Shown here: positions 1 to 35,106 of the stretch, in pieces | How positions within the stretch are numbered: the stretch's first letter is position 1 | Layout: each line of letters begins with the position of its first letter | IMG/VR virus record: IMGVR_UViG_3300025732_000135 | Coordinates: 1 to 35,106 of that record | Origin: a virus | DNA length: 35,106 nucleotides | Strand: one strand, 5' to 3' | Notes under the pieces: model-generated | Seen by the model: only the letters and a program-made list of their open reading frames with translations | What the model was told of the DNA's origin: nothing | The model's database searches: none | Translations under genes and position numbers: made by a program

Positions 1-89
1 TCAGACGACAACTTCTTCCTGATCGTCAGGAATCCTTCACTGTTGAGTACTTTACGCTCTACTGGAGCGCTGAGGGGTGCTTTTGCCAC
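1..89 (-). CDS. Possible 5' part of an unknown gene (partial)
   Basis: A minus-strand frame is open from a GTG at 89 to the window edge, starting VAKAPLSAPVERKVLNSEG. It begins 18 nt after the stop of the dUTPase-like gene, in keeping with the tight packing elsewhere. Support is weak: the purine-rich stretch AGGGA lies almost against the GTG instead of at a normal Shine-Dalgarno distance. An overlapping ATG at 91 opens another frame that stops after ten codons. No family is recognisable from about 29 residues. Confidence 0.3.
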   Translation of the reverse strand, partial: MAKAPLSAPVERKVLNSEGFLTIRKKLSS

Positions 90-107
90 ATCCCTAAGTA
101 TTCAGGA

Positions 108-491
108 TCAGTAGCCCTCTTGAATACGACGCAGGATCTTGTTGTGCTTTGATCGATAAGCTTTCACAAACTCATCGGCATCAATTCCAAGTAGCACAAG
201 GACTGACAGAAAGTAGTTCATCGCGTCTACAGTCTCTTCAAGGAACGCATTACGATCAAAGTCAGGAAGGTCAGTCTGCCTGTGTGGCTTTGAGTTCTTC
301 AGATGCTGGATCGCCTCGAACATTTCCTCAACACCACGTAGAGCAACGTCCTTAATCATGACCTGGTTTGACTTTATTGTTGGGTCAACAGGCCACTCAC
401 AGTACGTGCCTGGCACATTCTCACGCAAAGCAAGCATAAACTGCTCACGCAATTCAAACATCTCTTCGAGCTTATCGATTTCCGAGCTCAT
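108..491 (-). CDS. MazG/dimeric dUTPase-like nucleotide pyrophosphohydrolase
   Basis: A 127-residue, all-alpha protein of the MazG / dimeric dUTPase superfamily, which hydrolyses dUTP or related NTPs to the monophosphate and pyrophosphate in a Mg-dependent reaction. The metal-binding pattern is visible: RGVEEMFEAIQHLK (about 52-65), then a second helix with LEETVDAMNYFLSVL (about 84-98), and the C-terminal KHNKILRRIQEGY, which resembles the tail of phage dimeric dUTPases. The ATG at 491 is preferred over an upstream start because GGAG sits 7 nt before it; it overlaps the end of the preceding small gene by 20 nt. With reductase, ThyX and two glycosylases nearby, a role in keeping dUTP low and supplying dUMP to ThyX is likely. 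Exact substrate (dUTP or another NTP) is not certain. Confidence 0.75.
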   Translation of the reverse strand: MSSEIDKLEEMFELREQFMLALRENVPGTYCEWPVDPTIKSNQVMIKDVALRGVEEMFEAIQHLKNSKPHRQTDLPDFDRNAFLEETVDAMNYFLSVLVLLGIDADEFVKAYRSKHNKILRRIQEGY

Positions 492-678
492 TTGCGGTCT
501 CCAGCATGCGATTAATGCTATCGTCAAGACCCTTTAGGAAATCCTGGTCGGGATCGATCACATCACCGTTCAAGGTGAAACGCATGAGACGAAGATTGTC
601 GGTCACGTCCGTTCCAGTCAGGATGGCCATCTGGATGAGCTTTGCAATTGAGGCAATTGAATTGTCAGAAAGTCGCAT
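472..678 (-). CDS. Small hypothetical protein (68 aa)
   Basis: A short protein starting MRLSDNSIASIAKLIQ and ending LETANELGNR. The ATG at 678 follows a good Shine-Dalgarno (GAAGGAGAAGAC then ATG). The frame stays open upstream to 909, but that extension lies antiphase inside the glycosylase gene and has shadow-like composition. It is mildly acidic, probably helical, with no cysteines, signal peptide or membrane segment. It lies between the Fpg/Nei-like gene (40-nt gap) and the dUTPase-like gene (20-nt overlap), so it is co-transcribed with repair and nucleotide genes. I do not recognise the family. Confidence 0.7.
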   Translation of the reverse strand: MRLSDNSIASIAKLIQMAILTGTDVTDNLRLMRFTLNGDVIDPDQDFLKGLDDSINRMLETANELGNR

Positions 679-718
679 GTCTTCTCCTTCTTGAATAGTA
701 ACCCGTGAATATCCGTGT

Positions 719-1510
719 TTATAGCTGAACTCGTGGAACCCACCATGTCGTCCGTCCGTCCTTCGTCTCCTGGCAGACGACCTCATCACCATTTGGATCT
801 CGCTTTCGACCGTAGACCAGCATTGAGTGCTTGCCCTCCTCGCCATCGAATCCCTTGTATGTGAGGATTGTTGAACCGCCGTTGAGATAGGCAGTTCGGA
901 TGACATCACTCACGGATTCACTAAGAAGCGTAAGCTGCTCATCTGTTGAATCCCCTACCTTTCGCCAAGGGCTCAGCTTTGCCAACCAAAGCGAGTCAGC
1001 CTTCAGGTAATTTCCGACACCGGAGACAACGCCCTGGTTCATGAGAACCTCTGCTAGGGTTGCATCAGGATGCTTGCGAAGCCTCTCGATGAATGTACTG
1101 GGCTTCACATTCTCGTTGAGCATGTCAGGACCAAGGGATGCCAACTTCAGCTTCAGGTCCTTTCGATTACAGAACTTCACAGTTCCAAAGTTGCGAGGAT
1201 CATTGAAGTAGAGGTCACCCACAGATGTCTCAAACTTCACTCTAGCATGACGAGGAACATTCGACCAGGCTCCGGACATTCCAAGTGTGTTGAAGATGAC
1301 AACATCAGCGTTCTTGAAAGTCCAGTAGATGAACTTGCCCTTGCAACCAACGCTCTCAACAGTTAGGGGAAACTGTGTGCTTGTAAGACCCTCAATCGGC
1401 TTCTTAGTGTAGCGACCGGACAACGGAGTTACTGATTGCAGTAGGTCACCCTCGGTAAGAAAGTTGTTGATGGAACGAACAAAGTTAGTGACTTCCGGAC
1501 CCTCAGGCAT
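719..1510 (-). CDS. Fpg/Nei family DNA glycosylase, zincless-finger type
   Basis: A 263-residue bifunctional DNA glycosylase/AP lyase of the formamidopyrimidine-DNA glycosylase / endonuclease VIII family, which removes oxidised bases and nicks the abasic site. It starts MPEGPEV, so the catalytic Pro2 (Schiff base) and Glu3 are present. A Lys in CKGKF (about 57-59) matches the conserved beta-strand lysine. The helix-two-turn-helix segment is MNQGVVSGVGNYLKA (about 157-171), including the DNA-contacting Asn168. The C-terminal hairpin keeps the Arg (DGRTTWWVPRVQL, Arg253), but the four zinc cysteines of bacterial Fpg/Nei are missing, as in the zincless fingers of NEIL1, plant FPG and mimivirus Nei. 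The ATG has GGAG 7 nt upstream and overlaps the HhH glycosylase stop by 8 nt, so both repair enzymes should be translated together. Confidence 0.9.
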   Translation of the reverse strand: MPEGPEVTNFVRSINNFLTEGDLLQSVTPLSGRYTKKPIEGLTSTQFPLTVESVGCKGKFIYWTFKNADVVIFNTLGMSGAWSNVPRHARVKFETSVGDLYFNDPRNFGTVKFCNRKDLKLKLASLGPDMLNENVKPSTFIERLRKHPDATLAEVLMNQGVVSGVGNYLKADSLWLAKLSPWRKVGDSTDEQLTLLSESVSDVIRTAYLNGGSTILTYKGFDGEEGKHSMLVYGRKRDPNGDEVVCQETKDGRTTWWVPRVQL

Positions 1511-1934
1511 GTACAGTCTCCTCTCGATACAGGTTCTTCAGATGATCGTGATAAGCGTTCAAGGCATGGTCCTTGGGGTGAACATTACGCCAATCACCAA
1601 GGATGAAGATTCGATAGGCGTCCGAGGCATACTTGCCGACACCATGAAGCTCATTCACATCCTTCCACTGTGCGGAATGGAATTGTGCAGACATTCGCTT
1701 CAGTGTCTGAGTTCGCTTCTTCTGCATCCCAAGAGTCTTGATGGTCTCCTCGAGGTCGGCATCATTTGCCTGTGATAGGGCAAGAGCGTTAGGCCATTTC
1801 TGGAACAGAACTTCAACGACAGGTTCCATCTGCTTCCTTGTCGTCAGATTAAGACACAGGCAACAGACGAGTATCTTCCACTCGTCTGGCCAGTACTTTT
1901 CCTGGATGAGACCGAACTTGGGGGGATGCCACAC
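1503..1934 (-). CDS. MBD4-like HhH-GPD DNA glycosylase
   Basis: A small (143 aa) HhH-GPD superfamily glycosylase most like the catalytic domain of vertebrate MBD4, which excises thymine or uracil from mispairs with guanine. Correspondences with remembered MBD4: WHPPKFGLIQE at the N-terminus, CLNLTTRKQMEPV after the first helices, the hairpin-helix-hairpin ELHGVGKYASDAYRIF, and WRNVHPKDHALNAYHD, where the Asp in HPKDH (about residue 122) aligns with the MBD4 catalytic Asp. There is no Fe-S cysteine cluster, which argues against EndoIII/MutY. I prefer the GTG at 1934, because GGAGG lies 5 nt before it; the ATG at 1946 has no Shine-Dalgarno and would put that GGAGG inside the gene. It overlaps the Fpg/Nei-like gene by 8 nt. 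Activity on U:G or T:G is inference. Confidence 0.8.
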   Translation of the reverse strand: MWHPPKFGLIQEKYWPDEWKILVCCLCLNLTTRKQMEPVVEVLFQKWPNALALSQANDADLEETIKTLGMQKKRTQTLKRMSAQFHSAQWKDVNELHGVGKYASDAYRIFILGDWRNVHPKDHALNAYHDHLKNLYREETVHA

Positions 1935-1980
1935 GTTTGCCTCCATATTGGAATGGTAATAGCAAACAATGAGTTTACAA

Positions 1981-2760
1981 TCAGTAAGGAGTTCCGTGTC
2001 TCACGTGTCCCATGATTTCGTCAATGATTCCCGCAGTCTCATCGTGGTCACTTACGCTGTATGCACGATCATGATTCTTGAGGGCTTCATAGATCTCATA
2101 GTCGTTTCCATTTGCCTGACACCTGTCTCCCACAAACCAGACTGTTTCATCTGGAAAGTGATTGAGAGCGTATGTCTTGTCCCAGCCTACCGGGTAGATA
2201 TCGAATGAGGTAGATCCACCAAGCTTTGCAACAAGCGGAGTTCTAATCGTCATGAGACGAAGCTTCAACAGGGAAAGGATGCCAAGTCTGAAGTCATTTC
2301 TTGCATCGAAACTCTCAAACCAGGTCCTGCTTGAGCGATCTGCTTCCCTGCCAATTGGACACCAGTTGACCATTGAGCTCCGTGAGGAAACAAAGTTTCC
2401 AGTCAGGGGAAGGTCTCGAACGTTCTCCATGACCTCACGCTGCATGGTATTGAGAATGAGGTGAAGGTCACGCCACTCCTGTCCCAGGTGATTCATCATA
2501 GACTTGGGGACCGCCTGGGCCTGCCAGTGACCATTGACAAGTTTCCAGTGTTCAGTGCCATTGCACGGCAATGCTTCCACGCCATGCTCAAATGCCTCAA
2601 GCGGAACCTGCTCCTTGACATAGTCGAGTGCAGAACCTGTCACAATTCCAACCCTTGCAAAGGCAGAGAGTTCAGTAAGCTTCTGTAAGTTCTTTTGAGT
2701 GATTCCCTGACGCGGTGGTGTCAAAGTTCCATCAAGATCAAAGAGTACAACGTCTCGCAT
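1981..2760 (-). CDS. Phosphomannomutase-like HAD-family protein
   Basis: A 259-residue HAD-superfamily protein resembling eukaryotic-type alpha-phosphomannomutase (PMM1/PMM2), which interconverts mannose-6-phosphate and mannose-1-phosphate for GDP-mannose synthesis. Visible landmarks in family order: LFDLDGTLTPPRQ (nucleophile Asp8, acid/base Asp10), VGIVTGSALDYV (38-48), LPCNGTE (64-70), a cap segment with VNWCPIGREAD (131-141), FDIYPVGWDKTYAL (186-199), and FVGDRCQANGNDYEIY (209-224) with metal-binding residues. Length is close to the usual 245-260. The start codon overlaps the thyX stop by one base (TAATG), giving translational coupling. A sugar-nucleotide enzyme among nucleotide genes may serve glycosylation of virion, DNA or host surface. 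A generic sugar-phosphate phosphatase is the main alternative. Confidence 0.8.
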   Translation of the reverse strand: MRDVVLFDLDGTLTPPRQGITQKNLQKLTELSAFARVGIVTGSALDYVKEQVPLEAFEHGVEALPCNGTEHWKLVNGHWQAQAVPKSMMNHLGQEWRDLHLILNTMQREVMENVRDLPLTGNFVSSRSSMVNWCPIGREADRSSRTWFESFDARNDFRLGILSLLKLRLMTIRTPLVAKLGGSTSFDIYPVGWDKTYALNHFPDETVWFVGDRCQANGNDYEIYEALKNHDRAYSVSDHDETAGIIDEIMGHVRHGTPY

Positions 2761-3392
2761 TAGTATCCAAATGCCTCAATCGTATGTTTGAAAGGATTGC
2801 CGTCAATGTTCCTAACGAGATCCAGCATCTTCTCTGCAAGTTCCCTAACTTCGGTCTGGGCATCAGGCTTCATGCGCAGGCCGAGAAAGTGATTGAAAGA
2901 TCGCCAGTTGAACATGACGTCCATTGTAATCTGATTCCCATAGGGTAGGTAGAACCTGGCAGACTCCTTGGCACGCTTACGATCCATTCCGCTGTCGACA
3001 AGCCGTTGAAGGGTTTCGTGATAACGCATGAGTGCGTCCTCCATGAAAGCAACATACTTTGCCTTCTCAGTGAGGGGCCAGTCCTGGGGGACATAGTATT
3101 TGTCGTCCTTAAGTTCTTTATAGCGTGCAGATTCACCGTTGATCGAGACACCAATACGGTGTTTCAAGAGATGAATATGGACACTCGTGTCAACAGTTAC
3201 AAGAAAGTGAAGGCTTGACTTCTCAAAAACGGTGTGATGTCCCTGTTCAGCAAGCATCTTGAGAAGTTGCGAGATCCTATTTTTCTTTTCATCGTTCAAA
3301 TCACGAGAGGTCGATGTCCAAGCTGACAATGCGTGTGTTTCATCTGAGCCATACCATCCGATGAGCTCTACTTTATTCTCCTGACACGACAT
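2760..3392 (-). CDS. thyX: Flavin-dependent thymidylate synthase ThyX
   Basis: A 210-residue ThyX, which methylates dUMP to dTMP using methylene-tetrahydrofolate, FAD and NADPH. The signature is at 77-91 (KHRIGVSINGESARY), a variant of the family RHRxxSxNxxSxRY motif; Ser88 is the expected catalytic serine and Arg90 contacts dUMP. YLPYGNQITM (148-157) and NWRSFNHFLGLR (162-173) complete the nucleotide and FAD sites. Length is normal and the gene looks intact. Start: GGAGG sits 7 nt before the ATG at 3392, which lies inside the last codons of the homing endonuclease gene (20-nt overlap). A diverged 5' copy of the same gene lies upstream at 4168-4332, so this copy was probably brought in with the endonuclease. 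Confidence 0.95.
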   Translation of the reverse strand: MSCQENKVELIGWYGSDETHALSAWTSTSRDLNDEKKNRISQLLKMLAEQGHHTVFEKSSLHFLVTVDTSVHIHLLKHRIGVSINGESARYKELKDDKYYVPQDWPLTEKAKYVAFMEDALMRYHETLQRLVDSGMDRKRAKESARFYLPYGNQITMDVMFNWRSFNHFLGLRMKPDAQTEVRELAEKMLDLVRNIDGNPFKHTIEAFGY

Positions 3393-4128
3393 GTTTTATC
3401 CTCCACCCGTTGATAGTTCTGTCTTTGTTCACAATTCTTTTGATTGAAGAACCTGATATCTTGAACCTGTGATTTGCAAGAATCATGCACAATCGATTCA
3501 CAGATTCAGCAGTCACGGTTTCTCCGGTTGCCTCATGGGTTGCAATGCAAGATTTTGCATTGTGTGTAATCTCCCCTTTGGCATGTCCTTTGCATCGAGG
3601 ATCTCCACTCATGCCCTTGTTCCACCTTTCTTTTTCGAGCATGTTTTTCATTCTTGCTCTTTTGTGCTCTTCATCCTCGACTTTCCCATAATTCGGATTT
3701 TTGTCACCTCTTCTGGACTCTGACATCATACTTCTCCATGCCATTCCAGCCTCGGATGCAAGCCACTCTTTGCGTTTTTCACCCATCTTCTTTCGAGTTT
3801 CATCAGTGCCAGTCCAACCTTCTCCACCATCAGTGAGATTACAAAGAGACTCACGAAACTCTGCTATTAGAGACTTTTCACGTGCATATGCATCATTCTC
3901 TTCTTCGAATCTCTCTACTATCTCTACAAGAGGTTCGTGACCACAGTCCCAGATCTTTGAGATCAATCTGAGTAGGTGAAAATTATGAGAACCGCAATTT
4001 GTCGGCTTGCCTCTTTTTACCCATGTTCTTGCACGATACAAGTGAACCTTTGATCTGTTCCCTTGCCCCTTTCCGATGTAGAAAACCCTTTCATTTGTAG
4101 GATCAACGTATCTGTAGACATACCACAC
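3373..4128 (-). CDS. GIY-YIG homing endonuclease with NUMOD-like repeats
   Basis: A free-standing homing endonuclease of the GIY-YIG type (T4 Seg / I-TevI relatives), about 251 residues. The N-terminus carries the GIY-YIG core as WYVYRYVDP...FYIGKGQGNR; a Glu in the EKSLIAEF region is a candidate metal ligand. The middle has NUMOD3-like segments (GTDETRKKMGEKRKE and GDKNPNYGK), and the C-terminus has a NUMOD1/helix-turn-helix-like DNA-binding unit ending near RTINGWRI. The GTG at 4128 is preferred: AGGAGGTGATT puts GGAGG 5 nt before it, whereas the GTG at 4134 is part of that Shine-Dalgarno. The gene is more AT-rich than its neighbours, a sign of recent transfer. It sits exactly between a truncated thyX copy and the intact thyX, whose start it overlaps. 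Confidence 0.9.
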   Translation of the reverse strand: MWYVYRYVDPTNERVFYIGKGQGNRSKVHLYRARTWVKRGKPTNCGSHNFHLLRLISKIWDCGHEPLVEIVERFEEENDAYAREKSLIAEFRESLCNLTDGGEGWTGTDETRKKMGEKRKEWLASEAGMAWRSMMSESRRGDKNPNYGKVEDEEHKRARMKNMLEKERWNKGMSGDPRCKGHAKGEITHNAKSCIATHEATGETVTAESVNRLCMILANHRFKISGSSIKRIVNKDRTINGWRIKHVVSGE

Positions 4129-4130
4129 AA

Positions 4131-4157
4131 TCACCTCCTCTAATAGGTATTAGGTGA
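4131..4157 (-). promoter_or_regulatory. Stem-loop over the homing endonuclease ribosome binding site
   Basis: On the minus strand UCACC (4157-4153) pairs with GGUGA (4135-4131), and inside it UAAUA (4152-4148) pairs with UAUUA (4145-4141), with a GAGGA bulge at 4140-4136. Part of the Shine-Dalgarno of the GIY-YIG gene is thus inside the outer helix. T4 I-TevI is known to have its ribosome binding site hidden by a hairpin in early transcripts; this could act in a similar way. The inner loop is tight and the pairing was judged by eye. Confidence 0.35.
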
Positions 4158-4167
4158 ATGTGTGTTG

Positions 4168-4332
4168 TTATGTCTCATGTCCATGTTCAGCTAGCATTCT
4201 CAGAAGGGAAGGAATTCTCATTGCCTTCTCCTCTGTGAGGTCCCGGCTCGTGCTTGTCCACGCCGATAGAGCATGGACCTCGTCCGAACCGTACCAACCC
4301 ACTAATTCTACCGTGTTGTCCTGACAGGGCAT
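4168..4332 (-). pseudogene. Truncated 5' remnant of a second thyX
   Basis: Starting at an ATG with AGGA 6 nt upstream (GGATCAGAAATG), this 54-codon frame matches residues 1-54 of the intact ThyX downstream: about 40 of 54 residues are identical, including GWYGSDE and HALSAWTSTSRDL. Homology ends at LAEHGH, after which two codons and a stop follow; the intact gene continues HTVFEKS. Codon choices differ at many synonymous sites, so this is a copy from a different lineage and not a fresh duplication. It lacks the ThyX signature and all catalytic residues. It is entered by the homing endonuclease gene 40 nt downstream, consistent with resident thyX having been cut off and replaced. The frame may still be translated as a short peptide. 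Confidence 0.85.
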
Positions 4333-4537
4333 TTCTGATCCTGTGTCTAGCATGTTTGTCCCAAACTATCTCGAAACCCCACTGGAGGATTGTGAGTGTG
4401 GAACCTGTCAAAAGAACTATACCTGCAGAGTCAGCAACGTTACTTGTGAAGAAGAACGCTACGGCAAAGCTGTAGCACATGGAGAACAACCTCCATGCTA
4501 CAACCTTGCTTAGCAGTTCTATCTTTGCAGGCTTCAC
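4187..4537 (-). CDS. DUF2061-like small membrane protein with a run-on C-terminus
   Basis: A 116-residue ORF whose first 60 or so residues look like a DUF2061 membrane protein: KVVAWRLFSMCYSFAVAFFFT, then a second hydrophobic stretch with VLLTGSTLTILQWGFEIVWDKH, i.e. two probable transmembrane helices with charged ends. The GTG start at 4537 directly follows the ClpP-like stop (TAAGTG), so coupled translation is likely; only a weak TGGA lies upstream. From about residue 68 the frame runs out of phase through the thyX remnant, giving a Gly/Arg/His-rich tail that does not look selected. In the matching frame the downstream endonuclease gene stops six codons after the equivalent point (SGE then stop), so the tail is probably an artefact of the thyX rearrangement. 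Function of DUF2061 is unknown. Confidence 0.6.
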   Translation of the reverse strand: MKPAKIELLSKVVAWRLFSMCYSFAVAFFFTSNVADSAGIVLLTGSTLTILQWGFEIVWDKHARHRIRNALSGQHGRISGLVRFGRGPCSIGVDKHEPGPHRGEGNENSFPSENAS

Positions 4538-5140
4538 TTAGTCCAGAATGTAGTTGAGGTCGATCTTGCAGGTGAGAGTTGGGATACGAAGCTCATTCGC
4601 AAGGTTGTGACCCTTTGCATCGTTGGCATCCAAGTACCAGTCGGCATGTCCACGCTCATGAACCATCTTCAGGAAGTAGTCCGAGGGCTTGCCACAGTTA
4701 CGTGCCATCATCTCGTAGACCTTCTTGTTGAGGCGCTCGACCTCCTTCGCGTCGGCCTTGATCTCCTCGACCTTACCCCAGGCTCCACTGGAGACGTCGT
4801 GGATCATGAGAGTGGCATCTGGGTCCATGTAGCGCTTGCCCTCGGCACCAAAGCTGAAGAGGATTGCCCCACAGCTCATAGCCTTGCCCTCAATGATGGT
4901 CGCGACTGGAACCCGTGAGGCCTTGATCGCAGCGATCATTGCCATGAGAGAGTAGACCTGACCACCGTATGAGTCGATGACGATGGGAATCACCGTCTGG
5001 CCGGTGTTCTGTGCACGGCTCATTGCATCCGTGAACTCCTTGGCCGACTCCTCGTCGAACTTGTTGACACGGATGATGATGGGGTCGACCCGGAGCTCGA
5101 CTGCCTTGATGTGATGAGAAACGTCTGCGATGAAGTTCAT
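4538..5140 (-). CDS. ClpP-like serine protease
   Basis: A 200-residue protein of the ClpP/crotonase-fold protease family. The catalytic triad can be placed by spacing against E. coli ClpP: Ser89 in EGKAMSCGAIL, His114 in LMIHDVSSG and Asp167 in HADWYL; Ser to His is 25 residues, as in ClpP. DSYGGQV (56-62) replaces the usual NSPGG oxyanion strand. The frame stays open to 5302, overlapping the reductase by 110 nt, but that extension is low-complexity (RRAASPARRAASP) and comes from the reductase zinc-ribbon codons. The ATG at 5140 has GGAG 6 nt upstream and is preferred. In phages ClpP-like proteins can act as prohead proteases; here it lies among nucleotide genes, far from the visible structural genes, so its target is open. 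Confidence 0.8.
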   Translation of the reverse strand: MNFIADVSHHIKAVELRVDPIIIRVNKFDEESAKEFTDAMSRAQNTGQTVIPIVIDSYGGQVYSLMAMIAAIKASRVPVATIIEGKAMSCGAILFSFGAEGKRYMDPDATLMIHDVSSGAWGKVEEIKADAKEVERLNKKVYEMMARNCGKPSDYFLKMVHERGHADWYLDANDAKGHNLANELRIPTLTCKIDLNYILD

Positions 5141-5192
5141 TGCATACTCCGGTTGTGTTAGATTGCGAATTGCCTTTTCGAAGTCTTCTTCT

Positions 5193-7682
5193 TCACTTGC
5201 ACTTGGAGAAGCCGCACGCCTTGCAGGAGAGGCAGCCCTCCTGGTAGACGAGCTCGGAATTACCACACTCAGGGCATCCCTTTTCGGTTGACTTTGTACC
5301 ATCCTTGATGTACCCCTTGAGAACTCTTGCGATTACCCTGGCGAATGAGAACATGTCACTGTTCTTGTCCTTCTGTAGTTGCTCTACGACGTAGTGGAGA
5401 GGGACCTCGTGACGAAGCGCAAGCGATACTGTCCTCGAGAAGGCTCCCTGTGTGGGATTGTCGAAGAGGTTGACGACGTCCTTGAAGACGAGGTTCTCAT
5501 CGTCACCGACCGGAACGAGGAGATTGTATGTTGCAACTCCATCACGCTTACCATTTTTAACCAACGTGCCTGACTTGTATCGCTTGGGAATCTCAATGTT
5601 CTCAGGAATTCCACAGAACACCTCATAGGGCTTTCCTTCATTGAGACCGACAAGGACGAGCCAGGAATCGGTGTTTTCACCGTTGCGGACGTTGGCACGA
5701 TGTATGTCACAGTGAAGAGACTTGGGGCGCTTTGGTGTAAGACGACCGTCGTCTGCCTTCTTCTCCTTCTTCGGCTCATCGTTGGAGACAAGTACGCCTG
5801 TCCTGCATCCGTCACGGTAGACTGTGAATCCCTTGCAGCCTGTCTTCCAGGCCTTCAGGTAGACGTTGTTGACAGTCTCCTTTGTTGCAGAGTTGGGAAG
5901 GTTACATGTCTTGGAGATGGAGTGGTCGATCCACTGCTGTGCAGCAGCCTGGATGTCGACTGACTTCTCCCAATCGATGTCATTGGCAGTGCCACCCCAG
6001 TATGGGCTCTCCTGTGGATCAGTCTTGCCGGTGATGTCCATCCACTTCTTGAACCAGTGATGATAGACAGTGTACTCCTGCCACTTGTCGCCCATCGGAT
6101 CCACGAAATCGACCCGGGATGTGAGGTCTCCCTGAGTGATCTTACGACGGCGCTTGTACGAGAGAAGGAAGGCGGGCTCAATACCGGATGTCGTGCGAGT
6201 GAGACATGAAACAGAACCGACCGGTGCAGTTGTAGTGAGCGCGATATTTCGGCGTCCAGTGCTCTTCCACATGTCGTGGTATGGACCATTGCATGCGTTG
6301 ATCACCTTCTTCAGGTATGTGTGGTTCTTCTCCTTCTCGAAGTCAAAGACCGGGAAGGCACCACGCTCCTTGGCCATGATGAGTGAAGAACGGTGAGCAC
6401 CCACAGCAAGAGCCTTGTAGATCTCCTCAGTCACAGTGACAGAGCAATCACTTCCATACTTGATGTTCATTGCAGCCAGGGCATCACCAAGACCCGTGAC
6501 ACCAAGGCCAGTCCTTCGACCATTGAGGCCCGCAGAGCGAATCTTTTCCCAAAGGTCCCTCTCAATCTTCTTGACATGGAACGGCTGTGGGTCCCTATCA
6601 ATCTTCTCAAGAATCCGATCGACACACTCTACCTCAAGATCGACAAGATCATCCATCAGGCGCTGGGCCTTCATGACCACATCATTGAATCGACCGAAGT
6701 CGAAGGTTGGATTGTCGCTGAATGGATTGTTGACGAATGAGGTGAGATTGACAACCATCAGTCGGCAGGAGTCGTACGGGCTTAGTGGAATCTCGCCACA
6801 GGGATTCGTCGAGATCGTCTTGTAGCCGACGTCACGGTAGCAGTCTACGATTCCCTCGCGGGTAATTGTATCCCAGAAGAGAGCACCAGGCTCAGCCGAG
6901 GACCACGCAGCGTCCACGAACTTCTCCCAGATCTGTCTCGCATCGACCATCTTGACGATCTCAGCGTCCTCAGGATGGGCCTCCACAGGCCAGCGAAGAC
7001 AGAAGCCGGTGTTGTTTTCCACGGCCTGCATGAACTCATCGGTGAATCGGATGGAGATGTTGGCACCGGTCACCTTCTTCAGGTCTCTCTTGATGTCGAT
7101 GAAAGACTCGATCTCAGGGTGACGACAGTCGATGGTGAGCATGAGAGCACCACGACGTCCACCCTGCGCAACCTCACGAGTGGAGTTGGAGAACCTCTCC
7201 ATGAAGACGCCGATACCATCGGTGGTTCGGGCAGCGTTGGTGGTTGGCTGACCCTTTGGTCGAATGGTAGAGACATCGAATCCGACTCCGCCACGTCTCT
7301 TCATGATCTGGACCTGCTCCTGGTCAGTGAAGAGAATGCCACCGTATGAATCATGAGGCTGTTCCACAACGAAACAGTTTGACAGGCTCTGTAGTTGGTA
7401 GTAGTTTCCTATACCAGACATCGGAGAACCCTGAGGGACTACGTCCCTGAAGCCCTTCAGAAGCTCATAGATCTCATCTTCACCCATTGCATTGGGATAC
7501 TTCGCTTCGATACGAGCGAACTCCCTCGCAAGACGACGATGCATCTGGTTGGGATTGGTCTCCAAGAGGTCATCATTGGAGTCGCGAAGCGCATACTTCA
7601 TGAAAACATCGGGAGCAAGTTCATCTCCCTCGAAGTATGTCGAGGTCTCCCTCAAAGCAATCTGCCTTGTTACGTCATTCAT
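5193..7682 (-). CDS. nrdJ: Class II (B12-dependent) ribonucleoside reductase
   Basis: An 829-residue adenosylcobalamin-dependent ribonucleotide reductase that makes deoxyribonucleotides without oxygen or a small subunit. Key residues: Cys103 (SLSNCFVV) and Cys306 (DSCRLMV) as the redox pair, and NPCGE (293-297) with thiyl Cys295 and Glu297. GGVGFDVS, GRRGALMLTIDCRHP and a phosphate-binding loop at APVGSVSC fit the class II fold. The C-terminus ends in a CxxC...CxxC ribbon (CPECG, CKACG, SKCK) like that of bacterial NrdJ, where the terminal cysteines re-reduce the active site. The ATG at 7682 overlaps the helicase stop (TGATG); a GTG one codon upstream is also possible. No activase or small subunit is needed, which fits the lack of nrdB nearby. 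Confidence 0.95.
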   Translation of the reverse strand: MNDVTRQIALRETSTYFEGDELAPDVFMKYALRDSNDDLLETNPNQMHRRLAREFARIEAKYPNAMGEDEIYELLKGFRDVVPQGSPMSGIGNYYQLQSLSNCFVVEQPHDSYGGILFTDQEQVQIMKRRGGVGFDVSTIRPKGQPTTNAARTTDGIGVFMERFSNSTREVAQGGRRGALMLTIDCRHPEIESFIDIKRDLKKVTGANISIRFTDEFMQAVENNTGFCLRWPVEAHPEDAEIVKMVDARQIWEKFVDAAWSSAEPGALFWDTITREGIVDCYRDVGYKTISTNPCGEIPLSPYDSCRLMVVNLTSFVNNPFSDNPTFDFGRFNDVVMKAQRLMDDLVDLEVECVDRILEKIDRDPQPFHVKKIERDLWEKIRSAGLNGRRTGLGVTGLGDALAAMNIKYGSDCSVTVTEEIYKALAVGAHRSSLIMAKERGAFPVFDFEKEKNHTYLKKVINACNGPYHDMWKSTGRRNIALTTTAPVGSVSCLTRTTSGIEPAFLLSYKRRRKITQGDLTSRVDFVDPMGDKWQEYTVYHHWFKKWMDITGKTDPQESPYWGGTANDIDWEKSVDIQAAAQQWIDHSISKTCNLPNSATKETVNNVYLKAWKTGCKGFTVYRDGCRTGVLVSNDEPKKEKKADDGRLTPKRPKSLHCDIHRANVRNGENTDSWLVLVGLNEGKPYEVFCGIPENIEIPKRYKSGTLVKNGKRDGVATYNLLVPVGDDENLVFKDVVNLFDNPTQGAFSRTVSLALRHEVPLHYVVEQLQKDKNSDMFSFARVIARVLKGYIKDGTKSTEKGCPECGNSELVYQEGCLSCKACGFSKCK

Positions 7683-9064
7683 CACTTAGCTCCCATAACT
7701 TGGTTCCACTTATCGCGTAACACTTTCTTACGATCACTCTCATCCTGCTCGATACTCTCTTGAAGGGTGAGACTGTTCTCATCAAGAATCTGTATCTTAG
7801 ATCGAGATGTGTCGATGTGTACTGGGAAGAGAATTCCGTCACGACCTGCTCGATTCTTTGCAACAAAGAGTCGGCCTGCACCTGTTGCCTTCTCAGTCGG
7901 CTTTCGTGAGATTGAAAGGACCACATCAGCAACCATTGCCTTGCCATAGGACTCGCTCATGTTCTCAAGGCCAACGACATCCGCTGCCGAGGCATCTCGA
8001 TTTGCCTGTGATGCAGTCCATACAGGAATACTACGTTCCATTGCAAGGTTTCGCAGGTCCTCATAGATGAGCTTCAGCTCCATTCGAAGAGCATCATACT
8101 CTCGACTTGAACGCATGATGTCAGCGTAGTCAATGACAATGACGTTCGGAACGAAGCCTCGAAGCGCCAGCTTCTCAAGGTGATTACGAATAGTCGCTAC
8201 CGAGCAGCTTCCGGTCGGATACTCCTTGATGATGAGCTTGCCAAGTTCCATCTCCTTGTACTTGTCCAAGACTTCCTGCTTTGAGTCCTGAATCTCGTTG
8301 GAGGGGATGTTCGTTAGATTGGAATCATACCGAATGCCGACGGCAGTTTCTGTGAGCTCAAACGTGTAGTGAAGGACGTTCTTTCCCATTCGAAGTGCAT
8401 GTGCACCGATCATTACAAGGAAGTGAGACTTACCCACACCGGTTGGCGCAACAACCACACCAAGCTCGCCCCTTCCAAGGCCACCATTGAGAACAGTCTT
8501 CTCATCAATCTGGTCAAGACCTGTTGGACATGCAAGCCGATTGATCTTTACAAACCTTGCCTCCATGTCTTCAAAGAAGTCGTGCCCAACGGAAACGGGT
8601 AGGCCGACTGACACAGCATTCTTCATCAGGTCAAGGACTGAATCATACTTGTCCTTTGAGATGAGCTCAACAGACTTCTCAAGCGCCTCCTTCATTGCCT
8701 GCTTTCGACAGAAGTCAAGGCTCTTCTCCTTGATGTACTCAAGATCACCGGAGTTGGGGTTGGAGCGCAGGCGGCTGAGGAACTCCACCACCTGTTCTCG
8801 AAGGACGGCATTATTGTCTGCCTTGAGCTCGTCCTTGATGATGGAGACTAGGAGCTGCATCGTCGGGAAGCAGCGATACTTCTGGTGGTACTTGAAGTAC
8901 TTGTCGCTGAGATACGCGAGGTAGCGCAGGTCGAAGTAATCCGGCTGCATCACCTCTGAGATCTGAGCAGCCCATTCGTGGTCGGTTAGCAACCCAGAAA
9001 AGATTCCTTCCTGAAAGTGCTTGCCATAAGACTTGAAGAGGGCCTCAGTTCCATTCTCTGACAT
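7682..9064 (-). CDS. DnaB/gp41-like replicative helicase
   Basis: A 460-residue SF4 (DnaB/T4 gp41-type) ATP-driven 5'-3' helicase expected at the replication fork. The N-terminal ~165 residues are helical, as in the DnaB N-domain. The RecA-fold core has Walker A APTGVGKS (206-213), the FELTE segment after strand 2, Walker B NVIVIDYAD (307-315), ASQANR (351-356) as the sensor-like motif, and FVAKNRAGRDG (400-410) near the arginine finger. The ATG at 9064 is used because AGGA lies about 8 nt before it and it follows the exonuclease stop (TAGAATG); an upstream in-frame start at 9115 would lie inside the exonuclease gene. It is coupled to the reductase by a 1-nt overlap. No primase is visible in the window. 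Confidence 0.9.
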   Translation of the reverse strand: MSENGTEALFKSYGKHFQEGIFSGLLTDHEWAAQISEVMQPDYFDLRYLAYLSDKYFKYHQKYRCFPTMQLLVSIIKDELKADNNAVLREQVVEFLSRLRSNPNSGDLEYIKEKSLDFCRKQAMKEALEKSVELISKDKYDSVLDLMKNAVSVGLPVSVGHDFFEDMEARFVKINRLACPTGLDQIDEKTVLNGGLGRGELGVVVAPTGVGKSHFLVMIGAHALRMGKNVLHYTFELTETAVGIRYDSNLTNIPSNEIQDSKQEVLDKYKEMELGKLIIKEYPTGSCSVATIRNHLEKLALRGFVPNVIVIDYADIMRSSREYDALRMELKLIYEDLRNLAMERSIPVWTASQANRDASAADVVGLENMSESYGKAMVADVVLSISRKPTEKATGAGRLFVAKNRAGRDGILFPVHIDTSRSKIQILDENSLTLQESIEQDESDRKKVLRDKWNQVMGAK

Positions 9065-9065
9065 T

Positions 9066-10022
9066 CTAGTTCCTGATGTTTGCGGTGATTTGTAGTATGA
9101 ATCTATCAACGTCAAAAGTTTTTACACCGTGACGAATCATTAGCCTCATGAGTTCCAACTTGTTGGAACGAGGAAGCTCAATATCGAATGAGGAGTTGAG
9201 CTTTGAAATTTGATTGCCACTGAGGTTTGATACGTCAAGGTGCATCAACTTCCAGTTTCTCTTTACGATATCAGCGTTCTGTGTGATCTCTTTGAGAGCC
9301 TTCAGGCGATTTTTGCTTGGGTGAGCATTGGCAGCCTGCAAGACATCATCGACAGTAATGTCCCTATCTTCTGCCAACATTGGAAAGCGCTTGACAAGGG
9401 TTGTGATGCCTACGCCCTTGATTCCCTCAATTGAGTCCGAGGTGTCTCCTGCGAAACACCTTGCCACACAGACGTTCCTTGGGGGAACGCCAAATCGTTT
9501 GATGACATCCTCAACACAGACCAAACCCTTCAGTGTCGGAGACCAGATTCTTACCCTGTCACTGACCAACTGTGCATAGTCATGATCCGATGAAACGATT
9601 ATAACTTTTCTGTCCCTGAGGGTGTGCCTTGCAAGGTATCCTATGATGTCGTCAGCCTCACAGTCCGTGATGTACAGTTGCCTGACTGGCACCTGTTTCA
9701 GACACGCAACAAGGAACTTCAGTTGCCAGTTGTGATTCTCCACAGTGTCAGGAATGTCACCCTCATGAAACCTGTTCAGTTTCACAGGCTTTCTCCTGCT
9801 TTTGTACTGTGGGTAGATCTGACGTCTACGAGTTGAACCGCCACCTTCCCAAACGACTATGCACTCACTGGGAGAGTGAGCATCAACCAGTGCGCCGAGC
9901 GATTTCATGAAACCGATGGCCCCACCAACATGCTGGCCCTCGGCCATTAGTGGGTTCGCAATGAAGTTCCTGACAAATAGGTTGAAGCCGTCTACGACAA
10001 GTACGGGACCTTCACCTGACAT
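9066..10022 (-). CDS. 5'-3' exonuclease (T4 RNase H / FEN-like)
   Basis: A 318-residue member of the 5' nuclease (FEN/PIN-like) family; T4 RNase H removes RNA primers from lagging-strand fragments. Acidic metal-site motifs are present: VVDGFNL (Asp11), the basic gateway YKSRRKP (73-79), CEADD (121-125), SSDHDY (144-149) and GDTSDSIEGIKGVG (192-205), which is the helix-three-turn loop that binds duplex DNA. The ATG follows the recombinase stop and uses GGAG in the end of that gene (CCGGAGTAATCAATG). Lying between recombinase and helicase, it belongs to the core replisome operon. Since the family A polymerase in this window has no 5' nuclease domain, this gene probably supplies that function. 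Confidence 0.9.
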   Translation of the reverse strand: MSGEGPVLVVDGFNLFVRNFIANPLMAEGQHVGGAIGFMKSLGALVDAHSPSECIVVWEGGGSTRRRQIYPQYKSRRKPVKLNRFHEGDIPDTVENHNWQLKFLVACLKQVPVRQLYITDCEADDIIGYLARHTLRDRKVIIVSSDHDYAQLVSDRVRIWSPTLKGLVCVEDVIKRFGVPPRNVCVARCFAGDTSDSIEGIKGVGITTLVKRFPMLAEDRDITVDDVLQAANAHPSKNRLKALKEITQNADIVKRNWKLMHLDVSNLSGNQISKLNSSFDIELPRSNKLELMRLMIRHGVKTFDVDRFILQITANIRN

Positions 10023-10025
10023 TGA

Positions 10026-11240
10026 TTACTCCGGAGACACCATGCCATCATCGGACAGGAGGTCTGAGACTGCCTTCACCTCCTCATAGGACTCAGGGTC
10101 GATGTCAACAGCAGCGGGGTTTGCCGCCAGTCGAACCATCGCCTTCTCAAGGAGTCCATCGACCCAAGGCTTGTACTCAGGTGTGTTCATAATCTCACCG
10201 AAGTCAGCCTTATAGAACTTCTTCTCGATGATGTTGACATTCTGCTCGTTGGTGACTCGCAGCACCTTCCAGGAACCTGAACCCTCGATCACTACCTGGT
10301 GCTCTTCCACCATATCAGGCCCATGGTCACGGAGGATGTCAAAGAGCTCCTCATGCTCCTCGATTCCCTGGCCAAAGATGATTCGGAAGTTTGCCGATCG
10401 GAATGGCTTCGCCACCTTGTTCTTGATTGTCTTGGCCGAGACGTGGATGCCGAGAACCTCATCGTTGGCACCCTTGATCTGCTGGCCTGCACCGAGCTTG
10501 ATGCGAACTGACGAGTGGAACGGAATGGCATTGCCACCCGGCACCGCTGTCGGGTCACCGTACATCACACCGATCTTGGTTCGAATCTGGTTGAGGCAGA
10601 CGAAGAGGACGCTCTGGTCACCAATGACACCTGTGATCTTACGCATGCCCTTGGAAAGGACTCGTGCTTGGAGGCCTATCGTGTCCTTGTCATAGTTGCC
10701 TTCAAGCTCTGCCTTTGGTGAGGAGGCTGCAACCGAGTCCCAGATGATTGTGATCGGTACATCCTTGCTCAGGGCCTTCGCTTTCAGGATGGTCTTCTCA
10801 GCGATATCGAAGACCTCCTCTGTGCAGTGTGTGTCCACATAGACGAAACGCTTGCCAATGTCAACCCCAAGTGCCTGAAGGTTCTCGGGGTTCGTAGCGT
10901 TCTCAGTGTCGATGTAGACGGCAATCCCACCCATCTTCTGGGTAGAACGACAGATCTGGGCTGCGAGATGTGACTTGCCAATGGACGGTGGGCCGAACAC
11001 CTCCACAATTCGACCCTCAGGAAGGCCACCATTCCGACGGTTTGCAATGATGTAGTCGAGACCCTTTGAGCCCGTCGAGATCCAGCGCTTCACATGAGTA
11101 GGTGAAGTCTCTGATGCAAGGTTGTATGCCACACGGTGACCGAGGTCACGGTTCAATGAATTGATGAGGTCAGAAGTAAAGTCCTCATTGACGCTGCTAA
11201 TACCGTCCGTCGAATCAATGCTTACACGCTTCTTTGCCAC
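10026..11240 (-). CDS. recA: RecA/UvsX-like recombinase
   Basis: A 404-residue strand-exchange ATPase that would form filaments on ssDNA and drive recombination-dependent replication. Walker A is GPPSIGKS (83-90), the ATP-binding strand continues AVYIDTENA (107-115), Walker B is TIIWDSVAA (164-172), and NQIRTKIGVMYGDP...GGNAIPFHSS (217-244) matches the RecA L2 DNA-binding loop and following strand. It reads closer to bacterial RecA than to T4 UvsX, but its position after a gp32-like gene is the T4 arrangement. The start is a GTG with AGGAGG 4 nt upstream. A terminator-like hairpin lies between it and the SSB gene, so it may have its own promoter. Confidence 0.9.
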   Translation of the reverse strand: MAKKRVSIDSTDGISSVNEDFTSDLINSLNRDLGHRVAYNLASETSPTHVKRWISTGSKGLDYIIANRRNGGLPEGRIVEVFGPPSIGKSHLAAQICRSTQKMGGIAVYIDTENATNPENLQALGVDIGKRFVYVDTHCTEEVFDIAEKTILKAKALSKDVPITIIWDSVAASSPKAELEGNYDKDTIGLQARVLSKGMRKITGVIGDQSVLFVCLNQIRTKIGVMYGDPTAVPGGNAIPFHSSVRIKLGAGQQIKGANDEVLGIHVSAKTIKNKVAKPFRSANFRIIFGQGIEEHEELFDILRDHGPDMVEEHQVVIEGSGSWKVLRVTNEQNVNIIEKKFYKADFGEIMNTPEYKPWVDGLLEKAMVRLAANPAAVDIDPESYEEVKAVSDLLSDDGMVSPE

Positions 11241-11255
11241 TTTTCCTCCTGTGCA

Positions 11256-11284
11256 ATATTAGACTTCATGTCAGGATGTTTAAA
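11256..11284 (-). promoter_or_regulatory. Possible weak promoter before the recombinase gene
   Basis: On the minus strand TTTAAA (11284-11279) and TAATAT (11261-11256) are separated by 17 nt, each 4/6 to the sigma70 consensus. The expected start point would fall on the Shine-Dalgarno of the recombinase gene, which counts against it. Confidence 0.22.
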
Positions 11285-11313
11285 GAACAATGGCCGGCCA
11301 CAAGGACCGGCCA
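11281..11313 (-). terminator. Terminator-like hairpin after the SSB gene
   Basis: On the minus strand a 7-bp GC-rich stem, TGGCCGG / CCGGCCA (11313-11307 with 11297-11291), with a 9-nt loop is followed by TTGTTCTTT. It starts 16 nt after the SSB stop codon. A perfect palindrome CCTCATATGAGG lies in front of it at the stop codon. It would let the abundant SSB be made at a different level from the recombinase downstream; read-through is likely, since no strong promoter for the latter is seen. Confidence 0.65.
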
Positions 11314-11328
11314 AAGCCTCATATGAGG

Positions 11329-12147
11329 TTACTCAAGGTCTGCGAAAGCATCCTCGAGGTCATCCATCGACTTCTTGGTTGAGGAACCATTCGTCTTCTT
11401 GAAGGACTTCAGGTCTTCCTCATTGTCGGCGGTCTTACCACCACGAAGGGTTCCAACCGACTCAGTCTTCACATCTGGCTCGCTGCTGCCACCGCGAAGC
11501 CAGTCATTCACTCGCTTCTCAATGTCCTCAGCCGGAAGGGTCTCCTCGTAGTCGTCAATCTTTGGAACCGAAGAGAGCCAGGACTTCACCTGTGCGGCAT
11601 CCTTTGAAAGGGGCGACGGATTCGCACGAGGCTGAATCTTGGTGTCTGCATACTGCTTGCCTGGCGTCTTGGTCACGGAGACCTTGATGTCACGACCGCT
11701 CTCAACGTCCGTGATGTCACCGTAGTCCTCATCAAGCATGAGACGAAGGAGGTCCTGGTAGATCATCTTGCCGAAGGCCCAGAGGCGAACTCCCTTGTCC
11801 TCCTCCCCACGAACCACGACGGCAGCATAGGTGCGCATCTTCGGGTAGAGCTTCTTGGCCAGCTCACGGCTGGCATCGGAACCGTCCTCACGGAGCTTGT
11901 TGATGAGGTCCTGGATCGGATCCTTCTTCCCGAACTGGTGGGGAGCCAGGATCGCACCGGCCTTGTCACCACCGATGCCGTAGTAGTACCAGCGATCAAC
12001 GAACGGCTGACCGTCATTGTTGGGGATCGCCACGATCCGGACATTGTAGTCCTTGCCCTCCTCGGGGCGCCACATAATGGTGGACTTCTTGTTCTGTCCA
12101 GAGAGGTTGTTCAGCTTCTTACGAAGTGCTTCAAAGTCGATTGCCAT
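11329..12147 (-). CDS. gp32-like single-stranded DNA-binding protein, zincless
   Basis: A 272-residue SSB of the T4 gp32 type, coating ssDNA at the fork and assisting the recombinase. Layout matches gp32: a basic N-terminal cooperativity segment (FEALRKKLNNLSGQNKKS), the OB core with WRPEEGKDYNVRIVAIP and LAKKLYPKMRTYAAVVVRGEE, WAFGKMIYQDLLRLM, and a linker followed by an acidic tail (MDDLEDAFADLE) that in T4 binds partner proteins. The protein has no cysteine, so the gp32 zinc site is absent; APHQFGKKDPIQ stands where the Cys-rich loop would be. The ATG at 12147 has AAGGAAAG 7 nt upstream; the longer frame from 12195 is rejected because it would translate the structured leader. Confidence 0.88.
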   Translation of the reverse strand: MAIDFEALRKKLNNLSGQNKKSTIMWRPEEGKDYNVRIVAIPNNDGQPFVDRWYYYGIGGDKAGAILAPHQFGKKDPIQDLINKLREDGSDASRELAKKLYPKMRTYAAVVVRGEEDKGVRLWAFGKMIYQDLLRLMLDEDYGDITDVESGRDIKVSVTKTPGKQYADTKIQPRANPSPLSKDAAQVKSWLSSVPKIDDYEETLPAEDIEKRVNDWLRGGSSEPDVKTESVGTLRGGKTADNEEDLKSFKKTNGSSTKKSMDDLEDAFADLE

Positions 12148-12229
12148 GTTTGTTCTTTCCTTGCTTGTTGTTGTTTGAGTCCAGGAAGGCGTCACCCCCT
12201 TCCAAGACCTCGATGTGGGGAATCCACAT
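12148..12229 (-). promoter_or_regulatory. Structured 5' leader of the SSB gene (possible gp32-type translational operator)
   Basis: Two stem-loops are visible on the minus strand: ATGTGG / CCACAT (12229-12224 with 12218-12213, 5-nt loop) and GGAAGG / CCTTCC (12203-12198 with 12189-12184, 8-nt loop). TTCC in the first loop could pair with GGAA of the second stem, so a pseudoknot is an alternative fold. They are followed by about 35 nt of A- and C-rich sequence with no self-complementarity (CAAACAACAACAAGC, then the Shine-Dalgarno). T4 gene 32 is repressed by its own product, which nucleates at a leader pseudoknot and spreads over an unstructured stretch across the ribosome binding site; the layout here is alike. 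Confidence 0.5.
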
Positions 12230-12233
12230 AGAG

Positions 12234-12262
12234 ATTGTAGAAACTTGTCAGTTATTGTTCAA
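12234..12262 (-). promoter_or_regulatory. Sigma70-like promoter for the SSB gene
   Basis: On the minus strand TTGAAC (12262-12257) and TACAAT (12239-12234) are separated by exactly 17 nt; they match the -35 and -10 consensus at 4/6 and 5/6. The -35 box overlaps the stop codon of the upstream HD-like gene, and the predicted start is near 12227, at the edge of the first leader stem-loop. It is the best promoter I see in the replication block. Confidence 0.5.
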
Positions 12263-12834
12263 GATGCACGACCAAGCCACTGCCTTGCCTGGGTGAGGAG
12301 GATTGCCAGGTTGGGCTCGTGACCACCATAGAAGCGATTCTCCTCACGGTGGAGTCCGCTCGACAGCATGATCGTCGTCCACTCATCGTAGTCCAGCTGG
12401 ACACCGAACGATTGGAGCAGGAACAGGCTTCGATGGGCCACCGGCATCTTTGCGATTTTGTCGTGGTATGTGTACATATTCCCACGCTCGACGTGCCAGT
12501 TGGACTTTTGCTCCACGAGGTAGGGTGTAGTCAGGTCACCGACCATTCCAACATTGTGGAATAGACCAACGAGGATGAGTGACTCAGTTGGTACTGTGAC
12601 CTCAAGAGATTTGGAAAGCTGCGACATTCGACGTGTCACATCAAGTGTGGTCTCAACTAGCCCGCCCGGACCACAGCCAGGATTGTGCACATCGATAGAT
12701 GCAGAACAGGTTATGATCCGCTCGCCAAGTGAAGTGACAAGCTCATTCACACCTGGCCTCATCACCTTTGACGCCAACTTTGTGTACTTGCCCCACAGGG
12801 ATTCGAGGTCACGATCTTGCAATTTTGTGTCCAT
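12259..12834 (-). CDS. HD-domain-like protein with degenerate metal site
   Basis: A 191-residue protein resembling a phage family of HD-superfamily phosphohydrolases. Recognisable segments are IDVHNPGCGPGGLVETTLDV (48-67), VGLFHNVGMVGDL (89-101), MPVAHRSLFLLQSFGV (130-145) and YDEWTTIML (149-157). In active HD proteins the helix after GGLVE would carry a histidine (ExHxL/EHTL type), here Thr; the HD doublet is HN (His93-Asn94); and the last helix (ILLTQARQW) lacks the usual Asp. It therefore looks catalytically weakened or dead. The ATG at 12834 follows the upstream stop by two bases; the Shine-Dalgarno is poor, so coupling is likely. Function unknown. Confidence 0.65.
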   Translation of the reverse strand: MDTKLQDRDLESLWGKYTKLASKVMRPGVNELVTSLGERIITCSASIDVHNPGCGPGGLVETTLDVTRRMSQLSKSLEVTVPTESLILVGLFHNVGMVGDLTTPYLVEQKSNWHVERGNMYTYHDKIAKMPVAHRSLFLLQSFGVQLDYDEWTTIMLSSGLHREENRFYGGHEPNLAILLTQARQWLGRAS

Positions 12835-12836
12835 AA

Positions 12837-13625
12837 TCAAACCATTGCCTGCATGACTGCAGACCAGGTCTTTGGAAAGTTATTCTTATTGATACGGGGA
12901 GTGTGCCTTACACCCTTCATTGCACTGGACTCGAGGTTTCCTGCCTGGTAGAACCCTGCAACCTGCCATAGGTCGGCACCCCATGCAACGATGACGACCT
13001 TTCCCTGCCTGTGCGCTTCTCTTGCAAGGGGCACACACACATCATACGACACAGAACTCATACAGGAAGGAGTCCAAGAGGCAGATCCCCAGGGGGAAAG
13101 GTCAAGAGTGCAACCACGCTGCGAGATACGCTTCCAAGCTTCTTGTGGTGCCATTCCCATTCCCACAAGCTCCTTGTGGATATCCTTCCAGACGATACCG
13201 GCATGCCAGTTGCACTGTTCACGACCGCCTGCGGCATTCCATGCGGCAAGAGCCTTTCCTCTGGTGGGCTTCCTCCCACGCAATGGTTGGAAGTTTGGTC
13301 GAAGGCCTGCATTGGGGAATGCAGGATCAAACTTGCCAACGGCCATCTCCTCCATGTAGCGACGAGCCAGCGAATCGTTCAGCGGACCATTCTGTAGGTT
13401 GGAGTTCGGTCCAAATGCAGGATTCTTCAAGAGGATGATGACGCTTGCATTCCATGGATCGCCTGCCCATGCGGACGGAATAGCAGGTCCTGCACTTGTC
13501 TGGAGGAGGACTTGCTTGTCAGGCTTTGCACTGGCATTCCAGGCAGCGAAACGTTGCCTATCATCCTGCGTGAACCAGTCAGCATTCAGGCCAATTTGAC
13601 GACCGGACCAGGGATTCTGTACCAT
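12837..13625 (-). CDS. Uncharacterised protein, faintly uracil-DNA-glycosylase-like
   Basis: A 262-residue soluble protein rich in Trp, Pro and Asn. GDPWNASVIILLKNPAFGP (55-73) looks like a beta-strand followed by an Asn-Pro loop, as in motif 1 of the UDG fold. GKVVIVAWGADLWQVAG (208-224) resembles a later core strand, and VRHTPRINKNNFP (239-251) occupies the place of motif 2. The key UDG residues are not clear, so this is only a suggestion; I do not recognise the family firmly. The start is well defined (AGGAGG 4-5 nt before the ATG at 13625), but that Shine-Dalgarno is locked in a perfect 7-bp stem. It is followed by the HD-like gene, whose start lies two bases after this stop. Confidence 0.75.
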   Translation of the reverse strand: MVQNPWSGRQIGLNADWFTQDDRQRFAAWNASAKPDKQVLLQTSAGPAIPSAWAGDPWNASVIILLKNPAFGPNSNLQNGPLNDSLARRYMEEMAVGKFDPAFPNAGLRPNFQPLRGRKPTRGKALAAWNAAGGREQCNWHAGIVWKDIHKELVGMGMAPQEAWKRISQRGCTLDLSPWGSASWTPSCMSSVSYDVCVPLAREAHRQGKVVIVAWGADLWQVAGFYQAGNLESSAMKGVRHTPRINKNNFPKTWSAVMQAMV

Positions 13626-13627
13626 TT

Positions 13628-13655
13628 TGCCTCCTGATTGATTGTAATGGAGGCA
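13628..13655 (-). promoter_or_regulatory. Stem-loop hiding the ribosome binding site of the 262-residue protein gene
   Basis: On the minus strand TGCCTCC (13655-13649) pairs perfectly with GGAGGCA (13634-13628) across a 14-nt loop (ATTACAATCAATCA). The right arm is the Shine-Dalgarno itself and ends 2 nt before the start codon. It lies in the 39-nt gap after the upstream gene and lacks a U-tract, so control of translation fits better than termination. Confidence 0.5.
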
Positions 13656-13664
13656 CCAAAGTGT

Positions 13665-14135
13665 TCATTTGAATCCGCGAACTATTCCGTACTGGTCCTT
13701 TACCTGCTTTCCTGTAGCGTACTCCATCTCAATCTTACCACCCTTCCAGCATGCTATACACAGAGTTTTCGTGTATATTGCAAGCCTACCAACTGGTATT
13801 AGAGCCCTAGTCGTTCCCTCTTCAGCGATCTCAATCATTTTCGGATAGACGTGTATCTCGTTACCAACGACCTCAAACTTGTCTACGGTGGCCCCTATCG
13901 CCCTGTCAGAGTTTCGAAGGAACTTTAGGATACTTGCCGCTTTTTCAATGTTTGTGCTACCCGTTGGAATGAAGTTTGTCAGCCCAAATGCTGTCAACAC
14001 TTCTTTGGGTCGTTCAGCAGCTCTGCCACTCAGTGCCACCGCTGACCTCGAGGCACGGCCTGTCACTGTTTCCTTGCCCTTTTCCTCGGACAGGTAAGCC
14101 CTGATCTGCTCTCTTATGAACTCTACATCATCCAT
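13665..14135 (-). CDS. Hypothetical protein (156 aa)
   Basis: A small soluble protein starting MDDVEFIREQIRAYLSEEKGK, with a charged helical N-terminus (about 1-25), a linker rich in Ser/Arg/Ala, and a C-terminal half of short strands (IHVYPKMIEI, LIPVGRLAIYTKTLCIACWKGGKIEMEYATG). The single CIAC pair is too little for a zinc site. The ATG at 14135 begins 4 nt after the polymerase stop (TAG GAAC ATG) and uses AGGA within that gap; an upstream ATG at 14156 would overlap the polymerase gene. No family is recognised. Its place between the polymerase and other replication genes suggests a DNA-metabolism role, but nothing in the sequence shows it. Confidence 0.7.
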   Translation of the reverse strand: MDDVEFIREQIRAYLSEEKGKETVTGRASRSAVALSGRAAERPKEVLTAFGLTNFIPTGSTNIEKAASILKFLRNSDRAIGATVDKFEVVGNEIHVYPKMIEIAEEGTTRALIPVGRLAIYTKTLCIACWKGGKIEMEYATGKQVKDQYGIVRGFK

Positions 14136-14139
14136 GTTC

Positions 14140-15273
14140 CTAACTATTGTCCTCATCGATCATCTTGACGGTGAGATAAAACTTACCAAGAGGTTCAATA
14201 TCAATCTCAAGGCCGGTCTTTCCAAGTTTCTGTAGCAAGTCTCTCTCAGCATCGACCACAATCGCATCATGAATGATGAAGAGCGGCACCATCTCACGAT
14301 AAGTGTCACACAGTTTTCCAAATCCCTTCAAGGCAACGTCCACAGCGGTCGACTGGACGAAGTGTGGGAGTCTCAGGCGTTCATCTCCAGAACTCAGTGG
14401 TCGTCCATATAGGTTACCATATGTCTCACCTCCCAAGTGTCTTCGATGAATCTCGGGTAACCCGAAGAACCTGGATATGACCGACTGTGGTATTGATGTC
14501 TCACCCCGCTGACCGTACAGTGCAGAGATTGTCGCAACCTTCAGCTGGGCCCTGGTGTGCTGTGAACCAAGCTCACTTCTCATTGCCTCGTAGATATCGA
14601 ATGGTGCCTCACCACGAGTGAGAAGCAGTGCAGTCCTCGGTTCAAGGGAAACGAAATCGATGATTCCAATGGCGCCCTTCTTGAACCTAGAGCGAAGTAT
14701 GTTTCTATGCTCCTTGTTGAGGTTGAGAATCTTCGGCCCAGACCTGACTGTCAAACGTCCTGTGGTTGTTGCGTGAGAGTACCGAACTTTCTTTGTGAAT
14801 CCATCCGCAGTTGGCATGAAGGATTCGGCAAATGCTGTATTGCCTTGGCTCAAGGCCTTCTTCAGGGCTTCCTCATCGATGAGTGAAGGTTGCAGTTTAC
14901 CAAGGACTTTTCTCGATTCCTGTAGGTGCGGGATATACCTGTGATTGACTATTTGCGTTGCATCATCGTGCACAGTTGCATAGAGCCTCTTGAGCATCTT
15001 GGCAAACCTTGCCGTTCCTAACGCTTTATGCCAATCAATTTTTTCTCCTCCCATGATCGTCTCATATGAGAGCCTCAATGGGTCGGATACAAGGCTCGGC
15101 ACTTGACATCCGAAGATTGGAAACGTGTCTTCGATGCAAAGAGGGTAAACAGCATCTGAACCCATAACAAACTCACCGTCCAAAGGCTCATCAGCTTTTC
15201 GTAAGACAGTACCTGAAATTCGGAAGGATGCCTGTGTTCCGGTTGAATCCTTTGACAGGAAGACGTTTAGCAT
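14140..15273 (-). CDS. Minimal family A (Pol I-like) DNA polymerase
   Basis: A 377-residue protein with the palm and fingers of family A DNA polymerases only. TTGRLTVRSGPKILNL (170-185) matches the TGRLss..PNlQNiP region; motif A is IIDFVSLEPR with catalytic Asp206; motif B keeps exact spacing, Arg241-xxx-Lys245-xxx-Ile249-xxx-Tyr253-Gly254 (Phe replaced by Ile); motif C is IIHDAIVV, with catalytic Asp336 but Ala in place of Glu. There is no 3'-5' exonuclease and no 5' nuclease domain, and the N-terminal ~160 residues are too short for a full thumb plus exonuclease. No Shine-Dalgarno is obvious before the ATG at 15273. It opens the replication block directly after the virion genes. A proofreading subunit, if any, must be encoded elsewhere. 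Confidence 0.85.
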   Translation of the reverse strand: MLNVFLSKDSTGTQASFRISGTVLRKADEPLDGEFVMGSDAVYPLCIEDTFPIFGCQVPSLVSDPLRLSYETIMGGEKIDWHKALGTARFAKMLKRLYATVHDDATQIVNHRYIPHLQESRKVLGKLQPSLIDEEALKKALSQGNTAFAESFMPTADGFTKKVRYSHATTTGRLTVRSGPKILNLNKEHRNILRSRFKKGAIGIIDFVSLEPRTALLLTRGEAPFDIYEAMRSELGSQHTRAQLKVATISALYGQRGETSIPQSVISRFFGLPEIHRRHLGGETYGNLYGRPLSSGDERLRLPHFVQSTAVDVALKGFGKLCDTYREMVPLFIIHDAIVVDAERDLLQKLGKTGLEIDIEPLGKFYLTVKMIDEDNS

Positions 15274-15302
15274 GTTAAATGCTAATCACTTTAGTAGGAA
15301 GT

Positions 15303-18300
15303 TCAAGTAAGAACGTCTTTCCAGTCTTCTTCCAAAGTTTTTGCGAAGTACAACGAAAACATGTTTCCATACCCTGGCTTTGAAGATCCTAAAGTACTGC
15401 TTACAAGAGAAGAGCCTATACTCGAAGATGCGCCTAAGTTGTTGTAAACACGAGCGTATCCATACTTGCTGCTCTTAGTCAAACCCTCCATAACCAAGTA
15501 CCATGAATCGCTTTGTCCTGCACGAAGTGAAGGTGTAAGAGCCTGATTGTTGTCAATCCAGGAGTCTGAGTTTCTTAGCGTTTTACCGTCAGGTGCAAGC
15601 TCAAGCATGAGAGTGTAACTATACACTGTTGCTTTAGAGATTAGACCTACCTTCCCTCTGAGTTTTGCTTTCTGTTCGGTTGATATGACAAGCTTTCGCA
15701 AGAAAGATCCGCGTGTGCCCGCCTTTTTGGCTGTCTTTGAAGCTCCTGTGGAGTCTTGTCCCGACTGTTCCGGTATGCCAAGAATTGACTTGAGGCTTTC
15801 GATTGCGATGCCCGCCTTGGTGATTGGTGACTCGTAAGAAGCGTAAGCATCGCCTGGTGATACCAGCTTGAAAGATGTAGTGAAACCGTCAAGGCCAATC
15901 TTGTGGTCAATGCCTGTGATGGCGTAGATATTGTCCGCTGTGGTGCCGGTCTTCAGGTCAACAAAGACCTGTTGCATGTACTGCAGCGTGGGCATTCCCA
16001 TCATATCAACTGTCATCTCAGTTGGAATGATCCGCATTGGGATGCCCCTCGTCTTCGTTGCATCGGGCTTTGCACCGTCCTCAGGCGCATTCCTCATCAT
16101 GTTCGCAGTTGCAAGTGCGGCATCATTCATCGATGAAACGCCTATGCTGTTGATCATTCCACCTGACCTACCATATAGCAGTGTAGGAAGTCCAGTCGAT
16201 ACGTAACGCTTCACCTCATCAATGCTTTTCTTCGTCTCAAGCACCTTGCCTGCGTCTATTGTGACTGTGCCTGTGGTTCCATCATCAGAGGTCTTGTATG
16301 GTCCAACGATTCCATTGTCAACAAGCTCCTTAATGATCGCCTTTCTCCTTGCGGCATTTGTCTTGGCGTCTGTCTCAGGTGCCTTTGTGAGAAGCTTATG
16401 ATCGGGTGAGTTGTCTATTCCGAAGGTTGTGATATCGCCGGATCTCGCTGCCTTCAAAAGGTCGTGGTATGTCGTGAACGATGAGCATGCTTCATCCACG
16501 ACATGAAGCCTCAGGATTGACTTCCTCTCATCACCACTGACCGGCACACACTCAGGATACAGGCTGAGCTTTGGGCTTGTGAACTTGCCGCTTGGAATTC
16601 CAGCCTCCCTTAGGGCCTTTGCCTCGGCCTCGGCGTCGTCCGCCAGTGCCTTTGTCTGTGCATCTTCCTTCTTGGAAGCTGACTTCTTAACATAAGTCGT
16701 CTTACCATTCTCAGTCTTTTGTTCATAGAGGCTATTGAAACCGTATGGCACTGCGTATATTGCACTGCTGACCATGTCAGACAGAAGGATTCTTGCCATT
16801 TCAAGGCAACTCACCTTTGTCCTCTGCTTGAACTCGTCCTGAATCCTCTTAACGACAGCCTGCTTGCTGATGGGAAACTTCGCAATCGAGAGATCTCTAA
16901 CGAAGCTCGCGTACTCATTGAAGGTGTGGAAGATCATGTGGACCTCCTCATACTCCCCAGTATTTGCAAGTGGAAGTCCAACGAAAGCTAGCAGAAGTTT
17001 GCCCAAAGAGATTGGGTCACTGATTGTCTTGTTTCCTGCACTTAGTGCGCTGATGGTGAAAGCGGTATTCCTTCCGATCTGTGCATCAGTGCATGGGAAT
17101 ATCTCAATACCGCTACCAATTGCATCGAGGCTATCAGTAACAGCCTTGTCAGAGCTCTTCTTAATCGTCGCAGATACCGAGTTCTTGTTAGGGTCGAGAA
17201 GTTTCTCTATGTTCTTTACAAGTTCTGCATTTGCCTCGCCGCCTTTCTTGAGCTTGTCTAGACTCTTTTTAAATTCCTTCCAGCTCTCTGCATCGAGTGA
17301 GAATGCGGAATCGGTGCTTGAAACCGCGTTCAGTATAGTCTCATCGCAGAGTTTCTTGAACTTTTCACTTCCCCCACGAAGCTCTTGAATCTTTTTAGAG
17401 ATCTCACCCAACTGCTCTTCAAAGCTTGCAAGCTGTTGATTATTTGCCATTGAGATGTCTGTTGTCTTCAGTGCAGGAGTACCAACCATTGCAAGTGTGA
17501 GGTTTATCTCTACCTGACCCGAGTCATCAAAGCTGAAGGATGAGTTCACAACGCTGTACTTCTCACGGACTCTCAGTCCATCAAGAAAGGCACCCATAGG
17601 ATTGTCTGTAGCATTCCTAGTGACGTTATTACCGAATGGATGGCTCCAACCGTACTCAATGTCAAGTATTGTCTTCTGGTAGACTGATGCGTTGACGAAC
17701 TGTGTCACTTGGGCAAGCCTGCTTCTGTCATGAAGGGTGAGCGACATTTTGGCAGACTTATATGCAAACCATCCGCCAGTAGGAGTGACACTAATGTCGA
17801 GTCCTTTCAAAGACATGAAAGGCCTGAACCTGTCAAGGACCCTTTCATGCCCCTTGGTCGGATTGAAAGCGTTTGAGTCAAGTGGTGAGACCATCGTCTG
17901 GGGCGAAGTAAAGATCTCCATACCTGCGGTCCTGCTCACATCACTGGTTTCCGACCTGCTGAATGCTATCGTGCTGTCCATTAGAGACTCGCTGAAGTCC
18001 GATATGTTCTTTCCCATTCCGTTGATGTAACTCAGGATGGAGAGTCCGCTGATGTCTCCTGCGCTGTTGATTCCTCCTGAACTTCCTGATACGCCTATTG
18101 AGACATTCAGGTATGGGACGCATCTTGACATTTCAATCGGTGATATGATCGATGTAAAGATACCGAAGGGTGTGGTGTCCCTTGTGTGACTTCCAATGCG
18201 AGGATTCAGCATCTCAATCGCATACAACTTCTTTGTACCTGGCGAAGGGCTCATGTTAGAAGTGTTGACTGCGACATTCGCCTGGTCGAGGATGCCTGCA

Positions 18301-18737
18301 ACCAGCATGCTGTACATTGTGCCCTCGCTGAAGCTCGTGACGCTGGTGTCATAGGTTCCTGACCAGTTCAAGAAAGATGTCGTTTCTTGGTCTCCCCAGT
18401 CATTTCCCGTGAACGTGATTCTCATGAACTGACTTATGAGCTTCTCAGTTGCAGCTTTGTCAACTTCCTCACCGCTGAGGAAGTTTTTGATCTTTTCATG
18501 CAGTGAGTTCTGGTTTCCTATGGGCATGATGGTCGTCCCACCCTTCATCACACTGAGCAGCTCTTGTGCCAGTATGACAAGCTGTGCGTCAACCGAGTCG
18601 TCATTCTTGTAGGCAAGCGGACTTGAACCACTCACAAGCAGGGAACTCACAAGCTTGTTCTCACCAACTCCATCGGTCCAAGCAGAGAGCAGACCAACTG
18701 CCTGGTCGAATGATTTCTTGCGCCTGTCGTTTGTCAT
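15303..18737 (-). CDS. Large tail/baseplate structural protein (1144 aa)
   Basis: A 1144-residue protein of Ser/Thr/Gly-rich, beta-strand-dominated composition typical of phage virions. It has likely coiled coils near 430-470 (FEEQLGEISKKIQELRGG) and 685-711 (Ala/Glu/Lys-rich). The segment ITGIDHKIGLDGFTTSF near 945-965 resembles a beta-barrel of tail-hub (gp27/gpD-like) proteins, where a similar ITGvdH...gF.t motif occurs, but I cannot assign it. It lies last in the block after the tape measure and the gp53-like gene, where baseplate genes are expected, and its ATG overlaps the gp53-like stop by 4 nt (ATGA). No catalytic motif is seen. Confidence 0.7.
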   Translation of the reverse strand: MTNDRRKKSFDQAVGLLSAWTDGVGENKLVSSLLVSGSSPLAYKNDDSVDAQLVILAQELLSVMKGGTTIMPIGNQNSLHEKIKNFLSGEEVDKAATEKLISQFMRITFTGNDWGDQETTSFLNWSGTYDTSVTSFSEGTMYSMLVAGILDQANVAVNTSNMSPSPGTKKLYAIEMLNPRIGSHTRDTTPFGIFTSIISPIEMSRCVPYLNVSIGVSGSSGGINSAGDISGLSILSYINGMGKNISDFSESLMDSTIAFSRSETSDVSRTAGMEIFTSPQTMVSPLDSNAFNPTKGHERVLDRFRPFMSLKGLDISVTPTGGWFAYKSAKMSLTLHDRSRLAQVTQFVNASVYQKTILDIEYGWSHPFGNNVTRNATDNPMGAFLDGLRVREKYSVVNSSFSFDDSGQVEINLTLAMVGTPALKTTDISMANNQQLASFEEQLGEISKKIQELRGGSEKFKKLCDETILNAVSSTDSAFSLDAESWKEFKKSLDKLKKGGEANAELVKNIEKLLDPNKNSVSATIKKSSDKAVTDSLDAIGSGIEIFPCTDAQIGRNTAFTISALSAGNKTISDPISLGKLLLAFVGLPLANTGEYEEVHMIFHTFNEYASFVRDLSIAKFPISKQAVVKRIQDEFKQRTKVSCLEMARILLSDMVSSAIYAVPYGFNSLYEQKTENGKTTYVKKSASKKEDAQTKALADDAEAEAKALREAGIPSGKFTSPKLSLYPECVPVSGDERKSILRLHVVDEACSSFTTYHDLLKAARSGDITTFGIDNSPDHKLLTKAPETDAKTNAARRKAIIKELVDNGIVGPYKTSDDGTTGTVTIDAGKVLETKKSIDEVKRYVSTGLPTLLYGRSGGMINSIGVSSMNDAALATANMMRNAPEDGAKPDATKTRGIPMRIIPTEMTVDMMGMPTLQYMQQVFVDLKTGTTADNIYAITGIDHKIGLDGFTTSFKLVSPGDAYASYESPITKAGIAIESLKSILGIPEQSGQDSTGASKTAKKAGTRGSFLRKLVISTEQKAKLRGKVGLISKATVYSYTLMLELAPDGKTLRNSDSWIDNNQALTPSLRAGQSDSWYLVMEGLTKSSKYGYARVYNNLGASSSIGSSLVSSTLGSSKPGYGNMFSLYFAKTLEEDWKDVLT

Positions 18738-19018
18738 ATCACACGCGCAATATCATCAAGCTTCGGAACTCGAATAAGGGTTCCTGGCGGTGCCTGTAGT
18801 GACCATCCAACATTAGATGCCGCAGCTATCACCCACCAGAGCTTTGAATCACCGTACTCAATTCCGGCAAGCATATCGATCCTCTGCGACTCTTGAAGTA
18901 TCCTTTCACTGAAAGCAATCGTCCCATTTGAGATGCCAAGCCTGATCATTGCGACGGCATTCGGTGTAGCGTATGCCTGCCCCGCCATAATCTTCTGAGT
19001 GTTCTCGTACCTGCGCAC
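18734..19018 (-). CDS. gp53/LysM-like baseplate wedge protein
   Basis: A 94-residue protein ending in a compact LysM/tail-protein-X-like fold: ESQRIDMLAGIEYGDSKLWWVIAAASNVGW...PPGTLIRVP. The pattern (R.D.lA...YGd..lWWvIa..N......lppGt.lriP) is that of T4 gp53-type baseplate wedge proteins and tail protein X. Length is shorter than T4 gp53, so only the core may be conserved. The start is a GTG whose G is also the last base of the preceding TAG stop, with GAGGA upstream; its stop overlaps the next start by 4 nt. It would bind the baseplate or tail tip rather than peptidoglycan. Confidence 0.75.
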   Translation of the reverse strand: MRRYENTQKIMAGQAYATPNAVAMIRLGISNGTIAFSERILQESQRIDMLAGIEYGDSKLWWVIAAASNVGWSLQAPPGTLIRVPKLDDIARVI

Positions 19019-21795
19019 TATTCTTCATCCTCTGGTGTTGCGAGCAGGCTGCCAATGACTTTACCAACAGGGTATGGGTAACTTCGCATGAAGCCATTGT
19101 GATCAAGTCCCATTGGAATGTCATGAACAGGGCTGAACTGCATTGTGACCTTACACATCATCGGTGCCTTTGAGCCAGGCGTAATCTCCCATGTTGTATT
19201 TTCATCGTACCACGTGTATGACAAAGACGTGATGAATCCTGCAAGACCCTTACCTTCAGCAGATTCAAAGCTACGTACCACAGAGTTTTTATCAGGCCTG
19301 AACTTTTCCATTGACGCATTCTCTAAAGTCTTCAATAGCTTGATATGACTTTCAATGTCGCTGCGGATTTCTTCATTTCTTTTCTCTAGTATCTTGATGG
19401 ACTCTGGATTTTCATATCTCTTCATATCAGCAATGTTTTCTGCTATCTTTGCATCAAGTTCGGCAATTGCGTCTTTTACAAATTTTGTGTCACCGTATGC
19501 TTCGGCAGCCGCGTCTTCAAAGCCAAAGATTCTTGCAAGGTTGAATCTGCTGTAGTTGCTTCTAATCACGTCACCCACTCGTAATCTTACCATAGGCGAC
19601 GAAGTCGGTATCTGTGAAAACGGCTGTGTAAACCTTGCCGCTATTCCTGTGTTTGTATTCTCTTTTAGCTCAGTGCCCTTTGACCACTCAGGATAGACCA
19701 TTGCAGTGAGCCGATTAATAGCAAACCACATTGTGTCAAAATCACCTGGGTTTGTCGCAACAACTGTGAAACCGAGACTGATGGACCTCGTCGTGTTCTT
19801 GTATATCATCACTGGGTCCATTCTGCCATATGCGTCTACTTGATTATAGTTCGGTGTGTAAGCATCTGTAAGATCGCTTATGAATGCATGAAAGTTCAAT
19901 ATCTCATTTGTTCTAAGATCGTGGAAATAGAAAGGCATGTACTCAGAATCTAGTGTCTTTTCAAGCGCTAGAACTCTGTCAATTGGGATTCTTCCTTCGT
20001 CATCTCTGTGAACGATGTTGAGGCTTCCCTTGACATTAAATTCTTCTCCAAGTTCTGCAGACTTTGCTGTTATAAACTTACCAGGAAGAATATACATGCT
20101 CAGCTCATGTGCCTGCCTGAATGACCAGGCAAGTGTCCGCTTGTTTGCGAATGCCCTGCTCTTAGAGACCCTCTGATTTCCTTGCACAGGGACAATGTCG
20201 GGGTTGGGGTCAGCGTTTGATATACCGAACCTGCCTCGATAGTCTTCAGCAAGACCGATACCTGCTACAGTATCGACAAACTTAAAGATCTTGCTTTCTT
20301 TGATTGCTATAATGTAGGAGATTACTCCTTCAATGCCGCCTGTTACTCCTCCATTGGAGAAGTTGTTCTCAGGCAGGAATGTCTCCAAGTTCCTCACAAT
20401 GTTTCGCATGAGAACAACGTAGTAGCCAGGTGACATTGCAAGTGTTAGTGCAGCATTTCCAAGATCCTTTACGTCAAGCTTGCCATCGATGCCGATGATC
20501 GCCCCCATGCCTCGAAGAAAGTTCTTGAAGTAACCCGACTCATCTTCTGGGCTTGTGGCGTCCTTTATCGAGTTGATCAGGTCAATCATGGGACCAAGGT
20601 TATTGTCAGCACCGTAAGGAGGAGTTGCCTCTAAAGCTCGAGCTATGAAATCGAGGACTTGCGTTCCAAAGTCATTTGTTGGCATCCTGGAGCTTCCCAT
20701 TTTGCCAATAACGTTTTCATGATAAAGACCGTCTATGAGCTTGCTAAACTTAGGACTAGCTCTTGCAGCGTCAGGTATCATGGCATCAAAGAACTCTACG
20801 TTCTTTATTGAGTTAGTAGCCATTGAAAATCTGCCTGTGCTTCTAAAAAGCAGACCGAATATGGCGCTTACAAGGCCACCTGCGATAGTCGCAGCAATTG
20901 CAAACAAGACTGCGTTGAGTATCATTGCCGCCGGAAACGGACCTGCGAATGGTGAGAGGTTCGTATTCATCTGGCCGTAAGTCTTGTTATTTACCGGGTC
21001 GGCTACATCTCCCAAGACCTCGGCATCATCTTTGTCGAATGTAAGCCTACTGTTGTTTCTGGCCCTTGAAGCTCGAAGGCCACCAGTGTCAAACTTGTTA
21101 GTTGCGACAGCAGTGTCAATATTGAGGAAAGCCTTGTCGCTGTTGATGTCATCTACCTTGGAAACTTCATCAACGGCAATGCCAGCAGCCCTCAGGACGG
21201 ATGCAATTCCCTCCTTACGCATCTGCTCATAAACGGACGGATCCTGGTCTCGATATCGTTGTATACCCTGTTTCGGGCCTACTCCACCTACTAGCTCCTC
21301 ATTTTCTACTAAAGCCAAAGCAGGATTTGGGTCACCCCCACGTGGAGTTGCAGGACGATCAGAAGTGAACCTATTAGAAGAAAGCACGCTACTCACTCTA
21401 CGTTCGACTTCAGAAGTAACAGGATTCACTGTACGCTTGTTGTAATCATGAAGCGCCCTATGTTGGTCTATTCTCTCTGCACCATTGATATTGAGCAGTG
21501 TCCTGCCACCTGCAAAGGCCTTGAGCTCATCTTGATCTGCGACGAATGTTGACTGTCCATTTGATGCAGGATCGATTATGGTCGCCCCCTGCGTCAGAGA
21601 AGAGTTGGGCGAAACGGGAAAGGCATTCGGCTTGGGTGGGCTATAGGTGTAGTCATCAGGCCCACCCGTTGTTGAGCCCAAGTCGACAGACATGGAAGTC
21701 GCCTTTGACAGATACTGTCCAAGGGTCTTCCTATTTCTAGGCTTGAGATCTCCCGTCTCCGGGTCAATGATGTAGAGCCTGGAGTCGAACGGCAA
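19018..21795 (-). CDS. Large virion structural protein with a hydrophobic segment (925 aa)
   Basis: A 925-residue protein beginning MPFDSRLYIIDPETGDLKPRN. Residues about 287-317 form a long hydrophobic stretch (Ala/Ile/Leu/Gly-rich) that could insert in a membrane; a coiled coil is likely near 768-825 (DAIAELDAKIAENIADMKR...). The C-terminal half has strand-rich segments such as TRSISLGFTVVATNPGDFDTMW. The start is a TTG: AAGGAGG lies 7 nt before it and no better codon exists. The gene sits between the tape measure and baseplate genes, so a baseplate or tail-tip role, possibly in membrane passage of DNA, is inferred. I do not recognise a named family. Confidence 0.7.
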   Translation of the reverse strand: MPFDSRLYIIDPETGDLKPRNRKTLGQYLSKATSMSVDLGSTTGGPDDYTYSPPKPNAFPVSPNSSLTQGATIIDPASNGQSTFVADQDELKAFAGGRTLLNINGAERIDQHRALHDYNKRTVNPVTSEVERRVSSVLSSNRFTSDRPATPRGGDPNPALALVENEELVGGVGPKQGIQRYRDQDPSVYEQMRKEGIASVLRAAGIAVDEVSKVDDINSDKAFLNIDTAVATNKFDTGGLRASRARNNSRLTFDKDDAEVLGDVADPVNNKTYGQMNTNLSPFAGPFPAAMILNAVLFAIAATIAGGLVSAIFGLLFRSTGRFSMATNSIKNVEFFDAMIPDAARASPKFSKLIDGLYHENVIGKMGSSRMPTNDFGTQVLDFIARALEATPPYGADNNLGPMIDLINSIKDATSPEDESGYFKNFLRGMGAIIGIDGKLDVKDLGNAALTLAMSPGYYVVLMRNIVRNLETFLPENNFSNGGVTGGIEGVISYIIAIKESKIFKFVDTVAGIGLAEDYRGRFGISNADPNPDIVPVQGNQRVSKSRAFANKRTLAWSFRQAHELSMYILPGKFITAKSAELGEEFNVKGSLNIVHRDDEGRIPIDRVLALEKTLDSEYMPFYFHDLRTNEILNFHAFISDLTDAYTPNYNQVDAYGRMDPVMIYKNTTRSISLGFTVVATNPGDFDTMWFAINRLTAMVYPEWSKGTELKENTNTGIAARFTQPFSQIPTSSPMVRLRVGDVIRSNYSRFNLARIFGFEDAAAEAYGDTKFVKDAIAELDAKIAENIADMKRYENPESIKILEKRNEEIRSDIESHIKLLKTLENASMEKFRPDKNSVVRSFESAEGKGLAGFITSLSYTWYDENTTWEITPGSKAPMMCKVTMQFSPVHDIPMGLDHNGFMRSYPYPVGKVIGSLLATPEDEE

Positions 21796-21798
21796 CTG

Positions 21799-22008
21799 CT
21801 AGCCTCCTTTGTTGTCTGATTCACCCTTTGTGGGCATCTCTCCATTATCTATAATGACAGCAGACTTTGAAATTGCATCGTCGGCGATCTGAGCCACCTC
21901 CTCAGCAAAACGCTCGGCCTGAAGCCTCTCATCGGGGCTTAGCCTCTCCATTAATGCCTTGACTATTGGGTTGTTCATTGCCTGCTTTATGAGATCAGCC
22001 TTCATCAT
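21799..22008 (-). CDS. Small hypothetical protein after the tape measure (69 aa)
   Basis: A short, charged, largely helical protein starting MMKADLIKQAMNNPIVKAL and ending in a Gly/Lys/Asp tail. The ATG overlaps the tape-measure stop (ATGATGA), with a second ATG one codon on, so it is translationally coupled. Its stop lies 3 nt before the TTG start of the next structural gene. Small helical proteins here may be tail-assembly factors, but no family is recognised. Confidence 0.65.
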   Translation of the reverse strand: MMKADLIKQAMNNPIVKALMERLSPDERLQAERFAEEVAQIADDAISKSAVIIDNGEMPTKGESDNKGG

Positions 22009-25000
22009 ACCGGGAGCCCGAATGCCTGGCGGATGGCCTTGTTATCTGGCTCGCTCTCCTTCTCAGAGAGCTTGGCGGCGACCTTGAAGATCTCCTTGGC
22101 AATGTCCTCGGCCTTCATGGCGAGGTTCAAGTTGACAGTCATCTGTATTGGCTTCCTCTCGATGTTGAGGACTTCCTTCTTCAGTTGGAGTCCATCACCA
22201 ATTCTGTCAATTGTAGAGTTGATGTTTATATCTCCAAGGTCAGCAAGCGCATCATTCACGGCACGAATATCGTCAACAACCGCCTGTACGATGGAGGAGT
22301 ACTGTGCACCGACATGCTCTGACAGTATGCCTGCAGTGTCAGCAATGCCGTTTGCCATGGAGTACATCCTCCACATTCCATAATCAACGCCGTCAGCAAC
22401 ATTTGCGAGAGCAAGATAGTCAGGCGGCTTGAGGCCTGATACACTGCTAAGTTTCTCAACAACAAAGCCGATGGATGACATTGACCTGAGCAATGATGCT
22501 GTCATTTCCTTGTCTGACAGCGGAGAGTTGACCATGTTATCGACAGCAAGCCTCAGTGAACCTCCTGAACTGAGTCCTCGACCGATTCTACCAAGACCCC
22601 GTTCCATGCCCACGATGGTCTTCGTTAGGTTCTCCTGTGAGTTGTCAGAGAACCACCCCGTGTCCATCGCCATGAAGTCCTTGGTCATTGATGAGAGTGC
22701 ACCTGCTATCGTTTGTGCAGCGTTGATCGTCCTAATCACCGCCTTGGCCTCATCCTCCGTGAGGGTAGTGTCTGCGACACTTATCACAGCCTGTACCAGG
22801 GCAGGAAGATCTTCGACCATCGTCTTCATCATCTGTGTCATGCCCCGGGTGATGGCATTCACCTTCATGTAGGTGCTCTCGGAGAATATACTCGTGTCGG
22901 CTCCTGCAAGGGTCGTCATTGGTGCCAGGAGACTTGCTGATAGACCTGCAATTGCCTCAATGATTCCGGCAAGAGCCTGCATCTTAGTCAGGTCCTGCTC
23001 AGACCAGTTTACGGCCATGGTTGCAAGAGTCTTGACGACATTCACGATTGCGGCCGAGGCACTTGTCAGGAAGCTACTCATCGAGTTGACAGCCGCAACG
23101 ATTGTTGTTCCGCCAAGGGCTTCGGAAGCAGCACCAAGCTCACCTGCCTTCGTCGCAAGGCTAGCAAAGCTTGAGACTGATGCGATGACCTTTGAGAGCA
23201 CATCAACCTTCTTGTATGTTGTGTTAGGATCAGCCATCGGAATGTTCATGACTGTCTGGATGATACTGCGTATGGAATATGCCGTCGTTGCAAGGAACTG
23301 GCCTGCCGCTTCGATTCCATCCTCAAGCTTGCCCCTCGAACGGTTAAAGATGCTAAACATCATTGCGACTGAGGCCATCTCCTTGAGGGCCTCCGCTGTC
23401 TTCATTACTATTCCAAAGACTCTGTCAGCCTTGTCAAAGTCGAGACCCATATCTGCAGTCTTCTGGATGAGATACCCTAGCGCACCAGCAAAGAGGACAA
23501 CACCCTCAGTGAAGAATGCAGCGGCACCAACGAGTCCTGCGACAAGTACAAGGCCCTGCGGTCCTCCCAATAGGGCAGCAGCTCCTGCAGCGATGGCGGC
23601 GAAGGCAAGGGTTGCGAGCATTGCCCCACCCATGATCATGAGAAATTGTCCTGCCTTTCCAAGCGCATCATCACCCATTGCCCAAAGTGCAAGACGAAGA
23701 GCGCCAGCAAATGCAACCATTCCTACTGCGAGGAATGCTGCTGCACCCAACATGCCCAAGATTCCCTGGCCAACAGCACCTGGATTTATCTTCCCTGCTA
23801 TCTTTGAGAGGCCCCAGGCAGCAAGAACGCCAAGGCCGGTATTCACCCAAACCTTTGCCATGTCCTCCCAAGAGACTTGCTGCATTACAAAGTCTGCCGC
23901 AGCTACAGCACCAGCAAACACGACGACTGAACCCGCAACAAATAGCGCAGCCTTAAGAAGATTTTTTCCGGCCTGCTCATACTTTGCCTGTCCCTTGTCT
24001 GCAGTTTTAACAAGCGCTATTGCTGCAATAAACCCGACACCGGTGTTGACAAACACCTTTGCCATGTCTTCCCATGAAACATTTTTTAGAATCTTAGCAG
24101 CAGCCCATACGGCACCAGCGAATGCTACCACTGCTATTGCTATGAATGCAACTAGGGCCATTCCGACCTTAAACGCTTGCTTGATCTCAGGATCTTTGAT
24201 TTTTCCAAGAGCCTTTATTATTCCACCCGTAGAATTCACATTTTGTGAAGCGCCTGCTGATGCACCTGCTGATGCGGCAGGCGTGGCAGGTGGGACAAGC
24301 TTAGATGCAAGCCCCATTACGGCAGCTTTGATTAAACCACTTGCTGCAAGAGTTGTGAGATTGATGACTAAGGCTTTGCCTAATTGAAAGAGTATTAGAT
24401 ACTTTGCCAATTTCCAAAGGTAAGGCTTTGCCATTTCAAACAGCTGGTCGAACAGGCCCAGCAAGGCATCTCCTAGTGCAGGCAATGCACTTCCAATGGC
24501 TTCAACCATGGGACCTATCATGCCCATGATTCCATCCTGCGCACCTTCAGTCAGTCCAGCAGGATTCTTTAGGTAGTCAGTAAGGCCCGTGATTGCCTTT
24601 GTCGCACCTTCGATAAGCCACTTGCCGGCGACTCCGATTATCGCGCTCATGCCTTTGATAAAGTCACCGAGGCCTTCCATAAACTTTGATGACTCAGGAG
24701 ACTTGGGGTCGAAGAAGTTTAGGAACTTCTTCTTGATGTTCTGCATGAACTCCGTGGCAGCCTTTACAGGATCCTTGTTAAGGTCTTCAAAGAATTTCTT
24801 AAAGTCACCCAGAAGGCCATCTGTCAAAGCCGAGAAACGTTCAGGGCTGAAGAACTCGGAGATGGCTTCTGACATCTTCTTCATGCCGGGAAAGAAGTTG
24901 ACGAACATGTCACCGACCTTTCTTCCTGCAAATTCAACAATACGAAGTGATTGACCAAGATTCCTGAAGATGTTCATCATGGGGCCCGAGTGCTTCAGGC

Positions 25001-26477
25001 CCCACTCAAAGCCCCTGAAGAACCTGTCCATGAAACCACCGCCACCATCAAGTGTCTCGACAAGTCGCTTGATATTGTCAGATAGCTTGTCCATCACCTC
25101 AGCCTGGCTGAGCTGCTTCTTGCTGCTCTTGTCGGCCTCTCTCTGGATCTGCTCGTATGACTTGCCCATGTTCTTGCTTGACAGGGCAAGGCTCACCATG
25201 TTCTCGTCGAGGCCCGCTGATTGGGCAAGGAGTGCCTTCTCCTGCCTGGACATTGATTCTATTGACCTACCTGTTGCAGCAAATGCCTGCCTCAAAGAGT
25301 CTAGCCTCTTTGCAGGGTCCTGCTCCTTCATCATCTTGAAGGCATCGACAGTTATGCCAAAGCCTTGGGCAAGTTTCGCTGCATTTGTCGCTGCAGTCTC
25401 GAAGTCATCGAAGGCACCCATCAGCCCCTCAATGTCCTTGAGTTCCATGCCAAGCTTTCGCAGGTAGACAGCAGAAGTCACCATCTGTGTCTTGGTCATT
25501 GACCCAAACTTACCCATGTTTGTAGTCATATAGGCAAGGTCCTTGCCGATAAGCTTGGATGATATCCCAAACTTTTCGCCCATCTGGACAGCAAGGTTGC
25601 CCATTTCACCGAGCATCTGGGTCATGTCCTGCCCAGTAGCTATTGCTATTGAGCCGAGGGCCTTGAGGTCCTCATTGGACATTCCCATGCCCTTTGACAT
25701 GACGTATATCTTGTCGGCATTCGCAGCAAAGCTCTGCTCAAGAACGCTGAATACTGGCCCCATCGCAGCGGCAGTCTCAGTGAGCTCAGTAAGGGCCTTT
25801 GCAAGACCCTCAGGACCGTGGCCAAAGACCTTCGCCATGGTGAGACCCGTTCCTGCAAGTCCACCTGCCGAAGTCCGCAAAGTATTGAAAGAATCGACTA
25901 CTGCCTTTCCTTCATTCTTTGCATAGTCACCGAATGTGTCTCGTAAGTTCTCATAAGCCTCACGCAATGCTGCTGACCGTTGCATTAGCTCGTCTGCGCC
26001 TGCAATGAGATAATCTAAGAACTTGAAGGGTATCGAGATGATGGCTGTTGCCACACCAACGAAACCACGTGCCACAGAACCAAGAATATCAAAGATTCCG
26101 CCAAGCTGTGTTATGACTCCGCCAAACACACTCTTGAAGATTCCACCAAGAGAAAGGGTTCCCTTCTTGGTGTTCTTCATCTCATCATTCATGTCGGCGG
26201 TGGCAGAGGCTGCGTCATTGATTGAGCCTGTCATTCCACCGACAGCAGACGAGGCATTATCGGCCGCAGCAGAAGTGTTCCTCAGGCCCGCATTAATAGC
26301 CTGAAGGTTCTTTTCAGCGTCGTTCAGACCATTCTCTTTTATGGCCTTTGCGAATTCTGCCGCAAGCTGTATTTGACCCCGAAGTATCTCACTTTGCTTC
26401 GAAAGCAAGGCACTACGCGCAGCAATTGCCTTGTTGATAGCCTCTTGAACTTCAAGATTACCGGTTTCGTCAGCCAT
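22005..26477 (-). CDS. Tail tape measure protein
   Basis: A 1490-residue protein, by far the longest here, with the composition of tape measure proteins: long helices rich in Ala, Gly, Met and Lys, coiled-coil N- and C-terminal parts, and several hydrophobic stretches. The N-terminus (ETGNLEVQEAINKAIAARS) is helical. Residues about 770-1010 hold four hydrophobic repeats described separately. The tape measure fixes tail length and is ejected with the DNA; at about 1.5 angstrom per residue the length suggests a tail of a couple of hundred nm. It follows tube, chaperone-like and small ORFs in the usual tail gene order. AAGGA lies 5 nt before the ATG. No lysozyme or peptidase motif is seen in it. 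Confidence 0.9.
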   Translation of the reverse strand: MADETGNLEVQEAINKAIAARSALLSKQSEILRGQIQLAAEFAKAIKENGLNDAEKNLQAINAGLRNTSAAADNASSAVGGMTGSINDAASATADMNDEMKNTKKGTLSLGGIFKSVFGGVITQLGGIFDILGSVARGFVGVATAIISIPFKFLDYLIAGADELMQRSAALREAYENLRDTFGDYAKNEGKAVVDSFNTLRTSAGGLAGTGLTMAKVFGHGPEGLAKALTELTETAAAMGPVFSVLEQSFAANADKIYVMSKGMGMSNEDLKALGSIAIATGQDMTQMLGEMGNLAVQMGEKFGISSKLIGKDLAYMTTNMGKFGSMTKTQMVTSAVYLRKLGMELKDIEGLMGAFDDFETAATNAAKLAQGFGITVDAFKMMKEQDPAKRLDSLRQAFAATGRSIESMSRQEKALLAQSAGLDENMVSLALSSKNMGKSYEQIQREADKSSKKQLSQAEVMDKLSDNIKRLVETLDGGGGFMDRFFRGFEWGLKHSGPMMNIFRNLGQSLRIVEFAGRKVGDMFVNFFPGMKKMSEAISEFFSPERFSALTDGLLGDFKKFFEDLNKDPVKAATEFMQNIKKKFLNFFDPKSPESSKFMEGLGDFIKGMSAIIGVAGKWLIEGATKAITGLTDYLKNPAGLTEGAQDGIMGMIGPMVEAIGSALPALGDALLGLFDQLFEMAKPYLWKLAKYLILFQLGKALVINLTTLAASGLIKAAVMGLASKLVPPATPAASAGASAGASQNVNSTGGIIKALGKIKDPEIKQAFKVGMALVAFIAIAVVAFAGAVWAAAKILKNVSWEDMAKVFVNTGVGFIAAIALVKTADKGQAKYEQAGKNLLKAALFVAGSVVVFAGAVAAADFVMQQVSWEDMAKVWVNTGLGVLAAWGLSKIAGKINPGAVGQGILGMLGAAAFLAVGMVAFAGALRLALWAMGDDALGKAGQFLMIMGGAMLATLAFAAIAAGAAALLGGPQGLVLVAGLVGAAAFFTEGVVLFAGALGYLIQKTADMGLDFDKADRVFGIVMKTAEALKEMASVAMMFSIFNRSRGKLEDGIEAAGQFLATTAYSIRSIIQTVMNIPMADPNTTYKKVDVLSKVIASVSSFASLATKAGELGAASEALGGTTIVAAVNSMSSFLTSASAAIVNVVKTLATMAVNWSEQDLTKMQALAGIIEAIAGLSASLLAPMTTLAGADTSIFSESTYMKVNAITRGMTQMMKTMVEDLPALVQAVISVADTTLTEDEAKAVIRTINAAQTIAGALSSMTKDFMAMDTGWFSDNSQENLTKTIVGMERGLGRIGRGLSSGGSLRLAVDNMVNSPLSDKEMTASLLRSMSSIGFVVEKLSSVSGLKPPDYLALANVADGVDYGMWRMYSMANGIADTAGILSEHVGAQYSSIVQAVVDDIRAVNDALADLGDININSTIDRIGDGLQLKKEVLNIERKPIQMTVNLNLAMKAEDIAKEIFKVAAKLSEKESEPDNKAIRQAFGLPV
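23440..24175 (-). repeat. Fourfold ~70-residue hydrophobic repeat inside the tape measure gene
   Basis: Four copies of a unit with core VVxFAGAVxxA can be read in the translation: AVVAFAGAVWAAAK, SVVVFAGAVAAAD, GMVAFAGALRLAL and GVVLFAGALGYLI. In copies 1 and 2 the unit continues with almost the same segment, VSWEDMAKVFVNTGVG and VSWEDMAKVWVNTGLG, spaced about 210 nt. Copies 3 and 4 have lost that segment. The repeat arose by tandem duplication within the gene. Confidence 0.75.
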
Positions 26478-26497
26478 CTATCCTTATTGGTCCCTGA

Positions 26498-26513
26498 TTA
26501 CCTATTCATGAGC
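26498..26513 (-). promoter_or_regulatory. Recurring intergenic motif before the tape measure gene
   Basis: The minus strand reads GCTCATGAATAGGTAA in the 59-nt gap before the tape measure gene. The same 16 nt, with one change, occur before the tail tube gene at 28498-28513, and shorter relatives occur at 26778-26790 and 35006-35019. It may be a late-promoter-like element, or a chance of stop-rich spacers. Confidence 0.3.
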
Positions 26514-26536
26514 CGAAGTTCACGAATCACATGAGG

Positions 26537-26773
26537 TTAGAGATCCCAGGAGTTTCCAGTGAATCTTCTGAACCTTTCAACAGCTGTACGCTTATTGACA
26601 AGGGCTTCCTGCAACCTGTCAGGGTCTGTGCTTTCAAGCGCCAGCATTAGGTGCCTACTTGTCATTGCTGCCTCATATATGACGGCTATGACCTGTGGGT
26701 TACCCTCAAGCGTTAGGGACTTTCTCTTGCCGAGGATGAATTCCGCAATTGTGCTTCTTAGTTTCTTGTCCAT
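26537..26773 (-). CDS. Small hypothetical protein before the tape measure (78 aa)
   Basis: A 78-residue basic helical protein starting MDKKLRSTIAEFILGKRKS. It lies between the frameshift-accessed chaperone ORF (15-nt gap) and the tape measure (59-nt gap). There is no Shine-Dalgarno before its ATG (TGAATAGTTATCTGCATG), so it may rely on ribosomes ending on the upstream ORF. Position and size suit a tail-assembly helper, but no family is recognised. Confidence 0.65.
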   Translation of the reverse strand: MDKKLRSTIAEFILGKRKSLTLEGNPQVIAVIYEAAMTSRHLMLALESTDPDRLQEALVNKRTAVERFRRFTGNSWDL

Positions 26774-26788
26774 GCAGATAACTATTCA

Positions 26789-27052
26789 TCAGGTGAAGCG
26801 CCTGAGCTTTGCGGGTACTTGAGACCTTGATCTTTCCATCATTGCTCTGGCGTCAGGCGTATTATCGTGGGCTCCCCTCGTCTGGCCGCCCTGTCCTTCA
26901 TTCGATTTTCTGATCTCCTCACCAAGCCTGCGCAAGAACCAAGCACGATACTGCACAGGCAAGTGATAGCACTCCTTGTATGAGAAGCCCATGTAATACA
27001 TGAGCAGGAAGGAGTGCTCGAGATAGATCTCCTTATCAGCCGGCGTCAGGCC
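26789..27052 (-). CDS. Downstream tail chaperone ORF, probably reached by +1 frameshift
   Basis: This frame gives GLTPADKEIYLEHSFLL and then MYYMGFSYKECYHLPVQYRAWFLRRL. An independent start at ATG 27001 would give only 70 residues, with no Shine-Dalgarno near it (the closest, AAGGAG, is 23 nt away). The 17 codons before that ATG look fully protein-like and run into the end of the preceding gene, so expression as a fusion is more likely. The YxLPxxYRxWFLRRL pattern recalls small tail or hub assembly proteins encoded just before tape measures; T4 gp51, next to gp26, is the positional counterpart. The C-terminal third is polar and likely disordered. Confidence 0.75.
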   Translation of the reverse strand, partial: GLTPADKEIYLEHSFLLMYYMGFSYKECYHLPVQYRAWFLRRLGEEIRKSNEGQGGQTRGAHDNTPDARAMMERSRSQVPAKLRRFT

Positions 27053-27079
27053 AAAAGAAGGACGCCCCGAGGGGCATCT
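27036..27079 (-). other. Predicted +1 ribosomal frameshift window
   Basis: Frame 0 (gp26-like gene) ends at TGA 27038-27036; the +1 frame is open from just below TAA 27082-27080. Within the window TTC TTT TGG (27059-27051) allows Phe-tRNA to slip +1 on TTTT and continue GGC CTG ACG; GGG G at 27074-27071 is a second slip candidate. A GC-rich hairpin (GCCCC / GGGGC, 27075-27064) lies just upstream. No stop interrupts the +1 frame from here to 26789. Confidence 0.65.
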
Positions 27080-27890
27080 TTACCTCCGAAGTCTCATTGC
27101 AGTTCGGACAGTCCATGTAGCTCTTCATCTCAACGCCAGGCTCATTCTTGTCAATGAACTGCCTGAGCGCTAGTGAGTCCCTAGCAGGCATGTTCCTGAT
27201 GAAGGATGAAATTGCGGCCTTGTCTGTCTTTCCATCGACAGACACTAGAGAGAACTGGAGGCGTGTTGTCACAAGGTTGTCTGCAACTGCACCTGACTTC
27301 TTCTTCCTCTCCTGGATCTGGAGGATCTCCTCTTCGTCGGAACCGGTCAAGAAACGGAACTTGATATTCTTCTTAGTCACAGGAAGCGTGAAATCGAAGA
27401 TGTTCTGTCCTACCTCAACCGGCTGTATCTCAAGTGACTTTAGCGGAAGCTGTGATAGGTCAAAGGACTGCTTGGACTTAGTTGAACAGGCAGGACAATC
27501 AACCTCAGCAGTGTACTCAGAACCATAACCTGTGATGCGAAGGGCAACCATTACGGCATTTCTGTCGCCTGATATCATCTTTGTGACATCGATTCTCTTA
27601 TCAACGAGACAGGACTTGATAAGCTCAGTAATGACTGTGCCCTTCTTGATGAGGGCCCTGGAGGTGAGGATGTCTTCCTCTCGGGCAGTCATGGCCCTGA
27701 TGTCAACAGTCTCAAGTCCATGAAGTGCTGAATCTGTCGGGTAAACCACGCCATGAGATGGAAGTGGAATGGCCTCAACAGGAATCTCAAAGCCGAAATC
27801 ATCCTTCATCACATCACGAGCAGGAATCGGACTTGAACCGCCGCCGCCACCAAACACTGTGTTCCTATCACCACGATCAGACAATGTCAT
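27036..27890 (-). CDS. gp26-like tail/baseplate assembly protein (zinc-ribbon)
   Basis: A 284-residue protein resembling T4 gp26-type baseplate hub/assembly proteins. It contains two Cys pairs, VDCPACSTKSK (about 132-142) and MDCPNCNETSE (about 258-268), which together could bind one zinc. Between lies TKKNIKFRFLTGSDEEEILQIQE, a pattern seen in this family. ATG 27890 has AGGAG touching it; the TTG two codons later (27884) has the better spacing (6 nt) and may be the real start. It follows a terminator and lies upstream of the tape measure, where tail-assembly chaperones are encoded, and its 3' end holds the predicted frameshift site, so two products (284 aa and a ~365-aa fusion) are expected. 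Confidence 0.75.
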   Translation of the reverse strand: MTLSDRGDRNTVFGGGGGSSPIPARDVMKDDFGFEIPVEAIPLPSHGVVYPTDSALHGLETVDIRAMTAREEDILTSRALIKKGTVITELIKSCLVDKRIDVTKMISGDRNAVMVALRITGYGSEYTAEVDCPACSTKSKQSFDLSQLPLKSLEIQPVEVGQNIFDFTLPVTKKNIKFRFLTGSDEEEILQIQERKKKSGAVADNLVTTRLQFSLVSVDGKTDKAAISSFIRNMPARDSLALRQFIDKNEPGVEMKSYMDCPNCNETSEVKMPLGASFFWPDAG

Positions 27891-27912
27891 CTCCTACAAA
27901 TTGCTTGTTAGG

Positions 27913-27940
27913 ATTATCGACAATCGCGATGAAAGGTAAA
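27913..27940 (-). promoter_or_regulatory. Candidate promoter after the tail-tube terminator
   Basis: On the minus strand TTTACC (27940-27935) and GATAAT (27918-27913; 5/6 to TATAAT) are 16 nt apart, right after the terminator T-run and before the gp26-like gene. A start near 27906 would leave a short leader. It would restart transcription for the chaperone and tape measure genes. Confidence 0.35.
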
Positions 27941-27941
27941 C

Positions 27942-27974
27942 AAAAAAGCAATGGCCCGAACAAAGTTCGGGCCA
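27942..27974 (-). terminator. Strong Rho-independent terminator after the tail tube gene
   Basis: On the minus strand GTGGCCCGAAC TTT GTTCGGGCCA forms a perfect 10-bp stem (27974-27965 with 27961-27952) with a 3-nt loop, followed by TTGCTTTTTTG. It lies 19 nt after the tube stop codon. It separates the highly needed sheath/tube genes from the low-copy chaperone and tape measure genes. Confidence 0.9.
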
Positions 27975-27992
27975 CGCCGGTTCGATCCTGGA

Positions 27993-28481
27993 TCAGTACT
28001 GCAGGACGCAGTTGTCCATCTGCAGGGTGAGCGCAATCTCAACTGCATCCTCAGTTCCATAATCGAGATCATTGAACTGTGCAGAAGTGATCTGGGCACC
28101 CTTGATGTCCCAAAGTTCAACGACTGTTCCGACAGGATCGAGCATCTTCAGCTGGATGTCACGCTTGTAGAAGTCTGCGTAGCCAGCGCGGCCTGAGACT
28201 GTCTCATTGTGTGAACGAATCCACTCCATGACCTGCTGTGCACCTGAGGGTGCAATTGGGTCGTAGAGAGTGACGGACATTGTGCTGAACTTTGCCTTGC
28301 CTGCAACGTAACGGACCGTGTTCATCCAGTGGATTTCAGTTGCCTGCATTTCCATCTGTGGCCTTGACGTCGTCTTTACCAGGAACGAGTCGATGCCCTC
28401 AATGGCAAGAATCCATCGAAACTTGCGCTTCGGCTCGAACCTGTTGGGCAGCATGTCTGTGACTGAAAGGGTTTCTGCCAT
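27993..28481 (-). CDS. Tail tube protein (gp19-like)
   Basis: A 162-residue protein of the T4 gp19 tail tube family, forming the inner tube through which DNA passes. It begins MAETLSVTDMLPNRFEPKRKFRWILAIEG and holds IDSFLVKTTSRPQ, VTLYDPIAPSGAQQVMEWI and FYKRDIQLKMLDPVGTVVE, all typical of gp19-like tubes; it matches the usual length (about 163). AAGGAG lies 7 nt before the ATG. It directly follows two sheath genes and is followed by a strong terminator, the classic sheath-tube order. Confidence 0.92.
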   Translation of the reverse strand: MAETLSVTDMLPNRFEPKRKFRWILAIEGIDSFLVKTTSRPQMEMQATEIHWMNTVRYVAGKAKFSTMSVTLYDPIAPSGAQQVMEWIRSHNETVSGRAGYADFYKRDIQLKMLDPVGTVVELWDIKGAQITSAQFNDLDYGTEDAVEIALTLQMDNCVLQY

Positions 28482-28497
28482 ATTGACTCCTTGTTCC

Positions 28498-28513
28498 TTA
28501 TCTATTCATGAGC
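28498..28513 (-). promoter_or_regulatory. Recurring intergenic motif before the tail tube gene
   Basis: The minus strand reads GCTCATGAATAGATAA just after the sheath 2 stop and 17 nt before the tube start. It matches the copy at 26498-26513 at 15 of 16 positions. As a promoter it would have GAATAG or AATAGAT near -10, but no clear -35 is present, as in T4-type late promoters. Confidence 0.3.
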
Positions 28514-28514
28514 T

Positions 28515-31469
28515 TTAGATCATTGCCCCAGCATTTGTCACAACGAAGTCGAGAGATACGAACTCGATGGAACGGGTCGGCTGGACGAAGATCTTTCCGC
28601 GGATTGTGTTGTTTTCCACGTCTGCCTGCGTCGTCGTAGTGGTGTCAATCTTCACCTTGTAACGATCCACACCGGACTGGGCCTGGATCTGCTTGAGGAT
28701 GGGATCGACCAGTGACGAGAACCTTGCGAGCGTGGACTCACGGTTCGGCTCGAAGAGGATGGTATTTGCAACCGCCCTCACCCTACGCCTAATCTCAATG
28801 AGAAGGCGCCTGACATTCACTCTGTCAAGTGCAGACTGCCTTGCAAGCATTGTCTTCTGTCCATAAACGACAGGTGACACGGAACCGGGCACGGTTGTGA
28901 CCGGGTTGATGTTGCTTGAGTACAGGGTGTCCAGGTTGACCCTATTGAGCTTCACCTGTGCCTCAATGACATCACTGAGTGCGCCACGTGTAAAGCCTGC
29001 TGGAGCGAACCATGGGTATGCAACCTTGTCGTTCAGTGCAAAGGCACCAAGGACCGAGACTGATGGGGGAATGACAAGGTTTGCACCTGTGCCCGGATCA
29101 GTCATCACAAGGTCAGGATAGTAGGCTGCAGCGAATGATGTATCCATCACCCTATTTGCAAAGGCCGTTGCCGTCTGTGTCACGGATGGAACCTCAGTCG
29201 AGCCCGTTATCACCGCACCATTGACGTCCTTTTGCTGGATATCCATGATGTAGAGTGCATCGAACCTTGACTCAACGGCCGACACTGCGTAGTCTGTGAT
29301 GCCTGGCTCCCTGATTCCCGGTATTGCGAGGATCTGGATGTCGACATCAGAAGTCTCAGCGAGGATGTCTATTGCCTTCCTGTAGGAAGCGACTGTCGGT
29401 CCATTTGAGCCGAACTGGTTCGTTGAGTAAAGCATCTCACGAACAGCGGCAGTATCATTCAGCGCAGACTTGTTCTGGTCAAAGATGTTTACACCATCGA
29501 ATCCACCATGCACAGGGAATGTGAACTTCACAAACCTACGTGATGTGCTGTCTGCAAGGTCACTCACGGCAAGGAACCTGTATCCTGCGCTGGGGCCACC
29601 TGTACGAAGGTACGAAGCCGATGTCCAAAGGTTTGGATTGGGTAGACCTGTAGAGGATGCCGTGATTACCTGAATCCTCTCGATCGTGAACGCATTATTG
29701 TTGAACACGTCGGCATCGTAGATTGCGCCATTTGCATTGGGTGTACCGTTGTTGTCACCAACCCATGCATTGGCAAAGTCCGTGTGGTACTTGGGGAAGT
29801 ACTTGACATGAGACTCAACAGTATAATCGGCATAAGAGTTCTTGTTCGGCTCTGTGATGCTGTCATTTGCCTCAAACTGCAATCCCCAGTGAAGGTATGG
29901 AGCAGTCCTCTTGCCACTTCCAACTCCGATAGATACCGACTTGCGGAAAGGAACTGGTGGCTGGACGGCCTTTAGGAGTTCTGCGCTGTTTGAACCGACA
30001 GTGCCAAGGAAACCGCTGCCCGATGTGACCAAGTGCCAGAGTCCACGGAAACCTGCTGGGAGTGCAGATGCCGGTACTTCCTTGTTCATCACATCATCTG
30101 CAATCTCAACTCTGATGTAGCTTGACACGTTGGGGTAGAGGCCTTCCATTGCAAGCTTCTGAGATCCAACGGCACGATCAAAGTCAAAGTAGACCTTCAT
30201 GTCACCGATCACCTTGCCGAAGAATCTAGGATTGTTCGGATTGATGCTCAGCCCAACAAAGCTCTCAAGAACGACCTGATTGTCATCGGTGTCACCGAAC
30301 TCACGAACGAATAGGTCGAATGTGCCATACTCGGAAGTTGGGTCAGTGGAAGGCGTAATGTTCCTTATTGAGATCTTGACCTTTGTGTTGGCGTAAGCGC
30401 CGTCATCACGTGCGTGAACCTTGAAGAGGTTGACACCTGTTGGGTCACCAAAGCGCTGGGAGATTACCCATGGTGAGAAGGCTGTCTGGAACCTGTCCTC
30501 AAAGCCCTCATAGTTGGGAACTACAGCAGTTCCTGAGTTGTGGCTCTCAGCGGACTTTAGTACGAATGCAATTTCCTGCTTTGTGCTATTGCCTGCCCAG
30601 GGTCCCATATTCAGGTTTGAACCTGTTGGAACTGCATACTGTGAGTACACATCGTATGCCGTATAGAGATAGTGACCTGCCTCTTCAATGCGAGTCGGAT
30701 CAGTGTTGAAGAGGGTGGCAAAGTAGTTTGCAGCACTTGGATCGAAGCTTGCAGAAACGGTGTTTCCGAAAGCATCGTTTGCCTTGTGTCCTGAGAGGAA
30801 GAGGACGAACTCCTGCTTACCAGACGAGATGTCAAGGGTTCCAGTTGTGAAGCCAACCTTGTTGGCAGGTGCACTTGAGATGCTCAGGTTGTTGGTGTAA
30901 CCAGCCTCAGCAACTGATGCCGAGAGTGTTGGTATGACACCAGATGGCACCATGAGGACGCCCCTGATGATAGGGGCTGCCTTGGCTGAGGCCTGGATTC
31001 CTGCATCAGACAGATAGGTCGAACCTGCCGATTCGGACATGAAGCAGCCGAGGAAGTAAGTCCTTCCAGGCGTATCGTGACCCCATGAGTAAGCATTGGA
31101 GCCAATGTCGCCAGTTGACTGCACAATTTTGTCACCGACCACAAAACCTGAGTTTGTGACCTTTCCTGCATTGATGCCGCCCGCGGTCCTTGCCTTGCCA
31201 TCTCCTACACCAAGCACCCTGAGGTAAGTTCCTGCGTTGGCATTCTTTAGCCACTCGTAAAGTGCTAGTGGTCCAAACTGGCCACTTGCAGAATCGAACT
31301 TATTCACAAAGTCCTGGTAGTTTGCAACCGTCACGGGGACGAATGCAGGTCCACGGTTCGCGGTGCCGATCACACCGGCTGGCGTTCCGGTGGGCGTCAC
31401 TGATGTCGGTCCGGAGAGGTCAATCTCCCTTGTGCCTACACCAGCGCTCTTGAAAGTGAGTTCAGCCAT
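28515..31469 (-). CDS. Tail sheath protein 2 (gp18-like)
   Basis: A 984-residue contractile tail sheath protein. The N-terminal region has GTREIDLSGP, TPAGVIGTANRGPAFVPVTV and FGPLALYEWLKNA, and the C-terminus has the core sheath fold: SALDRVNVRRLLIEIRRRVRAV, ILFEPN, VENNTIRGKIFVQPTRSIEF and FVVTNAGAMI. It is longer than T4 gp18 (659), from added surface domains in the middle. It is a paralogue of the sheath encoded upstream (27-nt gap) and lacks that protein's inserted domain. AGGAG is 9 nt before the ATG. Sheath subunits hexamerise around the tube and contract on infection; two paralogues could build a mixed sheath or be used in different parts of the tail. Confidence 0.92.
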   Translation of the reverse strand: MAELTFKSAGVGTREIDLSGPTSVTPTGTPAGVIGTANRGPAFVPVTVANYQDFVNKFDSASGQFGPLALYEWLKNANAGTYLRVLGVGDGKARTAGGINAGKVTNSGFVVGDKIVQSTGDIGSNAYSWGHDTPGRTYFLGCFMSESAGSTYLSDAGIQASAKAAPIIRGVLMVPSGVIPTLSASVAEAGYTNNLSISSAPANKVGFTTGTLDISSGKQEFVLFLSGHKANDAFGNTVSASFDPSAANYFATLFNTDPTRIEEAGHYLYTAYDVYSQYAVPTGSNLNMGPWAGNSTKQEIAFVLKSAESHNSGTAVVPNYEGFEDRFQTAFSPWVISQRFGDPTGVNLFKVHARDDGAYANTKVKISIRNITPSTDPTSEYGTFDLFVREFGDTDDNQVVLESFVGLSINPNNPRFFGKVIGDMKVYFDFDRAVGSQKLAMEGLYPNVSSYIRVEIADDVMNKEVPASALPAGFRGLWHLVTSGSGFLGTVGSNSAELLKAVQPPVPFRKSVSIGVGSGKRTAPYLHWGLQFEANDSITEPNKNSYADYTVESHVKYFPKYHTDFANAWVGDNNGTPNANGAIYDADVFNNNAFTIERIQVITASSTGLPNPNLWTSASYLRTGGPSAGYRFLAVSDLADSTSRRFVKFTFPVHGGFDGVNIFDQNKSALNDTAAVREMLYSTNQFGSNGPTVASYRKAIDILAETSDVDIQILAIPGIREPGITDYAVSAVESRFDALYIMDIQQKDVNGAVITGSTEVPSVTQTATAFANRVMDTSFAAAYYPDLVMTDPGTGANLVIPPSVSVLGAFALNDKVAYPWFAPAGFTRGALSDVIEAQVKLNRVNLDTLYSSNINPVTTVPGSVSPVVYGQKTMLARQSALDRVNVRRLLIEIRRRVRAVANTILFEPNRESTLARFSSLVDPILKQIQAQSGVDRYKVKIDTTTTTQADVENNTIRGKIFVQPTRSIEFVSLDFVVTNAGAMI

Positions 31470-31496
31470 TTGTCAAGCTCCTGTCTCTTGTAACTA

Positions 31497-34400
31497 TCAC
31501 TCAAACTGCACACCGGAGTTCGTTATGACGAAGTCTATTGAGATGAACTCAACAGCCCTGGTCGGAACGACCACGATCCTGCCGTTGACCCTGTTGTTTT
31601 CAACATCGGTCTGCGTATTGTTTGTATCATCCATGATCACGCGGAACTTCTCGATACCGGCCTGTGCCTGGATGAGGGCTAGCCTCGGTGTTACCTGATT
31701 GACGAACCTTGCCCTGGTGGCGGGTGTGTTCTGTTCAAACAGGATGCCGTTGGCAATATCTGTCACTGTGCGCTTCACTTCGATCATCAGGCGGCGGACA
31801 TTCACTCTGTCAAGTGCGGACTTGGCAAGCTGAAGTGTCTTCTGTCCGAAGATGACGAAACCACCCGTTGGGAAGACAGCGATCGGATTGATCCTGCCTG
31901 AGTAGAGTGTGTCCCTGTCACCTGAGTTCAGGCGAACCTTGACGTTTGCAACGAAGTCCAGGGCACCACGATTGAAGCCAGCCGGCGCGAACCATGGGTA
32001 CGTGACCTTATCGTTGAATGCCATTGCACCGAGAGCGGCAACCGAGGAAGGAACTATGACCCTCCTGCCGTTGACTTCATCGTTGACCTGGACGTCTGGG
32101 AAGTACGTTGCGGCGTAATTGTTGTCAATTGCCCTGCCGATGAATGTCTCTGATGTGTACCTGACACTTGGCTTTGTCGTAGTTCCATCCCAAAGCCTGT
32201 AGCCATTATCATCGTAAGAGGGAATGTCCATGACGTACATTGCCAAGCTATTGTTGCGAGCCTTGTCGGCGGCATAGTTCGATACAAGTGCGTCCCTTAT
32301 GCCTGGGATTGCAAACACATTGACGTTGGTCGTGAACTCATCGGTCATAATGTCAACCGCAGCCTTGTAAGAAGCAACGATGTTATTGTCATTTCCGATG
32401 CCTGCGGCATTTGTCTGGAGACCGGCCTCCACAGCACCGAGCGCCTTTCCGTTCCCACCGTTGGCAGTCGATGAGGTCTCAGTTGAAGATGCCCTGTCAT
32501 TCATCAACCTGTTGTCCTTGTCGAGGATGTTCAGGCCGTCGAAGCCGCCGTAGAAGATGTTGGTGAACTTCATGTAGGGTGTGAACCTATTGAAGACCAC
32601 CGAGGACGAGTGGATGAGCGTTGCCATCGTTACGCGGTTGGTGGCGCTGCCGTAGACTATCCTGTAGTCTGAGGCGTCGTTGATTCCATCGCGTACGTAA
32701 GCGGCTTCCCTCATGTGTGCATCGGAAGTTCCTGTGACGTCTGTGAACGTCTGGTTCGAGAGGGCGACCCTTGCAAGCGTGAACTTGTTTGCATTGAGCA
32801 CGTCCGCTGCGGATCCTGTCACAAGGACATCCTGCTGTGCAATACCCTGGAACTTGGTGTATGCCGCCACGATGGGGTTCTGCATCACGCCGAGGTTTGC
32901 GTTGAGAATGGCATTTGAAACCGATCCTGTGAGGGGTACGGATGTTCCCATCACGCCCCAGTAGAACCTTGAATCTGCCCTCTCATTGACACCAGGTGAA
33001 CCGATATTTCCGTCCGTGGTGCTCATCTCACCCCTCGTCACCTTGAATCGAAGCGGAAGGGGTGGAATGAGTGAACGCTTCATGTCAGTGGTTGCACCCC
33101 TTCCATGCAGCCTTGTTCCAGCAACGAACGTCTTGCCGTCGAAGGTGAGGTTACCACCACCATCGAAGAGCGAGTCGTTAGTCTTCAGGGCAGGAATACC
33201 GTGGAAGCCGAAGGGGAGAGCATCAGATGGGACCTCACCTGTCTCGACAGCCGGGTTCATGACCACCCTGATGCTTGGGCTGCGGTTTGGATACTTTCCT
33301 GTGATAACCAGCCTACGCTCGTCACCATCATCAGCGTCAAAGTTGTAATAGACCTTCTTGTCACCAATCACCCTGGCGATGTAATTGTCTGCCTTTGGAT
33401 TGAGTGAGAGGCCTGGGTAGGCTTCTACAATCTCCGCCTGGATGTCGTCATCGAGGAAACGTCTTACCTGGATGTCAAAGGTTCCGTATGGGTTTGACTT
33501 GTCAGTTGAAGCATTGACATTGGCAACAGAGATCTTTACCTTGTCATTGCCCCATGCACCGTCAGAGATCGTCTCGAAGTGGAAGAGATCGTACTCCATC
33601 TTGCCGAATGGCTGGGAGATGAAGGCTGTGGTGCGAGGTGTGGTGTAGCGCGTGTCGTACCTACCAAACTTGGTATTGAAAGCACCGGAACCCGAGAGGA
33701 TACCGATCGTTTCTGTGGTACCACTCTTCCTGACAGGTGAGACCTCCTGGTCGACTGAGAAGTCGAGGTAGAGGAGGTGCTTCTTCTCGGAGAAGAGGTC
33801 AGGATCCGTGTTAAGGACCTTTGAGATGTAAGCATCGTCATTTGGATCGAGGGATGCCGTGAGAATCCTGACGCCTACGAAGCCATCAGTGACGTTTGTA
33901 GCAAAGTCCGCATTTGAAGACGAGATTACAATCTTGAACTTTCTTGATGTCGATGGGCTTGATGAATCCTCATCAGAGATGTAAGCGGTGTCATCCATCG
34001 TGGAACTATAAGTTCCTGCAAATGGCATCACCTGCACACGAGATCCTGAGGCTGCAAATGTTACGGCTCTCACAAGGTCAACCTGTGTGGATCCACCATA
34101 TGACACATCAAAGCTTGGGTTGTCAGTGAAGATAGGCAGGCCGTTCTCTGCACTTGGAGATGATGCTGAGATGTAGTGCTGGGCAACTATGAACTGGACA
34201 GAACTGTCGGTCCATGGATGTCCAACATTGTCACCACCAGAGAAGTTAGTCTTTGTGAACACGCTTGAAGCAAGTGCACTAACTGGTGTGATTGTTGTAT
34301 TGCCTGCATCACCTGCGGTTGACTGTGTAAGCGTGAGGACACCCAGTGCAATTGCAACAGTGATTTTCCCATTGTGGCCTGTGGCACCTTCGATTGCATT

Positions 34401-34979
34401 CTTGGTTTCTGTCGCTATTGTTGTAACAGATGACAATCCCTGGACTTGAACGACAATTCGGTTAGAACCCAGATCTGTGCCTGTGGGATTTGTACCTGTG
34501 TCATCAAACGCGTAATTGCGAGTCGTGCCATCTGTCGAAACGATCGTATATTCGCCTGTGTTATAATCGGCGGGTGTTACAGAAACATGTGTTAGTGATG
34601 CAACGGCTGCATTGGCAGGATCTGTTGGATTACCGGGCGTGATCTTGAAGCCTGCATTCTTGACAGTGCCATTAGCCAAAGTGTCGGCTATGTCTGCCAG
34701 TGAGCTGTTTGCTCCGGCCCCAAGTGTACGAATGTAGGTGAGTGCTCCCTTGTGCTTGAGCCACTCGCGTGCCGCATATGGTGCTGCGATGTCAGGGTCG
34801 AGGCCTCCGAACTTTGATGTGAAGTCCGTGAAGTTGCCCACCGTGACGGGCACGAATGCCGGACCCTTCTCAGCGGGACCGATGAGTCCAGCAGGGGTTC
34901 CCTGCGGTCCGGCTGCGCCGGCAATAAGCTCGATCTCCTGCTCGAAGAATCCCGGCGAGAGGAATGTCTGTTCGGCCAT
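31497..34979 (-). CDS. Tail sheath protein 1 (gp18-like) with an inserted domain
   Basis: An 1160-residue tail sheath protein sharing the whole plan of sheath 2: QEIELIAG, TPAGLIGPAEKGPAFVPVTV, YAAREWLKHKGALTYIRTLG at the N-terminus and SALDRVNVRRLMIEVKRTV, ILFEQN, VENNRVNGRIVVVPTRAVEF and FVITNSGVQF at the C-terminus. Residues about 115-250 (nt 34637-34230) have no counterpart in sheath 2; they form a Thr/Gly/Ala-rich beta domain (TIVSTDGTTRNYAFDD, ITVAIALGVLTLTQSTAGDA) of a kind seen as decorations on phage tail proteins. CAGGAGATTCTAATG gives a good start. The first of the visible structural genes, it is probably transcribed at high level together with sheath 2 and tube. Confidence 0.92.
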   Translation of the reverse strand: MAEQTFLSPGFFEQEIELIAGAAGPQGTPAGLIGPAEKGPAFVPVTVGNFTDFTSKFGGLDPDIAAPYAAREWLKHKGALTYIRTLGAGANSSLADIADTLANGTVKNAGFKITPGNPTDPANAAVASLTHVSVTPADYNTGEYTIVSTDGTTRNYAFDDTGTNPTGTDLGSNRIVVQVQGLSSVTTIATETKNAIEGATGHNGKITVAIALGVLTLTQSTAGDAGNTTITPVSALASSVFTKTNFSGGDNVGHPWTDSSVQFIVAQHYISASSPSAENGLPIFTDNPSFDVSYGGSTQVDLVRAVTFAASGSRVQVMPFAGTYSSTMDDTAYISDEDSSSPSTSRKFKIVISSSNADFATNVTDGFVGVRILTASLDPNDDAYISKVLNTDPDLFSEKKHLLYLDFSVDQEVSPVRKSGTTETIGILSGSGAFNTKFGRYDTRYTTPRTTAFISQPFGKMEYDLFHFETISDGAWGNDKVKISVANVNASTDKSNPYGTFDIQVRRFLDDDIQAEIVEAYPGLSLNPKADNYIARVIGDKKVYYNFDADDGDERRLVITGKYPNRSPSIRVVMNPAVETGEVPSDALPFGFHGIPALKTNDSLFDGGGNLTFDGKTFVAGTRLHGRGATTDMKRSLIPPLPLRFKVTRGEMSTTDGNIGSPGVNERADSRFYWGVMGTSVPLTGSVSNAILNANLGVMQNPIVAAYTKFQGIAQQDVLVTGSAADVLNANKFTLARVALSNQTFTDVTGTSDAHMREAAYVRDGINDASDYRIVYGSATNRVTMATLIHSSSVVFNRFTPYMKFTNIFYGGFDGLNILDKDNRLMNDRASSTETSSTANGGNGKALGAVEAGLQTNAAGIGNDNNIVASYKAAVDIMTDEFTTNVNVFAIPGIRDALVSNYAADKARNNSLAMYVMDIPSYDDNGYRLWDGTTTKPSVRYTSETFIGRAIDNNYAATYFPDVQVNDEVNGRRVIVPSSVAALGAMAFNDKVTYPWFAPAGFNRGALDFVANVKVRLNSGDRDTLYSGRINPIAVFPTGGFVIFGQKTLQLAKSALDRVNVRRLMIEVKRTVTDIANGILFEQNTPATRARFVNQVTPRLALIQAQAGIEKFRVIMDDTNNTQTDVENNRVNGRIVVVPTRAVEFISIDFVITNSGVQFE

Positions 34980-35032
34980 TAGAATCTCCTGATTTCAGTG
35001 ACGTTCATAACTATTCTTTCACGGGACGAGAT

Positions 35033-35106
35033 TCATCCGTTTCTTTTTACGTTGATCAATTGGTCAATAACGATGACTTCTTCGCCCTTCGATGGAACAC
35101 TTTCCA
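35033..35106 (-). CDS. 3' end of an unknown gene (partial)
   Basis: A frame is open from the window edge to TGA at 35035-35033 and encodes ESVPSKGEEVIVIDQLINV followed by KRNG. It is protein-like, and ends 53 nt before the sheath 1 start. In T4-like order this could be a virion or terminase gene, but 23 residues do not allow assignment. The 53-nt gap holds a GAATAGTTA motif (35006-35019) but no clear terminator. Confidence 0.55.
   Translation of the reverse strand, partial: ESVPSKGEEVIVIDQLINVKRNG

Follow-up and report, generated by a model that had tools for sequence, protein, structure and literature searches.

A free-standing GIY-YIG homing endonuclease gene that probably travels with a foreign copy of the thyX start it cuts off

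Endonucleases inside essential genes have usually been described together with an intron or an intein, and rarely with a gene that works in two pieces. In the window, by which we mean the whole 35,106-base virus record to which all coordinates below refer, the minus strand carries in order a ribonucleotide reductase gene, a ClpP-like protease gene, a DUF2061 gene, a thyX stub, an endonuclease gene and a complete thyX (Table 1). How could such a row have arisen? Our analysis makes it likely that a free-standing GIY-YIG homing endonuclease gene brings along, as it moves, a foreign version of the thyX segment that its enzyme cuts off. That the resident thyX was split and displaced when this gene entered together with a thyX start of foreign origin is, from comparison of sequences, well supported.

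Table 1. Features of the thyX locus and its surroundings in the window
Feature	Position	Strand	Remarks
DUF2061 gene, resident left flank	4335..4537	-	PF09834
thyX stub, resident GHE ('E-type') allele	4332-4168	-	54 codons plus TAA; ATG at 4332
Predicted hairpin, from stub end through GGAGG and GTG start of the endonuclease gene	4110..4175	-	
GIY-YIG homing endonuclease gene, 253 aa	4134-3373	-	LEM-3-like GIY-YIG plus NUMOD3
Complete thyX, 210 aa	3392-2760	-	PF02511 3.5e-37; start of the GHHTV ('H-type') lineage
HAD/phosphomannomutase-like gene	1981..2760	-	PF03332
HhH-GPD-like gene	1503..1946	-	PF00730, E 2.4e-5, just under Pfam's cut-off
fpg-like gene	719..1510	-	identity to L004 returns here

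An earlier sequence-only reading of this locus had described a remnant of the first 54 thyX codons, a GIY-YIG gene and a complete thyX in succession, and all three are present, the stub with its ATG and TAA at the expected places. The interval it gave, 3237-4332, covers the stub and the endonuclease gene and ends within the intact thyX, whose last position is 2760; its gap of 40 nt between stub and endonuclease gene is really 33 nt if that gene starts with the GTG at 4134, or 39 nt if it starts with the in-frame one at 4128. The two 5' ends were said to share about 40 of 54 residues and to differ at many synonymous sites. We measured 74.07% identity over the 54 residues (40/54), with third-position identities of 23% (codons 1-21), 19% (22-42) and 50% (43-54). 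As had also been noted, homology ends directly before the endonuclease gene, the match of the stub to uninterrupted thyX stopping at GHET/TAA, and both copies have the same kind of upstream junction, in that the 3' end of the endonuclease gene overlaps the thyX ATG (3392) just as the DUF2061 gene does in relatives. The DUF2061 frame itself meets its first stop at 4187 (4187-4537) and so shares 146 nt with the stub, read in a different frame; L007, L008 and L018 show a similar overlap. The layout is not an assembly artefact, since it recurs in another contig, L003, which is 99.86% identical across 8,392 nt, and with diverged sequence in L007.

How common is this layout? Two thyX scans, taking the best 80 of 160 and the best 80 of 242 loci, yielded 159 loci with 115 distinct thyX, where "endonuclease-free" denotes a locus without a tblastn match to the window and L007 enzymes, the only two queries. 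When all 159 were checked, an upstream second thyX start together with an endonuclease match occurred only in the window's twin (L003, the same as L342) and in L007 (the same as L329), that is, in 2 of the 115 distinct thyX, 108 of which have at least 1.2 kb of upstream sequence. No donor possessing both the endonuclease and a closely related H-type thyX turned up among the thyX loci of these scans (best 80 of 160 and best 80 of 242). In the same scans (best 80 of 160 and best 80 of 242), the 115 thyX divide into 42 GHE, 22 GHH.V and 51 other alleles. The stub side reads GHE, as GHET in the window stub and AENGHETPFEKSS in many relatives, while the intact side reads AEQGHHTVFEKSS, or ADQ in L007. 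Only 2 of the 22 GHH.V sequences belong to endonuclease carriers; the other 20 have no endonuclease match in the locus, and the H-type alone is therefore not the mark of the endonuclease. In solved ThyX chains, the part that aligns with the region of the insertion point is conserved (GHFSVLEHASVSF, HGSPFEHNSMTF).

Uninterrupted, endonuclease-free alleles at the insertion site do exist, in L004 and L014. L004, whose uninterrupted thyX continues the remnant sequence as the displacement hypothesis had anticipated for a relative of this kind, matches the window at 94.3% (nucleotides) over 3,305 nt left of thyX, at 98-100% in the 100-nt bins from 4600 to 4301, and at 89.7% between its thyX start and the stub; further on, in fpg, identity is 87.1% over the gene and 92.5% over 1512..1. 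We rejected the possibility that the L004 thyX was restored when a stub and an intact copy recombined: L004 is E-type from codon 1 past codon 54 and remains GHE-type beyond the insertion point, and therefore does not represent simple excision. In L007, among the loci compared, the stub is closest to L014 (89.7%), as are the flanks (left, 77.6% over 2,304 nt; right, 77.3% over 1,660 nt), and the intact thyX start is closest to L005 (86.5%).

Trees of the thyX start (codons 1-52, 156 columns) in 19-row and 43-row versions bear out the claim that stub and intact copy come from different lineages. In the 43-row tree, whose bootstrap had not settled and in which long branches lead to the window intact copy, L343 and L355, a six-row clade unites the intact copies of the window and L007 with L005, L006, L343 and L355, and both stubs lie among the other 37 rows, the split having support 100/99. 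There the window stub groups with L004 and L377 at 88/92 and with L004 alone at 78/83; in the 19-row tree it groups with L004 at 96/89, and the L007 stub with L014 at 80/94. Over these 156 columns, joining a stub to its own intact copy is rejected by the AU test for the window (p 0.0105 with 19 rows, 0.0016 with 43) and for L007 (p 1e-6 and 8e-6). Because the stubs match endonuclease-free relatives and the intact copies form another clade, the endonuclease gene would have arrived with a foreign thyX start, breaking the resident gene.

The intact thyX of the window is itself a chimera, since its third-position identity to L004 differs by segment: 32/105 in codons 1-105, 52/63 in codons 106-168 and 17/42 in codons 169-210 (Fisher 3e-11; of 820 pairs, no other is as uneven). 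Its start is foreign and codons 106-168 are L004-like, that is, resident-like. The proposal that an incoming endonuclease plus a foreign thyX replaced the resident gene thus stands for the resident-type stub and the foreign start, and has to be amended for the intact copy, which is not wholly foreign. With 19 sequences, codons 54-105 group the window, L005, L006 and L007 at 95/91; the 19-row tree of codons 1-52 did not recover this group and did not reject it either (AU p 0.36). Downstream, the HAD-like gene is 71% identical to that of L004 over 674 nt aligned, and the L004 locus contains nothing that matches the HhH gene; both genes probably lie inside the exchanged tract, which may extend in patches to fpg. 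The tract beyond thyX may belong to the same exchange event as the thyX start.

Some features of the surrounding loci deserve mention on their own account. By eye, a second, different GIY-YIG-like ORF stands directly before fpg in L007 (6120-6839) and L010 (6750-7454), where the identity between the window and L004 returns. In L006, L007 and L010 an interruption of about 0.9-1.3 kb divides the ribonucleotide reductase match near residue 280-296, and in L018 the match starts at residue 296, after a frame that by eye resembles an intein end. An extra ORF of about 340 residues, by eye glutamine synthetase-like, precedes DUF2061 in L005, L006, L010, L018 and L020, and there is none at that place in the window. 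In L359 a copy of the last 77 codons of thyX (5195-5425) lies 1.6 kb downstream from the whole gene, preceded by an ORF of 513 residues that is in part seemingly repeated further on; without a match to the window or L007 enzymes, this looks like a tandem repeat. Elsewhere in the window, neighbouring large proteins (28515-31469 and 31497-34979) each match tail sheath families.

Might the stub be older than the displacement picture implies? Two stubs grouped together are rejected by the AU test (p 0.005 in both the 19-row and the 43-row trees), which fits separate insertions and also one old insertion that followed its flanks. Such an insertion in the common ancestor of the window and L007, with the stub inherited and the endonuclease-free relatives having swapped in intact alleles, seems to us unlikely, though it is the alternative that fares best. 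The window and L007 endonucleases are only 62% identical in amino acids, a divergence equal to that of some flank genes (ClpP, 60%), and stubs following their own flanks would give the same stub tree. On the other side, an old insertion needs many losses, since stub and endonuclease occur together so rarely (2 of 115 distinct thyX in the best 80 of 160 and best 80 of 242 loci), and L004, being E-type from codon 1 to beyond the insertion point, would have lost the element by allele replacement rather than by excision. A two-copy layout of old standing without any endonuclease-free allele, which the sequence-only reading had named as evidence against itself, is not what we see, such alleles being present, even if an old insertion retains a small share of the probability. 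The stub and L004 differ at 17 positions over 159 nt, 12 of them third positions of thyX; the L007 stub and L014 also differ at 17, 13 of them third positions. Given this bias most of the divergence of the stubs arose under ThyX constraint, so that the stubs are either young or still constrained. That the stub is kept for the overlapping DUF2061 frame is unsupported: 15 of the 17 differences from L004 change an amino acid in that frame, and the differences concentrate at thyX third positions.

The enzyme has the composition of a homing endonuclease, a GIY-YIG nuclease domain with a DNA-binding module (PF22945, 9e-11; PF07460 NUMOD3, 4e-7; phrog_314 homing endonuclease, 4e-15). Against cultured phages the window enzyme gave no match at E 1e-5. 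A predicted hairpin covers its GGAGG and start codon (-24.7 kcal/mol, z -4.4, none of 200 shuffles as low), and at the same place L007 has a different predicted hairpin (-16.9, z -2.9, 1 of 200 shuffles as low); in T4, endonuclease genes are held back by hairpins of such kind.

Is thyX the only gene treated in this way? A scan for upstream pieces that match a downstream piece covered 79 endonuclease loci, drawn from the best 80 of 170, and found such matches in 15; of these 12 resemble gene-end remnants, two in thyX, six in nrdB (five near-identical), three in a lysin gene and one in an ORF of L092. The names nrdB and lysin are our presumed identities, assigned by eye, and remnant translations were examined in four loci (L092, L114, L146 and L151). 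Matches in L147, L148 and L150, which are short and on the minus strand or lie inside a long ORF, were not counted as remnants. For nrdB and lysin the whole gene precedes the endonuclease ORF, and that ORF closes with another copy of approximately the gene's last 15-25 residues; in L092, around 3001-3910, an ORF beside a GIY-YIG gene has a mirror-image remnant of this sort. The enzymes linked to lysin and nrdB have only distant matches in cultured phages, about 30-44% identical among the matches listed. The displacement inferred for thyX is supported in the window, and it is not confined to it: the layout recurs in L007 and, as a mirror image, in nrdB, lysin and L092.

The site in nrdB changes with the endonuclease. 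Across 82 contigs, and with a site motif picked after the tails had been seen, APQQ[TG]Q before I.SY occurs in 8, all 8 with a forward endonuclease match; the other 74 read ETE or ESE, and among the 65 of them with at least 700 nt downstream none has a forward match (9 are too short), with an opposite-strand match in 2 of the 65 and 1 of the 9. NrdB bodies are identical in five of the eight changed-site contigs. On the NrdB body tree, in which L142 is a very long branch, the eight need four state changes, two of them forced by well-supported branches, and a single clade of eight is rejected (p 4e-11). Remnants are present in L146 and the five identical-body contigs; none was seen in two endonuclease contigs, L142 and L178, the latter with a broken endonuclease ORF. 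In L146 remnant and intact tail are 87% identical, and L169, the nearest endonuclease-free nrdB, is 84% identical to the remnant and 79% to the intact tail. As L169 is only slightly closer to the remnant, the evidence in nrdB is the changed site and not the tree. Among the lysins, remnant-type tails are found in L250 (82% nt, body 96%, no endonuclease match, DRIKHINHALAVLT in it as in the remnant) and L254 (83%), and replacement-type tails (72-77%) in L251, L252, L253 and others. Remnant types in lysin and nrdB read EITSY and intact tails QITSY. L252, which has a replacement-type tail without an endonuclease match, does not fit neatly with a drive.

These cases bear on whether ordinary mosaic recombination at a conserved spot, with the endonuclease gene a passenger driving nothing, could account for the locus. 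Phage genomes recombine freely, and the window thyX is mosaic past the insertion point too; but the layout occurs in two phages, arrangements of the same kind accompany related endonucleases in nrdB, lysin and L092, and the nrdB site is changed in every endonuclease contig and in none of the 65 others, so that we give this explanation little chance. Far less credible still is the idea that thyX was duplicated in tandem within one phage, after which an endonuclease gene was inserted and one copy decayed; the two copies do adjoin, but the AU rejections above hold in both phages and each stub is closest, among the loci compared, to the thyX of another phage. We attach as little weight to an intron or spliced arrangement with the stub as alternative 5' exon: the stub retains a reading frame and start, but an Rfam scan of 2500-5000 gave no family match up to E 1, in agreement with the initial impression that no intron is evident, no ribozyme was found between two exons as in a group I intron of the T4 td type, and the thyX that follows is a complete gene, beginning at a start of its own.

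How would the element spread? We suggest that in a mixed infection the enzyme would cut a GHE-type thyX at about codon 53-54, that the left broken end would prime copying from the donor, so that the endonuclease gene and the diverged GHHTV-type start enter, and that the copied strand would rejoin resident DNA near codon 105 and once more farther along. The product would keep an intact thyX frame, lose the cut site and leave the resident start behind as a stub. Cleavage, its site, the resistance of the new copy and the repair pathway are what we infer here; the mosaic thyX would be functional and keep thymidylate synthase working. The proposal leans on a resident-type stub, a foreign intact start, a mosaic thyX, the second instance in L007 and the mirror-image cases, all seen directly. 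More broadly, we are inclined, with some reserve, to propose that phages carry natural home-and-rescue drives, in which intron-free endonucleases split thyX, nrdB and lysin genes near one end, bring a diverged, cut-proof end and leave a remnant, with a 5' form in thyX, a 3' form in nrdB and lysin, and a site in nrdB that changes with the endonuclease. If so, an element bearing its own replacement gene end would be another solution for endonucleases in essential genes. It would parallel, in nature, the rescue drives that have been engineered, and would be among the causes of mosaicism in phage genes. For testing cleavage directly, the genomes studied here supply target, remnant and replacement alleles that correspond to one another.

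Phage endonucleases are known in free-standing, intron- or intein-bound and gene-splitting forms, going by the available parts of PMC2988022, PMC10448857, PMC12724721 and PMC3653736, and the last, in its available part, states that no duplicated RNR genes have been identified in phage genomes. The titles and abstract openings of the phage literature among the matches listed show no such layout; subscription papers fell mostly outside the search, which makes this weak evidence of absence. Like T4 Seg and Mob, which show co-conversion of flanks and marker exclusion, the window enzyme is encoded by a free-standing gene (GIY-YIG or HNH in T4) beside phage genes; unlike it, Seg and Mob lie between genes, neither a severed piece nor a replacement copy being described, and the available text never mentions duplicated pieces or remnants (PMC2988022, in part). 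Phage homing endonuclease islands and endonuclease-linked allele exchange likewise place nuclease genes at exchange boundaries near or within essential genes, but the stub-plus-replacement layout is not described for them in what is available of PMC10448857. The HomeR drive, engineered with Cas9 in Drosophila, cleaves an essential gene and supplies the severed portion in re-coded form as a rescue, with 22 or 27 re-coded residues downstream of the cut site, close to the size of the nrdB tails; the thyX element is natural and found in phages (PMC7968924, in part). In Tremella fuciformis mtDNA, N-terminal duplications are carried by mobile introns, and there too the mobile element has been proposed to bring along an N-terminal copy of the host gene that is of foreign origin; those elements are predicted introns, whereas no intron was found at the thyX locus (PMC7315562, in part). 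The closest parallel may be the mobile ORF elements of Glomus atp6, atp9, cox2 and nad3 and of Allomyces macrogynus atp6, which carry an endonuclease gene and a foreign gene end that replaces the cut-off one, the native end persisting as a remnant that groups with relatives as the replacement does not (PMC3630166, in part). The same is found here, since the thyX stubs group with relatives and the lost piece has a foreign replacement within a complete gene. The fungal elements replace the 3' end, use LAGLIDADG or, in atp9, GIY-YIG enzymes and reside in mitochondria (PMC3630166, in part); the thyX element sits in a phage and replaces the 5' end, and it is nrdB and lysin that have the 3' form. 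Thus, endonuclease elements with a foreign gene end being already known from fungal mitochondria, the phage thyX case may be regarded as a variant that carries a 5' end.

Follow-up and report, generated by a model that had tools for sequence, protein, structure and literature searches.

Tail assembly chaperone genes of T4-related phages very probably joined by a programmed +1 frameshift at a phenylalanine codon

Overlapping ORFs between the tail tube and tape measure genes

The window, that is, the whole stretch of viral DNA analyzed here (35,106 nucleotides), carries two overlapping ORFs between a tail tube gene and a gene identified by its size and place as that of the tape measure protein. 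The features of the locus are as follows.

22005-26477, minus strand: ORF of 1490 aa, taken from its size and position as the tape measure protein, the expected client of the chaperones
26537-26773, minus strand: 78-aa ORF separating TAC-C from the tape measure gene
26789-27079, minus strand: +1-frame ORF, the putative TAC-C extension, which would be used from 27052
26999-27001, minus strand: internal ATG, proposed as the start of the second ORF and probably an ordinary Met codon
27036-27890, minus strand: TAC-N, a T4 gp26-like short tail assembly chaperone of 284 aa in the zero frame, ending at TGA 27038-27036
27048-27059, minus strand: candidate slip site TTC.TTT.TGG.CCT
27993-28481, minus strand: gp19-like tail tube protein, expected to be the partner to TAC-NC (phrog_4542, E 1e-29; PF06841, E 4.3e-7)
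28515-31469 and 31497-34979, minus strand: tandem pair of tail sheath paralogues that have diverged to 34% identity (about 905 columns)

Family searches with the first ORF gave matches to Pfam T4_baseplate (PF12322; E 2.4e-19) and PHROG 150 (E 9.2e-24), and its AF2 model has a pLDDT of 89. The 1490-aa ORF had no family match in Pfam and PHROG searches. With the two sheath paralogues, the gp19-like tube protein and the 1490-aa ORF as neighbors, the position is typical of tail assembly chaperones. The initial annotation had seen here a tail chaperone pair preceding the tape measure gene, and gp26-family homology and gene position agree with it.

At its 3′ end, the gp26-like ORF (27890-27036) reads TTC.TTT.TGG.CCT.GAC.GCC.GGC.TGA. 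The +1 frame has a TAA at 27082-27080, is open from 27079 to a stop at 26791-26789, and is translated across the junction as ...FGLTPADKEIYLEHSFLLMYYMGF. On re-reading the sequence, we found the coordinates, the peptide, the T run and a GGGG in the overlap (27068-27065) to be as first described. Joining TAC-N to the +1 extension would yield a TAC-NC of 366 aa.

Conservation and selection at the junction

For comparison, 80 close relatives were taken from IMG/VR (53-75% identity to the window), and scans with proteins of Flavobacterium phage immuto, Microcystis phage Mel-JY01 and LR756508 brought the clade to 259 loci. The gp26 gene ends with TTT.TTT.TGG.CCT, TTT.CTT.TGG.CCT or TTC.TTT.TGG.CCT in 80/80 close relatives (core columns, 2.0 bits), and in every one whose contig is long enough, a +1 ORF runs across the gp26 stop. 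Clade-wide, in raw counts over related and statistically nonindependent sequences, UUU followed by U or C stands in frame within the last 15 codons of gp26 at 257 of 259 loci, and all 244 loci whose contig reaches far enough have a +1 extension that is 150 nt or longer; at none are the two ORFs fused in one frame. Sixteen further loci, obtained by a profile search of GTDB genome bins (metagenome assemblies, the contigs of which may be binned phages), all fit the pattern of UUU.Y plus +1 ORF. With the slip core in all 80 nearest relatives, in 176 further clade loci and in the 16 GTDB-bin loci, the observation is far beyond chance. An indel introduced into one gene by sequencing or assembly, which a single contig would be unable to exclude, is refuted by the same frame relation throughout the clade and in the genome bins, and we regard its probability as negligible.

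The only two clade loci that lack UUU.Y, L266 (around 2218) and L271 (around 2215), are also the only ones that lack the +1 ORF. They carry TTC.TTG or TTC.CTT, and their C domain, which lies in a different frame, starts from an ATG of its own next to the gp26 stop. In the tree, the two are sisters nested within the clade. Slip codon and +1 ORF are thus linked. The initial annotation had named two observations in relatives that would speak against a frameshift, a single fused frame and a separate start for the second ORF; the former was found in no relative and the latter solely in these sister lineages, exactly where the slip codon was lost. Since the relatives pass these tests, the joining of the two ORFs by a frameshift is supported, as is the predicted conservation of slip site and overlap.

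The constraint is visible at the level of codons. At slip codon 2, phenylalanine is encoded by TTT in 200/200 cases and by TTC in 0/200, whereas the share of TTC is 26 to 41% at six further Phe columns conserved in these genes; at slip codon 1, TTC occurs in 18/254, each time with TTT at codon 2 (raw counts over related genes). The +1 reading upstream of the slip is not conserved among the close relatives and is often shut by nearby stops; conservation begins with FGL. The -1 frame usually closes soon past the stop in this clade (median, 20 to 50 nt). Nucleotide conservation at the junction partly follows from two overlapping coding frames. Selection is also seen at the protein level: between the slip and ATG 27001, the +1 frame has a pN of 0.27 and a pS of 0.70 among near relatives (pN/pS 0.38), and beyond the last gp26 stop, the pN/pS of the +1 stretch is 0.32. 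Judged by these ratios, the +1 reading upstream of ATG 27001 is under purifying selection.

This selection weighs against the second ORF being a separate protein with its own start, translated through re-initiation or coupling once ribosomes have reached the gp26 stop. An in-frame ATG does lie 34 nt past that stop, and the C domain of L266 and L271 does begin at an ATG adjoining it, but these two users of a separate start have lost UUU.Y and changed frame. As the initial annotation had stated, ATG 27001 has no ribosome binding site (no SD-like 4-mer at 4 to 11 nt), and 1 of 78 near relatives has such a 4-mer at the ATG. Met at this position is not invariant (70/78 relatives), and 14/77 Mel-JY01-like and 5/74 immuto-like loci contain no ATG, GTG or TTG between the beginning of the overlap and a point 66 nt beyond the slip. 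A start at the ATG, which encodes residue 18 of the C domain, would moreover cut the first predicted helix. We therefore consider a separate start improbable.

Two further routes would lead into the same frame. A -2 shift, as in phage Mu gpGT, is indistinguishable from +1 by frame alone, and the 7-T sites permit clean -2 re-pairing. At the window's TTC.TTT.TGG, however, a -2 shift would place tRNA-Phe on UCU, with a mismatch, whereas +1 would place it on UUU, and therefore, +1 is the better fit here. The -2 shift is equally disfavored at the other TTC.TTT sites, at TTC.TTT.CGT of GXN1 and at CTG.TTT.CGC of BRock, and we judge it quite unlikely. Transcriptional slippage, in which RNA polymerase would lose one U in the T run, would suit the TTTTTTT of most relatives; yet the run in the window is of four, and some 50 members of the clade carry TTTCTTTGG, where the runs are of three, so that this route seems more unlikely still.

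No clear stimulator of frameshifting was found among SD pairing, upstream structure and downstream structure at the clade junctions. Pairing with the anti-SD upstream of the slip was no better than in synonymous controls (z about -0.3) and did not go beyond the amino acid constraint, and RNA structure downstream was no better than the control in the window's group. Folding of the upstream 60 nt was slightly better than in controls with synonymous codons (mean z, -0.7 to -1.2; about -0.1 in a control region). Of the GGGG and the GC-rich hairpin just upstream that the initial annotation had pointed out, the former is in place and the latter is weak; neither is demonstrably a stimulator.

The C domain and slip direction in orthologous gene pairs

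The structures of TAC-N and the C domain were predicted separately. For the C domain, three helices are predicted (residues 5-22, 26-31 and 34-54), with a mean pLDDT of 73 that rises to about 88-90 over residues 11-50; a Foldseek search of the PDB with this model gave no match. For TAC-N, the top VIA-align row was the HK97 chaperone 2ob9, a weak similarity (Z 5.6, rmsd 6.5 over 87 residues; Foldseek E 2.6). With the second ORF as the query, neither a single-sequence tblastn match in phage records nor a family match at a safe threshold was obtained. Pfam DUF6760 was considered as the family of the C domain and rejected: a typed clade-like consensus reached E 2e-4 only, under the family cutoff, and DUF6760 was not found in five related phages. 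This subthreshold match may be a link to other contractile systems; no mention of DUF6760 was found in the literature searched.

Profile comparisons with hhalign connect the clade to the cyanophages. The +1 fusion and the cyanophage -1 fusion are homologous across their N and C domains (prob 96.6, E 5e-10), and a comparison limited to the C domains gave prob 94. The cyanophage fusion in turn aligns with T4 gp51 over junction and C domain (prob 89) and with T4 gp26 in the N part only (prob 97), so that gp26 seems to correspond to the short form and gp51 to the long one. The direct comparison of the clade's own fusion with T4 gp51 was not significant (prob 5.6), significance being reached only via the cyanophage bridge. 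The 2022 abstract of Vladimirov and colleagues reportedly gives 26 and 51 as the short and long T4 genes.

Slip direction differs between these orthologues. S-PM2 and 80 cyanophage relatives have T.TTT.TTC at the same place of gp26 in 81/81 cases, with the C ORF in the -1 frame. The C ORF is likewise in -1 in Cr30, phiN3, AS-szw, PG216, P-SSM2 and RHph_I1_9 as well as in Paride, Atu_ph07 and LR756511; SP-15, LIS04, GXN1, BRock and LuckySocke have it in +1 with UUU.Y. The tree, in which some long branches are unsafe, sets the -1 groups, cyanophages and Straboviridae, apart from the window's side (support, 100/100). With -1 there and +1 in the window's clade at the same place, the direction would have switched within one orthologous gene pair. 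The three jumbo phages with -1 (Paride, Atu_ph07 and LR756511) fall on the window's side, and that -1 loci have a gp26 nearer to the +1 clade suggests that the direction changed more than once.

These comparisons also correct the annotation of phage records, in which the C domain is cut short, wrongly started or called a separate gene. In three public records (L081, 3839-3949; L083, 3737-3973; L276, 26191-26364), it is annotated as a short gene of its own and not as part of a joined CDS; the annotated gene is truncated, begins upstream of the slip or is named gp51.

Proposed mechanism and relation to known systems

Taken together, the sequence comparisons make it very probable that the frameshift producing the long tail assembly chaperone is real, conserved and programmed, in the +1 direction. 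We are highly confident that the locus encodes a two-form chaperone, with the short TAC-N ending at the TGA and the long TAC-NC arising by a +1 slip. In our model, one start serves both forms. Most ribosomes would follow the gp26-like frame to the TGA and release TAC-N; in the others, the P-site codon TTT (27056-27054) would re-pair with TTT (27055-27053) and +1 reading would resume at GGC (27052-27050), adding the three-helix C domain to TAC-N. Pairing would be kept when tRNA-Phe on UUU moves one base forward to UUU or UUC. By analogy with lambda gpG/gpGT, TAC-N may coat the tape measure protein and TAC-NC may recruit the tail tube subunits. The occurrence of the shift, its efficiency, the exact step and the chaperone roles are what we infer from these patterns.

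Slippage of +1 at UUU-pyrimidine sites is said to have been measured in Escherichia coli by Schwartz and Curran in 1997, and +1 slippage at argI by Fu and Parker in 1994. The latter work, on a +1 error at argI, is listed in PMC5009743. In influenza PA-X, +1 slippage at UUU_C was shown, which directly supports such re-pairing, and its authors predicted a class of such sites (PMC3498833); UUU_CGN sites have been proposed in amalgaviruses (PMC5052127). As in influenza PA-X and the plant amalgaviruses, tRNA-Phe on UUU would re-pair to UUC in the distant relatives GXN1 and BRock, which carry UUU_CGN; those are eukaryotic viruses, whereas the site here belongs to a bacterial phage and is mostly UUU.UGG. 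The tail chaperone of the haloarchaeal myovirus HSTV-2, described as "very likely +1" (PMC5009743), would share the direction and the kind of gene but comes from an unrelated host group. With prfB (RF2), the locus would share +1 P-site slippage beside a slow A-site codon, which we propose here. The sequences nevertheless differ from the prfB type: CUU.UGA with a close upstream SD in prfB, UUU.UGG with a sense A-site codon and an unsupported SD in the window.

The lambda gpG/gpGT and HK97 chaperones resemble the locus in gene position and two-form logic but shift -1 on other heptamers and show only that weak fold similarity. The window's site is not of the -1 X_XXY_YYZ chaperone type, its C ORF lying in +1; it belongs with the UUU.Y slippery sites, as do all 257 loci with the arrangement. 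Closest are the T4-like phages. Frameshifting in their tail chaperones was described by Vladimirov, Gautam and Davidson (2022, Virology 566:9-15), as cited in PMC10885494 and PMC12846349; the former cites this study for T4-like phages in which a long fusion gene accompanies a short one, and the latter reports from it a -1 polyT signal. Their TAC-N/TAC-NC pair, like that of the window, has an orthologous gp26-like TAC-N and a C domain before the tape measure gene and occurs in long and short forms; it differs in the -1 polyT signal, compared with +1 at UUU.Y here, and in T4 itself, the short and the long form come from separate genes. Gp26/gp51 of cyanophage S-PM2 (Kyanoviridae) shares homologous N and C domains, the FF dipeptide at the slip and a small C ORF annotated separately, as gp51; T.TTT.TTC and the -1 frame set it apart.

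The initial annotation knew of no description of a +1 event on a gp26-like gene. Slipping of +1 at UUU.Y in general and frameshifted T4-like chaperones are already known; since the latter are published, what would be new here lies in the +1 direction and the UUU.Y rule. The clade-wide +1 form with its UUU.Y site and the -1/+1 contrast between orthologues look new, being undescribed in the literature that could be searched. In a large group of T4-related phages, a +1 slip at a Phe codon appears to produce the long tail chaperone; for the matching protein, related cyanophages use a -1 slip at that very place of the gene. With moderate confidence, we extend this to a wider evolutionary reading: a clade-wide programmed +1 shift at UUU.Y, for which no strong SD or pseudoknot stimulator was found, would make TAC-NC; the orthologues of cyanophages and Straboviridae would use -1 at U.UUU.UUC; the direction would have switched; and one lineage (two loci) would later have exchanged the slip for a separate start. 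The related clades offer a natural comparison, with the same junction and the same Phe-Phe codons but opposite slip directions in about 80 to 250 sequences each, and hence, what sets +1 versus -1 slippage is testable with short reporter cassettes.

Elsewhere in the window, a 54-residue N-terminal piece of ThyX (4168-4353, minus strand) is 74% identical to the full ThyX gene (2760-3392, minus strand), and a GIY-YIG/NUMOD3 homing endonuclease gene (3373-4134, minus strand) lies between the upstream piece and the full gene.
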